A stretch of 64,000 bases of DNA. Origin: Lachnospiraceae bacterium (GTDB lineage Bacteria; Bacillota; Clostridia; Lachnospirales; Lachnospiraceae). Positions 1 to 64,000 of the stretch are shown in pieces. The notes beneath the pieces were generated by a model. It was not told where the DNA came from, ran no database searches, and saw only the letters and a program-made list of their open reading frames with translations. Both the position numbers and the translations under genes were made by a program. The first letter of the stretch is position 1. Every line of letters starts with the position of its first letter. The DNA lies in assembly GCA_022796475.1 (NCBI GenBank), contig JAAWIS010000004.1:1-64000 (forward strand), given 5' to 3'.

Positions 1-228
1 TTTGGTTGCAGTTTCTGCGGCCATCTGAGCTGCATATGGAGTAGATTTTCTTGAACCTCTAAATCCCAGACCACCAGCACTTGCCCAAGATAAGGCATTT
101 CCCTGCGCATCTGTTAAAGTCACGATAGTGTTATTAAAAGATGACTGGATATGTGCTTGTCCGCGTTCAACGTTTTTCTTTACACGCTTTTTTGTCACTT
201 TCTTAGCAGTGGACACTTTTTTAGCCAT
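1..228 (-). CDS. rpsK: 30S ribosomal protein S11 (N-terminal part, truncated by window edge)
   Basis: Reverse strand from ATG at 228 reads [75 protein letters not shown], matching S11; next to rpsM. Confidence 0.95.
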
Positions 229-328
229 TTTAAACTAACCTACTTTCTGAATATTCATGAATCGTTTTTCCTGTTTTTAAAACATATAAATCCGATTCGC
301 ACTTCTGGTTACATCTGTTTCTTACTGA

Positions 329-697
329 TTATTTCTTCTTATTTGCTACAGTCTTTCTGGGGCCTTTACGTGTTCTTGCATTGGTCTTCGTCTTCTGACC
401 GCGAACCGGAAGGCTTTTTCTGTGACGAATTCCGCGGTAGCAGCCGATTTCCTGTAATCTCTTAATGTTCAACGCAATTTCTCTTCGTAAATCACCTTCT
501 ACCATCTGAGAATCTGCAATAATCGTTGCCAGCTTCTTTACTTCGTCATCTGTTAAATCCTTAACACGTGTATCCGGATTTACTCCAGCTTCTTTGAGAA
601 TACGGTTGGAACTTGATCTACCGATTCCGTAGATGTAAGTTAACCCGATCTCAACACGTTTTTCTCTTGGTAAATCAACGCCTGCAATACGAGCCAT
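329..697 (-). CDS. rpsM: 30S ribosomal protein S13
   Basis: [26 protein letters not shown]... S13 signature; operon position. Confidence 0.98.
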
Positions 698-721
698 CGT
701 TTTTACTCCTCCTAAAAATTT

Positions 722-835
722 TTAACCTTGTCTCTGTTTATGCTTCGGATTTTCGCAAATTACTCTGATACTGCCTTTTCGCTTTATGATTTTGCACTTT
801 TCGCAAATCGGTTTTACAGAACTTCTAACTTTCAC
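722..835 (-). CDS. rpmJ: 50S ribosomal protein L36 (37 aa, GTG start; below ORF-track cutoff)
   Basis: Translated by hand: (M)[36 protein letters not shown], canonical zinc-type L36 between infA and rpsM. Confidence 0.96.
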
Positions 836-914
836 AGTAATTCTCCTTTCTTGCCATAATCACAAAGTTGCTAAAACATTATACCAAAAACTCCAAAATA
901 ATGCAAGCACTTTT

Positions 915-1133
915 TTACTTATCCCGCCAAATAATCCGGCCTTTGGATAAGTCATAGGGTGACATTTCCAGGGTAACCTTATCACCCGGCAAAATCCGGA
1001 TATAATTCATACGCAGCTTTCCGCTGATATGGGCTAATACCTGATGACCATTTTCCAGCTCTACCTGGAACATAGCATTCGGTAACTTCTCAACTACAGT
1101 TCCTTCAATTTCAATTACATCTGCTTTCGACAT
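915..1133 (-). CDS. infA: Translation initiation factor IF-1
   Basis: [67 protein letters not shown]. Confidence 0.98.
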
Positions 1134-1422
1134 TCCTTTTCATACCTCCTTGCTGTGAAAACTGCTTTTGTGAATCTAAAAATCTGCGGACTTCTTCATC
1201 CGTTACAGTTTTCTCTTGTTTCAGCTTATGCTTCAGCGCCTGATCCTTTGGATCCTGAAGCTGCACATGCTTCTTCTTTTTTCGTTTTGGCCATCCCACG
1301 GTACGGGTTTTGCCGTCCGTCAGACTAACATATTCACCGTCTGCTTTTATTATGATATAAAGCCGGCCCTTATCATGGCCTGCAAGGCTTCTTGCCAGGC
1401 AGCCTGGTTCCAATTCCTTCAT
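1111..1422 (-). CDS. KOW-domain RNA-binding protein (L14e-like) between map and infA
   Basis: [41 protein letters not shown]-like N-terminus plus basic tail; overlaps infA start; typical Clostridia gene order. Confidence 0.8.
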
Positions 1423-1476
1423 CTACCAAGACCCTTTCCTGCATTCGAATCACAAGGTTTCCAAAACTGTCCTGAA

Positions 1477-2229
1477 TCAGTAGTACAATGACAAAATTTC
1501 CGGTTCACCTTCTGTAATCAGAATGGTGTTTTCATAATGGGCAGAAAGGGAACCGTCGTCAGTTACTACCGTCCAGTTATCTTCCAGCCATGAAACATCG
1601 TAACGGCCTGCATTAATCATCGGCTCCACTGCCAGAGTCATACCTGGCCTTAAACGAACGCCCCTGCGTTTCCGGGAAAAATTCGGTACTTCCGGATCTT
1701 CATGAAGATGGGAACCGATTCCATGTCCTACCAGGTCCCGAACTACTCCAAATCCAAAGCTTTCTGCATAAGACTGAATCGCAGCAGAGATATCATTTAA
1801 ATGATTTCCAGCTTTTGCAAACTTAATCCCTTCAAAAAAACATTGTTTCGTTACAGTGAGCAATTGCTCTGCCTCCTGGGAAATCTCACCGATTCCATAC
1901 GTTCTGGCAGCATCCGAATGGTATCCCTTATAAATTACCCCTGCATCCAAACTCACAATGTCCCCTTCCTTCAGCAGCCGGTGCTTTTTCGGAATTCCGT
2001 GAACTACCTCATCATTAACTGACACACAGATGGATGCCGGATAACCATTGTAATTTTTAAAGGATGGGATACAGCCATAGCTTCTGATCATATGATCTCC
2101 TAATTGATCTACCTCAAAAGTAGACATCCCAGGCTTCAATGCTTTCCCCAATTCATCGAGGACAGAGGCAAGAATCTTGCCTGCCTCCCGCATTAATTCA
2201 ATCTCTCTTTCTGATTTGATGGATACCAT
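1477..2229 (-). CDS. map: Type I methionyl aminopeptidase
   Basis: MVSIKSEREIELMREAGKI..., metal-ligand motifs (SLDAG, HGIG, EP), downstream of adk. Confidence 0.97.
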   Translation of the reverse strand: MVSIKSEREIELMREAGKILASVLDELGKALKPGMSTFEVDQLGDHMIRSYGCIPSFKNYNGYPASICVSVNDEVVHGIPKKHRLLKEGDIVSLDAGVIYKGYHSDAARTYGIGEISQEAEQLLTVTKQCFFEGIKFAKAGNHLNDISAAIQSYAESFGFGVVRDLVGHGIGSHLHEDPEVPNFSRKRRGVRLRPGMTLAVEPMINAGRYDVSWLEDNWTVVTDDGSLSAHYENTILITEGEPEILSLYY

Positions 2230-2232
2230 ACG

Positions 2233-2877
2233 TTATGCTCCCAAAACCTTTACAATATCTTGGAATACCTGTTCCATATCCTGAGTCCCATCTACCTCTG
2301 CCAGAACACCTTCCTTATTATAATAGTCGATCAAAGGCTGCGTCTGATCGTGGTATACCGTTAAACGCTTCTGAACGGTTTCCGGCTTATCATCATCCCG
2401 CAGAATCAGTTTTTCGCCGCAGGTATCACAGATATTTTCCTGCTTGGGCGCATTAAACACAATGTGATACGTAGCGCCGCATCCTACACAGGCTCTTCTT
2501 CCGGACATACGGTTAACAATGTTCTCATCTGGTACATCTACATTTACCGCATAATCAATCTTCTCGCCTCTTTCCAAAAGAGCGGCAGTTAAGCTCTCAG
2601 CCTGGGGAATCGTCCTTGGAAATCCATCTAATACATAGCCATTTTTGCTGTCATCTTGTGAAATCCGGTCTAACAGCATACCGATGGTTACTTCATCCGG
2701 AACTAACTGTCCCTGATCCATGTAAGATTTTGCTTTCAGCCCCAGTTCTGTCCCTGCCTTGATATTAGCACGGAAGATATCCCCAGTAGAAATATGAGGG
2801 ATCTGATACTTTGCAGCAATTTTTTTTGCCTGGGTTCCTTTTCCGGCGCCTGGCGCACCCAACATAATAAGCTTCAT
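2233..2877 (-). CDS. adk: Adenylate kinase (zinc-type LID with Cys motifs)
   Basis: [22 protein letters not shown]-loop; [12 protein letters not shown]...CDTCG. Confidence 0.98.
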
Positions 2878-3050
2878 ATAACAGTTCCTCCTCTTTATAC
2901 TCCAAAAGCACCCTCTAAATGAGAGTGCTTCCTGGTCAGTCCAAGAGCAAATCAGACGGTTTTACTGCCTTTTCATTTCCCCGTCCCGGGTGCATCCGGC
3001 CCCTTATTTCCCTGGCTTTTGATACACTCTGCTGCCCTAAAACTTCCACT

Positions 3051-4364
3051 TTAGTCATTTAAGAATCCTTTGTAATTCCGTACCAGCATTTTTGACTCAA
3101 TCGATTTAATGGTTTCCAGAACAACGCTGACAATAATAATCAGTGATGTTCCTGAAAAGGAAATCCGGCTGATACTGAAAATGCCAGAAAACGCAATGGG
3201 AACCACCGCTACAACCGTCAAAGCGGCTGCACCGATAAATACAATATAATTCAGAATTTTTTCCAAATAATCGGAAGTAGGTTTACCGGGACGAATTCCT
3301 GGGATAAAGCCGCCCTGCTTCTTCATGTTATTTGCAACTTCTAAGGGATTAAAGGTAATCGATGTGTAAAAGTATGCAAATAAAATCAGCAGTACAATAT
3401 AAATGATTAACCCGATGGAGTAAATTGGCCGCTCAGGAACCAGCCAATTTCCGGTATTTAAAAACATTAAAATTTTGCCACCAATAGAACCTTGGTTTAC
3501 CTGCATAAACTGCCCGATAATAACTGGGAATGACATAATTGAGGATGCAAAGATAACTGGCATTACACCTGCCGTATTAACCTTTAACGGAATATGGGAA
3601 GATTGTCCGCCTACCATCTTGCGTCCCTGCATTTTTTTGGAATACTGAACCGGAATTCTTCTTTCCGCATCATTTAAAACAATTACATATACTACCATAG
3701 CAATGATAACTGCCAAAATGATAATCACGGAAACTACAGCCACCGGTACTTTTTTCCCCTGTATAAATCGTGTAAATAAGGTAACGCCGTCATTGGGAAC
3801 ACTGGAAATAATGTTGAATAACAGTACAATAGAAATACCGTTTCCTACGCCTTTTTCCGTAATCTGCTCTCCAATCCACATCAGGAATGCACTTCCTGCT
3901 GTCATACAGCTGATTGCCGTTATTACACTCCATACGTTATAGTCAATCAGAAAACCCTGTCTTCCAAAACCGATAGCCATTGCAGACGACTGTAACAATG
4001 CAAGAGCAACCGTTACATAGCGGGTATATTCCAGAATCTTTTTCCTTCCGTCCTCGCCGTCCTTCTGCATTTCTTCCAGCTTTGGAATTGCAATCGTAAG
4101 CAACTGCATGATGATGGATGAGGTAATATACGGAGTGATGCTCAGCGCCAGAATTGACATCTGCTCAAAAGAGCTTCCAGTCATGGCATTAAAGAATCCC
4201 AAAGCATCCCCTGCCTGTTCAAAAAAGTTTTTTAAATAATTAGGGTCTACACCGGGAATCGGAAGCTGGGAACCAAACCGAATCACCAGAAGCATCATAA
4301 AGGTGTAAAGGAGACCCTTGCGGATTTCCTTCACCTTAAATGCATTACGAATCGTTTGAAACAT
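3051..4364 (-). CDS. secY: Preprotein translocase subunit SecY
   Basis: Ten-TM protein with GxxIPIPGVD-like and NNMKKQGGFIPGIRPGKPT motifs; downstream of rplO. Confidence 0.98.
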   Translation of the reverse strand: MFQTIRNAFKVKEIRKGLLYTFMMLLVIRFGSQLPIPGVDPNYLKNFFEQAGDALGFFNAMTGSSFEQMSILALSITPYITSSIIMQLLTIAIPKLEEMQKDGEDGRKKILEYTRYVTVALALLQSSAMAIGFGRQGFLIDYNVWSVITAISCMTAGSAFLMWIGEQITEKGVGNGISIVLLFNIISSVPNDGVTLFTRFIQGKKVPVAVVSVIIILAVIIAMVVYVIVLNDAERRIPVQYSKKMQGRKMVGGQSSHIPLKVNTAGVMPVIFASSIMSFPVIIGQFMQVNQGSIGGKILMFLNTGNWLVPERPIYSIGLIIYIVLLILFAYFYTSITFNPLEVANNMKKQGGFIPGIRPGKPTSDYLEKILNYIVFIGAAALTVVAVVPIAFSGIFSISRISFSGTSLIIIVSVVLETIKSIESKMLVRNYKGFLND

Positions 4365-4365
4365 A

Positions 4366-4806
4366 TTAGATCACCTCGCAGGTTCCACCTAAAGCTTCGA
4401 TTTTAGCTTTTGCACCTTCACTGAAGGCATTTACTTTAACAGTCAGCTTTTTGGTTAATTCTCCGTTTCCAAGGATCTTAACACCATCATATACATTTTT
4501 AATGATGCCGTTCTCCAGCAGAGTTTCTACGGTAACTACGGTATCACTGTCAAATCTCTCTAATGCGCTAACGTTAACACCTACAATTGTTTTAGAATTG
4601 CGGTTGGTGAAGCCTCTCTTGGGCAGACGTCTGTATAACGGCATCTGACCACCTTCAAATCCTGCCCTTGTTGCCCCGGAACGGGCCTTCTGGCCTTTGT
4701 GGCCTTTACCGGCAGTTTTTCCGTTGCCGGATCCATGTCCGCGGCCTCTTCTGAAATTATCACTGTGCTTAGAACCTTCGGCTGGTCTTAAATTAGATAA
4801 CTCCAT
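4366..4806 (-). CDS. rplO: 50S ribosomal protein L15
   Basis: [44 protein letters not shown]. Confidence 0.98.
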
Positions 4807-4823
4807 ATCTGCACCTACCTTTC

Positions 4824-5006
4824 CTAGATTTCTTCAACTTCCACTAAGTGGCGAACTCTCTGAATCATACCTCTAACAGCGCCGTTATCCGGCATCTCAA
4901 CTGTTTTATGCAGCTTCTTTAACCCAAGTGCCTCAACAGTTGCTCTCTGCTTTGGAATTGCACCGATAGGGGATTTTACTAAGGTGATTTTTAATTTCTC
5001 TGCCAT
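4824..5006 (-). CDS. rpmD: 50S ribosomal protein L30
   Basis: [33 protein letters not shown]30. Confidence 0.97.
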
Positions 5007-5018
5007 TTTCTTATCCTC

Positions 5019-5531
5019 CTATTCGCTTAAAATATCTTCCACAGATTTGCCCCGCAGCTTTGCAACCTCATCCGGAGTCTTTAAGGAAGTAAGTCCCTGG
5101 ATGGTAGCTAAAACTACATTGGTCTTGTTATTAGAACCTAAGGACTTGGTACGGATATTCTTAATCCCAGCCAGCTCCACAACGGCACGAACCGGACCGC
5201 CTGCAATAATACCAGTACCTTCAGGAGCTCTCTTTAACAGAACATTTGCACTGCCAAACTTTCCAAAGAAATCATGAGGAATACTGTTGTTTTCGTCCAT
5301 TGGAATCTCTACCAGATTCTTGGCTGCTGCCTCTTTTCCTTTGCGGATTGCCTCCGGAACTTCGCCTGCCTTGCCAAGACCTGCACCTACGTGGCCGTTG
5401 CCGTCACCTACTACTACCAGAGCGGAAAATCTCATGGTACGTCCACCTTTTACGGTTTTGCTAACTCGTTTGATTGCCACTACTCTGTCAGTAAGTTCTA
5501 ACTGGCTGGCATCAATAATTGTACGCTTCAT
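5019..5531 (-). CDS. rpsE: 30S ribosomal protein S5
   Basis: [38 protein letters not shown]5. Confidence 0.98.
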
Positions 5532-5548
5532 GCTTGTTCTCCTCTCTA

Positions 5549-5917
5549 CTAGAATTTCAGACCAGCCTCACGGGCTGCATCTGCTAATGCCTGAATCTTT
5601 CCATGGTAAAGGAAGCCGCCTCTGTCAAATACAACTTCCTCAATCCCTTTCTCTAATGCTCTCTTGGCAATTACAGTACCGACATAAGCGGCAGCAGCAA
5701 CGTTATTGGTTTTTTCCAACTCAGCCTTTACTGCCTTCTCTGCTGTTGAAGCAGCAGCCAACGTACATCCTACTGTATCGTCAATAATTTGAGCATACAT
5801 ATGATTATTGCTTCTGAACACTGCCAGACGCGGACGATTTGCAGTACCTGCAAAACGATTACGCAATCTCATGTGCTTTTTAACGCGAACTTCGCTTCTT
5901 GACTGTTTGCTAACCAT
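5549..5917 (-). CDS. rplR: 50S ribosomal protein L18
   Basis: [30 protein letters not shown]18. Confidence 0.97.
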
Positions 5918-5934
5918 CTTTACACTCTCCTTAT

Positions 5935-6477
5935 TTATTTCTTACCAGTCTTACCAACTTTGCGCCGGATTACTTCATCAGCATACTTGATACCTTTGCC
6001 CTTATACGGCTCTGGTCTTCTCTTATCTCTGATTTCCGCAGCATACTGACCGACTTTTTCTTTGCTGATACCCTTAACGATGATCTTGTTCTGTCCCTCT
6101 AATACGGTTTCGATCCCTTCCGGATCTGCCATTTCAACCTGGTGAGAGTAACCCAGGTTCAGAACTAAGGTTTTACCCTGCTTTGCAGCACGGTAACCAA
6201 CACCGTTTACTTCCAGCACCTTCTGATATCCTTCGGTAACACCGTGAACCATGTTATTAATCAAGGTTCTGGTAAGACCGTGTAAAGATTTCATTCTCTT
6301 TAAGTCATTTGGCCTGGTTACTATAATATGGCCATCCTTCTCTTCGATGGACAGCTCAGGGGCCAGCTCTCTTTCAAGCGTTCCCTTAGGACCTTTTACA
6401 GTCACTTTATTGTTTTCTGCAATCGTAACCGTTACTCCGGCTGGGATTGCAACTGGCATTTTTCCGATACGTGACAT
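5935..6477 (-). CDS. rplF: 50S ribosomal protein L6
   Basis: [19 protein letters not shown]...[16 protein letters not shown]. Confidence 0.98.
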
Positions 6478-6562
6478 GCCTTTTTCCTCCTACTTAAATT
6501 TTCGGAAAGCCCGCCTGGGGGCTTTCTGTTTTCAGTTGCGCTGAATATTTGATTCTCAAATT

Positions 6563-6717
6563 ACGGCTTTCCCACTAAGCTCGATACTACCTCGCTAAGT
6601 GCCTTTGGTATGTTCGCTCAACTAAACTCAGCTCTCGCCTTTGGCTCGGCTTCCTTAAGGTTCGCGAACGGCTTTCGCACTAAGCTCGATACTACCTCGC
6701 TAAGTGCTCAATGCCTA
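6563..6717 (-). repeat. Intergenic palindromic repeat element, two copies (6563-6601 and 6668-6717) between rpsH and rplF
   Basis: acggctttc(c/g)cactaagctcgatactacctcgctaagtg occurs twice with one mismatch in 39 nt; the second copy runs into the rpsH stop codon. Related copies at 12054-12250. Confidence 0.85.
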
Positions 6718-7116
6718 CCAAACGAATGCTAATACTTCGCCGCCTACTCCTAGCTGACGTGCTTCCTTATCGGTGATAACGCCCTGGTTGGTGGAAATAA
6801 TAGCAATTCCCAAACCGCCTAATACTTTCGGCAGTTCTTCTTTATTTGCATATACACGCAAGCCAGGTTTGGAAATACGTTTAATTCCGGAAATGATCTT
6901 TTCATTTTTATCTTTTCCGTATTTTAATGCAATGCGGATGGTATTGAAACCACCGTCTTCAACGATATCATATTTCTTAATGTATCCTTCCTTCACCAGG
7001 ATATCGGCAATCGCCAGCTTCATCTTGGAAGAAGGTACATCTACTGTATCATGTTTCGCAGTATTTGCATTACGGATTCTTGTAAGCATATCTGCAATCG
7101 GATCACTCATAGTCAT
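6715..7116 (-). CDS. rpsH: 30S ribosomal protein S8
   Basis: [23 protein letters not shown]...GGEVLAFVW; start set at ATG 7116 rather than the longer ORF. Confidence 0.96.
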
Positions 7117-7250
7117 GGTGGTTGTGTCCTCCTTGTTTTTTAATTCTCTAACTATAATCGCTCTCTGCAAGTTGGCTGCCAAATCGGGGCAGATTCACGG
7201 GAGCTAAATGCAGCTCTCATTTCCGTCTTGGCATCGTTAAGTGCCTTCGA

Positions 7251-7436
7251 TTACCAGCTTGCTTTTTTTACACCTGGGATCTGGCCTTTGTATGCCAGTT
7301 CGCGGAAGCAGATACGGCAGATACCATATTTTCTCAAATAAGCATGTGGACGACCGCAGATTCTGCAACGGTTATATTCTCTGGTAGAGAATTTAGCAGG
7401 ACGCTGCTGCTTAATCTTCATTGAAGTTTTAGCCAT
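7251..7436 (-). CDS. rpsZ: 30S ribosomal protein S14, zinc-binding type Z
   Basis: 61 aa with [38 protein letters not shown]. Confidence 0.97.
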
Positions 7437-7452
7437 GGATAACTCCTCCTAA

Positions 7453-7992
7453 TTATTTAGCAAATGGCATATTAAATAATGTCAAAAGTTCACGAGCTTC
7501 TTCATCAGTCTTTGCAGTGGTAACAAAAACAACATCCATACCTCTTACCTTATCGATTTTGTCATACTCGATTTCCGGGAAGATTAATTGCTCTTTGATG
7601 CCCAGAGCATAGTTGCCTCTGCCGTCAAATGCGTTAGGATTTACGCCGCGGAAGTCACGTACACGCGGCAGCGCCAGGTTAATCAGGCGGTCAGCGAATT
7701 CATACATTCTCTCGCCTCTTAACGTTACCTTACAGCCGATTGCCATACCTTCACGAATCTTAAAGTTTGCAACAGATTTTTTTGCCTTAGTGGTAACTGC
7801 CTTCTGTCCGGAGATAATCTCCAAATCCCTTACGGCAGAATCCAGAACCTTGGCATTGTCTTTTGCCTCGCCAACGCCCATATTAATAACAATCTTCTCA
7901 AGCTTCGGCACTTCCATGATATTTTTATATCCAAATTTCTTCATCAGAGCGTCTACCATTTCGTTCTGATAAGCTTCTTTTAATCTAGCCAA
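7453..7992 (-). CDS. rplE: 50S ribosomal protein L5
   Basis: [23 protein letters not shown]...[19 protein letters not shown]. Confidence 0.98.
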
Positions 7993-8013
7993 TTTCGTTC
8001 CTCCTCTCCCTGA

Positions 8014-8319
8014 TTAGTCAATTACCTTACCGGTTGCTTTGGCAACACGAACCTTCTTGCCATCCTGAACGGTAAAGCCTACGCGGGTTGCTTTCCCGTC
8101 AACTACCAGCATAACATTAGAGATGTCGATTGGGGCTTCTTTCGATACAATACCGCCCTGAGGCATAGCAGCATTTGGTTTGGAATGCTTTGTAACCATA
8201 TTGCAGCCTTCTACTAAAATCTTGCCGGTTTTTGTATCTACATGAAGGACCTTGCCCTGCTTATCTTTATCTTTTCCTGCGATGATTTTTACTAAATCGT
8301 CTTTTCTGATCTTATGCAC
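8014..8319 (-). CDS. rplX: 50S ribosomal protein L24 (GTG start)
   Basis: (M)HKIRKDDLVKIIAGKDKDKQGKVLHVD; GTG at 8319 preceded by an AAGGGGG Shine-Dalgarno. Confidence 0.95.
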   Translation of the reverse strand: MHKIRKDDLVKIIAGKDKDKQGKVLHVDTKTGKILVEGCNMVTKHSKPNAAMPQGGIVSKEAPIDISNVMLVVDGKATRVGFTVQDGKKVRVAKATGKVID

Positions 8320-8332
8320 AGTGGATACCCCC

Positions 8333-8701
8333 TTATAATACTTCCGGAGCCAGGGAAACAATCTTCATAAACTGCTTCTCTCTTAACTCTCTTGCTACCG
8401 GCCCAAAGATACGAGTTCCTCTTGGGGTCTTATCATCTTTGATGATAACTGCAGCGTTCTCATCGAATTTGATATAAGAACCATCTTTTCTATGAGCGCC
8501 TTTTACAGTACGAACAACAACGGCTTTTACCACATCGCCCTTCTTTACAACGCCGCCTGGTGTTGCATCTTTAACGGAAGCTACAATGATATCGCCGATA
8601 TTTGCATATCTTCTGGTTGAACCGCCCATAACACGGATGCACAGGAGTTCCTTTGCACCGGTATTGTCGGCAACCTTAAGTCTGGTTTCCTGCTGAATCA
8701 T
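8333..8701 (-). CDS. rplN: 50S ribosomal protein L14
   Basis: [28 protein letters not shown]. Confidence 0.98.
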
Positions 8702-8725
8702 ACCTGATACTCCTTCCTGAATTAA

Positions 8726-8980
8726 TTATCTGGCTTTCTCGATAATCTCAACCAATCTCCATCTTTTATCTTTCGATAAGGGTCTGGTTTCCATTACTTT
8801 AACGGTATCGCCAATGCCGCATTCGTTCTTTTCGTCATGGGCCTTTAATTTATACGTTCTCTTTACGATTTTACCAATCAAAGGATGCTTTACGTGGTCT
8901 TCAATGGCTACAACTATGGTTTTATCCATTTTGTCGCTTACAACCTTACCGATACGCACTTTTCTTAAATTTCTTTCCAC
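8726..8980 (-). CDS. rpsQ: 30S ribosomal protein S17
   Basis: [37 protein letters not shown]. Confidence 0.97.
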
Positions 8981-9003
8981 GGTAACTGTTCTCCTTTCCC
9001 AAT

Positions 9004-9219
9004 TTAAGCCAGTTTTGTTTTCTCAGCGATAACAGTCTGGATACGGGCAATGTTCTTACGAACTTCTTTAATTCTGCTGGTGTTATCTAACTGATTGGTT
9101 GCATTCTGGAATCTTAAGTTAAACAGTTCCTTCTTGGCAGCAACTAATTCTTCATTTAACTCTGCTGCAGTCTTTGCCTTTAAATCTTCAACATATTTAT
9201 TCGTTTTCACTGTTATCAC
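9004..9219 (-). CDS. rpmC: 50S ribosomal protein L29
   Basis: [41 protein letters not shown]. Confidence 0.97.
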
Positions 9220-9637
9220 CGCCTTCTAAGTCTGCTTTAGAAACGATCTTGCACTTGCAGGGTAATTTATGCATAGCAAGACGTAATGCTTCACGAGCTG
9301 TTTCCTCTGGTACGCCAGCGATCTCAAACATAACACGGCCTGGCTTAACAACTGCTACCCAGTACTCTAAGGAACCCTTTCCGGAACCCATACGGGTTTC
9401 AGCAGGCTTTGCAGTAACCGGTTTATCCGGGAAAATCTTAATCCAAACTTTACCGCCACGCTTAATGAAACGAGTCATGGCAACACGGGCTGCTTCGATC
9501 TGGTTGGATTTAATCCAGCATGGCTCTGCAGCAACCAAACCATATTCACCATTTGTAATCTTATTACCTCTTAAGGCCTTTCCAGCCATGCTTCCACGGA
9601 ACTGTTTACGACGCTTAACTCTTTTAGGCATTAACAT
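9197..9637 (-). CDS. rplP: 50S ribosomal protein L16
   Basis: [25 protein letters not shown]...[19 protein letters not shown]. Confidence 0.98.
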
Positions 9638-10293
9638 TATTTATCGCTCCCTTCCTTATTTCCCTTAGTAGGAAGTACTTCGCCCTTGTAAACCCATACC
9701 TTAACGCCAACTTTGCCGTAGGTGGTATCTGCCTCAGCGAATCCATAGTCAATATCTGCTCTTAATGTCTGCAGCGGGATCGTCCCCTCGCTGTAAAACT
9801 CTGTACGTGCCATATCAGCGCCGCCTAAACGTCCGGCAACGGCAGTTTTAATTCCCTTAACGCCGGCTTTCATAGAACGCCCCATGGTAGATTTCATAGC
9901 ACGACGGAAGGAAACACGGTTTTCCAACTGCTGTGCAATGGACTCTGCAACTAACTGGGCATCCCGATCCGGACGCTTAATTTCCTTAATATCAATAAAT
10001 ACCTTTTTGGAAGTCATTTTCTGAACTTCGCCTTTTAACTTCTCAATCTCAGCGCCGCCCTTGCCGATTACAACACCTGGCTTAGCCGTATAGATAACGA
10101 TCTTCACTCGGTCTGATGCACGTTCGATTTCCACCTTAGAAATACCTGCGCTGTATAATCTTTTCTTCAGAAACTTTCTGATGTCATGATCTTCAATCAG
10201 GCAGTCAGCAAAATCAGCTTCTGCATACCATTTGGAATCCCAGTCTTTAATAATGCCGACTCTCATGCCGTGTGGGTTAACTTTCTGTCCCAT
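9637..10293 (-). CDS. rpsC: 30S ribosomal protein S3
   Basis: [24 protein letters not shown]... KH motif VVIGKGG. Confidence 0.98.
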
Positions 10294-10307
10294 GTTTTGC
10301 CTCCTCC

Positions 10308-10694
10308 TTATCTTTCATTCAGCACAATGGTAATGTGGCTCATTCTCTTCTCGATTCTGTAAGCCCGGCCCTGTGCCCTTGGATGAATCCGCTTCATGGT
10401 CGGTCCCTTATTGGCATAACACTCCTGCACATATAAGTTCTCCCGGCTCATGTTGTTGTTGTTTTCAGCATTTGCAATTGCTGACTCCAACAGCTTCTTG
10501 ATCAAGCTGGATGCATATCGTGGGTTGTAAGTTACGATAGCAAGTGCTGTTTCCACATCTTTGCCTCTGATGGCATCTAATACAAAACATGCTTTCTGGA
10601 CGGAAACTCTTGCGTAAGATAACTTAGCGCTTGGTCTGGTGTCCTTATTCGCATTTCTTTCTCTCTTAATTTGGGATCTATGTCCTTTAGCCAT
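10308..10694 (-). CDS. rplV: 50S ribosomal protein L22
   Basis: [23 protein letters not shown]...[26 protein letters not shown]. Confidence 0.97.
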
Positions 10695-10723
10695 GGATAA
10701 AAACCTCCTTTCAAACCACTGAA

Positions 10724-10999
10724 TTATCTTGACTTCTTCTCGTCCTTACCGTGACCTCTGAAGGTTCTGGTAGCAACGAACTCTCCCAGCTTATGACCTA
10801 CCATATCTTCGGTAATATAAACCGGAACGTGCTTTCTTCCATCGTGTACAGCAATAGTATGACCAACCATCTGCGGGAAAATGGTAGAACGTCTGGACCA
10901 GGTCTTAATTACCTGCTTGCTTCCGGATGCGTTCAGCTCATCTACCTTCTTCAGCAAGTGAGCGTCTGCAAATGGTCCTTTTTTTAATGAACGAGCCAT
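10724..10999 (-). CDS. rpsS: 30S ribosomal protein S19
   Basis: [19 protein letters not shown]...[30 protein letters not shown]. Confidence 0.98.
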
Positions 11000-11017
11000 A
11001 GCTTCAAACCTCCTTAA

Positions 11018-11863
11018 TTACTTTAATGTTTTACCGTCGCGTCTTCTTACAATTAACTTATTGGACTGCTTGTTTTTCTTTCTGGTCTTCAAACCGAGAG
11101 CAGGTTTGCCCCAAGGAGTGCTTGGACCTGGACGGCCGATACCAGTTTTGCCTTCACCACCGCCGTGTGGATGGTCATTGGGGTTCATAACAGAACCGCG
11201 AACGGTAGGTCTGATGCCCATGTGACGTTTTCTTCCTGCCTTACCTATATTAATTAGAGCATGATCGCCATTGCCAACTGCACCGATAGTAGCGCGGCAG
11301 ATAATGGGAACCATTCTCATCTCGCCGGAAGGAAGACGCAAAGTAGCATATTTTCCTTCCTTAGCCATTAACTGGGCAGAATTACCAGCGGAACGAACTA
11401 ACTGGCCGCCTTTGCCCGGATATAATTCGATATTGTGAATCTCTGTACCTACTGGAATCTGAGCTAACGGCAGACAGTTTCCGATTTTTGCCTCTGCTGT
11501 TGCACCGCTCATTACCTTCATTCCTACCGTTAAACCGGCCGGAGCTAAAATATATGCCTTCTCGCCGTCTGCATAGCAGATTAATGCGATATTAGCTGTT
11601 CTGTTCGGATCATACTCAATTGCGATTACCTTTGCAGGAATGCCATCTTTGTGATTTCTCTTAAAATCAATGAGTCTGTATTTTCTCCGGCTGCCGCCGC
11701 CCTGGTGACGAACCGTAATTTTACCCTGATTGTTGCGACCTGCATTCTTATTTAAGGAAACTACCAGAGATTTCTCCGGAGTTGCCTTGGTGATTTCAGA
11801 GAAATCAGAACCGGTCATGTGTCTTCTGGAAGGTGTATATGGATTATACTTCTTAATTCCCAT
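11018..11863 (-). CDS. rplB: 50S ribosomal protein L2
   Basis: [21 protein letters not shown]...[32 protein letters not shown]. Confidence 0.98.
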
Positions 11864-12053
11864 GACATTTACTCCTTTTCATTCTTTATCACGATTTCTG
11901 TCATCGTATATTTGTGCCCCTGCATTCTTAATCCAAAATTTCAAGTTCTGCGTATAAGCGAATTTGAATCTCTATAAAAGAAGGGAGCAAACCGACTTAG
12001 GCGGAAAGGGAAGTTCTCTTTGTCGCCTTGCTGGCTGTAAGCATTTGCTTATT

Positions 12054-12250
12054 TAAGCTCGAAAGGACCTCGCTAAGTGTTCCTGGTATGTTCGCTCATC
12101 TAAGCTCTATTGATACTCTCCACTCCGTTTCGAGTATCCGCTTTCACACTAAGCTCGGAAAAACCTCGCTAAGTGTTCAATGCGTCGCTAAGATTCCCGA
12201 ACGGCTTTCACACTAAGCTCGAAAGGACCTCGCTAAGTGTTCAATGCCTA
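12054..12250 (-). repeat. Intergenic palindromic repeat cluster between rplW and rplB (copies about 12054-12079, 12140-12183, 12201-12250)
   Basis: (c)taagctcgaaaggacctcgctaagtg-type units repeat three times; the 50-nt unit 12201-12250 matches 6668-6717 at 45 of 50 positions by hand alignment. Confidence 0.85.
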
Positions 12251-12547
12251 CAGTCCTTCAAATAGTTCGATTTCTTTGCTGTCTTCGGTCAGCTTTACAA
12301 TCGCTTTTTTGGTCTTTGCGGTTAATCCGAAGGTCATGCCTCTTCTTTTAACCTTTCCATTTATATTCATCGTGTTCACAGATGCAACTTTGGTGCCTGG
12401 GAACATTTTTTCAACAGCCTCTTTAATCATGCTCTTATTGGCTTCGGTGTGTACCAGAAAGGTATACTTTTTATCTGCCATAGCATTCATGCTTTTTTCT
12501 GTAATCACAGGCTTTAAGATTACGTCGTAGTACTTAATATCTGCCAT
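12248..12547 (-). CDS. rplW: 50S ribosomal protein L23
   Basis: [28 protein letters not shown]. Confidence 0.97.
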
Positions 12548-13167
12548 TATGCGTACACCTCCTCGATGTTTGCAACTGCTGCCTTTGTAGCAACGACTGT
12601 ATTATATTTCAAGATATCATATACATTAATGTTTCCAACGAAAGCAGTTTTTACTTCTGCAAGGTTCCTTGCGGATAATACTGTATTCTGATCATTGTCA
12701 GCTAATACCACTAAAGCCTTGGATACCTTTAAATTATCCATAACAGCTTTAAAATGTTTGGTCTTAATCTCGTCAAATTTCAGTTCATCCACAACAATAA
12801 ATTTATTTTCCTGTACACGGCTGGTAAGCGCGGACTTTAAGGCAGCCCTCTTTTCTTTCTTATTCAGCTTAATGGTATAATCTCTTGGAGTGGGAGCGAA
12901 TACAACACCACCGCCTGTCCACTGGGGAGCTCTGGTAGAACCCTGCCTTGCATGGCCGGTTCCTTTCTGACGCCAGGGCTTTCTGCCACCGCCAGATACT
13001 TCAGCCCGGGTTTTTGCTTTCTGTGTTCCCTGACGACTATTTGCAAGCTGGGCAACAACTGCCATGTGTACTAAGTGCTCGTTTACTTCTACACCAAATA
13101 CAGCATCGTTCAGTTCTAATGTGCCAACTTCTTTGCCTTCCATATTAAAAACAGCTACATTTGCCAT
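12547..13167 (-). CDS. rplD: 50S ribosomal protein L4
   Basis: [20 protein letters not shown]...[25 protein letters not shown]. Confidence 0.98.
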
Positions 13168-13196
13168 ATGTGTGATCCTCCTTTCCGATTAAAAGC

Positions 13197-13832
13197 TTAC
13201 TTCGAAACTTTTACGGTTTCTTTAATGGTTACTAATGCTTTCTTAGGCCCTGGCACAGCACCCTTAACCAGAATCAGATTTTTTTCGGTATCTACCTGTA
13301 CAACTTCAAGATTCTGAACGGTAATCTGTACATTTCCCATGTGTCCCGGCATTCCCTTGCCCTTAAATACGCGGCCTGGGGTAGTGGCGGAACCGTTGGA
13401 ACCCTGATGGCGATGGAACTTGGAACCGTGAGCCATAGGTCCTCTGGACTGGCCAAGCCTCTTAATTGCACCCTGGAAACCTTTACCTTTGGAAATTGCG
13501 GTTGCATCAATCTTATCACCTGCTGCAAAGATATCCGCTTTGATTTCATCCTTTACAGAATAATCTTCTGCATTATCAAACCGGAACTCTCTTACATAGC
13601 GCTTGTAAGAAACGCCAGCCTTGTCAAAATGGCCTTTTACTGGCTTGCTTACTAATTTTTCTCTCTTATCTACAAAACCAACCTGTACAGCCTTGTAGCC
13701 ATCATTCTCAACCGTCTTAACCTGGGTAACCACACAGGGGCCAGCCTGGAGAACGGTTACGGGAGTCAACACTCCTGCTTCGTTGAAGATCTGAGTCATT
13801 CCGACTTTGGTCGCTAAAATCGCTTTCTTCAT
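13197..13832 (-). CDS. rplC: 50S ribosomal protein L3
   Basis: [33 protein letters not shown]; start at the ATG at 13832 behind AGGAGG (upstream MKTGGKK is an SD artefact). Confidence 0.97.
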
Positions 13833-14074
13833 CTTTTTACCTCCTGTTTTCATGATACAAAAGCCTGTCAGTAAACTTTTGTATGCTTCGGCATCTACAG
13901 CGGAACGCTTCTTAAATCTAATACCTAGTCCGCGTTCATCCTAGAGCAGTCTGAATATAGGTGGAACACTATAAACCGCCGCAGCGGTATGTTGATTCCT
14001 TTTAGGAAGCAGTGTTGCTTTTATATTGAAACTATTCAGGATTAACTAACTTGCCACTGCTGATGATCCGGCCA

Positions 14075-14395
14075 TCAGCCTTTGTTTTTCATCTTGATAT
14101 CGATATAAACACCTGCAGGCATTTCCAGCTTAGATAATGCGTCTACCGTCTTCTGGCTTGGGGTGATGATATCGATCAGCCTTTTATGAGTCCTCTGCTC
14201 GAACTGCTCTCTGGAATCTTTGTACTTATGAACAGCACGTAAGATGGTTACTACTTCCTTCTTCGTAGGCAGCGGCACCGGCCCGCTCACCTGGGATCCC
14301 GTTTTCTTTACAGTTTCGATGATTTTTCCGGCAGACTGATCCACTAACTGATGATCATACGCCTTTAATGTGATTCTCATAACTTGACTTGCCAT
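14075..14395 (-). CDS. rpsJ: 30S ribosomal protein S10
   Basis: [45 protein letters not shown]. Confidence 0.98.
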
Positions 14396-14432
14396 AAAAA
14401 AAGTCGCCTCCTTTTCGCACTTTTACGAAGTA

Positions 14433-14534
14433 CGACAAGCGGTGACTGTACACGTTCCCGTGTGTGTCATAGACCCACACGTTGTTTCTGTCCTTTACCA
14501 GGTCCAGATGTTAAATTGGTACAGTGACTTGTCG
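14433..14534 (-). promoter_or_regulatory. Structured 5' leader of the S10 operon
   Basis: Two long-range 7-bp helices (14433-14439/14528-14534 and 14445-14451/14519-14525) enclose a 10-bp hairpin with one mismatch (14459-14468/14472-14481). Confidence 0.65.
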
Positions 14535-14626
14535 CCAGTTTTCTAACTTGACATTCGCTCCACGGAAAACCTGTTTTTTAAAACAGCAACCTCACGCTTC
14601 ACCGCTATCATGCCACAGCATTAATT

Positions 14627-14655
14627 AAGATAGCACATATTTCCTTATATTGCAA
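14627..14655 (-). promoter_or_regulatory. Sigma-A-type promoter for the S10 operon
   Basis: Minus strand TTGCAA - 17 nt - TATCTT with TG upstream of the -10. Confidence 0.6.
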
Positions 14656-14686
14656 GCCCTTTTTTTTAAATCCGAAAAATAAACTA

Positions 14687-14716
14687 AGAGCGTGTTCCAA
14701 TTTTCAAACACGCTCT
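14687..14716 (-). terminator. Intrinsic terminator downstream of the hybrid kinase gene
   Basis: agagcgtgtt/aacacgctct 10-bp stem followed on the minus strand by a T-rich stretch (TTAGTTTATTTTT). Confidence 0.7.
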
Positions 14717-14832
14717 AAAATCAACTATAAAAATGCAGAACTAATAACACTCATCTTAACAAGCTGTTACCAATTCTGCATTTTTCATCATACACTCAGT
14801 GAACAAAGAAGTTCTCAAAGAACATGCTGCAT

Positions 14833-17556
14833 CTATGCATTTGTATCTGGCTTCGATGCTTCTGATAAATAGATACTGTCCTCATACTTTCTCATAAACA
14901 GCAGGCCAAAGGAACCGGGTCCGCAGTTGCTGGCAATAGCAGAAGAAGCTCTCTGCACATAAACCCGTTCAAATGGACAATACTGTTGTACCAGATCCTG
15001 GATATACCGAAGGCTTTCACTGTCCATTCCCGCATATGTAATAAACAGGATTCTCTGATCTATGTTTTTTGCATTTGCAAACACTTTTCGGACATAGCGT
15101 TTTGCAACACGGGAAAAACTGCCCATTTCCATACCGCCAACCATAATTTTGCTGTTTCGAAGTACAATGACCGGATGAAGCAGCAGTGCGTCACACAAAA
15201 CTTGTATCCGTTTGGATATTTTCCCGGCCCGGCACATCATGTGAGTATTGTCAATAATAAAAGCTGATGAAATGTAGCGCCTTAGCTTTTTTACAGTTCT
15301 TATAATTTCTGCCTTTGTGGCATGATTTTCTGCCTTATAAGCAGCATACAGCACCGCCAGTCCCATACTGCTGGAAAGGTGGCCGGAATCCAGAACGGTT
15401 ACATTTTCAAAAGATTTTGCCGCTTCCAAAGCATTATAATATCCCTGGCTGACATGTTTGGCCATGGTAATATGGATTACATTCTGGGCTTCGGTTAGCC
15501 TCTCCGCAAAAAAACGTTCATAGTCCTCTACACTGGGTGCCTGAGAGAAGCCATTTTTCCCTTCTGCAATATATGACAGCAATTCATCTGCCTTCAATTC
15601 CTGTTCATCCAAAAACCTTCCGTTATCTGTACAGACATAATATGGGCAAACAGTAAGATGCAACTCTTTCTTTAGAGCCTCCGGCAGATCGCATACGCTG
15701 TCTGTGGTTACCGCAAGAAATACCCGCTTCGTCTTTTCAAAGATCAAAACATCCTTTCCAATCTCTGACTGACTTGAGAGTTCACTTATCTTTACCAGTT
15801 CCTTTGGCAGGATACTCAATACAGCAGCCTCCAGCAAAGCCCCGCTCACCGGTTTTGCCAGGTAACCGCTGAAGCCTTCTTTCCGGTAAAGCAGTTGGTT
15901 ATCGCTGCCAGCATTTGCTGTCAAAGCCAGCACAGGCACATCCTGGCATAATCCGCCTGGTTGTGTGCGCAATGCATGAAGACACTGAATTCCATCCATC
16001 TCCGGCATTAGATGATCCATTAAAATAGCATCGTAATGCTGAATCTGTGTCAGCCTCAAACAATCCACTGCACTTAATGCGGTATCCAGATGAATCTTGG
16101 TGGAGGCCAGAAGCTTCCGCACTACCATCAAATTCATTTCATTATCATCAACCACAAGAATATGCGCATCCGGCGCCTCAAAGCTTTGCCTGTAACGATC
16201 TCCGTCACGGGATCTCACACGGGAATCCAGGGTAAAGGTTCCCAGCTCTTTATCATCTACAATATCCTGCTCTAACATAACGAGAAATGTAGATCCCTTG
16301 GTATACACGCTGTTAACGCTGATTTCTCCGCCCATCAGCTCCACTAACTGATGAACGATGCTTAACCCAAGTCCTGTGCCTTCAATATGGCGGTTCTTTT
16401 CCTCATTTACCCTTTTAAATGCGTTAAATATATAGGGAATATTTTCCTTCTTCACCCCCTGTCCTGTATCTTCTACAGAATACCACACCCGCACCCGGTT
16501 AAGCCTTACACGTTCACACCAAATAGAAAGCTTAACGGATCCTTTGCTGGTATATTTAACAGCATTATTCAGCAAATTGATAAGAATCTGCTTGATACGT
16601 ATCTCATCACCGCAAAGCATGCTTGGAATGGAGGAATCCACATGCAGCTGAAATTCCAGCCCCTTTTCTCTGGCTCTAATCCAAATCATATTAACGATTT
16701 CTGAAAAGAGGGCGCCTGTTTCATAGGAAACATTTACAATCTCCATTTTTCCGGATTTAATTTTAGATAAATCCAGGATATCATTAATAAGCGTAAGCAG
16801 CATTTTGCTGGCACTCTGGATATTTCTTGCATTTTCAGCAACATCTTCTGAAATATTTCCTCGAAGAATAATTTCATTCAGCCCGATAATGGTATTGATC
16901 GGCGTGCGGATTTCATGACTCATGCTGGAAAAAAAGTTATTTTCTGCTTTGTTTAATTCCTCAATCTCCTTTTTTTGCTGCCTGGAAATCTCGTTTTCTT
17001 CTTCATAAAGCCCAGTTACAAACAAAATCAGTATACTGGTCATCATTCCTACCAAAATAACGGAAACAGCAGAACAGAAAAAGGAATAGCCCAATGTATT
17101 TTGGGCAACAATTTCCGGAAAATGATAAGCCGTGTAATAACACAGTGACGTTTCCACCGCGCAGAACACAAAAAAGATCGCCTTGCGTCTTCCCCGAAGG
17201 GTAATGCTGATATAAATAAAGCAAAGCACAAACCATTCAGATACCCCGCTGAAAAATCCGCCTGCTGTAAAAAAACTAACAGGAAAAAGGAGAAGAAGAA
17301 GCAGAGCAATCGCAGTAGCGCCTGCCTGGATGCATTCCTTTCGAATACTGATCCTTACAATCACCGCAATACAAATAAGACTGGCTGCCAAAAGCAGCAA
17401 ATTAGGGAGATTCCTTCCCATAAGCATAATAATTATCAGGGCAACCATGCAAATGCCTGTAATCACACGGAACATACGTTCCTGAAGACTGACTTTATGA
17501 TCAAAGATTATTTCACACCACTTTTTAAACACACCAGTACTTCCTCCTGTTTTCAT
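14833..17556 (-). CDS. Membrane hybrid histidine kinase: TM region, HisKA, HATPase_c, REC, and C-terminal DegV/FakB-like fatty-acid-binding domain
   Basis: H-box SSMSHEIRTPINTIIGLNE; N-box NLLNNAVKYT; G-box GTGLGLSIV; REC ILMDHLMPEMDG; then DegV hallmarks TTDSVCDLP, SQAPS, VLDSGHLSSSMGLA, CGPGSFGLLFM. Alternative GTG start near 17532 follows AGGAGG. Confidence 0.88.
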   Translation of the reverse strand: MKTGGSTGVFKKWCEIIFDHKVSLQERMFRVITGICMVALIIIMLMGRNLPNLLLLAASLICIAVIVRISIRKECIQAGATAIALLLLLLFPVSFFTAGGFFSGVSEWFVLCFIYISITLRGRRKAIFFVFCAVETSLCYYTAYHFPEIVAQNTLGYSFFCSAVSVILVGMMTSILILFVTGLYEEENEISRQQKKEIEELNKAENNFFSSMSHEIRTPINTIIGLNEIILRGNISEDVAENARNIQSASKMLLTLINDILDLSKIKSGKMEIVNVSYETGALFSEIVNMIWIRAREKGLEFQLHVDSSIPSMLCGDEIRIKQILINLLNNAVKYTSKGSVKLSIWCERVRLNRVRVWYSVEDTGQGVKKENIPYIFNAFKRVNEEKNRHIEGTGLGLSIVHQLVELMGGEISVNSVYTKGSTFLVMLEQDIVDDKELGTFTLDSRVRSRDGDRYRQSFEAPDAHILVVDDNEMNLMVVRKLLASTKIHLDTALSAVDCLRLTQIQHYDAILMDHLMPEMDGIQCLHALRTQPGGLCQDVPVLALTANAGSDNQLLYRKEGFSGYLAKPVSGALLEAAVLSILPKELVKISELSSQSEIGKDVLIFEKTKRVFLAVTTDSVCDLPEALKKELHLTVCPYYVCTDNGRFLDEQELKADELLSYIAEGKNGFSQAPSVEDYERFFAERLTEAQNVIHITMAKHVSQGYYNALEAAKSFENVTVLDSGHLSSSMGLAVLYAAYKAENHATKAEIIRTVKKLRRYISSAFIIDNTHMMCRAGKISKRIQVLCDALLLHPVIVLRNSKIMVGGMEMGSFSRVAKRYVRKVFANAKNIDQRILFITYAGMDSESLRYIQDLVQQYCPFERVYVQRASSAIASNCGPGSFGLLFMRKYEDSIYLSEASKPDTNA

Positions 17557-20487
17557 TTATAATCCGGCAAGGGTGTTGCAAGTTTCATCATACAAGCGAA
17601 GCAGTGTGGGATGGCTGTGCCGGACATATCCTATATTTCTTTCTTTTGAGGCCAGCTCCAGCAGCTTTGCCTGTTCTGCCAGCCGTTCTGCACCAATGGT
17701 CAATGATGTGCTTTTTAATGCATGAACCTTGACCGCATAATCCCCCCAGTTTTCGGTGTCAAACAGGGAAATAATTTCCGCCTTCTTTTCCACAGCCTGG
17801 GAGCAGAACATCCGCAGCATTTCCAAATAAAATTCTTCCTCCCCACAGCAGTAGTCCAGGCCCAACTGTACATTGATTCCTATTTGTGTCAGCTCGTCAT
17901 AAGGCAGAAGAGATTCATTTTCAATCGCATAATCTTCCTGACTGCCATCCTCAGAAAAAGAGTCATACTCTCTGTCATCCTCCTCTGAAAATTCCTCAAA
18001 AGCCTCCTCCATGGGTTCGTCTTTGTATTCTGATAACATTTCATCAGATACTTCATCCTTAGAATCAACCTTATCCTCAAAATCAATCCGACCCTCAGAA
18101 TCAATCTTATCTTCTGGCAAGAGTTTATCAGGCTCCTTAATACCTGACAAAATTTGAGCCGGATCCTTATCCTCCGGATAAAAATCTTCCTTAAACAAGA
18201 AATCATCAGAAGCCTCTTCTTGGTATTTCCTGTCTGGTACAAGGTTTTCAGGTGTTTTTTCCTGACGGCTTTTTCCCGAAGATTTTTTCTTTGAAACAGC
18301 CTCTTCCATTAGAGGAATATCTGCTGATCCCGCATTTTTCTTTCGTTTCTTCTTTTTCTTTTTGCCGCCGGGACTGGCAGCAGATGCAATCGTTTCTTTC
18401 GTAAATCCCTCAAACATTATAGGCGCTTCATCGTACTGAATCTGATGCAGCGGCAGTACTTTTCGCAGTACGCGCTCCAGAACTGCACGCTCAATCGGTT
18501 TTGGTATAAATTCAGTAAATCCTTCATTTCGGAACATTTCTCTTGCACCGCTGATAGTATTTGCTGTCAATGCAATAATTGGCAGTTCCTTAAAAGCTCC
18601 ATCGTTGATTTTGCGGATCTGTTTCAACGTTTCCACACCGTCAAAGCCTGGCATCATATGATCCAGGAAAATAATATCATATGGCGTAGCCGCACACCGA
18701 TCCACAGCCTCTTTTCCGCTGAGACAGGTATCCACCTGGATCCCATAGCTGCCCAGTACCCCTTTGGCAACTACAAGATTCATCTCTTCATCATCAACAG
18801 CCAGAACCCGGACGCCCTCACAGGAAAACGGCTTACGGCCTGCAGCCTGTGCCTCGTCAAATCCGTTTGCCTCTACTTGGCCGTTTAACAGATTTACCAC
18901 GGCAAGAGCAAAGAATGGCTTATGAATCACCATAAGTCTGCTGTTCCGGTTAAGCATAAATTCCCGCTCAGCAATCACAACAACCTGAAGCTTTTCAGCA
19001 AGGTTCTCATAATAAGAAATGTTCTCCTGGTATTCAGCCTGTGTAATAAATACATGGGTAAACGCGTGGTTAGCCAAAAGTTTTTGCAGGCCTTCAAAAT
19101 TATGTGCCTGATATCCCTCAACATGAAGCCCCTTCATCATGTGCAGAATCATATTGTCATAATAGATTCGCACATCATCGCTGACATATTTATCCGGGCG
19201 GAAATAACATGCAATACACAGCTTATCTGGCCGTGAAATTATCATAGCCGGAGTTTCATCCGCCACTCCCTGGGGAATGGTGATTTGGGCATGAAGCCCC
19301 TCCTGCTCTTTGCTGTCAAAGTGGATGAACCCGCCCATAGCATGAAGCAGGCCCCGGGCAATGGGAAGTCCAAGACCAAGGCCGCCAGCAAAACGGCTGC
19401 TTCCGGAATCTGCCTGGTAAAAGTCATCACACATCTGTGTAAGCTGCGAACCAGTCATGCCAATACCGGTATCGTTGATATCAATGATCATATTGATACC
19501 GTAATTTTCTTTTCGATACTGAATGCAGACATTAATTCCGCCTTCTTCTGTAAACTTAATCGAATTTTCCAGAAGAATTTTAAGAATATGAGAAATTTTT
19601 TCTACATCGCCAATCAGAACAGAGGGCATTTTCGGATCTAAATCAAATACCATTTCCAATTGGTGTTTGCTGTTCTGCATAGCAGTCATGGTAATGATAT
19701 CATTCAGCAATGAATTGATTCGGTACGGTTCATTTTCTGCTGTCAGTGTTCCTTCTACGATTTCTGTATAATCAATCATGTTATTGATTTGATTAGACAG
19801 ACGTTTCCCTGCCATCTGTATGGAGTGAATATCTGTCCGGATTTCCCGTGAAATATTTTTTTCCAGGATAACCTCACTGATTCCAAGAACCATATTAATA
19901 GGAGTTCTGAGTTCATGTGATACATTGGACAGAAATTCCGCATTCTGTCTTCCTGTAATTTCCAATTGCGCAAGGGTTTTGTCATACCGTTTCCTTGCCC
20001 CCCGCCTTCTGTTAATACGAAATATTGCGATTGCCATAGAACCTGCAATCAGAGTAGCGCCCATTGCCAGGCGCACCACATCTTGTAAGCCTATGTTGTA
20101 AGTAATGGAATGCAGCACAAAAAAATGATATATCAATTCCAGTACATATAGAACGGCTGTCATATACAACAGCCGCTTTTTATCAAGCATAGAAAAAACA
20201 AGAATAATCATACCGGCTACAGAAGGAATATCAAAAAGAGTGGCCTTATGTACTCCAAAGAAGAAGAAACCAATCATCAGCAGCCCAGAGCATAAATTTT
20301 GATAAAATGTTTCCGAACCAGCCCTTCCGATATGAAGGCACCATACAAGGGTATTGCCGACTAAAATAATAGGAACCATCCACAGTTCCCATGACAGGGC
20401 TAACGTTATAAGAATCAGCATTACGCCAAACATAGTGACTATGCTGGCCAGAAGCAGATGTAAACTCGTCTGACCTTTTGCTCTCAT
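17557..20487 (-). CDS. Membrane hybrid histidine kinase: HisKA, HATPase_c, pseudo-REC, REC, charged linker, HPt
   Basis: H-box LSNVSHELRTPINMVLGISE; REC IIFLDHMMPGFDG; HPt motif VHALKSTSLTIGAERL near the C-terminus; Lys-rich then acidic linker. Confidence 0.88.
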   Translation of the reverse strand: MRAKGQTSLHLLLASIVTMFGVMLILITLALSWELWMVPIILVGNTLVWCLHIGRAGSETFYQNLCSGLLMIGFFFFGVHKATLFDIPSVAGMIILVFSMLDKKRLLYMTAVLYVLELIYHFFVLHSITYNIGLQDVVRLAMGATLIAGSMAIAIFRINRRRGARKRYDKTLAQLEITGRQNAEFLSNVSHELRTPINMVLGISEVILEKNISREIRTDIHSIQMAGKRLSNQINNMIDYTEIVEGTLTAENEPYRINSLLNDIITMTAMQNSKHQLEMVFDLDPKMPSVLIGDVEKISHILKILLENSIKFTEEGGINVCIQYRKENYGINMIIDINDTGIGMTGSQLTQMCDDFYQADSGSSRFAGGLGLGLPIARGLLHAMGGFIHFDSKEQEGLHAQITIPQGVADETPAMIISRPDKLCIACYFRPDKYVSDDVRIYYDNMILHMMKGLHVEGYQAHNFEGLQKLLANHAFTHVFITQAEYQENISYYENLAEKLQVVVIAEREFMLNRNSRLMVIHKPFFALAVVNLLNGQVEANGFDEAQAAGRKPFSCEGVRVLAVDDEEMNLVVAKGVLGSYGIQVDTCLSGKEAVDRCAATPYDIIFLDHMMPGFDGVETLKQIRKINDGAFKELPIIALTANTISGAREMFRNEGFTEFIPKPIERAVLERVLRKVLPLHQIQYDEAPIMFEGFTKETIASAASPGGKKKKKKRKKNAGSADIPLMEEAVSKKKSSGKSRQEKTPENLVPDRKYQEEASDDFLFKEDFYPEDKDPAQILSGIKEPDKLLPEDKIDSEGRIDFEDKVDSKDEVSDEMLSEYKDEPMEEAFEEFSEEDDREYDSFSEDGSQEDYAIENESLLPYDELTQIGINVQLGLDYCCGEEEFYLEMLRMFCSQAVEKKAEIISLFDTENWGDYAVKVHALKSTSLTIGAERLAEQAKLLELASKERNIGYVRHSHPTLLRLYDETCNTLAGL

Positions 20488-20489
20488 TG

Positions 20490-20852
20490 CTATTGCTCCT
20501 CCAATCCCATGGCAACTCTTTTGAGCAGTTCTTGTGGAAAAAATGGTTTTTTAAGATAATTAACTGCTCCTAAGCTGATAGCAGTCCGCACATCATCTTC
20601 ATATCCGGACGCCGTCAGAAAAATAACAGGAATATCCACATTGGCGTCCTTCATGCGTTTAAAGGTTTCAATTCCGTCCATAATGGGCATTGCTATATCA
20701 AGAAGGATCAAGTCAATTTTTTCATATTTAATCTTATTAAGAGCTTCTCTTCCGGATTCCGCAAGAAGTATATTGTAAAATTTCTCTAAAATCATCTGAG
20801 TTCTCTTCAAATTCATTGCATCATCATCCACTACTAAAATCCGTTTGCGCAT
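20490..20852 (-). CDS. Stand-alone receiver (REC-only) response regulator
   Basis: MRKRILVVDDDAMNLKRTQMILEKF...LILLDIAMPIMDG...VIFLTA...LKKPF; ATG 20852 after AAGGAGG. Confidence 0.9.
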   Translation of the reverse strand: MRKRILVVDDDAMNLKRTQMILEKFYNILLAESGREALNKIKYEKIDLILLDIAMPIMDGIETFKRMKDANVDIPVIFLTASGYEDDVRTAISLGAVNYLKKPFFPQELLKRVAMGLEEQ

Positions 20853-21149
20853 AACAGCAGCCTCCTTATATACTCTTAGGATTTCTCCAACCCTCTTAAG
20901 ATATATTCTAAAGCAGGATTGTAATAAAATCAAGTCAAATAATACCCAATATCCGGATCTTCCCCACGCCATGACAAATCTCTTCTATTGGTCACACAAA
21001 AGCTTCATTTTTCTTTCAGCAATTTTTCTGCAGCCTGGAAATTTTCCATTTTTTAATCCTTCCGCAGCTAAATTTTATCTGCCCGCACAATTTCCTATTT
21101 ATGGAAACGCAAAAATACAACACCCCTGCTGCCTTTCAAAACTAAAAAC

Positions 21150-21187
21150 GCTTGCCTGCCCCAGCGGAAAGCCGAAGCAAAGCAAGC
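21150..21187 (-). terminator. Probable terminator of the cell-wall-binding repeat gene
   Basis: gcttgc...gcaagc stem with minus-strand GTTTTTAG following. Confidence 0.5.
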
Positions 21188-21200
21188 ATTTCTTACATAT

Positions 21201-22580
21201 TTAATTATACCAGTCATCCTGGGTCCAGTCCGGTTCCACTGGTTCCCTTCCGGTTATATTGGATACCTCCTGATCGTCAATTTTGACTACCTGTCCGGAA
21301 GCGCCTGTTTTGTACCGGCTGCCGTCGCTCATTTTTACTGTAGTATTTTTCAGTACTTTTCCGGAGCTGTTTACTAATACTCCATAGTCTTTGCCCGGCA
21401 TATTGATAATCTCATACTTATCGTCTTGGGCTGCCTGAACCTTTCCTACATAGTAAAAGTAATTATCCCGTATTCCGGTATAGCCTCTGCCTGCATCTGT
21501 AAAATAGAAAGTGTTCACTTCACCGCTGTCTTCCTGAACCTGCTGGCGGCCTTTATGAGCCCAGCACTCATTCTCATTCCTTCCGAAGTAATAAGAAGTA
21601 TACTCTCCCTCATTTCCTTCATTTAAGTATACTTTTCTAAGACCGTATACTGGATTTCCATATTCGTTAAACAGGTAGGTTTTGCCGCCGATGGTGATTA
21701 AATCCTTAACTGTGGCAGTTCCGTCCTCATCAGCTTTTGGAACGCCTTTGGAGTTAAAATAGTACCAGTGAATCTCACCATCTCCATGCTCCATGCCTCT
21801 AGGCGCCTCTGCTGAATACCATCCAGTTACCATCTTGCCGTTTGAAAGGAAATACCGGTAACCTGTGATCCCGCTGTCCCCTGTTACATTCTTCCAGCCG
21901 TACTGCAAAGCTCCATCCATATTCATACAGTAATAGTCTTTGTCAATCCGTACCACGCCGTTTTCTCCGCCGTCTTCCTTAGGAGTCAGTTTCTTACCGT
22001 TTGATTTAAAGTAGTACCAGTATTGTCCATCATTTTCTGCTAATGAAAACGGATCGTAATCTTCTTCTGAATCCTGGCTGTAGTCCACATCTTCCGGCGG
22101 ATCCAGCCTCTGCCATCCGATCAGCATCTCGCCATCAGAATTGGTATAATATTGATTTTCATCTACCCACCCGGTAAGCATCAGGCCGGTTTCATCAAAA
22201 AAATACCATTTATTATTAATTTTTTTCCAGCCTTCCTTTACTGCCTTACCCTTTCCGTCAAAGTAAAACCAACAGATTCCGTCTGAGTAGTCGGAACCAT
22301 CTAAACGGATCCAGCCGTCGGTTACCATAATTCCGTCAGAATCCACATAGTATTCATCATCTACCCACATATCCGTAGCAATATAGCCGGAACTGTTCAG
22401 ATAGCGCCATTTTCCGTCAGCTCCCTTCTGCCATTGGTTTTTCACAATATATCCATAGTTGTCCTGATACTGCCACTGACCGTTATTTTGAACCCAACCG
22501 GCAGCCGCCCAAACAGAAGATGACGCCCCTAAAGCAAGCGCCGCCGTAAGCACTGCTACTGCAATTCCTTTTTTCTTCAT
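21201..22580 (-). CDS. Secreted cell-wall/choline-binding repeat protein
   Basis: Signal peptide (MKKKGIAVAVLTAALALGASSSVWAA) and many W..(Y/F)YF...G.M.TGW repeats. Confidence 0.85.
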   Translation of the reverse strand: MKKKGIAVAVLTAALALGASSSVWAAAGWVQNNGQWQYQDNYGYIVKNQWQKGADGKWRYLNSSGYIATDMWVDDEYYVDSDGIMVTDGWIRLDGSDYSDGICWFYFDGKGKAVKEGWKKINNKWYFFDETGLMLTGWVDENQYYTNSDGEMLIGWQRLDPPEDVDYSQDSEEDYDPFSLAENDGQYWYYFKSNGKKLTPKEDGGENGVVRIDKDYYCMNMDGALQYGWKNVTGDSGITGYRYFLSNGKMVTGWYSAEAPRGMEHGDGEIHWYYFNSKGVPKADEDGTATVKDLITIGGKTYLFNEYGNPVYGLRKVYLNEGNEGEYTSYYFGRNENECWAHKGRQQVQEDSGEVNTFYFTDAGRGYTGIRDNYFYYVGKVQAAQDDKYEIINMPGKDYGVLVNSSGKVLKNTTVKMSDGSRYKTGASGQVVKIDDQEVSNITGREPVEPDWTQDDWYN

Positions 22581-22734
22581 TTCGTTCTCCTTTATCTCTC
22601 TATGCCGCCATCCACAGCATTTCCCGCCCCTACTGCTTTTCTATCCTACTACATATAGAAAATTTTATCAAGATTTTTCCTCTGTTGCAACAAATTTTCT
22701 TTTTCAATTTTATTACGTTTTTGCTACGCTTTTC

Positions 22735-23757
22735 CTATCTTCCCCCATTGATTACATCCCAGATCCCAGGCGTATATTTTTTTACCGCAGCAGACAGTCC
22801 AAAGCTGATTCCTACCATCAGCCCCGGCATGAAAAGATAAAGAACTACCGGAACAAGTATGTGATGAGGCAGCAAATATGCCGCCGTTTTATTAAACAAT
22901 CTTACAAATGCAAAATGAACCGCATAAAGAAAAAAGTTATATTCCATCCATGAGCCCGGGGATTTTATCCGGCTTTCGTCTGCTGCCAGCCAAAGTCCAA
23001 GGGGAAGAAACAGCCTGTACAAAACCGTTGTTCCCGGAAGAAAAAATTTTCTGGTTAAGTATAAGTTTAAAAAGCCAAACCCAATCAGCAGACATCCCCA
23101 AAAACACCTGGCCTTTGTCCATTTCTTTTCCCACTGTCTGCCGTGGACTGCCATAAAAGCCCCTATGCTATAGTAAAAAAGGGCATCTTCATTCAAATAC
23201 GGAAAATCTGCCCCCACCCATACTGCCCAAAACACTGCTGTCAGAAAAAGAAGGCCCCTCCAAATTTTTTTAAGCACAAAATACAGTACTGGGGCTAAAG
23301 CTACCAGAAAAATCAACTGCTGCAAATACCAGAATACGTAAAGATACCGATAGTTTATTACAGCATCCAGCAGGTTTCGGGCAGTAAAGGGGATTTTTCC
23401 TTTTCCTACCACCTTGGAGAGAAAGGGCATCTGGCTTCCGATAACATAGCCCATATAATAAATCCCGTTCCAAATCAGATACGGCAGAAGAATGCTTTTA
23501 ACCCTGGATTTCCACTTTGCTTTCAGACCGGTGATATGAAAATTCCGGTAAAACAAATAGGCGGAAATTAAAAAGAAGCCCGGAACAGCAATCTGGCCTA
23601 AGAAATCTCCGAAAAAGCGCTCAAAACCAGCCACGGTCTGACCCTGGCTGGTTTTTCCCAAAAACAATTCCCAATTATACGAATGAACCCAGATTACCAG
23701 AACACTGTACAAAAATGTAAACCAGGTAATTTTATTTCGAAACTGCGCCTCCTCCAT
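22735..23757 (-). CDS. Membrane acyltransferase family 3 protein (OafA/OatA-like transmembrane domain)
   Basis: Multi-TM protein with N-terminal RNKITWFTFLYSVLVIWVHSYNW...FFLISAYLFYRNF typical of Acyl_transf_3. Confidence 0.7.
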   Translation of the reverse strand: MEEAQFRNKITWFTFLYSVLVIWVHSYNWELFLGKTSQGQTVAGFERFFGDFLGQIAVPGFFLISAYLFYRNFHITGLKAKWKSRVKSILLPYLIWNGIYYMGYVIGSQMPFLSKVVGKGKIPFTARNLLDAVINYRYLYVFWYLQQLIFLVALAPVLYFVLKKIWRGLLFLTAVFWAVWVGADFPYLNEDALFYYSIGAFMAVHGRQWEKKWTKARCFWGCLLIGFGFLNLYLTRKFFLPGTTVLYRLFLPLGLWLAADESRIKSPGSWMEYNFFLYAVHFAFVRLFNKTAAYLLPHHILVPVVLYLFMPGLMVGISFGLSAAVKKYTPGIWDVINGGR

Positions 23758-23809
23758 AGTTCCTCCCCAGCATCCAAGTTAACCTTACAAAATATATCCT
23801 TATAACATC

Positions 23810-24433
23810 TTAAAAAATTTTCGATTCTAATACCTCATTTAGTTTAATCTCCAGTTCCCGCTTGTTTCCGCGGTAAACAAATCCCTCCATTTTGCAGTTC
23901 TTTGCCCCCTGGATATTAAGAGGCTGATCATCAATAAAGAAGCATTCCTCTGGCTTCAAAGAAAACTTCTGAAATAACCGGTTATAAATTTCCTTCTGGG
24001 GTTTTAAGCATTGTTCAGCAGCCGAAAATAAAATCCCGTCAAAGCACTCTACTCCAGGGATCACCTGCTGAAAACAGGTCAGCAGCCGGACAGAAGCATT
24101 GGAACAGAGATAAATTCCGCAGCCATGTTCCTTCAGCCGCAAAACAAGTTCTTCCATTCCCTCCATTTTCCACATGTTATACTCATGCCAATGCCAAAAA
24201 CAAAGGGCCGCCATTTCTTTTGCGTGTTCCGAAGGAAGCCTTTCCTGCATTCGCTTAAGCGCTTCCTCCTCTGAAATCACTCCCATATCAAGAAGTACCC
24301 ATTCCGGAGAAATAAAGACACTGGTACATACTTCTTTTCGTTCTTCTTCCTCTGTTATAAAATGATGGCAGACCGCATCTGCCACATAGTCTACCAAAAC
24401 TTTCCCCATATCAAATACTATGTTTTTAATCAT
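23810..24433 (-). CDS. HAD superfamily hydrolase
   Basis: MIKNIVFDMGKVLVDY (motif I), LCSNAS, FIDDQPLNIQGAK (motif IV). Confidence 0.85.
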   Translation of the reverse strand: MIKNIVFDMGKVLVDYVADAVCHHFITEEEERKEVCTSVFISPEWVLLDMGVISEEEALKRMQERLPSEHAKEMAALCFWHWHEYNMWKMEGMEELVLRLKEHGCGIYLCSNASVRLLTCFQQVIPGVECFDGILFSAAEQCLKPQKEIYNRLFQKFSLKPEECFFIDDQPLNIQGAKNCKMEGFVYRGNKRELEIKLNEVLESKIF

Positions 24434-24458
24434 GTTCTTATCCCCTGCAAAAATTGTC

Positions 24459-24495
24459 TTTTGCTTTACAGGAAGCGATTTCCTGTAAAGCAAAA
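24459..24495 (-). terminator. Terminator downstream of yajC
   Basis: Perfect 16-bp inverted repeat ttttgctttacaggaa / ttcctgtaaagcaaaa with a 5-nt loop. Confidence 0.75.
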
Positions 24496-24537
24496 AGAGC
24501 TATACACCGCTATTACGCGCCGCACAGCCCTTAAGGT

Positions 24538-24819
24538 TTATTCTGGCTTTTCCACCTGTACGATGGCCTGCTTCTGCATGGGAATCCGGCAATTCTTATT
24601 GCTGCCAAATTCTACAATCACGGTGTCATCGGTCATGTCGATAATCACACCATAAAATCCGCTGCTGGTCAGTACCGTATCCCCTACAGCAATGCTGGCC
24701 ATCAGCTCCTCATGCCGTTTCTTCTCTTTTTTCTGTGGACGGAACGCAATAAAATACATCAGTCCAAAAAGAAATACAAAATAGAGAATTATGCCCATAG
24801 GCCCTCCAAATGCGTTCAT
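24538..24819 (-). CDS. yajC: Preprotein translocase subunit YajC
   Basis: N-terminal TM plus FRPQKKEKKRHEELMASIAVGDTVLTSSGFYGVI. Confidence 0.93.
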   Translation of the reverse strand: MNAFGGPMGIILYFVFLFGLMYFIAFRPQKKEKKRHEELMASIAVGDTVLTSSGFYGVIIDMTDDTVIVEFGSNKNCRIPMQKQAIVQVEKPE

Positions 24820-24857
24820 AGTAATTTCCTCCTTCTATTCTTTCGCCTGCCGTCATT

Positions 24858-25997
24858 TTACTGCTTCGGCCCTGCTAACATCCCGGCAATTTTTTCTGCC
24901 TTATATTCCTGATAGCGATGCTTCTCAATCGCACAGCGAATCTCTTCCATCATTGTATTATAAAAATACAAATTATGCAAGACACATAATCGCATTCCCA
25001 ACATCTCTTTTGCCTTCAGCAAATGCCGGATATAGGCACGGCTGTAGGACCGGCATGCCGGGCACTGGCAGCCCTCTTCTATTGGCCGGGGATCCAACTC
25101 ATACTTCTGATTAAACAGATTTAACTTTCCCTGATTAGTATATACATGCCCATGGCGGCCATTTCTGGAAGGGTATACACAGTCAAAAAAATCCACTCCC
25201 CGATCTACCGCTTCCAGAATATTAATCGGGGTTCCCACCCCCATCAAGTAAGTTGGTTTTTCCTTGGGAAGGCAGGGAACCGTCACATCCAGAATGCGGT
25301 ACATTTCTTCATGGCTTTCTCCCACAGCCAGTCCCCCTACAGCATAGCCATCTAAATTAAGCTCTCCGATTTCCTTTGCATGGCGGATTCGGATTTCTTC
25401 TTCCACGCCTCCCTGGTTAATTCCAAATAAAAGCTGTTCTTTATTAATGGTATCCTCCAGCCCATTCAAACGGTCCATCTCCCTTTTGCACCGGTAGAGC
25501 CATCGGGTTGTCCGTTCTACACTGCGCCGGATATATTCATGGTCAGCGCGGCTGGGAGGACATTCATCAAACGCCATCGCAATGGTAGAGCCTAAATTGG
25601 ACTGAATCTGCATGCTTTCCTCTGGACCCATAAAAATTCTGTGTCCGTCTATGTGGGACTGGAACGTAACCCCTTCTTCTTTGATTTTTCGCAGGCCTGC
25701 CAGGGAAAACACCTGAAAACCGCCGGAATCTGTGAGAATCGGCCGGTCCCAATTCATAAATTTGTGAAGACCTCCAAACTGCTTGATCAGCTTATCTCCT
25801 GTCCTAACATGAAGATGATACGTATTGGAAAGCTCCACCTGAGTTCCGATGGTTTTCAGATCATCGGTGGAAACGGCGCCTTTAATGGCAGCTACCGTTC
25901 CCACATTCATAAATAACGGAGTCTGAACTGTGCCGTGAACCGTTTTCAGTTCTGCCCGCTTCGCCCGCCCGTCTTGTTCCAAAATATGGTATTCCAT
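24858..25997 (-). CDS. tgt: tRNA-guanine transglycosylase
   Basis: GTVQTPLFMNVGTVAAIKG...DSGGFQVFSL...MGVGTPINILEAVDRGVDFFDCVYPSRNGRHG; zinc motif CQCPACRSY...H. Confidence 0.97.
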   Translation of the reverse strand: MEYHILEQDGRAKRAELKTVHGTVQTPLFMNVGTVAAIKGAVSTDDLKTIGTQVELSNTYHLHVRTGDKLIKQFGGLHKFMNWDRPILTDSGGFQVFSLAGLRKIKEEGVTFQSHIDGHRIFMGPEESMQIQSNLGSTIAMAFDECPPSRADHEYIRRSVERTTRWLYRCKREMDRLNGLEDTINKEQLLFGINQGGVEEEIRIRHAKEIGELNLDGYAVGGLAVGESHEEMYRILDVTVPCLPKEKPTYLMGVGTPINILEAVDRGVDFFDCVYPSRNGRHGHVYTNQGKLNLFNQKYELDPRPIEEGCQCPACRSYSRAYIRHLLKAKEMLGMRLCVLHNLYFYNTMMEEIRCAIEKHRYQEYKAEKIAGMLAGPKQ

Positions 25998-26059
25998 AAT
26001 TCTCCTGTCTTTTTGCTGTTTGGAATCACAAGCCAGCATTTTACATACTATTCCATTTC

Positions 26060-28258
26060 TTATAACTGCTTATTTTCCTTTTTTGCCGCCTTTTCTGCTT
26101 TTTGAGCTTCTTTTAATTCAGCCTTCTGCTGCGCGCTTTTTTTCTGCCTGGAAGTTGTCATGACATACCACAGCCCGCCAGTAACACACACAGACGAATA
26201 CGTTCCGCATACAATTCCTACCATCAGCGGCAGTGCAAACTCCCGGATGGAAGAAACCCCCATAAGGAACAGCGCAAAGATCATGATAAAGGTGGTTAAG
26301 GAAGTATTAATACTTCTGGTTAATGTTTGGGTAATACTGGTATTAACCACTTCTGCCAAGTTCACCCGGCTTCCCATTTCCTTTAAATTCTCACGGATCC
26401 GGTCAAAGATTACGATTGTGGCATTAATGGAATATCCTACAATAGTCAGCATACATGCAATAAAAGTAGAACCTACTGACCATTTAAAAGCTGCGTAGAA
26501 AGTAAGCACAACCAACACATCATGAAGCAGTGCCAGCACCGCACTTGCAGCAAACCGCACATCGCTGAACCGGAACCAAATATAGATCAGCATACAGATC
26601 GTGGCAATGATAACTGCAATCACTGCATCCCTCTTCATCTCGCTGCTGACTGCCGCTGAAATACTTTCTGCCGTAATCTCAGCTTCCTCGACGCCAAAGT
26701 TTTCAATCAAAGACTGATTTAATTTCTGGCGCTCTTCTACCGTCAGTGTCCTGGTCTTAATAATCACTTCATTGGTGCCTGCAACCTTCTGCGTCTGGAT
26801 GCCGGCATCCTTTGTTACGGATTCTACCACAGGAACTACCTGGCCAGAGATTTCTTCCAATGTCATATCTTCCTTAAATGTTACATTCGTGGAAGTTCCG
26901 CCCTTGAAGTCCAGACTGTAATTCAGCACAGAACCAGTGGAAGACTGGTTCAGGCCCATAAATAAGAATCCAGCTCCAATCAAAACAAGCGAAAGCGCAA
27001 AACATATGGTTTTCTTTCCAAGAAAGTTTGCCGCTGCTTTGTCTTTCTTAACTCCATAAAACTTTGCATCCTCAAAACCTAATGCATAAAAAGCCTTTAG
27101 TGCTCCTTTGGTAATCACCAATGCCGTAAACATCGAAAGTATAATACCAAGAGCCAGGGTAGCAGCGAATCCCTTTACCGTACCCGATCCTCTCCAATAT
27201 AATACAACTGCTGCAATCAAGGTGGTAACATTTCCGTCAATAATGGCAGATAACGCCTTATTAAATCCGCTTTTGATTGCAGACTTTACCGTTTTGCCAA
27301 GGCCGATCTCTTCTTTTATACGAGTAAAGATAATAACATTGGCATCTACTGCCATACCAATTGACAAGATAATGCCAGCCACACCTGGCAGAGTAAGGGT
27401 TATTTCAAAAGCAGACAGAAGAACCAGAACCAGCCCTACATATAAAGCTAAGGCGATGGATGCAGCAAGTCCAGGAACCAAATATGCTCCAATCATAAAT
27501 ACTACAACAATGCCAAATCCAACTGCTCCGGCCTTTAAGCTGGTGCTGATAGCTTCCTGTCCAAGCTTTGCCCCTACCACATTAGAGCGCAGCTCCTGAA
27601 GCTCCAGTGACAGGGAGCCAATCCGGATGGTAGATGCCAGATTTTCTGCTACTTCATAGGTTTTCATTCCAGTAATCTCACATTGGCCTCCTGTGATGGC
27701 GCTCTGTACAGTAGGAGCAGAAACTACCTTATTATCGTAAATAATAGCAATTTGCTTTCCAATATTCGCTTGTGTGATTTCAGCAAAGGTCTTGGCGCCC
27801 TCGTCCGTCAGGGTAAGCTGAACTACGTATTCCTGAGAGCGAACCCCATTTCCTTCCCGCATCCCTGCCTTGGCAGCGGCTACCATATCACCTGTCATCA
27901 GTACATTAAAGTTTTCGTCTGTAAAAGACAACGAACCCGGTTTTCCCAGTTCCTGTAAAATTGCATTGGCATCCGATACGCCAGGAATATCGATATTAAT
28001 CCGGTTGCTGCCTTCCTGATATACCTCTGATTCCATGCTGTAATTCTGAACCCTTTGCTGCAGCTTATAGATGGTATCTGACATCTGCTCAGCCGTAGGG
28101 TTTTCATCTACAGCCTGATAGGTGATGCTGACGCCTCCAGCCAGATCCAAGCCCAGCTTGATATCATTCATGCTGGAATAGCCAAACCAGCCGAACACTG
28201 CCACTGCCGCAATGATTGCTAACAGGCCTAACAGGCCTTTTCCCTTGCTGCTTTTCAT
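26060..28258 (-). CDS. secDF: Protein translocase SecDF fusion
   Basis: 732 aa, D1 motif IKLGLDLAGGVSITYQ, SecF part DFKGGTSTNVTF, SVGYSINATIVIFDRIREN. Confidence 0.95.
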   Translation of the reverse strand: MKSSKGKGLLGLLAIIAAVAVFGWFGYSSMNDIKLGLDLAGGVSITYQAVDENPTAEQMSDTIYKLQQRVQNYSMESEVYQEGSNRINIDIPGVSDANAILQELGKPGSLSFTDENFNVLMTGDMVAAAKAGMREGNGVRSQEYVVQLTLTDEGAKTFAEITQANIGKQIAIIYDNKVVSAPTVQSAITGGQCEITGMKTYEVAENLASTIRIGSLSLELQELRSNVVGAKLGQEAISTSLKAGAVGFGIVVVFMIGAYLVPGLAASIALALYVGLVLVLLSAFEITLTLPGVAGIILSIGMAVDANVIIFTRIKEEIGLGKTVKSAIKSGFNKALSAIIDGNVTTLIAAVVLYWRGSGTVKGFAATLALGIILSMFTALVITKGALKAFYALGFEDAKFYGVKKDKAAANFLGKKTICFALSLVLIGAGFLFMGLNQSSTGSVLNYSLDFKGGTSTNVTFKEDMTLEEISGQVVPVVESVTKDAGIQTQKVAGTNEVIIKTRTLTVEERQKLNQSLIENFGVEEAEITAESISAAVSSEMKRDAVIAVIIATICMLIYIWFRFSDVRFAASAVLALLHDVLVVLTFYAAFKWSVGSTFIACMLTIVGYSINATIVIFDRIRENLKEMGSRVNLAEVVNTSITQTLTRSINTSLTTFIMIFALFLMGVSSIREFALPLMVGIVCGTYSSVCVTGGLWYVMTTSRQKKSAQQKAELKEAQKAEKAAKKENKQL

Positions 28259-28343
28259 CTTTGTTCTCCTTCTAACTTTTCTTAGTCAAACGTACCCCGT
28301 TTACTATTTTCTGTTATTTCAGTATGCTTCCCAACTCCCTGTT

Positions 28344-29756
28344 TCATTCGGCTTCTGTAAAGCTTTCGTCTGCCAAAGCCGCTTTAATCATGATTGCGCA
28401 TTCAATCCGCTTTTTCTGCATTTCACAGCCTATATCATAAGCATCCGTAATTGTTCCGTGAAAATGGTAAGAATTGGCTGCACATCCGCCGCTGCAGTAA
28501 AATCTTGCAAAACAATCCCTGCATTTATCTTTTGCGTAAACATTGCACAGCTTAAACTGATCCGCAACTGATGTATTGGTCACGCCAGTATCCACATTCC
28601 CCAGCAAAAATTCCTCCTGCCCTACAAACTGATGGCATGGATACAAATCCCCCCATGGTGTGACTGCCAGATATTCCGTACCGGAGCCGCACCCGGACAG
28701 GCGCTTCGCCACACATGGGCCTGCCTGCAAATCAAGCATAAAATGGAAAAAATTAAATCCCCGGTTTTCCTTCTTTCTTTTTATATATTCCACAGCCAGT
28801 TTATCATACTGATCCAAAATTACCGGAAGATCCTCCTCTTTAATAGAATATTCTTCCTCCAAAGAAGCTACCACCGGTTCAACAGACATCTGCCGGAATC
28901 CTAAATCTGCAAAGTGAATGACATCCCTGGCAAAATCCAGATTATGATGAGTAAAGGTTCCCCGGACATAGTAATTTGCCTGCTTCCGGCTTTCGGCAAA
29001 CTTCTGGAATTTAGGTACAATCAAATCATAGCTGCCTTTCCCATTCCGGAAGGGCCGCATCCCATCATTCACTTCTTTTCTTCCGTCCAGGCTTAAAACC
29101 ACATTGGACATTTCCCTGTTGCAGAACTCCATTATCTCATCATTCAGCAAAACTCCATTGGTAGTTAAAGTAAAGCGGAACCGCTTATCAAAACGGGGTT
29201 CCAGTTCTCTGCCGTAAGCTACTAACTGCTTTACCACTTCCCAATTCATAAGAGGCTCGCCGCCGAAAAAATCCACCTCCAAATTTCTTCGGCCTCCGGA
29301 ATTTGCAACCAGAAAATCCAGCGCTTTCTTTCCCACTTCAAAACTCATAAGAGCCCTGCGTCCATGGTACTCCCCTTCCTCTGCAAAGCAGTACCTGCAG
29401 GCTAAGTTGCAGTCATGAGCAATATGAAGACACAATGCTTTTACTACTGTTTTTCTTTTTTTAAAGTCCATTACAAAATCTTTATAACTGTCCTTTACAA
29501 AAAGCTGTTCTCCGGCAATCAATTCGTTTATTTCTGATAAAGCTTCTTCCACTTCTTCTGACGGATACTTTCCGCTTAACCTGTCATAAACCAGCCTGGT
29601 TTCTTCTTCTGCAAGAGTCCTTGGTCCTTCCAGTTCAGAAATCAATTCTGCCAAAACTTCTACCGCATCATACATCACGGAATCTGCCCAGTGGACTGAT
29701 CCGCTGTTTACATCAAGAATAATATTATAACCATTATTTTTATATTGGTGAATCAC
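28344..29756 (-). CDS. Thioether cross-link-forming SCIFF peptide maturase (radical SAM/SPASM, CteB-like)
   Basis: Radical SAM CxxxCxxC (CNLACRYCFA), FFGGEPLMNW, SPASM-type Cys cluster C-terminus (CRDCFARFYCSGGCAANS); adjacent SCIFF peptide gene. Confidence 0.93.
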   Translation of the reverse strand: MIHQYKNNGYNIILDVNSGSVHWADSVMYDAVEVLAELISELEGPRTLAEEETRLVYDRLSGKYPSEEVEEALSEINELIAGEQLFVKDSYKDFVMDFKKRKTVVKALCLHIAHDCNLACRYCFAEEGEYHGRRALMSFEVGKKALDFLVANSGGRRNLEVDFFGGEPLMNWEVVKQLVAYGRELEPRFDKRFRFTLTTNGVLLNDEIMEFCNREMSNVVLSLDGRKEVNDGMRPFRNGKGSYDLIVPKFQKFAESRKQANYYVRGTFTHHNLDFARDVIHFADLGFRQMSVEPVVASLEEEYSIKEEDLPVILDQYDKLAVEYIKRKKENRGFNFFHFMLDLQAGPCVAKRLSGCGSGTEYLAVTPWGDLYPCHQFVGQEEFLLGNVDTGVTNTSVADQFKLCNVYAKDKCRDCFARFYCSGGCAANSYHFHGTITDAYDIGCEMQKKRIECAIMIKAALADESFTEAE

Positions 29757-29805
29757 AAAGTTTCCTCATCTTTCTTTTGGAGAATGCCCGAAAAATTACC
29801 TGGGC

Positions 29806-29869
29806 ATGGAAAACGCCCCTACAATCCGGGCGACCGTAGGGGTGATACTCGAACCGATTCATTTTCCAT
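29806..29869. repeat. Nested inverted repeat between SCIFF peptide and maturase genes
   Basis: Outer atggaaaa/ttttccat (29806-29813/29862-29869), inner cccctac/gtagggg (29816-29822/29836-29842). Confidence 0.6.
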
Positions 29870-29923
29870 ATGTAATGGGAAAACCAGCAGCGCCGGCCGC
29901 CATCTGCCAAAGGCACAAGGGCT

Positions 29924-30070
29924 CTAACGGCTGTTGTTTTCACAGCTCTGGTTTCCAACGGTACAAGAAGTCTTGCAGGCAGACTGGCAGGAAGTCTGGC
30001 ACTCGCCGCATCCGCCCTTCTTCATTGTATCCTTTAACGTATTGGAATTTAAAGTTTTTACGTGTTTCAT
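29924..30070 (-). CDS. SCIFF (six-cysteine) RiPP precursor, 48 aa; not in supplied ORF track
   Basis: Translated by hand: MKHVKTLNSNTLKDTMKKGGCGECQTSCQSACKTSCTVGNQSCENNSR*, with six Cys and the conserved CGECQTSCQSACKTSCTVGNQSCE core; directly upstream of its maturase. Confidence 0.96.
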   Translation of the reverse strand: MKHVKTLNSNTLKDTMKKGGCGECQTSCQSACKTSCTVGNQSCENNSR

Positions 30071-30104
30071 CTTGCTGCGCCTCCATTCTTAAAAGTTCTT
30101 TGAG

Positions 30105-30133
30105 ATTATATCATATGTAAAGGTAGTTCGCAA
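30105..30133 (-). promoter_or_regulatory. Promoter of the SCIFF operon
   Basis: Minus strand TTGCGA - 17 nt - TATAAT with TG extension, about 35 nt upstream of the SCIFF ATG. Confidence 0.65.
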
Positions 30134-30160
30134 GTTCTTTCGCACCTGGCAGCCGGGGGG

Positions 30161-30304
30161 TACTGTTCACACCATGACGAATCACCACGCTGATTCGTCA
30201 TGAGCCCGTACAGTTATGGTGGCAAAGCATATGCCCCATCGCCGCCAGGCGATTTTAAATGGGCATATGCGGTTACGTTCACAGGATACCTGTGAACTGT
30301 AACC
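30161..30304. repeat. Three tandem palindromes in the SCIFF / TIGR04086-like intergenic region
   Basis: catgacgaatca/tgattcgtcatg (30173-30184/30191-30202); gcatatgccc/gggcatatgc (30227-30236/30261-30270) enclosing atcgcc/ggcgat; ggttac-ttcacagg/cctgtgaa-gtaacc (30271-30304). Confidence 0.7.
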
Positions 30305-30380
30305 GCCTGGGAAAAGCCCTCATATCCTCCATTTTGTCTGCATACACTGGACTATAATCTAAAAAAGAGGGAAATTATCT

Positions 30381-30734
30381 ATGCGAACCATTAAAGTTTT
30401 AACCCGCTCCCTGTTCCTTTCCTATCTGCTCAGCGCCCTGCTTCTGACCGTCCTGGCCTTTGCGTTGTTCCGTCTAAAGCTTTCCCCTTCCCGGGTAAGC
30501 GCCGGGGTTTATGCAATTTACGGAATTAGCTGTTTTATAGGCGGTGTGTTAGCTGGGAAAGGACTGCGCAGCCGGAAATTTTTCTGGGGCCTTTTATCCG
30601 GCCTTCTCTACTTTCTGCTTCTGGCTCTTATGTCTTTCCTTCTCCACAAAGGCCTGGCAAGTGATACAAGAATGCTTACTTCCGTTCTCGGTGTCTGTGT
30701 GGGATGCGGAACAGCAGGAGGAATGGTAAGTTAA
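30381..30734 (+). CDS. TIGR04086-like membrane protein
   Basis: 117 aa, four predicted TM, position next to SCIFF locus as commonly seen in Clostridia. Confidence 0.7.
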   Translation: MRTIKVLTRSLFLSYLLSALLLTVLAFALFRLKLSPSRVSAGVYAIYGISCFIGGVLAGKGLRSRKFFWGLLSGLLYFLLLALMSFLLHKGLASDTRMLTSVLGVCVGCGTAGGMVS

Positions 30735-30933
30735 AGGGTTTGGAAGGTTTGCCCAGGGGATAGGCATATCACAGGTCACCACGCTTCTGCTCAGAAAAAA
30801 CACAGCCGCCGCCAGTAAAATGCCTGGCCAGGGGCTACGATTTTTCAGCAGCACCTTTTGATATGCTTCTCCCTCCGCTGCCAAACTGCCTGGGCGTTTC
30901 GATTACTGCTTTTTGCCAGCCGTTATCCAAACG

Positions 30934-32253
30934 CTATGCCGTTTCTGCCGCCTGTCCCTCGTCTGTTCCCGCCCCTTCCTCTTCTTTTTCTTCCGGCAGG
31001 TACAGATGTACGGCTTCAATTCTGTTTTTATCCATATGCTCTACTACCATCCTAAGGCCTTCATGAACCACTTCTTCCCCTTCCTCCGGAAGGTGATCCA
31101 AAAGTCCGATTACCAGACCGCCTAATGAATCATAGTCTTCTGATTCCAGCTTTAAATTCAGATGGTCATTTAAGTCATTCAGCTTCATTGAGCCGTCTAC
31201 CCGATATTCCCCCGGAGCCAGCTCCACTAAATTTTCTTCTTCGTCCTCATCATATTCATCCCGGATCTCTCCTACAATTTCTTCCAGCATATCCTCTAAC
31301 GTAATCAACCCGGCTGTAGCTCCGTATTCATCCAGAACAATCACAAGGTTGCTAAGGGTTTTTCTCATTTCTACCATCAGCTCAGCCGCTTTTTTAAACT
31401 CGTATGTGTACAGCGGCTGACGAAGGAAATCACGGATGCTGAAATTTTCTTTGCTGTCTAACAGCAACAGGTCTTTTACGTTGATAATGCCGATTACATT
31501 ATCCGTAGAATCTTCATATACCGGAATCCGGGTATACTTCTCCTCCCGGAAAACCTCCAGAAGTTCATCATAAGTAGCATCTGCCTGAATAAAGGTCATA
31601 TCAATTCTGGGAACCATAATATCTTTGGCAAGGTTATCACCAAAATCAAATACATTGGTAATCATTTTTTTCTCTTCTGTCTGGATCACCCCTTCTTCAT
31701 GGCTAACCTCTACGATAGTGCGCAGTTCATCCTCAGTGATGGATTCCTGCTTTTTATTGGGATCAATCCGAAGCAGCCTTAATACCCCCATGGAAAGCTG
31801 ATTGACCAAAAAAATAACTGGTGTTAAAAGGTACATCAGCCCATAAATAAAAGGTGCGTAATTCAGTGATATGGCTTCTGAAGATATGGTAGATATGGTC
31901 TTCGGCGTAATCTCCCCAAACACTAAAATCAGCAGCGTCAGGACTCCAGTGGCAATTCCCACAGCCTTACTTCCGAAAAAATCTGCCGCTAGCATGGTCA
32001 TCAGAGAAGAAGCCGACAGATTTACCACATTGTTTCCGATTAAGATGGCACTCAGCATCTTTCCCTGATCTTCGATGATTTTAATCACCGTTGCCGCACG
32101 CTTGTGGCCATTTTCTGCCAGTGTTCTCATGCGGATTTTATTTACAGTAGTAAGTGCTGTTTCTGCCGAAGAAAAGAACGCAGATAGGATTAATAAAATA
32201 ATTAAAATAATCAATTGTATGACCGCGTCACCAGACGGATCCATAAAAAACAC
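30934..32253 (-). CDS. HlyC/CorC-type CNNM transporter with CBS pair and CorC domain
   Basis: CNNM N-terminus (ILLILSAFFSSAETALTTVNKIR), CBS EEKYTRIPVYEDSTDNVIGIINVKDLL, C-terminal TAGLITLEDMLEEIVGEI. Confidence 0.92.
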   Translation of the reverse strand: MFFMDPSGDAVIQLIILIILLILSAFFSSAETALTTVNKIRMRTLAENGHKRAATVIKIIEDQGKMLSAILIGNNVVNLSASSLMTMLAADFFGSKAVGIATGVLTLLILVFGEITPKTISTISSEAISLNYAPFIYGLMYLLTPVIFLVNQLSMGVLRLLRIDPNKKQESITEDELRTIVEVSHEEGVIQTEEKKMITNVFDFGDNLAKDIMVPRIDMTFIQADATYDELLEVFREEKYTRIPVYEDSTDNVIGIINVKDLLLLDSKENFSIRDFLRQPLYTYEFKKAAELMVEMRKTLSNLVIVLDEYGATAGLITLEDMLEEIVGEIRDEYDEDEEENLVELAPGEYRVDGSMKLNDLNDHLNLKLESEDYDSLGGLVIGLLDHLPEEGEEVVHEGLRMVVEHMDKNRIEAVHLYLPEEKEEEGAGTDEGQAAETA

Positions 32254-32378
32254 TCCTTTTTTTCTAAATTTTTATATGTGATTTTACTATACTGCTGTTC
32301 TTCTGTCAAGCTAAACTATCGCTCTGCCCCTTGAAACGTACATATTTTCAAAAATAACCGCTGTATTTGCAAATAATT

Positions 32379-32405
32379 AAGCTGCCGCAAAAACTGCGGC
32401 AGCTT
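32379..32405. terminator. Terminator between lspA-like gene and CNNM gene
   Basis: aagctgccgca/tgcggcagctt 11-bp stem with 5-nt loop, T-rich on both sides. Confidence 0.7.
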
Positions 32406-32518
32406 TTTGTCTGCTGTTAATACCTTTCCTGGCTGCGCCTTCTTTGCCAGGCAGCGCCAATCCTCTCATACCCTCTTGTCAGGCAACGTGTATTTAAAAA
32501 TCCATTTCTGCTATTTTG

Positions 32519-33019
32519 TCATTTGGAGGCTCTGCTTTTCCACAGTCCCTTTGCCACCCGGCACACTTCCCAGACAATCTGTGAAATAACCATTAGGGCA
32601 GCTCCTGCAAAAACAAAGAAATCTCCCAGATTAAAAATCACTTTTTTCAATCGTCCTGCATTAATGCTGAAGTAGTCCACCACATAATTCCTGGTAATCC
32701 GGTCATAAAGGTTGCTGAATGCTCCTCCAAGGGTTAAAATCAGCACCAGCTTTTCCATCCGGTATCCCTTTTTTGGAAGCAGAAAACCTAACACTCCGCC
32801 TAAAGCTGAAATAATCACAATAGGAATCATCTTAACCAGATCTGGCCTGCTTTTTAACACTTCAAAGGGAAAACCTGTGTTATGGCTTTTGTGAAGCGTG
32901 ATCCACCCTTTCGTTCCTTCCAGTTCCCTGGGAAACTCACTGTCGTCCCGAGCCTCAATTTCTCCTTTTATGCACAGATCCGCTGCAGCAATCAATGCAA
33001 TTAGTAAAATTGGTATCAT
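32519..33019 (-). CDS. Signal peptidase II-like protein (divergent LspA)
   Basis: Four TM; GGAFSNLYDRITRNYVVDYF and FNLGDFFVFAG contain the two expected catalytic Asp positions. Confidence 0.75.
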   Translation of the reverse strand: MIPILLIALIAAADLCIKGEIEARDDSEFPRELEGTKGWITLHKSHNTGFPFEVLKSRPDLVKMIPIVIISALGGVLGFLLPKKGYRMEKLVLILTLGGAFSNLYDRITRNYVVDYFSINAGRLKKVIFNLGDFFVFAGAALMVISQIVWEVCRVAKGLWKSRASK

Positions 33020-33184
33020 ATTTTTCGCCTCCCTTATTGGATTTTAAGCATACTCGGAACCTTATTTCTCCACGTTCCGATCCTCTTTTTTATTTTATCC
33101 TGTTTTCCATTTTCCGTAAAGGGAATTTTTACCCTTTTGCTGCATATATTTTTTACAAATCACTTTGTTTGATGGAGGGCAGTT

Positions 33185-34951
33185 ATGTCTACTTGTCCCC
33201 TGAATCCTGCCAGTGAGAATATTGCTGATTTTATTTACCGCCAGGGCATTACTACCCGCCGTATGCCGCAGTTAGAAAAAGAAGTTCTGTGTTACGATGC
33301 CGTTTCCAGAGAGTTTGCCATTACATATATCCCTTTGGAAAAAATACCTCCTATTAATCTTGTGGATTATGACTATTATTCCATCCCTAAGCTGTACACG
33401 CTTCTGGACTCTTCCAGTGTGGAATCTTCCGGGATCCTTTCTGTATTCCGCCAGCCTGCATTAGGCAACAAGGGAAATGGTGTCATCATCGGGCTAATTG
33501 ATACTGGAATTGATTACTTAAATCCGCTCTTCCAAAAGCCTGACGGATCCACCAGAATTTTAGGAATCTGGGATCAAACCATTCCGGAAAACCCAGAAAC
33601 CATTCCACCGGGAGTCAATCCGCCCCTGTCCTCTCAGTACACCGGCATCCAGTATGGAACCGCATATTCCGAGTCGCAGATTAATGACGCGCTCCGTTCT
33701 GATAATCCTTTAGACATTGTTCCTTCCATTGACACAGACGGCCACGGAACCTTTCTGGCAGGGATTGCAGCCGGCGGCCAATCCCCCTCTGGCGATTTTA
33801 CCGGAGCCGCCCCCAATGCTTCTCTTGGAATTGTAAAGCTTAAACCTGCAAAAAAATATCTGCGGGATTTTTACCTGGTTCGGGAAGATGCCGCAGCCTA
33901 TCAGGAAAATGATATTATGATGGGGATAAAATATTTACGGATCCTTTCGGAGCAGATGAAAATGCCTCTGGTTCTCTGCATCTCTATGGGAACTACCTGG
34001 GGCAGCCATGAAGGCGCCTCCCCATTAGGGTACACGCTTCAGTCTGCCAGCCAGCATATCGGGATTGCCAGCGTAGTTTCTGCCGGAAACGAAGCCGGGC
34101 TTTCTCATCATTACTTCGGTTCCATCCCTTCCGGAGAAGCCTCGGAAGATGTGGAAATCCGGGTTGCGCCGGGAGAGCGGGGTTTTGTGGCAGAATTCTG
34201 GGCCGACGTTTTGGATCTTTATACCATTGGCTTTATCTCTCCCAGCGGAGAAACCATCAGCCGGATCCCCATGTCCTTAGGCCATGATTCTCATGTCAGC
34301 TTTCTTCTGGAACCCACCAAAATTACGGTCAGTTATCTGTCTAATGAAGCCGGCTCCGGGCGTCAGCTTATCTTCTTCCGTTTTGAGGAGCCAACTGCTG
34401 GTATTTGGCGGATCCGCGTTTACAATTCCCTTTATCTGAGGGGACAGTATCATATTTGGCTACCTATTGAAAGCTTTGCATCTCCGGAAACCATTTTCTT
34501 AAAGCCAAACCCAGACACTACCATCACAAATCCCGGAAACGCTCCCTTCCCGTTAACCATCAGTACTTACGATCACCGGGATGGAAGCATTTACCTTCAT
34601 TCCAGCCGGGGTTTTACCATTAATGAACAGATTAAACCGGATATTGCCGCTCCCGGCGTTGATGTTTATGGCCCAGCCCTTCCTCATATCCAGGGAAGCT
34701 ATGGCGGAAACCGGATCCCTATGACCAGGAGAACCGGATCTTCCGTGGCTGCCGCCCTTACAGCCGGTGCAATCGCAAATCTAATGGCATGGGGCATAGT
34801 AGAAGGCAATGATCCCTCTATGAGTAATGTTTCCATCCGCGGATATCTAATCCGAGGCGCCTACCGAAACCCGGCTTACCAATACCCCAACCGTGAATTT
34901 GGCTACGGCACCTTAGATTTATACCAATCCTTCCTCCAGCTTCGGGAGTAA
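33185..34951 (+). CDS. S8 family (subtilisin/Csp-like) serine peptidase
   Basis: Catalytic motifs IGLIDTGIDY (D), DGHGTFLAGIAAG (H), RRTGSSVAAALTAG (S). Confidence 0.9.
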   Translation: MSTCPLNPASENIADFIYRQGITTRRMPQLEKEVLCYDAVSREFAITYIPLEKIPPINLVDYDYYSIPKLYTLLDSSSVESSGILSVFRQPALGNKGNGVIIGLIDTGIDYLNPLFQKPDGSTRILGIWDQTIPENPETIPPGVNPPLSSQYTGIQYGTAYSESQINDALRSDNPLDIVPSIDTDGHGTFLAGIAAGGQSPSGDFTGAAPNASLGIVKLKPAKKYLRDFYLVREDAAAYQENDIMMGIKYLRILSEQMKMPLVLCISMGTTWGSHEGASPLGYTLQSASQHIGIASVVSAGNEAGLSHHYFGSIPSGEASEDVEIRVAPGERGFVAEFWADVLDLYTIGFISPSGETISRIPMSLGHDSHVSFLLEPTKITVSYLSNEAGSGRQLIFFRFEEPTAGIWRIRVYNSLYLRGQYHIWLPIESFASPETIFLKPNPDTTITNPGNAPFPLTISTYDHRDGSIYLHSSRGFTINEQIKPDIAAPGVDVYGPALPHIQGSYGGNRIPMTRRTGSSVAAALTAGAIANLMAWGIVEGNDPSMSNVSIRGYLIRGAYRNPAYQYPNREFGYGTLDLYQSFLQLRE

Positions 34952-34957
34952 CCTTTT

Positions 34958-36442
34958 TCAAACAGAAGTTCGGGCAGGCACCGGACAAATGCTGCGCATT
35001 TCAATCCTTGGTCCTCCCCGTTTTTCCAGGTATGGCCTTGTAATCATAACTGCGCCGATATTGGGATCCTTGGGGATTTCATACATAATATCCAGCATGA
35101 AATCTTCCAGGATTGCCCGCAGGGCCCTGGCTCCAGTTTCTTTTTTCATAGCCTCTTCCACGATCCAGTCTAAAGCAGCAGCATCAAATTCCAGCTTTAC
35201 TTCATCATAAGCCAAAAGCTTCTCATACTGCTTTAAAATTGCATTTTTAGGTTCTGTAAGGATCCGTTTCATAAATTCCTTATCCAAAGGCTGCAAAGCA
35301 ACTGTAATCGGAAGGCGGCCTAAAAATTCCGGTATCATGCCAAATTTTCTGAGATCGCCATTTTCCACTTTTGCAAGCAGTTTTTTATCTGTTTCATAAG
35401 CATCCTTTAACTGTGAACCAAATCCCATTGAGGACTTCTTTTGCAGCCGCTCCCTAATTATCTGCTCCAGCTCAGGAAATGCGCCTCCGCAGATAAAAAG
35501 AATATTATCTGTATTTACAGTTGCCATAGGCGTCATGGCGTTTTTCTGGTTGGAACCTACCGGAACTTCTATCACACTGCCTTCTAAAAGCTTCAGCAGC
35601 TCCTGCTGCACCGATTCCCCGCTTACATCTCTGGCATTAGTCTGCTGCTTTTTTGCAATTTTGTCCACTTCATCGATAAAAATAATCCCTCGCTCTGCTT
35701 TCTCCACATCATTGCCTGCCGCCGCTAACAGTTTACTTACCACACTTTCAATATCATCACCGATGTATCCGGCCTCTGTCAGGGATGTTGCATCTGCAAT
35801 CGCTAAGGGCACATCCAAAAGCTTCGCCAGCGTTTTAACCAGATACGTTTTTCCGCTTCCTGTAGGGCCAACCATTAAAATATTCGATTTTTCAATAGTA
35901 ATCTCATCTTCCTGCTTTGCCGGACAGCTTAAAAGAGAACGTTTATAATGATTATAAACGGCTACTGAAATCACCTTTTTTGCCTGTTCCTGCCCCACCA
36001 CAAATTCATCCAGGCGCTGTTTAATCACATGGGGCGCCGGAATATCCTGAATTGTATAGGTCTTCGGGGCTTCTGATTTCTTTTTAATCTTCTGCTTTTT
36101 CGGAATCGCCATATCAGGGCGAAGAAAATTAGAAAGCTCCCCCATGTTCAAATTCATAAACGGCATATTAGGAATCTGTCCTAAATCCATTCCGTTCTGA
36201 TTTAAAGCGTCAAAGGCTTTCTGCATACAGTCATGGCAAAGGTAAATTCCTCCTGGCATGGATACCATGGAGCCAGCTTTGCTCTCCGGCCTTCGACATA
36301 TGTAGCAAACCTTTTCGTAGTCTTTGTCCTCTTCCTGGCTCTTAATGTTATTTCTTCGGCTTTCTGCTTCCCCTTCCTTTGTTTCCGTTTCTGATAATAT
36401 TTCCTTCTCTTCCAATGTAGGCCTCTTTTCTTTATCTGTCAT
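34958..36442 (-). CDS. clpX: ATP-dependent protease ATPase subunit ClpX (with acidic N-terminal extension)
   Basis: Zinc motif CYICRR...CHDC, Walker A GPTGSGKTYL, Walker B IIFIDEVDKIAKK, IGF-like loop SSMGFGS. Confidence 0.9.
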   Translation of the reverse strand: MTDKEKRPTLEEKEILSETETKEGEAESRRNNIKSQEEDKDYEKVCYICRRPESKAGSMVSMPGGIYLCHDCMQKAFDALNQNGMDLGQIPNMPFMNLNMGELSNFLRPDMAIPKKQKIKKKSEAPKTYTIQDIPAPHVIKQRLDEFVVGQEQAKKVISVAVYNHYKRSLLSCPAKQEDEITIEKSNILMVGPTGSGKTYLVKTLAKLLDVPLAIADATSLTEAGYIGDDIESVVSKLLAAAGNDVEKAERGIIFIDEVDKIAKKQQTNARDVSGESVQQELLKLLEGSVIEVPVGSNQKNAMTPMATVNTDNILFICGGAFPELEQIIRERLQKKSSMGFGSQLKDAYETDKKLLAKVENGDLRKFGMIPEFLGRLPITVALQPLDKEFMKRILTEPKNAILKQYEKLLAYDEVKLEFDAAALDWIVEEAMKKETGARALRAILEDFMLDIMYEIPKDPNIGAVMITRPYLEKRGGPRIEMRSICPVPARTSV

Positions 36443-36621
36443 TCATTTTCCTTGCTTCCTGTACCATTCAGTTTATCACAGGCTGCCCCGTTATTCAAGT
36501 AGCCCCCTTTCCGAAAAAAAGCGCAGCCCCAAACAGGTTACTGTTCGCACACCATGACTTTTCTGCTCTCAATTTTCCTCCTGGCAAGCCTCAGTTGTCA
36601 GTCATTTGGAAAAAGCACCGC

Positions 36622-36661
36622 AAGGCTCACAAAGGAACCTTTTACGTCCTTCGTGAGCCTT
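36622..36661 (-). terminator. Terminator-like hairpin downstream of htrA-like gene
   Basis: aaggctcac/gtgagcctt with inner aagga/tcctt. Confidence 0.55.
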
Positions 36662-36676
36662 ACTTAACACTCCTTC

Positions 36677-38446
36677 TTAATTTACGTTATTTTCAACAGG
36701 CTTAACACCTAATGTTACCTCAACCTGCCTCTCCACATACTCTCCGTCTGACAAAGACTGAACGGTCAGTGTAATGGTATCTCCGCCTGCATAATATGTC
36801 AGCATAGCTTTCAGCTCTGACATAGTCCGTATCGACTGTCCGTCAAATTTCGTAATAATATCTTTTTCTTTTAAGTCAGAGCCAGCAGCCGCCCCTTCTT
36901 CCATAATCCGGTATACAAACACACCCTGAGGCATTCCGTATAAAAGGGATGTATTGGCATCAATATCCTGGCCCTGGATCCCAAGGTAGCCCTGCCTTGC
37001 TTCTTCAACCTCTTTTCTGGTTTTTTTGGTCATCAGATTACCGATGATATCCTGAACCTTTGAAATCGGAATAGCATACCCCATGCCCTCTACTTCTGTG
37101 GAGGAGTATTTTGCCGAATTAATTCCGATTACCTCTCCTTCCATATTCAAAAGGGCGCCGCCGCTGTTGCCTGGATTAATGGCTGCATCTGTCTGGAGAA
37201 GGTTTCTTGCAGTCTGCTGTTCCGTTTTCACTTCCCTGTCCAAGGCACTGACATAGCCTACCGTCACAGACTGCCCATAGCCTAATGCATTCCCGATGGC
37301 AATAACCCCCTGGCCTACTTTAAGGCTGTTGGAATCCCCCAGTGTAGCAACTGCAATTTTACTTTTTGTATCATCCGGAATCTTAGTTAAATCGACTGCA
37401 ATCACAGCCAAATCATTTTCCGAATCGGTGCCCTTTACATTTGCCTCTATGATTTCATTATCAACAAATACAACGCCAAGGGTTTTTGCCCCTTCCACCA
37501 CGTGGTTATTGGTTACAATTAATAGCTCCTCGTCGCTTTGGCCTACGATAATTCCGGACCCGCTTCCCTTTCCCTCATATATCTGAGTCTGTCCGAACCA
37601 GTTCTGTGTCTGGTATTCTGTTACGCTGTTAATCGCTACCACAGACGGCATGGCCTTTTCCACAATAGCAGACACATCATTGCTTACTGCTGGAACTGCA
37701 GGGGCGGGATTCGTGTTTGCTGTGTCCGGTTTTGACGTTTCAGGCATGGTTTCTGCCTGGGTAAGGGCGGCCTGGGATGATTCTGTTTCATTGCCGGCCA
37801 AAAGCCTGCCGCTAATCTGGTTCACTCCAGCCATAGTTCCTCCTGCAATAACACCGAAAAGCAGGGCCGCCGCTGTAATCCCGGCTGCTTTCTTTAACAT
37901 CGGATGAGGTTTCTTTTCTTTTTTTAATTTCTGTCCCGGCTGCCTGGAACCAGGCTGAGGCTGCTGCCAGGGGGCATAATGCTGCTGATAAGGTGGCTGG
38001 CCGCCATAGCCTGGATTTGGTCCCGACGGCCTGGTTCCGTAATTGCCGGATGGAACTTGCGGATTCGGTCCATACCCTGCACCCGGATGATTCATTTGGC
38101 TGCCGCCATAGCCGCTGCCTTGAGCTGACTGGTGGTTTCCATAAGATCCCGACGGTCTGCCATAAGCCCCTGGCTGGCCATTTCCATAATTGCCATAGGA
38201 ATTTGCTGACACCGGCGAACTGGAACCGTAAGGATTTTTGCCATTATCTGAAGGCTGGCTTTCTGAACCTTGGCTTATTGGGGCGCCTGAACTGCTGCTC
38301 CTTCCATCCTCAGCCTCTCTTTTTTGCATGGCCTCCATTCCTTCCTCTGTCTGGCTGGCCTCATTTGTTCTGTCCCTATATTCTGTCCGCTGAGATTCTT
38401 CCTCTCCATGATTTTGCTGTGTTTTTTCATAATCGTTCTGATACAT
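36677..38446 (-). CDS. HtrA/DegP-like S1C serine protease with PDZ domain and Gly/Tyr/Pro-rich cytoplasmic N-terminus
   Basis: TNNHVVEGA (His), ENDLAVIAVD (Asp), NPGNSGGALLN (Ser), one TM, C-terminal PDZ. Confidence 0.93.
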   Translation of the reverse strand: MYQNDYEKTQQNHGEEESQRTEYRDRTNEASQTEEGMEAMQKREAEDGRSSSSGAPISQGSESQPSDNGKNPYGSSSPVSANSYGNYGNGQPGAYGRPSGSYGNHQSAQGSGYGGSQMNHPGAGYGPNPQVPSGNYGTRPSGPNPGYGGQPPYQQHYAPWQQPQPGSRQPGQKLKKEKKPHPMLKKAAGITAAALLFGVIAGGTMAGVNQISGRLLAGNETESSQAALTQAETMPETSKPDTANTNPAPAVPAVSNDVSAIVEKAMPSVVAINSVTEYQTQNWFGQTQIYEGKGSGSGIIVGQSDEELLIVTNNHVVEGAKTLGVVFVDNEIIEANVKGTDSENDLAVIAVDLTKIPDDTKSKIAVATLGDSNSLKVGQGVIAIGNALGYGQSVTVGYVSALDREVKTEQQTARNLLQTDAAINPGNSGGALLNMEGEVIGINSAKYSSTEVEGMGYAIPISKVQDIIGNLMTKKTRKEVEEARQGYLGIQGQDIDANTSLLYGMPQGVFVYRIMEEGAAAGSDLKEKDIITKFDGQSIRTMSELKAMLTYYAGGDTITLTVQSLSDGEYVERQVEVTLGVKPVENNVN

Positions 38447-38660
38447 AACTTAAATCCCCTTTCTGAACTCCAAAGCATATTTCGGCAGCTCTCTGCCCAT
38501 TTCGTAATTGCTTTTTTCGCTTAAGGATCCTTCTGAATCGCTTTTACTTGACTACGAAAAAGATTGTATCAGTCAATTGTGATGGAATTGTGACAAATTT
38601 ATGATAAAACTATGATCCTTTCTAGTGTTCTGCTTATATGGAATGCAGACATGCTTTCAA

Positions 38661-40496
38661 TCAGTAGATTCCGGGCCCTGCCGGAATGGTGGTAATTGTT
38701 CCATCTCCCTGGGCCGGATTCCCGCCTGACAAATCCGGCCCCGCCGGGCTCGGTATGGAAGGCGCTGGCGGACTTTGAGAAGACGGTTCCTGGGGAGCGA
38801 TAATGGTGGCTGTTGTTCCCGGATTGATCGGCACTGCCGGGCTATCCGGTCTGTTTCCCTGAGAATTCTGGTTATCCTCAGATGACGGCGTTTTCGAATT
38901 CCCTGGATTTTCTGGTTCTGACGGAAGAGTTTCTTCTGGCCGGAGGACTTCAGAAGGCCCTCTCCCCCCTCCATCCTGATTAAGAGCAGGCGCAGTTTCA
39001 TGGGGCCTGGACGGTCCGGAAGCTGTAGTTTCATCAGCCGCCTGGCTGGTTTTTGGTTCTGCCAAAGAGGGTGATTTCGTTCCGCTTAAGGTTTCTCCCG
39101 GTGGCAAAATAACAGAGGAGGGACGTGACTCCCTTTCTTCTTCTTCCCTGGTTCGGGATTCCTGCTGATTATCTGTTTCGTCTTCCGTTCCAGTTTCTTC
39201 CTTCTCTTTTGTTTCTTTTTCTGTCCTTTCTTTTTCCTCTTCCTCCTCTTTCCGCGGAGATTTTGAAGTACCTGGCATGACTCCATTGGATGTGGAAACG
39301 TGTCCTACAGACACGCCTTGTTTATACATGCCGCTTTCACTGGAAATTTTTGCACTGATTTTTTTAACTGTGTCACTTGGAATATAGTTTTCTTCTCCGT
39401 ACAAGAACTGGTGAAGTTCCATAACATTGCTTTCCAATGTCTGTGGAATCACGCAGGCTCCTTTTCTTCCTAAATTTGCATCTCCTCTGGCAAAGGGAAA
39501 GCCTCCGGTTTCACCGATATAATAATTTCCTACATTTCCCAAAAGGCTGATAATATCCTGCATATCCACACTGGTTGCCACCTGTGGAAACAGTACCAGC
39601 GTTAACTGGTTCAGCGTGGCAAGATCTGCCTGCTTCGCTTTTTCAAATGCTGCCTGGATTACCTTTCGCTGACGTTCCGTTCTGGCAAAGTCGGTATCCA
39701 TCAGCCTAAGCCGCCCATAGGCCACTGCCTGTACTCCATCCAGATGATTCATGCCAGCTTTCTTTAAATGCTGGGAATATACGCCGGTAGCTTCTACTGT
39801 TTCCGTAATAAAGGAATTAATGTAAGCAAATTCAGCCCTGCTGATTTCCATATCAATACCGCCAAGAAGATTGATCCCGTCGGCTACTGCCTTCCAGCTA
39901 AAGGTTACAAAATCGCTGATATTCAAGTCCAGATTTTTATTCAGCATTTTGGCTGCATTGCTGGGGCCTCCGTCAAAATAAGCCCGGTTAATTTTATTGT
40001 AGCTGCCATTGTCATCAATATTCAGATAAGAATCCCTAAATACGCTGACCAGACGGATTTCTCCGGTATCATGGTTAATATCGCAGATCATATTTACATC
40101 TGCATTGGTATCTTTCCCCACATTGGAACCGCGGCTGTCCACTCCAAAAATATAGATCCCCCAATGTCCCTTCTGCTTCTGGTACTGTGGAAGATCCACA
40201 GAAAAGTTAGGATTTTCCACTTCTTCCGGCACCCAGTCATCCATCCGCTGAATCATGCTCCATCTCCTGGCAAAAAAGCCGTAACCGCATATAAACAGCA
40301 GTGCAAAACATTCAGCAATTACCATTGTAATGATTCTTCGGCGTCTTTTGGATTTTTTACTGTTCTTCCTTCCTGTCCCAACTCCTTCGTATGGCATCGG
40401 TATCCGGCTGTTTTCTTCCTGCCGGATACCGCCGCCCTGACGGCGGCTTCTTCTGATGCCGGATTTCACCGGTTCCTTCTCGAAATCATAATCCAT
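38661..40496 (-). CDS. LytR-CpsA-Psr (LCP) family transferase with long low-complexity C-terminus
   Basis: IYIFGVDSRGSN, NADVNMICDINHDTGEIRLVSVFRDSYLNI, NKINRAYFDGGP, LDGVQAVAYGRLRLMDTDFARTERQRKVI. Confidence 0.93.
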   Translation of the reverse strand: MDYDFEKEPVKSGIRRSRRQGGGIRQEENSRIPMPYEGVGTGRKNSKKSKRRRRIITMVIAECFALLFICGYGFFARRWSMIQRMDDWVPEEVENPNFSVDLPQYQKQKGHWGIYIFGVDSRGSNVGKDTNADVNMICDINHDTGEIRLVSVFRDSYLNIDDNGSYNKINRAYFDGGPSNAAKMLNKNLDLNISDFVTFSWKAVADGINLLGGIDMEISRAEFAYINSFITETVEATGVYSQHLKKAGMNHLDGVQAVAYGRLRLMDTDFARTERQRKVIQAAFEKAKQADLATLNQLTLVLFPQVATSVDMQDIISLLGNVGNYYIGETGGFPFARGDANLGRKGACVIPQTLESNVMELHQFLYGEENYIPSDTVKKISAKISSESGMYKQGVSVGHVSTSNGVMPGTSKSPRKEEEEEKERTEKETKEKEETGTEDETDNQQESRTREEEERESRPSSVILPPGETLSGTKSPSLAEPKTSQAADETTASGPSRPHETAPALNQDGGGRGPSEVLRPEETLPSEPENPGNSKTPSSEDNQNSQGNRPDSPAVPINPGTTATIIAPQEPSSQSPPAPSIPSPAGPDLSGGNPAQGDGTITTIPAGPGIY

Positions 40497-40512
40497 CGCA
40501 TTTCCTCATCTG

Positions 40513-41931
40513 CTAATATGCATTTTTATTAATAAAGCCTTTAAATATGGTCAGAAATAAAATCTTAAAATCAAATCCAAGGCTCCAGTTTTCGATGTAA
40601 TATAAATCATGTTCAATTCGTTTGGTAATGGAGGTATCCCCCCGGTAGCCGTTTACTTGTGCCCATCCGGTTAAGCCCGGCCGCACCTGATGTTTTACCA
40701 TATAGCGTGGAATCTCTTCCTTGAATCGCTCCACAAAAAAGGGACGCTCCGGCCTTGGTCCTACCAGGCTCATATCCCCTTTCAAAATATTAAAAAACTG
40801 GGGCATCTCATCGATGCTGGTTCTTCGGATTATTTTTCCCACAGGTGTTACCCTGGGATCATTTGGAGTAGTCCACTTGGCTTTTTCCGATGAGGGCGCC
40901 TGAACCGCCATAGAACGAAATTTATACATTTTAAACGGCCGGTTATGAAGGCCCACCCGCTCCTGACTATAAATAACCGGGCCTTTTGAAGTCAGTTTAA
41001 TCAAAAGAGCGGCGGATATCATAACCGGAGAAAAAATAAGAATCGCCACAGAAGCGCCTAAAATATCCATCATCCGTTTTACTGTGGCATTCAGCAAATC
41101 ATTCAACGGCACATGACGGATATTGATGACAGGAAGTCCCTGCAGGTCTTCTGTATAAGGCCTGGTTGGAATAATATTATTATAATCCGGAATAAACTTT
41201 GTGTGGACGCCGCTTTTTTCGCATACAGCCACAATCCGTTCCAGATTTTCATACTCTTTCAGCCCTAATGTAACTGCAATTTCATCCAGTGTATTTTCCT
41301 CCAGAAAATGCTGAAGCTTGGAAATCTCACCTAAAACAGGAACCTGGCGATACTGGAAGCCAAGAGGATGATGATCATCTAAAATTCCCTGGATACGATA
41401 ACCCCATTCCGGATTCGCCTTTACACGGTCAATAAACCCTTCTGCAGCCCGGCTAAAACCAATCAGCAGAATATGCTTCTGATTGTACCCTTTTGAGCGC
41501 ATAGAATGCAGGAAACGGTGGATTGCATAGCGTTCAGCCGATTCCAGGATCACATTGATGGCAAAAAAGGCCATAACCATACGGCGGGAAAAATTGTAAA
41601 AATATGGGTTCTTCCCGCCTAAATACAGCACCAGGGTAAAAATCAAAAGTCCTATGGTATTGGCTTTGCATATATTAGCCAGTTCCACCCGCCTGCGCAT
41701 TACCCGCTTAGGAGTGTAAAGCTGAAACATGCCATACAGCACCAGGTAAAGAGGGATAATAACCACCAGAGGAATCACATATACCTGAGGCGGCAGCACT
41801 CCTGTGCCAGCCACCAGGAAAATGCCGCTTTCAATAATAAGATACCAGGCCAATACATAAGAACATGTGATAATACATGCATCCAGTACCACATGAGTCC
41901 GGTTTAATGATTTCTGATTATTCTTTATCAT
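40513..41931 (-). CDS. Undecaprenyl-phosphate sugar phosphotransferase (polyprenyl glycosylphosphotransferase)
   Basis: C-terminal bacterial sugar transferase motif FKMYKFRSM...TSIDEMPQFFNILKGDMSLVGPRPERPFF...PGLTGWAQVNGYRG. Confidence 0.93.
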   Translation of the reverse strand: MIKNNQKSLNRTHVVLDACIITCSYVLAWYLIIESGIFLVAGTGVLPPQVYVIPLVVIIPLYLVLYGMFQLYTPKRVMRRRVELANICKANTIGLLIFTLVLYLGGKNPYFYNFSRRMVMAFFAINVILESAERYAIHRFLHSMRSKGYNQKHILLIGFSRAAEGFIDRVKANPEWGYRIQGILDDHHPLGFQYRQVPVLGEISKLQHFLEENTLDEIAVTLGLKEYENLERIVAVCEKSGVHTKFIPDYNNIIPTRPYTEDLQGLPVINIRHVPLNDLLNATVKRMMDILGASVAILIFSPVMISAALLIKLTSKGPVIYSQERVGLHNRPFKMYKFRSMAVQAPSSEKAKWTTPNDPRVTPVGKIIRRTSIDEMPQFFNILKGDMSLVGPRPERPFFVERFKEEIPRYMVKHQVRPGLTGWAQVNGYRGDTSITKRIEHDLYYIENWSLGFDFKILFLTIFKGFINKNAY

Positions 41932-41998
41932 AGTACATCACCTTAGTTTTTTATCCACCCATTATACATGATTTTCCTCTAATCGGCCACAAAATTCG

Positions 41999-43009
41999 TC
42001 ATTGTTTTTTCCGGACAGCTCCTTTTTCCAAAACTTTTTTCATCTGACGCCTGGAAAATTCATACACATACAGAAAAGTAGCTGCAAAAAGTTCCCATTC
42101 AATCACCAGGTAATGGTTTCGGTTTTCTCGTTTGTAAGGAACCTTCCGGCAGTTTTTTGCTGTCCGAATTCCCTCTTTTAATCCTTCCAGGTAATCCTTT
42201 CCAAATCCCAGCTTATTAAAAAATCCGTACTTTAATCCAATTCCTGCCAAAATCCCTGGCAGGTTAAACATAAGCTGAGGCCAGGGCATGTTTTTATAAT
42301 TCAGATAAACACTGTTTCTGGCTGCCAGTTTTACTTTAAAGGAATTATACTTAGAACCGCTGGTTCCGCTTCCCACATGGTACACCAGGGCAGTTGGACA
42401 GTAAATATTATCATAGCCAGCAATCCTGGCACGGTATCCCACGTCAATATCTTCCAGATATGCAAAATGCATCTCATCAAAATACCCGATTTGACAAAAC
42501 ACTTCCCGGCGGTAAATCGCTGCACCGGCACAGGCAGCAAACACCCGGCAGGGCCTGCCATAGCCGGATGAGCTTCTTCCTACGCCTCTCTGATAGGCCC
42601 AGCCCAAAAGACAGTACATATCTCCGGCGTCATCCATCAGATCCGGATGATACATCTGAACCATCTTGCTGCTGACGGAAAAAATCCTGGGGGATTGCTC
42701 CACAGCACGAATCATCTCCCTGATATAGTGTTTGTCTGCCTTGGTATCATTATTCAGCAAAATCACATAAGGTGTAGTGCTATTTTGAATCCCCAGATTA
42801 ACTGCACCGGAAAACCCTTTGTTTTCCGTGAGAAAGACAGACGGGATTTGATGCTCTTTTAACCATTCTGCGCTTCCGTCTTCTGAACCGTTATCTATCA
42901 CAAGAATGTCAAAGTCCTTGCAGCTTTGGTTCTTTAAGGCTTCCATACATTCTTCCATATACGTCAAACCATTATAGTTGGGAATAATAACCGTTACTTT
43001 CTTATCCAT
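41999..43009 (-). CDS. Glycosyltransferase family 2
   Basis: VTVIIPNYNGLTYMEECMEALKNQ...DILVIDNGSEDGSAEW...LLNNDTKAD. Confidence 0.92.
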   Translation of the reverse strand: MDKKVTVIIPNYNGLTYMEECMEALKNQSCKDFDILVIDNGSEDGSAEWLKEHQIPSVFLTENKGFSGAVNLGIQNSTTPYVILLNNDTKADKHYIREMIRAVEQSPRIFSVSSKMVQMYHPDLMDDAGDMYCLLGWAYQRGVGRSSSGYGRPCRVFAACAGAAIYRREVFCQIGYFDEMHFAYLEDIDVGYRARIAGYDNIYCPTALVYHVGSGTSGSKYNSFKVKLAARNSVYLNYKNMPWPQLMFNLPGILAGIGLKYGFFNKLGFGKDYLEGLKEGIRTAKNCRKVPYKRENRNHYLVIEWELFAATFLYVYEFSRRQMKKVLEKGAVRKKQ

Positions 43010-43015
43010 TTTGTT

Positions 43016-45286
43016 TTATTCCTCCTTAAGCTTCCTTCCGGTCTTTTTTTCAAAGATTTCCGAAACCCGCTGTTGAACTTCCGGCTCCATATACGGCAGA
43101 TATACTTCCAAATTATAAGGCTCCCCTATTTTTTCTTTCAGTAAATCACGAAGGGCAAAATTAGACTTGCGCAGCGTCAGATTAGGATTATAGAAGGGAT
43201 CCCCTTCAATTACAATCTCCGGCCAGTAGCCGATAAAACGGGCCACCTCCCGGTTAAACCGCTCTACTTTCTCCGGTGTATCTTCCAGCCCTCTGGATTT
43301 TGATTCATAGTGATACAAAAGGGCATAAGGGTTATATACCACTTTTTTATCCAGTGAGCGGATTTTTAAGCAGTAATCAATGTCATTAAAGGCCACTGCC
43401 AGCTCCTCACGGAATCCGCCCACCTGTTCAAACAGGCTTCGCTTGCTCATCATGCAGGCAGCCGTTACTGCACTGTAATCCTGGGCGCACATTGCCCGGT
43501 GAAAATAGCTGTTCTCAGCCTGATGCAGGCCAATAAATGTATGCCCGGCAATCCCTCCGAATCCGATTACAACTCCTGCATGCTGGATCGTATCATCCTG
43601 GTAAAGAAGCCTGGCTCCTACAGCTCCCACATCCTGGCGCATACAATATCCCAAAAGTTCCCGGATTGTATCTGGTTCAATCAATTCCACATCATTATTT
43701 AAAAACAGCAGATATTCTCCCTTTGAAAAACGGACGCCAAAATTATTGATTGCAGAAAAGTTAAACCCCTTCTCCCAGGTTACTACTTTGACATTGGAAC
43801 GCTTTTTCTGGAGGGCTTCATAATATCGAAAGGTTTCCGGATTTGTGCTGTTATTCTCTACTACAATTACTTCCAGATTTCCATAAGTGCCCTTATCCAG
43901 AAGAGATGAAAGGCAAAGTTCCAGATCCTCTTTATGATCCTTATTGGGAATAATCACAGATACGAAAGGTTCTTCCTCCAGCCGGAACCGGGTATGGTAA
44001 ATCCCAAAATCTACGCCTTTTTCCACAGAATCTACCGGTATGCCCATACGTTTGTAATGGGCTTTAATGGCTCTGGCACCTGCCTCAAAAGCATACATTT
44101 TACTTTCTGGATTGCTGGCTGTGGAATTTAAATGACAGCGCCAGTGATACAGCACCTTGGGAATATGGAAAATCTTTTGTGCATGTTCCGTACACCGGAA
44201 AATGAAATCGTAGTCCTGTGCCCCGTCAAAATCCTGATCAAATCCTCCTGCCTTTACTGCCAGCTCCCGTTTGACTACAAACAAATGGCAGATATAGTTC
44301 ACACTGGTTAATAAATCCGGGTTGAAATCCGGCTTAAAATGGGGATCAAATAAGGCTTGTCCGTCCATATCCAGTTTATCCTCATCTGAATAAAGCAGAT
44401 CAACCAGGGGATCCTGGTTAATCGCCTTTGCACATTCAAATAAGGCATTTTCTGTCAGCGTATCATCATGATCCGCCAGCACAATAAAATCCCCTCTGGC
44501 CATATCCATGGCGGCATTGGTGTTTCCGGCGATTTTCTTATTTTCCCCTAAAATTACGTATTTAAAACGGGAATCCTGCTGAACAAACCGCTTTAAGATC
44601 CGCTCCGTGCTTTCTCCTTTGGGGCTTCCGTCTGCGATGCAGACCTCCCAATTTCCATAAGTTTGATTCCGGATGGATTCCAAAAGCTCTTTTAAATACC
44701 GTTCCGGTGTTTTATAGACAGGTATTAAGATAGAAAACTTCGGCTCATATTCAAAAACCCATTCCCGCTGCTTCTCCAGTTCCTCTGCTTTTGGCCTGGT
44801 TAATTCATACCACTCCCCATAGTCATAATCATTATCCAGTCCCTGAAGCTTATGCTTTGATTTTAAAACCAAAGCCCTGAAGCCATTTTCTTTCCAGAAG
44901 TCCATCGCCACATGAACCGTTTCCATGTTCATTAAATCCTTTATCTTCTGAACCCGCTTATAAGCCACACTGGAACGCTTTTCAATTAATTCCTCATTGT
45001 ATTTAATACAGGCTTTCTTTCCCTCACAGCGGATAATCAGATAGTAATTTTTTCCTCTCTCATAGGGAAAGCGGATGTCAAAGCCAAAATCTTTATTGAT
45101 CACTTGTTTAAAATAAATCTGGCTTACGTCATCCCGCCTGGTGGAAACACACTGAAACGGTACTGGATGCCGCTTTTCGTCTTCAACAGAAAAAGCTGCC
45201 TCAGATTCCGGACGTTTGCCAAGAACCCAGCCATTTAAGGTAATGGAATTTTCCCGTATTCGAACTACATCGATTTTATACTTCAT
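43016..45286 (-). CDS. Tandem glycosyltransferase (two GT2 domains)
   Basis: Two GT-A domains: FSILIPVYKTPERYLKELLESI / DHDDTL and VSVIIPNKDHKEDLELCLSSLLDK / FLNNDVEL. Confidence 0.9.
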   Translation of the reverse strand: MKYKIDVVRIRENSITLNGWVLGKRPESEAAFSVEDEKRHPVPFQCVSTRRDDVSQIYFKQVINKDFGFDIRFPYERGKNYYLIIRCEGKKACIKYNEELIEKRSSVAYKRVQKIKDLMNMETVHVAMDFWKENGFRALVLKSKHKLQGLDNDYDYGEWYELTRPKAEELEKQREWVFEYEPKFSILIPVYKTPERYLKELLESIRNQTYGNWEVCIADGSPKGESTERILKRFVQQDSRFKYVILGENKKIAGNTNAAMDMARGDFIVLADHDDTLTENALFECAKAINQDPLVDLLYSDEDKLDMDGQALFDPHFKPDFNPDLLTSVNYICHLFVVKRELAVKAGGFDQDFDGAQDYDFIFRCTEHAQKIFHIPKVLYHWRCHLNSTASNPESKMYAFEAGARAIKAHYKRMGIPVDSVEKGVDFGIYHTRFRLEEEPFVSVIIPNKDHKEDLELCLSSLLDKGTYGNLEVIVVENNSTNPETFRYYEALQKKRSNVKVVTWEKGFNFSAINNFGVRFSKGEYLLFLNNDVELIEPDTIRELLGYCMRQDVGAVGARLLYQDDTIQHAGVVIGFGGIAGHTFIGLHQAENSYFHRAMCAQDYSAVTAACMMSKRSLFEQVGGFREELAVAFNDIDYCLKIRSLDKKVVYNPYALLYHYESKSRGLEDTPEKVERFNREVARFIGYWPEIVIEGDPFYNPNLTLRKSNFALRDLLKEKIGEPYNLEVYLPYMEPEVQQRVSEIFEKKTGRKLKEE

Positions 45287-45306
45287 ATGAAACCTCTATC
45301 CTCCTG

Positions 45307-46596
45307 TCAGCCTGCCGCGTTCTGGCCATTGGGCTTCCCTGTTTTCTGCCCTTCTGTTTTTGGGCTCTCCGGCTTCCCATTTTCCGGTTTTTTCCGTCTT
45401 CGCCTTGGTTTTGTATAGCTGCCTTTTTCCTTCATGGCCTCTGTACCCTTTTGCAAAACCTCTTTTTGCTGAATTTCTATTTGCCGGGCTGCTTTTTCTT
45501 GTAATTCATTTTGTTTCGTTCCTTTTTGCCCTGCTGTTTCTGCCCCTTCGTTTTGGCCTTCTGCTTTTCGTTTATTCTGCCCGGATTCCCCCTTTTCCAA
45601 CTTTCGGTCAGACGGGTCTTGTTTTCCCTGATTCTTCTTCCTTCTGGAATGAGAATTGCCGAAATTCAGCCGTTCCTCTTCCACAACTAAGGGGCGTTTC
45701 ATAATCCTTTGATTCATGCTCAGGATATATTCCCCAACCATGCCGATAAAAAAAATCTGTACAGAGCCTAAAAAACACATGCCGATCAGCAGCGGCGCCA
45801 TACCGGCTGCAAAGCGGTCCCAGTACAGCAGCTTCATAACCAGATAAATCAGCGCTACCAAAATACTGACTGCCGAACAGATACTTCCGAAAACCGTTGC
45901 AAGGCGCAATCCTGCCTTTGTATAAGATGTGATGCTCAGCATAGCTGCATCGTACAGCCGGTAAAAATTATTGCTGGTTTTTCCAGCTCTCCGGCGCGGC
46001 TGCTCATAGGGAATTTCTTTCCGTCTAAATCCCAGTTCTGCCACAATCCCCCGAAGAAACGGCGTCGGATCATTTAAATCCCTGAGAACCTGGATAAACT
46101 CTGCATCATACAGTCCAAATCCGGTAAACTGTTCAATCTGTTCCACATCGGAAAATTTCTTGATCATCTTGTAGTAACAGCCACGCAGCCAATACATCAA
46201 TCTGTTTTCCCGGCTGGAGCTTTTAATGCCAATGACAATTTTATATCCGTATTCCCACTCCAGTACATATTTAGGAATCATTTCCACCGGATCCTGAAAA
46301 TCTGCCGCCATCAATACGGTGCAGTCCCCTGTGCTCTGGAGCATGGCATAATACGGCGAATTAAACTGCCCGAAATTCTTGGCGTTAAAAATCCCTTTGA
46401 TATCCTTATCTTCCCCGCACAGACGGCGGATAATCGCCCTTGTTTGGTCAGAAGAATCATTGTCAATAAAAATAATTTCATACCGGTAATCCGGCAAATC
46501 TCGGCGGAATGTTTCTTTTATGGCAAGCGCTATGGCTTCCACATTTTCTTCTTCGTTATAGCATGGCACTACAACACTAACTGTTTTCATACTCAT
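45307..46596 (-). CDS. Polyprenyl-phosphate glycosyltransferase (DPM1/GtrB-like GT2) with charged C-terminal tail
   Basis: VSVVVPCYNEEENVEAIALAIKETF...MAADFQDP; two TM; then KKNQGKQDPSDRK... tail. Confidence 0.9.
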   Translation of the reverse strand: MSMKTVSVVVPCYNEEENVEAIALAIKETFRRDLPDYRYEIIFIDNDSSDQTRAIIRRLCGEDKDIKGIFNAKNFGQFNSPYYAMLQSTGDCTVLMAADFQDPVEMIPKYVLEWEYGYKIVIGIKSSSRENRLMYWLRGCYYKMIKKFSDVEQIEQFTGFGLYDAEFIQVLRDLNDPTPFLRGIVAELGFRRKEIPYEQPRRRAGKTSNNFYRLYDAAMLSITSYTKAGLRLATVFGSICSAVSILVALIYLVMKLLYWDRFAAGMAPLLIGMCFLGSVQIFFIGMVGEYILSMNQRIMKRPLVVEEERLNFGNSHSRRKKNQGKQDPSDRKLEKGESGQNKRKAEGQNEGAETAGQKGTKQNELQEKAARQIEIQQKEVLQKGTEAMKEKGSYTKPRRRRKKPENGKPESPKTEGQKTGKPNGQNAAG

Positions 46597-46597
46597 T

Positions 46598-47665
46598 TCA
46601 CTCCCAATTTACTTGAACCATCACTTTTATCAGGCTTTGCGGCTTCTCCTTCATTAAATACAGTGCTTCTTCAATTTTGTCAAGTCCCTCCAACCGGTGT
46701 GTAATTAATTTTTCCGGATGGATTCGGCCATATTTTACCATTTCCATCATACGCTGGATACGGATGCGGCCGCCTTTTGCCAGTTCGGTGCGGATGGTTT
46801 TCCCTGCCATGCCGCGGCCCCCTGAAAATTTAGGGAAGGGAAGATTTCCGGTTCCGCCAAAATAATTAACATTAGAAACCGTACCAATCCCATAACGAAC
46901 CATATCCACAGCCTGGGAAAATGCTTCATCCTGGCCGCCGCAGATAATGACACTGTCTGCCCCCTGGCCCCCTGTCATAGCTTTGATCCGCTCCACAAGA
47001 TCCCCGTCCTTGTAGTTTACAATATCAGTAGCGCCAAATTCCTCTGCCAGCTTTACACAGACCGGCCGGCTTCCCACTGCAATAATCCTGGCCGCCCCAA
47101 GATGCTTTGCCCCTTCCACAGCCATCAGACCGATTGGCCCGATTCCCATTACCACTACTGTATCCCCAAACGAAATTTCTGCACATTCTGCCCCCGTAAA
47201 TCCGGTTGTTACCACGTCTACACACATAAGCGCCTGTTCCAGGGTTACTCCTTTAGGAATTTTTGCCAGGGTAGTGTCTGCATCTAAAATTCCGAACCGT
47301 TCTGCAAATACTCCTGGCTGGCTCCGTCCCAACTGATGGCCTGAAAAAGGCTGGCTGGCATGTCCAAAATTGTGTTCCTGAATCCCCAAATCTCTCCAAT
47401 TCGGAGTGATCGCCGGAACTGCTACGATCTCCCCTGGCGTAAAATCCCGTACATAAGAGCCTGCTTCCACTACCTGAGCCACACATTCATGACCTAATAC
47501 CAGGTTCGGTGCCTTTTTTGAGCCTCCGCCAAATACGGTGTGAACGTCGGACGAGCACGGTGCAATTGCCACAGGACGCAAAATCGCCCCATAAGGATTT
47601 AAAACCGGTTCCGGTGCATCATACCAGCCAACCCTGCCTGGTTCTATTAAAACGAATGCTTTCAT
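46598..47665 (-). CDS. Zinc-dependent alcohol dehydrogenase family protein
   Basis: MDR fold: GHECVAQVVEAGS, VVVMGIGPIGLMAVEGAKHLGAARIIAV. Confidence 0.88.
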   Translation of the reverse strand: MKAFVLIEPGRVGWYDAPEPVLNPYGAILRPVAIAPCSSDVHTVFGGGSKKAPNLVLGHECVAQVVEAGSYVRDFTPGEIVAVPAITPNWRDLGIQEHNFGHASQPFSGHQLGRSQPGVFAERFGILDADTTLAKIPKGVTLEQALMCVDVVTTGFTGAECAEISFGDTVVVMGIGPIGLMAVEGAKHLGAARIIAVGSRPVCVKLAEEFGATDIVNYKDGDLVERIKAMTGGQGADSVIICGGQDEAFSQAVDMVRYGIGTVSNVNYFGGTGNLPFPKFSGGRGMAGKTIRTELAKGGRIRIQRMMEMVKYGRIHPEKLITHRLEGLDKIEEALYLMKEKPQSLIKVMVQVNWE

Positions 47666-47683
47666 AAAAATCGGTTCCTTTCC

Positions 47684-48925
47684 CTATAATTGTTCCAAAT
47701 GATCGCTTTGCATCGTCCAGATTCCCACATTTTCCCCAAACTGCTTTCGGATCACGCCTGCAATCTCCCTGGTATACCCAGGTGCTGCAATTAAAATCCG
47801 GTTCACTGGATGCTTCTGAAAATAGTCCGGCGATACTATCGGAAGATGGGAGGCAGGAGCATAACGCCCCTGCTTAAACGGAGCAGAATCTATCATATAC
47901 TCTGCCGTCTTTCCAAGGCAGGTGGTGGCAGCTAAGGTAAAACCTTGATGGCTGGCTCCCCACATAGCTAAAGTTTCCTTTCCTGCTTTCATGGAATCAG
48001 AAAAATCTTCCATTTCTTTTTTTATCTGCTCCCGGCCAGATGCCAGGGAAGATATATCAATTTTTTCAGGAATGATGTTTTCATATACCCTTCTGTTTCT
48101 TTTTCTCACAATCACAGAGCAGGTATCCCGGTTTACTACTGCCTCTTCCAGAACTTCAAATCCACGACGCTCCATAAGCGCCTTAAGGGTTTGAAAGCTG
48201 TAATACGCAATATGATCCCGGATTAATTCGTAATATCCGTCATATTTGAGAATATACTCCAGACTTGGAACGGTAATCAGACCGATTCCATCCTCTGCCA
48301 GGTTATGATAGATACAGTCCAGCATAACCCCAGGCTCTGGCTGATGCTCTAAAAAATTAAAAGAAAGGAACCCGTCATAGGGCCCCTGATCTCCTAAAAT
48401 AGTACCAGGAGTTTCCGGAAATCCCCAAATTACCTCAAGCCCCTTTTCCCTCGCCATCTTCACCAGCTCTTTTTTGTGTTCAATGCCGTAGGCTCTCACT
48501 GGAAATTCTGTCAAAACTGTTAAAAATTCCCCTTGCCCGCAGCCGGCCTCAATAATTTTTTTCCCTTCCAAATGATATGTTTCAATCAAATGCCGATACT
48601 GGCTGCGGCGAAGCTCAGCCATAGTAGTGGTGTACCCGCCTGCACGAATTACATCCCGGTAATAGTCCACTGGCTGGCAGTCAAACTGCACCAAACCGCA
48701 GGACTCACATTGATAAAGCTTCAATGCCATCCCCTCTTCGCCTTCCAGTTCATTTGCCGCCGGAATGTTTTGTGCTGAAGCAGGCATTCCTTCAAATTCC
48801 AGCAGCGCCTTCCCAGGAAGCCTCTGCCCGCACAGCAGGCAAGTATCCCTGGTATGTTTATCCTGTTCCATCATTTCCTCCATTCTGCACTTGCAGGCAG
48901 CAAAAATTGGCGTTGGAACAACCAT
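47684..48925 (-). CDS. SAM-dependent C-methyltransferase (Methyltransf_13/14-like, NDP-sugar type)
   Basis: N-terminal zinc motif CLLCGQ...CESCGL, SAM motif KIIEAGCGQGEFL, C-terminal ALWGASHQGFTLA / TPDYF-like region. Confidence 0.82.
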   Translation of the reverse strand: MVVPTPIFAACKCRMEEMMEQDKHTRDTCLLCGQRLPGKALLEFEGMPASAQNIPAANELEGEEGMALKLYQCESCGLVQFDCQPVDYYRDVIRAGGYTTTMAELRRSQYRHLIETYHLEGKKIIEAGCGQGEFLTVLTEFPVRAYGIEHKKELVKMAREKGLEVIWGFPETPGTILGDQGPYDGFLSFNFLEHQPEPGVMLDCIYHNLAEDGIGLITVPSLEYILKYDGYYELIRDHIAYYSFQTLKALMERRGFEVLEEAVVNRDTCSVIVRKRNRRVYENIIPEKIDISSLASGREQIKKEMEDFSDSMKAGKETLAMWGASHQGFTLAATTCLGKTAEYMIDSAPFKQGRYAPASHLPIVSPDYFQKHPVNRILIAAPGYTREIAGVIRKQFGENVGIWTMQSDHLEQL

Positions 48926-48932
48926 AAGAAAT

Positions 48933-49874
48933 TTACGATCGTTCCGACAACATACGGGAAATCCCTTCCTTAAATGAAATTTCCGGCTTCCATCCTGTCT
49001 TATTCTGTATTTTCGAAATATCCGGAATCAAATTAGCCGGTCCTTCTGCATTAGGCGGCAGTTTTCCGTAAGCAAAATCTCCCCCTCTGCCGCAAAGCTG
49101 GTGCATTTCTTCTACATACTGCCTTAGAGGGCGTGTCTGGTCCGGGGCACCTGCCAGATTGTAAATTCCATCCTTATCCAGTTTTCCCGGATAAAACATT
49201 AATGCTGCCAGCCCTTTCAGCAAATCATCCAGATACAAATAATTCCATAACTGAGTGCAAGCCCCCAGTTCCATATGCCCTCCGGCAAGGAAGGTTTCCA
49301 GGCAGGAATTGACCAAAGACCAGGAATGGTCCCCAGGCCCGTATACGCTGAAAATCCTGGCATGGACATATTCCATCTCTGATACCCCCTCCTGTTTCCA
49401 CCTCCTGCACAGTTCCCATGCTTTTTGATAAAATTCCCTCTTTGCAATCCCATATTGGGAAACAGGCCGGCATTCCTGCTCCTCTTTCATAAGTTCACGG
49501 CACTGCCCATACTCTGCCTGGGAACCACTGAATAAAAAGCGGCGGCAGCCTAAATCCCTGGCCGCTGTTAATGCCTTCAGAGAATCTTCCACATTTTTTT
49601 GCTGAATCTGCTGTTTGCTGCGGTTCATGCTTCCTGAACCATCCCAGCCAAAATGGAAAAACAACTGGCACTCATTTCCAATCTCTTTCGCCAGCCTGTT
49701 TAGCTCTTCCAGATCCATGGGAACAACTTCCAGATTTTCAGACTGTACGGCAAGTGCACTGCGATTTGCAGAATTCGGACGCACAATCCCATAAACGAAA
49801 TGTCCCTTATCAAGGAGCCATTTTACCAAAGCAGCCCCTAAAAAGCTGGTGGCCCCTGTCACTACGATCTTCAT
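48933..49874 (-). CDS. NAD-dependent epimerase/dehydratase
   Basis: MKIVVTGATSFLGAALVKWLLDKGH; YGIAKREF (YxxxK). Confidence 0.9.
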   Translation of the reverse strand: MKIVVTGATSFLGAALVKWLLDKGHFVYGIVRPNSANRSALAVQSENLEVVPMDLEELNRLAKEIGNECQLFFHFGWDGSGSMNRSKQQIQQKNVEDSLKALTAARDLGCRRFLFSGSQAEYGQCRELMKEEQECRPVSQYGIAKREFYQKAWELCRRWKQEGVSEMEYVHARIFSVYGPGDHSWSLVNSCLETFLAGGHMELGACTQLWNYLYLDDLLKGLAALMFYPGKLDKDGIYNLAGAPDQTRPLRQYVEEMHQLCGRGGDFAYGKLPPNAEGPANLIPDISKIQNKTGWKPEISFKEGISRMLSERS

Positions 49875-49883
49875 TTCCTGCCC

Positions 49884-51869
49884 CTACTCCTTAATCCGCG
49901 CAATTATCATATTCTCATCCATCTCTTCTTCCGGCAAAAATGGAGCCAAATCTTCTAACGGAGGCGAGGTAATGGAGCCGTCCGGCATTTTCCTTGCGGA
50001 AGACTTTGGTTCAAAATTCTGCTCCGTACTTGCTATAATCTCACAGATAGCTGGTCCCTTGGTGTTTAAAGTTTTTTCAATTGCCTGTACCAACTGGCTG
50101 TTATGGCGGGCACAAACGTATGGATAGCCGTAAGCGCCGGCCAGCTTTTCCATAGAAGGAAAGCTTAAATCAGGTCCTTTCAAACCGCTGTCTGTACCAA
50201 CTCCCACCAATGCCCCGTCAAAGAAATTCCTCTGGCTCTGACGAATGGAATGATAGCCGTTATTATTTATCACAAAAATTTTAATCCCCATTTGATGGTG
50301 AATGATGGTCTGAAGTTCCTGAAGATTCATCTGAATGCTTCCATCCCCAGTCAGCAGGATAATATCCTGGCTGTTATCAGCCATATAAGCTCCTATGGCC
50401 GCCGGCAAATCGTAACCCATCGATGCAAAGGCAGAATTTGAAATAAACCGCTGCCCCTTTTTAATAATATAGGCATGGCCTCCCATTACGCAGGCAGAAC
50501 CATTGCCTACCACAGTAATCTGGCCCTCTGCCAGGCGGCTGCTTAATTCCTTTATCAGAGCATACGTATTTACTTCCTTATCATCACCCCAGGCTAAATG
50601 ACCCGGCTGAATGACAGGGTATTTTTCCCTCCACATCCTGCAGGTTTCCAGCCAGTTTCTTCCAGCCAGCCCTTGGCCGCCAGAAAACAGGGGGGTAGGA
50701 TAGCGTCCTTCTTTCTGCCCTTTTTCAAGGGTTTCTGTCAGCAGCTCCAAAAACTTGCGGGCATCTGCATGAATCCGAAGATCTGCATGAACAGAAGGCT
50801 TTTTAAGCTCTTCCTGGTCGATATCATTCACAATCACATACGCGTTTCTGGCCCATGTTTTATAGTTATATCCTACCTGCCGGATGCTAAGCCTGCTGCC
50901 AACGGAAAACACTAAATCGCTGTTTTGAACTGCAAAATTTCCGGGGCGATCTCCCATATTCCCGGGACGTCCGGCATAAAGAGGATGATCATCCCAAATA
51001 GCATCCTGAATATTCCATCCGGTAACGACCGGAATCCCCAAAAGCTGGATTGCCTTTAAAAATATTTCATGAGCCCCGGCAATCCGGATGCCATTCCCCA
51101 CATAAAATACAGGGCGCTTTGCCCCTTTAATATGCTCCAGCACCTGATTCACCACAGCCGGATCCGGATTTTCCGGAAGTATCTGCCTCTTTTCGCCACA
51201 GCCTGCCTGATCCTGCAAAATTTCTGCCTTTTCCCCGGCAGAAGCATCACCCTTCTCTTCTTTGCCTTCCGGCATTTTCCAGCCAGTTCCTCCCCTTTCA
51301 TAGTCTGCCGGATCAAAACCGGCCAATTGGCTGGTTTCCACATATGCTCCCTGAATATCCAGCGGAATATCCAGCCAGCATGGGCCTGGCCGCCCGGACT
51401 GGGACAGGTAAAGCGCCTTCTCCAGACAAAAGCGAATCCGTTTCGGATCAATCACCATCTCGCAATATTTGGTCATACAGGCTACTGCCTGGCAGATATC
51501 AAACTCCTGATCCCCCATAGAGCGGATTCCCACACCAGACCAGCGTGCCGTGGTATCATAACGCACCTGGCCAGATAGTATCAGCATAGGGATCGAGTCC
51601 AGCCATCCCCCTGCCACGCCTGTAATCGCATTAGTGCCTCCCGGGCCGGTGGTAACGCAAACTGCTGCAATCCGGTTGTGAATTCTGGCATAGCTGTCTG
51701 CTGCCATGGCACAGGCTTGTTCATGGTGCTGATAAATACAGGTAAGCCCTTCCTGATGGCCCAGCCCGTCATTCAAATGCATAGCCCCGCCTCCAGTAAC
51801 AGTAAACACGTGCAAAATTCCGGCCTCCACCAATTTTTCCGCAATATAATTCGATACTTTAATACGCAT
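49884..51869 (-). CDS. Thiamine-pyrophosphate-dependent enzyme (acetolactate synthase-like)
   Basis: VFTVTGGGAMHLNDG, YQHHEQACAMAADSYARI, TTGPGGTNAITGVAGGW, TPP motif GDGSIQMNLQELQTIIHHQMGIKIFVINNNGY. Confidence 0.9.
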   Translation of the reverse strand: MRIKVSNYIAEKLVEAGILHVFTVTGGGAMHLNDGLGHQEGLTCIYQHHEQACAMAADSYARIHNRIAAVCVTTGPGGTNAITGVAGGWLDSIPMLILSGQVRYDTTARWSGVGIRSMGDQEFDICQAVACMTKYCEMVIDPKRIRFCLEKALYLSQSGRPGPCWLDIPLDIQGAYVETSQLAGFDPADYERGGTGWKMPEGKEEKGDASAGEKAEILQDQAGCGEKRQILPENPDPAVVNQVLEHIKGAKRPVFYVGNGIRIAGAHEIFLKAIQLLGIPVVTGWNIQDAIWDDHPLYAGRPGNMGDRPGNFAVQNSDLVFSVGSRLSIRQVGYNYKTWARNAYVIVNDIDQEELKKPSVHADLRIHADARKFLELLTETLEKGQKEGRYPTPLFSGGQGLAGRNWLETCRMWREKYPVIQPGHLAWGDDKEVNTYALIKELSSRLAEGQITVVGNGSACVMGGHAYIIKKGQRFISNSAFASMGYDLPAAIGAYMADNSQDIILLTGDGSIQMNLQELQTIIHHQMGIKIFVINNNGYHSIRQSQRNFFDGALVGVGTDSGLKGPDLSFPSMEKLAGAYGYPYVCARHNSQLVQAIEKTLNTKGPAICEIIASTEQNFEPKSSARKMPDGSITSPPLEDLAPFLPEEEMDENMIIARIKE

Positions 51870-52193
51870 CCTTTCGTTCCTCCTGTTATTTGCTGCCCAT
51901 TCCTGCCTGAAGCTCTCTTTGTACAGTTTACCATACTTCCTATAAAAAGCATACAAAATATTTTCTTACGTTACGTTCTGCCTGCAGCGCCATAAATAAC
52001 AGGGGTTTCCCCAGGGACTATCTTTCCCCTGATTTCTCCACTCCCTCCGTCCTCTTCCAGCCTTGGCGGCAGCTAGCAGTTCTGGAAACAACCTACACTA
52101 GAAATCCGGTTACAGGCAGGTTATAATCACAACCGTAATGCAACCATGGAATTTGGGCAGCCGCCCAACCACACAAAAAGGAGAGATTATATT

Positions 52194-53585
52194 ATGAAAA
52201 AACCAATCGCAATGATGGCTGTATTATCCACCGCAGCAGTAATGGCTGCCGTAACCCCTTCCTTCCTGCCTTCTGCTGATGCAGCAAGAGTTCTGGCAGC
52301 AGCAGCCGGATGGGTAGACGAAAATGGAAGCTGGCGCTACCTTGACAGCGACGGTTATTATTTAACCGATACCTGGAAGAAAAAAGATAACGAAATGTAC
52401 TATTTAGATGAAGAAGGCGAAATCGCTACCGATATGATTATAAATGATGAGTACTATGTAGATGAAACAGGCAAGCGGATGAGCAACCACTGGATCTCCG
52501 TTTACAATGAAGAGGATAATGATTCTCCGGATTCACCTGAATATTACTGGTACTATTTTGGAAGGGACAGCCGCATGGTAAGATCCAAATGGCACAAAAT
52601 AGATTCCAACTGGTATTACTTTAATTCTGACGGCCAAATGCTCACAGGAATGCAGGAAATCGACGGCAGCATCTACTATCTTGGTGAAGAAAATGACGGT
52701 GTGCGCAAAACCGGGTGGGTTCATATGGAAGAAGACCACAGCGAGCCGGACAGCTCCGATGTGTGGTACTTCTTTGACAACAATGGACGCCGGGTGGAGA
52801 ACCAGGTCGATCGGAAAATTGATCAGAATTACTATACCTTTGTAGATGGCCGTATGCAAACCGGATGGGTTAAGCTTCCGGCTTCAGCAGAAGCCTCTGC
52901 TGCTGATGCAAAGTTAGATGACGATATCTTTGGCAGCAATCAGGAAACTGCAGAGCCTAAGGAAGGATCCGTTATCGGCTATCAGTACTATGAAGAAAAT
53001 GGAAAACGTGCTTCTGGCTGGTATGAAATTGAAGGCGCCCAAGGCATCAGTGAAGAAGGGGAAACTTACCGTTTCTACTTCCGCAGCGGCAAGCCGTTAG
53101 CTGCATCAAACGGCATTCAAACCTTTAATGTAGACAATAAAAAGTACGCTTTTAACGAAAAAGGTGAAATGCAGACCGGCCTTCAGGTTATTACTCTGGC
53201 AGACGGCCAGATTGCCAATGCTTATTTTGGCGATGATGGCGTGATGAGAACTGGTAAGCAAACGATCTATAATGAAGATTCCGGTGAAACAGAAACCTGG
53301 TATTTCCATACGGACAACGAGAGAAAGGGTCAGGGCTTCCATGGTATCCGTGATAATGTAATTTATCATTACGGCCTGCGTCAGTCCGCTCCCAGCGATT
53401 TACGGTATGCACCGGTAGAATTTGAAGGAAACACTTATCTGGTAAATACTTCTGGAGCCATCCAGAAAGCTTCCTCCTCTTCCAAATCTGACGTAAAGCC
53501 AGAACTGGGGGCCGGTTTTAAAGATGTAACTGACGAAAATGCCGATGTTTGGGTTGTTGATACAAACGGTATAATTCAGAAATAA
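52194..53585 (+). CDS. Secreted cell-wall/choline-binding repeat protein, paralogue of 21201-22580
   Basis: Signal peptide MKKPIAMMAVLSTAAVMAAVTPSFL; same W/YYF/G repeats and C-terminal GIRDN...Y module. Confidence 0.85.
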   Translation: MKKPIAMMAVLSTAAVMAAVTPSFLPSADAARVLAAAAGWVDENGSWRYLDSDGYYLTDTWKKKDNEMYYLDEEGEIATDMIINDEYYVDETGKRMSNHWISVYNEEDNDSPDSPEYYWYYFGRDSRMVRSKWHKIDSNWYYFNSDGQMLTGMQEIDGSIYYLGEENDGVRKTGWVHMEEDHSEPDSSDVWYFFDNNGRRVENQVDRKIDQNYYTFVDGRMQTGWVKLPASAEASAADAKLDDDIFGSNQETAEPKEGSVIGYQYYEENGKRASGWYEIEGAQGISEEGETYRFYFRSGKPLAASNGIQTFNVDNKKYAFNEKGEMQTGLQVITLADGQIANAYFGDDGVMRTGKQTIYNEDSGETETWYFHTDNERKGQGFHGIRDNVIYHYGLRQSAPSDLRYAPVEFEGNTYLVNTSGAIQKASSSSKSDVKPELGAGFKDVTDENADVWVVDTNGIIQK

Positions 53586-53650
53586 GTACTTGACACAAAT
53601 TATTCGATTTACAATCTCTATCTTTTAAATTCATCCGTTCAAACAGGGGG

Positions 53651-53674
53651 TTCCGGAAAAAAACTTTTCCGGAA
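53651..53674 (+). terminator. Terminator of the cell-wall-binding repeat gene
   Basis: ttccggaaaa/ttttccggaa stem followed by tctctattttt. Confidence 0.75.
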
Positions 53675-53899
53675 TCTCTATTTTTGTCACATTTTCCTGT
53701 ACTTTGCGTTATAATAAATAAGAGTATAATAAAACTTTCATTGCCCATGAAGGGATTCGATCCAGGGCTTATCTGTGCCGGCAGCGCACTTTTCGCAACT
53801 ATCAAAGCAGAGCAATGGTTCCTATGCATCCGCCAAACCTTCGGTCTGCAGTTTATCCGGTGCAAGAGCCTGAAAAGATAGAAAGGAAACGATGATTTC

Positions 53900-54268
53900 A
53901 TGCGGGAGCTTTCAGTTTATTATTGTGTCAAATGTGGATACTACGCTTATTACCAATTGTCTAAAAATGCCGTCTGCCCGAAATGTGACGAAAAAATGAA
54001 GCTGCTTAATATCCCTTATCAGAAATTTATGGATTTCAACTGTGAAGAAAGGGATGAACTGCTGTCAAGGGAAATCCTGCGGAATTGTCCGTCCGTAGTT
54101 TCTCGTATTACAGCCGCTCATAAGGCTGCCAACCAAAGAGAAACCATTGCTCTTCTAAGCGCTAAAATTAACGAGCTGGAGGAAGAAAACAAAAAGTTAA
54201 ACGAAACCGTGACATGGATGCATCAAACCATATGGGAAATGATACGAAATGAAAAGTCGAAACATTAA
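53900..54268 (+). CDS. Zinc-ribbon plus coiled-coil protein of unknown function
   Basis: CVKCGYYAYYQLSKNAVCPKC then C-terminal LLSAKINELEEENKKLNETVTWMHQTIWEM. Confidence 0.7.
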   Translation: MRELSVYYCVKCGYYAYYQLSKNAVCPKCDEKMKLLNIPYQKFMDFNCEERDELLSREILRNCPSVVSRITAAHKAANQRETIALLSAKINELEEENKKLNETVTWMHQTIWEMIRNEKSKH

Positions 54269-54332
54269 AAGGCGTTTTTCGTCAGAACCTTCGGAAGCTT
54301 CTGTTCCGAATTAGGCTCTGTAAAAACGCCTT
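54269..54332. terminator. Long terminator-like hairpin between convergent genes
   Basis: aaggcgttttt/aaaaacgcctt 11-bp stem enclosing cagaa-c-cttcggaag-c-ttctg with a CUUCGG tetraloop. Confidence 0.65.
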
Positions 54333-54384
54333 CCCCTTCTTTATCCCCTTCTGGAGTCTATTCTGCATTTAAAGATCCCTTTTA

Positions 54385-54540
54385 CTACTTCGATGAATGC
54401 TCGGAATATGTTACATAGCGTTTAATCATCCTGGCTAATGTAAGATTCATTTGAGCAATCGTTTTATGCATCGTTTCATTGTCCTTTTTTAATTGCTTAT
54501 TTTCTTCCAGCAATATCTGTAGTTTATGTTCCACGCTCAT
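54385..54540 (-). CDS. Small coiled-coil protein, 51 aa; not in supplied ORF track
   Basis: MSVEHKLQILLEENKQLKKDNETMHKTIAQMNLTLARMIKRYVTYSEHSSK*; SD AAGGAGGG lies inside the end of the upstream ORF; TAATG overlap. Confidence 0.7.
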   Translation of the reverse strand: MSVEHKLQILLEENKQLKKDNETMHKTIAQMNLTLARMIKRYVTYSEHSSK

Positions 54541-54761
54541 TATCCCTCCTTCCTCTCCATGCAGAAACTATAAAGCTTTTCTTCCAGTTTGAAAAGCAGA
54601 TTCTGCCGCATGCTTCGACAGTTTAAACGAATCTTTTTTTCTGTTTTTCTGACCTTTTTTGCAGGCGGCACAAAATATGCTGTCCTTTTAAATTCCAACA
54701 CTATTTCTGGTAAAACCCGGTCACTGTCCCTAATCGAATCTTGTCGGATTCTGTTGAGCAA
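54540..54761 (-). CDS. Small basic protein of unknown function (TTG start) downstream of pseudopilin
   Basis: 73-aa ORF starting 3 nt after the pilin stop and overlapping the 51-aa gene by 1 nt. Confidence 0.55.
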   Translation of the reverse strand: MLNRIRQDSIRDSDRVLPEIVLEFKRTAYFVPPAKKVRKTEKKIRLNCRSMRQNLLFKLEEKLYSFCMERKEG

Positions 54762-54764
54762 TTT

Positions 54765-55229
54765 TTAACGCTGCTCTTCGATCACTTCCACCCTCAGCTT
54801 CCCGCCTTCATCCGTAAGATACCATGTTTCCCGCTTGCCGTCAGGAGATAAATACGCAACACTGGTAATCCTGTAATCGCCATCTACAGACAATTCCGAA
54901 ATCATTCCGTTTGGATCCCAGCGGCTGGGACACATCCCGTAAAGAGGATGACTTTTATCGCCCAGCTTTTTCCAGAAAATACTCATATAAACTTCATTTT
55001 CTGCTACCTCATCCGGCTTTATATCTTGTTCCATCATCATAGCCGCCACTGCTATCCTAAGCTGCCTGGCGTCAATAGAATTTTGCTGTTCTTTCGCTTT
55101 CTTAATGTATCCCAGGTAAGAGGGTACTGCAATCCCTGCAAGCAGTGCCATAATTGCCATTACAACGATTAATTCAACCAAAGTAAAACCGTCATTTTTC
55201 TTCCCATCCCAGATACATCGCCTCCTCAT
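54765..55229 (-). CDS. Type IV pilin-like / pseudopilin protein
   Basis: Prepilin motif KNDG|FTLVELIVVMAIMALLAGIAVPSYLGYIKKAKE. Confidence 0.88.
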   Translation of the reverse strand: MRRRCIWDGKKNDGFTLVELIVVMAIMALLAGIAVPSYLGYIKKAKEQQNSIDARQLRIAVAAMMMEQDIKPDEVAENEVYMSIFWKKLGDKSHPLYGMCPSRWDPNGMISELSVDGDYRITSVAYLSPDGKRETWYLTDEGGKLRVEVIEEQR

Positions 55230-55453
55230 TTTCTTCTTCCTTTCCCCAGAACCTTACGTATTCAGCTACTTGCCATCTTGTTATCCATCTGCATCTCATC
55301 ATTACAAATTTCATCATACTATAGGGAAAGTTTTTCTACAATATCTATAGATCAGGAATAGCATAAACCTTCATATCCATATTCGGATAACACTGTTTTT
55401 GCAGACAAATTTTCCGGCTGCACTGTGTCTTAAATCTTCCTAATAACACAAAA

Positions 55454-55510
55454 AGCCCCCGGCTTCTCTTGAAAAGCAACTCTTTGCTTCCTCAATCAGC
55501 CGAAGGGCCT
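55454..55510 (-). terminator. Structured terminator downstream of the Wzz-like gene
   Basis: gccc-cggct paired with agccg-aa-gggc, inner aagcaa/ttgctt hairpin, minus-strand GGGGGCTTTTTG tail. Confidence 0.55.
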
Positions 55511-55737
55511 TCATCCTTAACGAACACGCCTATTCACGAAAAAGAATCCTGATTTGCAGACTTCTCTGTCTGAGGCAGGGAGCTTTAACGACATAATTCC
55601 TCACTGTTTCAGTTCTCATGTTCCCACTGTTTCAGACAGCCAAAGCGCATTCTGCCGCTGCCCTTACCCCCTAAAGTGTCACTATATTCATTCCGGCACA
55701 CCATAAACAAGGAGGCATAAGCTTCCAAGCAACTGCA

Positions 55738-57123
55738 TCAAATGATCACACAACCCAGAATCGGCTTGTCCAGTGCATCAATGGATTCTTTTTCCTTCTG
55801 GATCAGCCGGCACTTGGATACCTCTCTCTTCTCTACTAAAATTACTGCTTCACATTCTGCCAGGCAGCGCAGAGTATCCGCATTCTGATTCATATCCGGG
55901 CAGACCATCAACTGAATCTCAGGAAGCTGCGGGGCAAGCTTATCTGCAAGCTCCTTTAACAAATTCTCTGAGATCGTTCCTGTAAACAGGAGCTTTTTAG
56001 TTTCCCCGGCATAGTTCTTAACATTGATTATAATCCGATCCAGTACATCCTCTTCCAGAGGACGCACAGACTTTCCTTCCAGCCGCTCCAGCCAATGGTC
56101 TATCCCGCACAATACGCCTTTTTTTACAGGCAAGGCAAACACACCTAATATCTTTATGTTAAACCGATCCTTTAACTCATCATCTGTATGCAGCTTTCCG
56201 CTTAATACATAAATCATACAGAAATAAAATGCCACCAGGAATACGCCGCCTATGCCGCCGATAACAGCATACTTAATTCCCTGCATCGCTACTTTACGCT
56301 TGGAAATTTCCTCCGGAATTTCCGGTTCTTCCAACTCTTTTAATGCTTTTTCCCGTTCAAGCAAATCCTTCTCAAAACTAAAAACCCGATCAGTATTCTG
56401 CTTCTGCCTGTCAGCCAGTCCAGTATCCATAATGAAACTCAGGCTTCGATTCACTACGCTTGCTGTATAGTTTCCTGCAATAGAAGAAAATTCTCCTTTG
56501 CGCTGTTCCAACTGAGCCAGAATCTCATCTAATATTAAATCTGCCGTTTCTTCATTCGAATAAACAACATCAATGGTGATTGTATTGCTGCTGTAATCAC
56601 TTCCGACTCCAACCAATTCCTTCAAATACATGGCATCTGTGCCAGTCTTCTTTTCCAGCTTGCTCCAGTCAAGACGCTGAACCAAATTAGAAGCATACAG
56701 CTTTACCAGACTGTCAGTAGGATCCATATTCAGCCCTTCCGGATACTCCAGCCATTCGGCAGCATCCAGCTTAATTAAAATGTCTGCTGCCGCCCTTGGC
56801 TTCCTGTAAGGGTCAATCTGCATTAAAACAGATGCATCATTGTAATCCTGCTGGTTCTGCAGAGATTGCTTTGCCTTTTCAATATCCCACTGGCTGGAAG
56901 CAAGATTGCGTTCATAGGCAGTTACATCCATTTCATACTGCTCCCGCACTTCTTTAACTGTTTCCTCATCCTGCTGGGCACGCAGGCCGCTTACTACTTT
57001 ATATCCGCCCAAAAGCAGCCCCATAATAACTGCTGCCAGCACAATCGGGCGCCACCGGTACAGTATGGTAAAAAGCAGTTCCTTTAAGTCGATTTCCTGT
57101 TCATACGTATTTTCGTAATTCAT
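55738..57123 (-). CDS. Wzz-type chain-length determinant with degenerate BY-kinase-like C-terminus
   Basis: N-terminal IDLKELLFTILYRWRPIVLAAVIMGLLLGG and second TM (YAVIGGIGGVFLVAFYFCMIYV); C-terminus KLLFTGTISENLLKELADKLAP...CEAVILVEKREVSK...LDKPILGCVI. Confidence 0.85.
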   Translation of the reverse strand: MNYENTYEQEIDLKELLFTILYRWRPIVLAAVIMGLLLGGYKVVSGLRAQQDEETVKEVREQYEMDVTAYERNLASSQWDIEKAKQSLQNQQDYNDASVLMQIDPYRKPRAAADILIKLDAAEWLEYPEGLNMDPTDSLVKLYASNLVQRLDWSKLEKKTGTDAMYLKELVGVGSDYSSNTITIDVVYSNEETADLILDEILAQLEQRKGEFSSIAGNYTASVVNRSLSFIMDTGLADRQKQNTDRVFSFEKDLLEREKALKELEEPEIPEEISKRKVAMQGIKYAVIGGIGGVFLVAFYFCMIYVLSGKLHTDDELKDRFNIKILGVFALPVKKGVLCGIDHWLERLEGKSVRPLEEDVLDRIIINVKNYAGETKKLLFTGTISENLLKELADKLAPQLPEIQLMVCPDMNQNADTLRCLAECEAVILVEKREVSKCRLIQKEKESIDALDKPILGCVII

Positions 57124-57193
57124 ACATCCGTCTCCATTTCTTTTTGATGTCCTCTCAGAATCAGCCACAAAAAAACTCCAAGAGTACATTTTG

Positions 57194-58612
57194 TTATCGG
57201 GAACCTTTTCCAGTCAATACAACAAACACCGTTAAAATCAAAATCTCAATATCCTTTAAAATTGTCCAGTTGTCGATATACTGCATATCCAGCTTCACAA
57301 CTTCATCAAAATCCTTAATATCACTCCGCCCGCTAATCTGCCACATTCCGGTCAGGCCTGGCGTCATGCTGAGTCTGCACTTATGCTTTGCCTCATACTG
57401 TTCAAACTCATCAACAGTAGGAGGCCTGGTTCCCACCAGGCTCATATCACCTTTTAATACATTCCAAAACTGAGGCAGTTCATCAATACTGGTTTTCCGT
57501 ATAAACTTCCCTACCTTTGTAATCCGCGGGTCATCTTCCATCTTAAACATGAGTCCCTGAACTTCATTTTTCGCCATCAGTTCCTTCTTCCGCTCCTCTG
57601 CATCCTGATACATGGAACGGAATTTATAAAATGTAAACCGCCTGCCATTCTTCCCAATCCTGGTTTGACCAAAAAATACCGGGCCTGGCGATTCCATCTT
57701 AATGGCCGGAGCAATAAAAATAGTTGCAATTCCAAGCAAAATCATCCCAACCAGGCTGCCGACTACATCAAGCATACGCTTTGCCAAAATCTGCTTCGTG
57801 GAAAACAGGTTCCGCGCAAAGGTAACTACTGCATACTTTCCCACACGGTTTAAGGTCTTCTTACCATGGACTTCAATATCAAAAATGTCAATATTCATGT
57901 CCACAATGATTCCCATCTGTTCCAGCTCTTTAATCCAGGTTTCCACAGTCTTATGATGCAGCCGCTCCGAATCCATAATAAATACTTCGTCAATATCATG
58001 ATGGATTACATATTCCATAAAGTTCCTCGTATTTGCAACTACTGGAATCTCTTCCACTTTCTGCCCTACTGCGTCCACATCCATCAATGCAATGCCAACT
58101 AGATTCCGGTTCCACTCATTAAAGCGTACAATGTTCCAGATAATATCCTGAATCTTTTCCCGAGTAGCCACAATTAAAAGCCGGCTGCTGTATTTGCTTT
58201 TCCGGAATACCTTCATCATATACTGCTTCAGCAGTAAATGGCCTGCATATGTAAGAACTGTATTTAATATAATAAAATAGCCAAATACCAGTCTGGACAG
58301 AAGCGTTGCCTGGTGCATCAGATACAGCAGGACAACCAGAGCAACGGATACGGTTATTTGCAGCTTAATTACCTGAACTAAATTTTTCAGATATCCCTGA
58401 CGAAAAAAATGATGGCTGAACTCAAATATCATATTAGCCATCACCAAAATTACTAACATTAGGGGAAGCAGCCATATCTGATCGCCCGGATGGGAAATGC
58501 CCATAAAAATACGATACCGCAACTGAAATGCCAATACCAGGCTAATTACCAGACAGGCGGCATCTACCAGCGTAATCATTCCTTTTTCAATGGTTTTTCT
58601 CTTTTGATACAT
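57194..58612 (-). CDS. Polyprenyl glycosylphosphotransferase (sugar transferase)
   Basis: FYKFRSMYQDAEERK...TSIDELPQFWNVLKGDMSLVGTRPPT...PGLTGMWQISGRSDI. Confidence 0.93.
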   Translation of the reverse strand: MYQKRKTIEKGMITLVDAACLVISLVLAFQLRYRIFMGISHPGDQIWLLPLMLVILVMANMIFEFSHHFFRQGYLKNLVQVIKLQITVSVALVVLLYLMHQATLLSRLVFGYFIILNTVLTYAGHLLLKQYMMKVFRKSKYSSRLLIVATREKIQDIIWNIVRFNEWNRNLVGIALMDVDAVGQKVEEIPVVANTRNFMEYVIHHDIDEVFIMDSERLHHKTVETWIKELEQMGIIVDMNIDIFDIEVHGKKTLNRVGKYAVVTFARNLFSTKQILAKRMLDVVGSLVGMILLGIATIFIAPAIKMESPGPVFFGQTRIGKNGRRFTFYKFRSMYQDAEERKKELMAKNEVQGLMFKMEDDPRITKVGKFIRKTSIDELPQFWNVLKGDMSLVGTRPPTVDEFEQYEAKHKCRLSMTPGLTGMWQISGRSDIKDFDEVVKLDMQYIDNWTILKDIEILILTVFVVLTGKGSR

Positions 58613-58939
58613 ATCTCCCTCTCAATAATACAGTCTTGGTTCATTATAACATATCTGTATTTTTTTTCATTAAGATTTTTTTAATTTTTTCGAAATCATT
58701 CCCCTAAACAATTCTTCATTTTATGTTATAACGAATAAAATGTCTTTTCTTACAACTATGTTACAAGATTTTGTCCCAAGAATCAATTGTAAAGAGCAGG
58801 GAATTTTTTTACAGGAATTGGATAGGCCGGCGTGTAAACCGTCATTGATTTCAGTACATTTTTATAGCGACTGTCTGTCCTATATGAGATAATAAAAAAG
58901 TATCAGTCTGTTAAGCAAACTGCAAAGGAGGACGCTTAT

Positions 58940-59881
58940 ATGAAATGTGAACTGCAACAGTTAAACAGCTATGCAGCAGAATTTACTGCTTTGCTGAAAG
59001 TCGAGAGAAACTTATCTGCAAATACCTTAAAAGCATATTCCAGTGATATAAATTGTTTTTTTGCCTGGATTCATCTGCGAAACATTCAAGTGCTGGATGA
59101 TAAAGCTATATTTGCATATTTTAATTATCTCCAGGATGAATTAGAACTGCATCCGCGATCAATTCGCCGCAAATATGTAACACTGAAGCAGTTTTTTTCA
59201 TTTTTGGCAGATAATTATGGAATCCATGAAAAATTTTTTCGATTCGGATCCAGAAAGTTTCAAATCCCCAAAAATCTGCCGAAAACTTTATCAAACGAAG
59301 AAATTTCCCGGCTGATTTCATCCGCATCAAAAGAACTTAAGGAATGTCATACCGAGTACCATAAAGCCTTGGTAATCCGAAATATATGCATTATAGAATG
59401 CCTATATTGTTTAGGACTTCGGATCGGGGAAGCTTCGGGTCTGAATGTTGCTGATTATAATAAAGATGACAACTCGGTCTTAATACGAGGGAAAGGAAAT
59501 AAAGAACGGATCCTGTTTATTTCTTCCCCTGTGGTCTGCCAAAAATTAAATGAATGGCTGCGGATCCGCGATCAATGGAATCCATCAGAACCTGCCATGT
59601 TTATAACAAAAAAAGGAAATCGGATGAGTATCTATACCATTGAAAATGTATTTTCCAAATATCAAAAACTAGCTAAAATCAATGCCACCGCCACTGCCCA
59701 TTCACTGCGCCACAGTTTTGCCACACAGCTTCTGAATAATGGGGCCGGGATCCGGGATGTACAGGAACTGCTTGGACACAGCAGCATTGTAACAACTCAA
59801 ATTTACACAGAAGTATCTTTAAACCGCAAACGTGAAGTGCTGCTGAAATTTAATGGCAGGAATTTTTTAACAGTCGAATAG
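58940..59881 (+). CDS. Tyrosine recombinase/integrase (XerC/D-like)
   Basis: SAM-like N-terminus; catalytic R (GLRIGEASGL), K (RGKGNKER), HxxR (HSLRHSFATQLL), GH (LLGHSSIVTTQIY), Y (TQIYTEV). Confidence 0.92.
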   Translation: MKCELQQLNSYAAEFTALLKVERNLSANTLKAYSSDINCFFAWIHLRNIQVLDDKAIFAYFNYLQDELELHPRSIRRKYVTLKQFFSFLADNYGIHEKFFRFGSRKFQIPKNLPKTLSNEEISRLISSASKELKECHTEYHKALVIRNICIIECLYCLGLRIGEASGLNVADYNKDDNSVLIRGKGNKERILFISSPVVCQKLNEWLRIRDQWNPSEPAMFITKKGNRMSIYTIENVFSKYQKLAKINATATAHSLRHSFATQLLNNGAGIRDVQELLGHSSIVTTQIYTEVSLNRKREVLLKFNGRNFLTVE

Positions 59882-59957
59882 CCTCTATTTTTCAGACCAT
59901 TTTTCTGACGCTCCATTTCGAAACACTTTACTTTATGTTTGGTATCTATAAGAGCAA

Positions 59958-59979
59958 AGAGTCCGGCAAGCCGGACTCT
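59958..59979. terminator. Hairpin downstream of recombinase gene
   Basis: agagtccggc/gccggactct 10-bp perfect stem, 2-nt spacer; weak T-tract only on minus side. Confidence 0.5.
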
Positions 59980-60172
59980 CGCGCCATGTTAAGGCTGGGT
60001 ATCGTGTGATGCCTGCTGCCTATACGGCAAAATTCCGCGAACTATTTTTCTGAGAGCGCTGCTCTGCAAGCGAAGTCGCAACGGTTTGCTGCGTCGAAGC
60101 TTGGTGTGTAGGGCTGCCGGTAAAATATTCCGCCGAGTTTTGCCAATTAAAATGCGGTCAGGATACTGGCAA

Positions 60173-60475
60173 CTACATAGGCTTTAAATTCTTATTAAGT
60201 CTATCTGCCATCCAGGCGATCCGTTTTTCCCGTCCGGCATCTGTCTTTGCATCAAAATAGGCTCTTGTATAAGTTTTCTTCACCGACATAGACATTGCCT
60301 GAAAATTTGTAAAAGCAGGCTCATATCCCTCTCTTAACCTTACGTCAAAGCCATCCAGCCTCCAGCCTTTTAGAACCTTCCCTAAATCAAGATTAAGCCT
60401 TTGTTCTTTGAAAATTCCGTTTCTCTTCAACGTATCACACATCTTAATTCTATCACACAGCCTATTACTACGCAA
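60173..60475 (-). CDS. Small protein with YdeI/OmpD-associated-like C-terminus
   Basis: C-terminus KKTYTRAYFDAKTDAGREKRIAWMADRLNKNLKPM resembles the YdeI/OmdA tail; N-terminal start uncertain. Confidence 0.45.
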   Translation of the reverse strand: MRSNRLCDRIKMCDTLKRNGIFKEQRLNLDLGKVLKGWRLDGFDVRLREGYEPAFTNFQAMSMSVKKTYTRAYFDAKTDAGREKRIAWMADRLNKNLKPM

Positions 60476-60542
60476 AAGCGGCTTTCAGCAAACCTCCGAT
60501 CTATACGAATACGCGAATAAACCCCATGCTGCCTTGATTATA

Positions 60543-60977
60543 TCAGCCATTGCCGGCAGCTTCTGCCAGCTCTTCCTCTGGCAGCATTGAGGTGCAGTGG
60601 GCACACCGGATTGCCTCCAAAGGAATGTCACTTTTGCAAAATGGGCAAATCTTCGTGGCAGGCGCCTTAGGTAACTCCTCTTCTTTCTTTTTTCCTATGC
60701 CAGCCGCTTTATTAACCACTTTCATCAGGCAGAACAATATAAACGCCATAATAATAAAATTGACAACGGATGAGATAAATGCTGAAGCAAAGCCAGCTAC
60801 ATCCTGCAGCGTGTAGGCAGCGTGGCCAGTGCAAAGATTTAAGATTGGATTGATGAAATTATCAGTCAATGCAGTAACAATTCCTGAAAATGCACCTCCA
60901 ATAATAACACCGACAGCCATGTCCATCACATTCCCGCGAAGGGCAAAGGCTTTAAATTCTTCTATGAATTTTTTCAT
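60543..60977 (-). CDS. mscL: Large-conductance mechanosensitive channel MscL with C-terminal zinc ribbon
   Basis: EEFKAFALRGNVMDMAVGVIIGGAFSGIVTALTDNFINPIL; C-terminal CPFCKSDIPLEAIRCAHC. Confidence 0.92.
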   Translation of the reverse strand: MKKFIEEFKAFALRGNVMDMAVGVIIGGAFSGIVTALTDNFINPILNLCTGHAAYTLQDVAGFASAFISSVVNFIIMAFILFCLMKVVNKAAGIGKKKEEELPKAPATKICPFCKSDIPLEAIRCAHCTSMLPEEELAEAAGNG

Positions 60978-61084
60978 AAGTACCTCCCAAACTCTTCTTT
61001 ACTTTAATTACGCTTCCCAGTCTAGCATAAGTGTTTTGGATTTTCAATCTATTATTACTTATGGTTTAACAGGAAACTCTTCTG

Positions 61085-61105
61085 ACCAATTAATGAGTAA
61101 TTGGT
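61085..61105 (+). terminator. Plus-strand terminator-like hairpin without an upstream plus-strand gene
   Basis: accaatta/taattggt 8-bp stem, 5-nt loop, followed by tattttttttg. Confidence 0.55.
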
Positions 61106-61343
61106 TATTTTTTTGATTATTCGAGAAATTGTGTGCGTTTGTGTGAATTTTAAAGAGAATTAAATATGATGAATAATAACAATTATTTGTAGTTAATTGC
61201 GAAAATAAGAGAAAGAAAATTATATTTAAAGACCGTATGATATTATACCCTGTTTATTGATTTTGCGAGTAAAATTTAATAGATTTAATAGGCTGTTTAG
61301 AAAGGTAATAAAATAAAGTTCTATTTAATGTTAAGGGGAAAAT

Positions 61344-62408
61344 ATGAAAAAAATACTAATGGTATGTGAAGCATTTGGTGGAGGGGTTTTTACATATGTT
61401 TCTCAACTATGTAATGATATGATTGATACATTTGATATTTATCTTGCATATTCGGTTAGACCTCAGACCCCCCAAAATTATAAAGATTTTCTTGATCCAA
61501 GGATTCATTTAGTAGAAGTTAAACATTTTGGGAAAAAAAGTCTTACAAATATATATAATGATTTTAAAATTATTAAAGAATTGCGTGAAATCAAGCGCAC
61601 TGTTAATCCTGATATTATTCATCTTCATTCTTCTATCGCTGGTGGGATTGGACGATTAGCATTTAGTGGAAAACGAAATACAATTATTTATACCCCGCAC
61701 GGCTATGCTCATATCTTAATGGGAGGCGGGAAAAAAAGTAGTCTGTATAAAATAATGGAAAAAGTACTTGGCAAAAAAAAAGCCATAACTTTAACCTGTT
61801 GTGAAAGTGAAAATGATGTTGCAAAAACAATGTGTAAAACAACTGCTTATATTGAAACGGGAGTAAATTTATACGAACTTTCAAATTCATTAAAGGGTAT
61901 TACTACAATAAAAAACGAAAAATTTACAGTATTCACATTGGGACGTATATGTCTGCAAAAACAGCCATCCCTGTTTAATAAAATTGCAGAATTAGTTCCA
62001 GAAGCTAATTTTATATGGATTGGAAATGGGGAACTTGAATGTGAACTTACTGCTCCAAATATAAAAATAACTGGTTGGAAGCCTAGAAATGAAGCTCTTG
62101 CTATAGCTAAAGGAGCAGATGCATTTATTTTATGTTCTTTTGGGGAAGCAATTGCTATGAGCTTAATCGAAAATATGTATATGAAAAAGCTGGTATTAGT
62201 TAGTAACACAATGGGAAATAAAAGTGTAATCCATAATGGTATTAATGGTTATGTCTGTAACAAAGCGGAAGATTATGCAAAGCAAATCAAAAATGCCATG
62301 GTTCATTTCCCTAATGAATTACCAGTGAGGGCATACAATGATGTTATAGAAACTTATAATACTAATATCATGAAACAAAAGTATATAAAGTTTTATAGTA
62401 GCTTGTGA
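61344..62408 (+). CDS. Glycosyltransferase family 4/1
   Basis: MKKILMVCEAFGGGVFTYVSQL...DIIHLHSSIAGGIGRLA...YTPHGYAHI...ILCSFGEAIAMSLIENMYMKKLVL. Confidence 0.9.
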   Translation: MKKILMVCEAFGGGVFTYVSQLCNDMIDTFDIYLAYSVRPQTPQNYKDFLDPRIHLVEVKHFGKKSLTNIYNDFKIIKELREIKRTVNPDIIHLHSSIAGGIGRLAFSGKRNTIIYTPHGYAHILMGGGKKSSLYKIMEKVLGKKKAITLTCCESENDVAKTMCKTTAYIETGVNLYELSNSLKGITTIKNEKFTVFTLGRICLQKQPSLFNKIAELVPEANFIWIGNGELECELTAPNIKITGWKPRNEALAIAKGADAFILCSFGEAIAMSLIENMYMKKLVLVSNTMGNKSVIHNGINGYVCNKAEDYAKQIKNAMVHFPNELPVRAYNDVIETYNTNIMKQKYIKFYSSL

Positions 62409-62487
62409 ATTAATAATATTGATTTATTTAAAATGTTTTATTTATATAAAAGTTATATCTAAAAATAAAACGTACTAGGTATTACAC

Positions 62488-63678
62488 ATGAATATTCAAA
62501 AACAAATAAACCGCATTTGTATTGCATTCGATGCTTTTATGAGAAGTAAAAATAAAAATTATCCTAATGGAAAAATCGCCTCAAAAACGATCCTTATTGT
62601 TTTTCAGCAAATATTCGGCGATGCAATTGTAATCGAAAACTCTTTGGTTGAATACACTAAGCTTTTCCCTAAAGCTCAAGGATATAAAATTATTTTTTTA
62701 GCAAATCCTTCTGTAATAGATTTCATGAAAGCAACAATTTTTATTCCTCCCGATATATTAATGGAAGCAGTAGACTTTAAAAAATTTTTGGACGATTTTA
62801 TATATTATAAACAAATAGTCAAGAAATATTTAAATGTTTCAAATATATTAATTGTTCCCGGAACTAGCTTATCCGCTGAAATTTTTTCATCTGCTAATAA
62901 TGCCAGAAGAAAAATCGGGCTTATCCGCAGTATTGATGTAAATAAGCCTTTCGTTATGGCTATCTTTTCACGAATTGCATACACAGAAATCGTTCGGCCC
63001 CAAAAAGAAGATATGATGCTTCAAAGACATCGACTACTTATTCATTATTTAGGAAATAAAAAATATAAGGCAAAATTACCAAAACTTCTTGTTAAAGAAT
63101 CTGTTATTCCAGAATCCCATTATTGTGTATTGTGCCCCGGAGCATCAAAAATGGAAAAATGCTGGCCTACAGGACGATATGCAGCAATTATTGATTTTAT
63201 AGTAGATAAATATGACATGGATGTTCACCTATGTGGAGGCAGTGATGAACTTAAATTCGAGAAAATAATTTTTTCATTAGTAACACATCCAAAAAGAGTT
63301 ATAAGTCATATTGGAAAAACCACATTTTCTGAGTGGTCTGCTATTGTACAGCATGCCGATTTGGTTTTAGGTAATGATAGTGCAACCATGCATTTAGCTG
63401 TTGCAAGTAGAAGAAATGCTATTTGCATTGCAGGTGTATATGATAAATATCAATTTTTTCCATACAAAGTAGATACTTTAGAAAAAAATGATAAATTGCC
63501 AATCACAATTATAAAAGAAATGCCTTGTCAATGGTGCAGAACTATTGGATATTATGCCGGATTTGGTAATACAGAATGTAAAAATAGAATTCACGCAAAT
63601 AAATGCGCTGCATGTATTGATGCTATTACAGTAAACGATGTAAAAGAAAAAATTCGGCAGCTAATGAATATAGGATAA
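62488..63678 (+). CDS. Glycosyltransferase family 9 (heptosyltransferase-like)
   Basis: CVLCPGASKMEKCWPTGRYAAIIDFI...DLVLGNDSATMHLAVASRRNAICIAG. Confidence 0.85.
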   Translation: MNIQKQINRICIAFDAFMRSKNKNYPNGKIASKTILIVFQQIFGDAIVIENSLVEYTKLFPKAQGYKIIFLANPSVIDFMKATIFIPPDILMEAVDFKKFLDDFIYYKQIVKKYLNVSNILIVPGTSLSAEIFSSANNARRKIGLIRSIDVNKPFVMAIFSRIAYTEIVRPQKEDMMLQRHRLLIHYLGNKKYKAKLPKLLVKESVIPESHYCVLCPGASKMEKCWPTGRYAAIIDFIVDKYDMDVHLCGGSDELKFEKIIFSLVTHPKRVISHIGKTTFSEWSAIVQHADLVLGNDSATMHLAVASRRNAICIAGVYDKYQFFPYKVDTLEKNDKLPITIIKEMPCQWCRTIGYYAGFGNTECKNRIHANKCAACIDAITVNDVKEKIRQLMNIG

Positions 63679-63721
63679 GCGAAACCAAATTAAAAAATAA
63701 GGGAAAGGCAAAAACCAACAG

Positions 63722-64000
63722 ATGAGATTTTTTAATAATATCGAAACAAAGAATATCTTAGTTATAGGCGATGTTATGTTAGATACCTATTTTAATGGTG
63801 ATGTAAAAAGAATCTCCCCCGAAGCACCTGTTCCAGTTTTTCGAAAAAAGTATGAACATAGTGTGCTTGGAGGTGCAGCAAATGTTGCAGCTAATCTTAT
63901 TGCTGCCGTTCAAAAGGTTTCTATGATGGCTATCGTTGGCAAGGATCATGCCGGAGAACAATTGATAGAACAGCTTCGTATGAAAGGAATTAATACTCAA
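63722..64000 (+). CDS. PfkB-type heptose-7-phosphate kinase (HldE/RfaE domain I-like), truncated by window edge; not in ORF track
   Basis: MRFFNNIETKNILVIGDVMLDTYFNGDVKRISPEAPVPVFRKKYEHSVLGGAANVAANLIAAVQKVSMMAIVGKDHAGEQL. Confidence 0.88.
   Translation, partial: MRFFNNIETKNILVIGDVMLDTYFNGDVKRISPEAPVPVFRKKYEHSVLGGAANVAANLIAAVQKVSMMAIVGKDHAGEQLIEQLRMKGINTQ

Follow-up and report, generated by a model that had tools for sequence, protein, structure and literature searches.

A predicted sensor kinase pair with a single Hpt and an absorbed DegV/FakB domain is conserved in many gut Lachnospiraceae

Introduction

Several sensor kinases can converge on one Hpt, as in the multi-kinase phosphorelays of Vibrio LuxU and Pseudomonas HptB. 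EDD-fold proteins, too, have moved from kinase substrate to regulator: DhaQ (PDB 2iu4 and 2iu6), which has this fold and is related to dihydroxyacetone kinase, acts as a transcription co-activator.

DegV/FakB proteins are known as the fatty-acid carriers of FakA. In S. aureus FakB1, the carboxylate of the fatty acid is surrounded by a network of T62, S95, H270 and S171, and R173, which lies over the ligand, is essential for catalysis (PMC8892158); R205 serves in docking to FakA and to the membrane (PMC8892158, PMC9136124). Fatty acids also act on histidine kinases. Signalling by S. aureus SaeS is inhibited by free fatty acids (PMC5539427), and in Xanthomonas DSF, itself a fatty acid, activates the kinase RpfC, which has five transmembrane (TM) helices, REC and Hpt and is partnered by the HD-GYP regulator RpfG (PMC5391125).

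Here, we analyse a 64,000-nt stretch of DNA from a Lachnospiraceae bacterium (contig JAAWIS010000004.1; hereafter the window), in which a DegV domain lies within a putative phosphorelay and carries the evolutionary signature of a changed function. Judged by comparison of many such loci, it belongs to a conserved pair of sensor kinases found in many gut Lachnospiraceae, one of which has absorbed a DegV/FakB. The author of a first-pass annotation, made from the letters of this DNA, knew of no characterised protein with such an architecture. In agreement with this, we found neither the fusion nor its cassette described in the open-access literature that we searched; subscription papers and domain-architecture databases lay outside this search, so that earlier notice is possible.

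A hybrid histidine kinase that ends in a DegV domain

Positions 14833..17556 of the window (minus strand, as are all features below for which a strand is given) hold a single unbroken ORF of 907 aa, the HK-REC-DegV hybrid histidine kinase, which is supported by Pfam and by orthologues. The first-pass annotation had read it as one ORF with TM helices, HisKA, HATPase_c, REC and DegV; all four domains scored above their Pfam cut-offs, and the motifs that it quoted are present. The N-terminal membrane region (residues 28–181; 17014..17475, minus strand) has six TM helices predicted from hydropathy and from the helices of an AlphaFold2 model (24–46, 50–72, 76–97, 106–119, 122–145 and 158 onward). 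This region contained no Pfam domain above cut-off, and a sequence search of solved structures with the N-terminal 174 residues gave no match. It is followed by HisKA (residues 205–269; 16750..16944; Pfam 6.6e-17), with the phospho-acceptor His214 in the motif SHEIRTP (16915–16917), and by HATPase_c (residues 316–429; 16270..16611; 3.5e-26) with conserved N, G1 and G2 boxes. The REC (Response_reg) domain spans residues 466–579 (15820..16161; 6e-20); its phospho-acceptor Asp514 (16015–16017) is invariant in alignment A1, as are D470, D471, T546 and K568. With the His, the N, G1 and G2 boxes and the REC Asp all found, the protein is a hybrid histidine kinase.

The remaining domain, DegV (residues 614–889; 14890..15717, minus strand), was recognised by Pfam, NCBIfam, alignment and structure prediction. 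The first-pass annotation had called it complete and had proposed a Pfam check of the C-terminal part; PF02645 indeed matched over profile positions 2–279 of 280 (9.3e-38; 130.6 bits, cut-off 27), and NCBIfam TIGR00762 scored 147 bits (cut-off 99.7). Among solved structures, the closest to the C-terminal 305 aa were DegV/FakB proteins, namely 2dt8 (1.9e-24), 1pzx, 4x9x and FakB1. Modelled with AlphaFold2 from eight sequences (from the window or named loci), the DegV part reached a mean pLDDT of 88.8 and a pTM of 0.86. The top Foldseek matches of this model were DegV and FakB structures, with a target TM of 0.84–0.87 for 2dt8, 1pzx and FakB1 (the last of these palmitate-loaded) and a TM-score of 0.8 to FakB1. 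By full-length match and by fold, the domain is therefore a member of the DegV family (PF02645), with the two-subdomain fold of FakB1 complete and above curated cut-offs; it differs from FakB1 in standing behind a hybrid kinase and in its functional residues (see below). DhaQ showed only distant structural similarity to the DegV model (TM about 0.5) and, unlike our domain, is not part of a histidine kinase. A full-length model of HK-REC-DegV reached a pTM of 0.43, which is too uncertain for domain contacts.

Directly after the HK-REC-DegV stop, a consensus scan found a terminator-like hairpin of 11 pairs with a T-rich tail (14687..14716, minus strand), which is the probable end of the operon.

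The fusion is widespread in the family

The fusion was present, full-length or nearly so, in at least 68 of the 396 genomes of the window's family, a lower bound because two candidates were scored per genome. This is the survey of Lachnospiraceae that had been proposed with the first-pass annotation, and its full-length orthologues rule out a frameshift or an assembly artefact joining two genes. Intact fusions span dozens of genera. Full-length homologues were 36–81% identical over essentially the whole protein, the nearest at 81%; the copy in the Lachnospiraceae locus L037 was 77% identical to that of the window. A profile search of contigs with the full-length alignment, which mostly picked up kinase motifs, found seven fusions (L036–L041 and L055). 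In a class-wide sample of 388 genomes, the only fusions outside the family came from a single genus in one other family (G452, G525, G695), and a phylum-wide sample of 398 genomes contained no fusion among the extra-family DegV matches at E ≤1e-60.

Among 87 fusions, the H-box was present in all and the other kinase boxes in 78 to 87. Mean pairwise identity among 25 members was 75% in the kinase core, 69% in REC, 55% in DegV and 41% in the TM part. By sequence identity and predicted structure, the DegV domain of the fusions is under constraint and keeps its full fold.

Two records labelled Oscillospiraceae (L036) and Erysipelotrichaceae (L055) also carry HK-REC-DegV cassettes; the L036 copy is 73% identical to that of the window and was placed within its clade. 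Binning error, naming error or transfer are possible reasons for these labels. In L192, the fusion ORF is short at 685 aa and is separated from the partner kinase by an ORF of 266 aa; its N-terminus is probably split or frameshifted.

The kinase pair has a single Hpt

Using purpose-built profiles, with samples checked by Pfam, we annotated the domains encoded around the fusions and observed a conserved cassette order of response regulator, hybrid kinase and HK-REC-DegV. In the window, the partner is an HK-REC-Hpt hybrid kinase of 976 aa (17557..20487, minus strand; ORF and Pfam) with five TM helices predicted by hydropathy. Its Hpt, identified by Pfam, covers residues 889–946 (17650–17823, minus strand), and 0 bases lie between its stop and the HK-REC-DegV start. 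The pair is conserved. Two further stretches of the partner kinase stand out: ∼150 aa between HATPase and REC that resemble a degenerate receiver and, ahead of the Hpt, a long insert of charged, low-complexity sequence (KKKKKKRKK followed by acidic residues).

In 64 of 89 fusion ORFs, HK-REC-Hpt lay directly upstream and the fusion ended at DegV, as in the window. The complementary arrangement, HK-REC followed by HK-REC-DegV-Hpt with the Hpt after DegV, was found in 14, and none of the 89 loci surveyed had an Hpt on both kinases. The sole locus that appeared to have none (L175) ends 6 bases from a contig edge and falls within the Hpt-bearing clade; the other loci are contig ends, split or fragmentary partner kinases, or a tandem duplicate, and L038 is identical in sequence to L151. 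The Hpt-bearing fusions group together on the tree, broken only by the truncated L175, which indicates that the Hpt changed host once. The relocation is one event on the tree, and hence one observation rather than 14, yet an informative one in that the pair kept one Hpt. A tree of the Hpt domains themselves, with few columns, did not resolve the source of the relocated copy. One Hpt per kinase pair implies a shared phosphorelay, probably with c-di-GMP as its output in many relatives. The conserved operon and the shared Hpt bear most on function, and both were absent from the first-pass annotation. One cassette (L150:2254-7640) has tandem HK-REC-DegV genes of 895 and 888 aa.

The first gene of the window's cassette encodes a single-domain response regulator (REC, by Pfam), annotated as a 160-aa ORF (20490..20972, minus strand) that ends 2 bases ahead of the partner-kinase start. 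Since its orthologues are 119–126 aa long and start with MRKRILVVDDD, its own start likely lies near 20852. It shares 65–88% identity with REC genes from sister operons; beyond these, its best matches were the REC domains of REC-HD-GYP regulators in other clades (40–51%). The regulators encoded close upstream across the loci were REC (20), REC-HD-GYP (17), REC-GGDEF-REC-HD (4), REC-GGDEF-REC (2) and REC-GGDEF (2), and 42 loci had no upstream regulator within the narrow window used. The motifs of the HD-GYP regulators are intact (GYP in 23/23, HDxGK in 22/23). HD-GYP and GGDEF genes also occur elsewhere in the genome of the window, which makes c-di-GMP signalling plausible there.

FakB residues are lost from the fusion DegV

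After checking FakB1 numbering on 6mh9, an A121I mutant with the expected Ile at position 121, we compared functional residues between fusions and standalone DegVs. The window equivalents of T62, S95, R173, R205 and H270 are S671, S703, K779, M811 and N877; TTSQP and FSQAP align without gaps, placing Ser671 at FakB1 Thr62. The first-pass annotation had pointed to altered TSQPS and HTGPG motifs, and these changes (Thr62 to Ser671, His270 to Asn877) are real and family-wide. T62, S95, R173 and R205 were invariant in 19 standalone or solved DegVs, and H270 was present in 17; all five residues were kept in 17/19 standalone proteins versus 0/87 fusions. Of the carboxylate residues, the fusions have Thr or Ser at position 62 in 73/87, S95 in 53/87 and H270 in 2/87 (Asn in 78/87). 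Position 205 is Arg in 2/87 and has lost it in 85/87, compared with 19/19 in the standalone proteins, whereas R173 is retained in 35/87 and absent from 52/87. When all columns were compared with no positions preselected, seven proved conserved in standalone proteins and lost in fusions (T62, S95, L165, R173, G196, R205 and H270), five of them with published roles. On a tree, the fusion DegVs lay on one side of a branch with SH-aLRT 100.

Because the defining features of a FakB (the carboxylate network, Arg205 and Arg173) are not kept, the fusion DegV should not be filed as one; the residue tests rule out ordinary FakB identity, and they disfavour the earlier suggestion of a FakB-like fatty-acid binder that hands its ligand to FakA. 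The suspicion that altered motifs might mean altered chemistry, on the other hand, gains support from the same comparison. The genome of the window encodes FakA and three standalone DegVs that keep T62, S95, R173 and R205, two of which also keep H270, so that its fatty acid kinase can do without the fusion.

Other parts of the site are retained or newly conserved. FakB1 tunnel positions 121, 160, 162, 185, 191 and 193 stay hydrophobic in fusions; at A158, 36 of 47 sampled fusions have Thr or Ser. Exactly where FakB contacts the carboxylate, Asn877 is strongly conserved together with the C-G-P-G run next to it, and the helix after the former TSQP loop has the fusion-specific conserved residues E680, F682 and A684.

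Proposed function and alternatives

We consider it likely that HK-REC-DegV is the second kinase of a two-kinase, one-Hpt phosphorelay, in which a DegV captured once has been uncoupled from FakA and has become regulatory, probably as a ligand sensor. Both kinases would autophosphorylate, and the phosphate would travel from His to Asp and then by way of the shared Hpt to the regulator, so that two signals would set one output, ancestrally c-di-GMP turnover and, in the window's clade, a bare REC. Cut off from FakA, the captured FakB fold would sit behind the receiver and act as a regulatory module in the cytoplasm. It would most likely sense a small, probably acyl-type ligand or a partner and could bias the kinase/phosphatase balance or phosphotransfer; we infer both the ligand and the direction of this control. 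In residue pattern, the domain looks like a metabolic part turned signalling part. Like the LuxU and HptB relays, the cassette would join two kinases to one Hpt, to judge from gene order and complementary Hpt placement; here, however, the Hpt is covalently part of one kinase, and the kinase that bears it differs from clade to clade. The layout of RpfC/RpfG (PMC5391125) is shared by the partner kinase and the REC-HD-GYP regulators of many cassettes, but every cassette has the extra HK-REC-DegV kinase, and the regulator of the window is REC only, without HD-GYP.

What the DegV domain does within such a relay could be explained in several ways. A small-ligand sensor is favoured by the conserved Asn877 with Cys-Gly-Pro-Gly at the carboxylate site and by the hydrophobic tunnel positions. 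Fatty-acid or other acyl sensing is possible, and the variable carboxylate-site residues, S95 among them, would fit a uniform acyl ligand poorly. The main rival is a purely protein-binding DegV that serves, ligand-free, as a dimerisation, scaffold or docking surface for the kinases, Hpt and regulator. The ligand site is not uniformly conserved, the helix patch of E680, F682 and A684 is new, and an Hpt can sit directly after DegV, all of which would suit such a surface; the conservation around Asn877 suggests chemistry rather than a surface alone, and we regard this rival as rather unlikely. Tentatively, and with about as much reserve, the cassette might be read in the manner of RpfC/RpfG, with a FakB that was acquired a single time, lost its FakA functions and became a cytoplasmic sensor of an acyl-type signal, and with membrane-lipid or fatty-acid status and a second signal at the membrane summed through the shared, movable Hpt to control c-di-GMP.

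Two further readings seem improbable to us, and to a similar degree. In one, DegV would still be a FakB-like sensor or presenter: it would bind long-chain fatty acids, modulate the kinase and perhaps pass its ligand on to FakA. The predicted fold is complete and close to palmitate-loaded FakB1, the tunnel is hydrophobic at six positions, Ser or Thr at position 62 is common (73/87) and FakA is encoded in the same genome, but the loss of R205 (85/87), the change of H270 to Asn (78/87), the absence of R173 (52/87) and the Thr or Ser at A158 (36/47) argue against it. In the other, much as the RpfC receiver represses RpfF, REC phosphorylation would control DegV as an output domain, for example by making it release or sequester an acyl ligand or metabolic partner. 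DegV does lie C-terminal to REC, the usual position of an output domain, and the RpfC REC binds the DSF synthase RpfF (PMC5391125); against this, no partner enzyme is conserved in the fusion neighbourhoods, and in 14 loci the chain continues past DegV to an Hpt. That the gene is a frameshift, an assembly join or a decaying DegV carried passively on a kinase is scarcely credible: internal stops or split ORFs do occur in some homologous loci (e.g. L192), but dozens of genera have intact fusions, the domain is under constraint and its origin is single and old.

If the favoured ligand-sensing DegV does respond to acyl ligands, lipid status would be tied to c-di-GMP in abundant gut bacteria. In S. 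aureus, where SaeRS coexists with FakA/FakB, fatty-acid status likewise feeds a histidine kinase, but that link is indirect, with free fatty acids acting on SaeS and no DegV fusion (PMC5539427). The switch of the Hpt from one host protein to the other, in turn, predicts which proteins must communicate.

Other genes near the cassettes

In one clade, genes for CheA, CheW and a methyl-accepting chemotaxis protein lie immediately upstream of HK-REC-Hpt and HK-REC-DegV (L188:7982-11999), suggesting a chemosensory link; the same arrangement was seen by sequence in L178 and L183, and genes of like size are present in L186, L189, L190 and L193. Directly 3′ of an Hpt-bearing HK-REC-DegV kinase, L117:302-1837 encodes a sodium:alanine symporter family protein (PF01235), with similar ORFs in L118–L120 and L122, and a class III adenylate/guanylate cyclase domain (PF00211) is encoded near the cassette at L166:2-1273. 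In the window itself, a gene for a choline-binding-type repeat protein lies directly upstream of the cassette (21201–22580; Pfam), and another, judged by its sequence, at 52146–53585.
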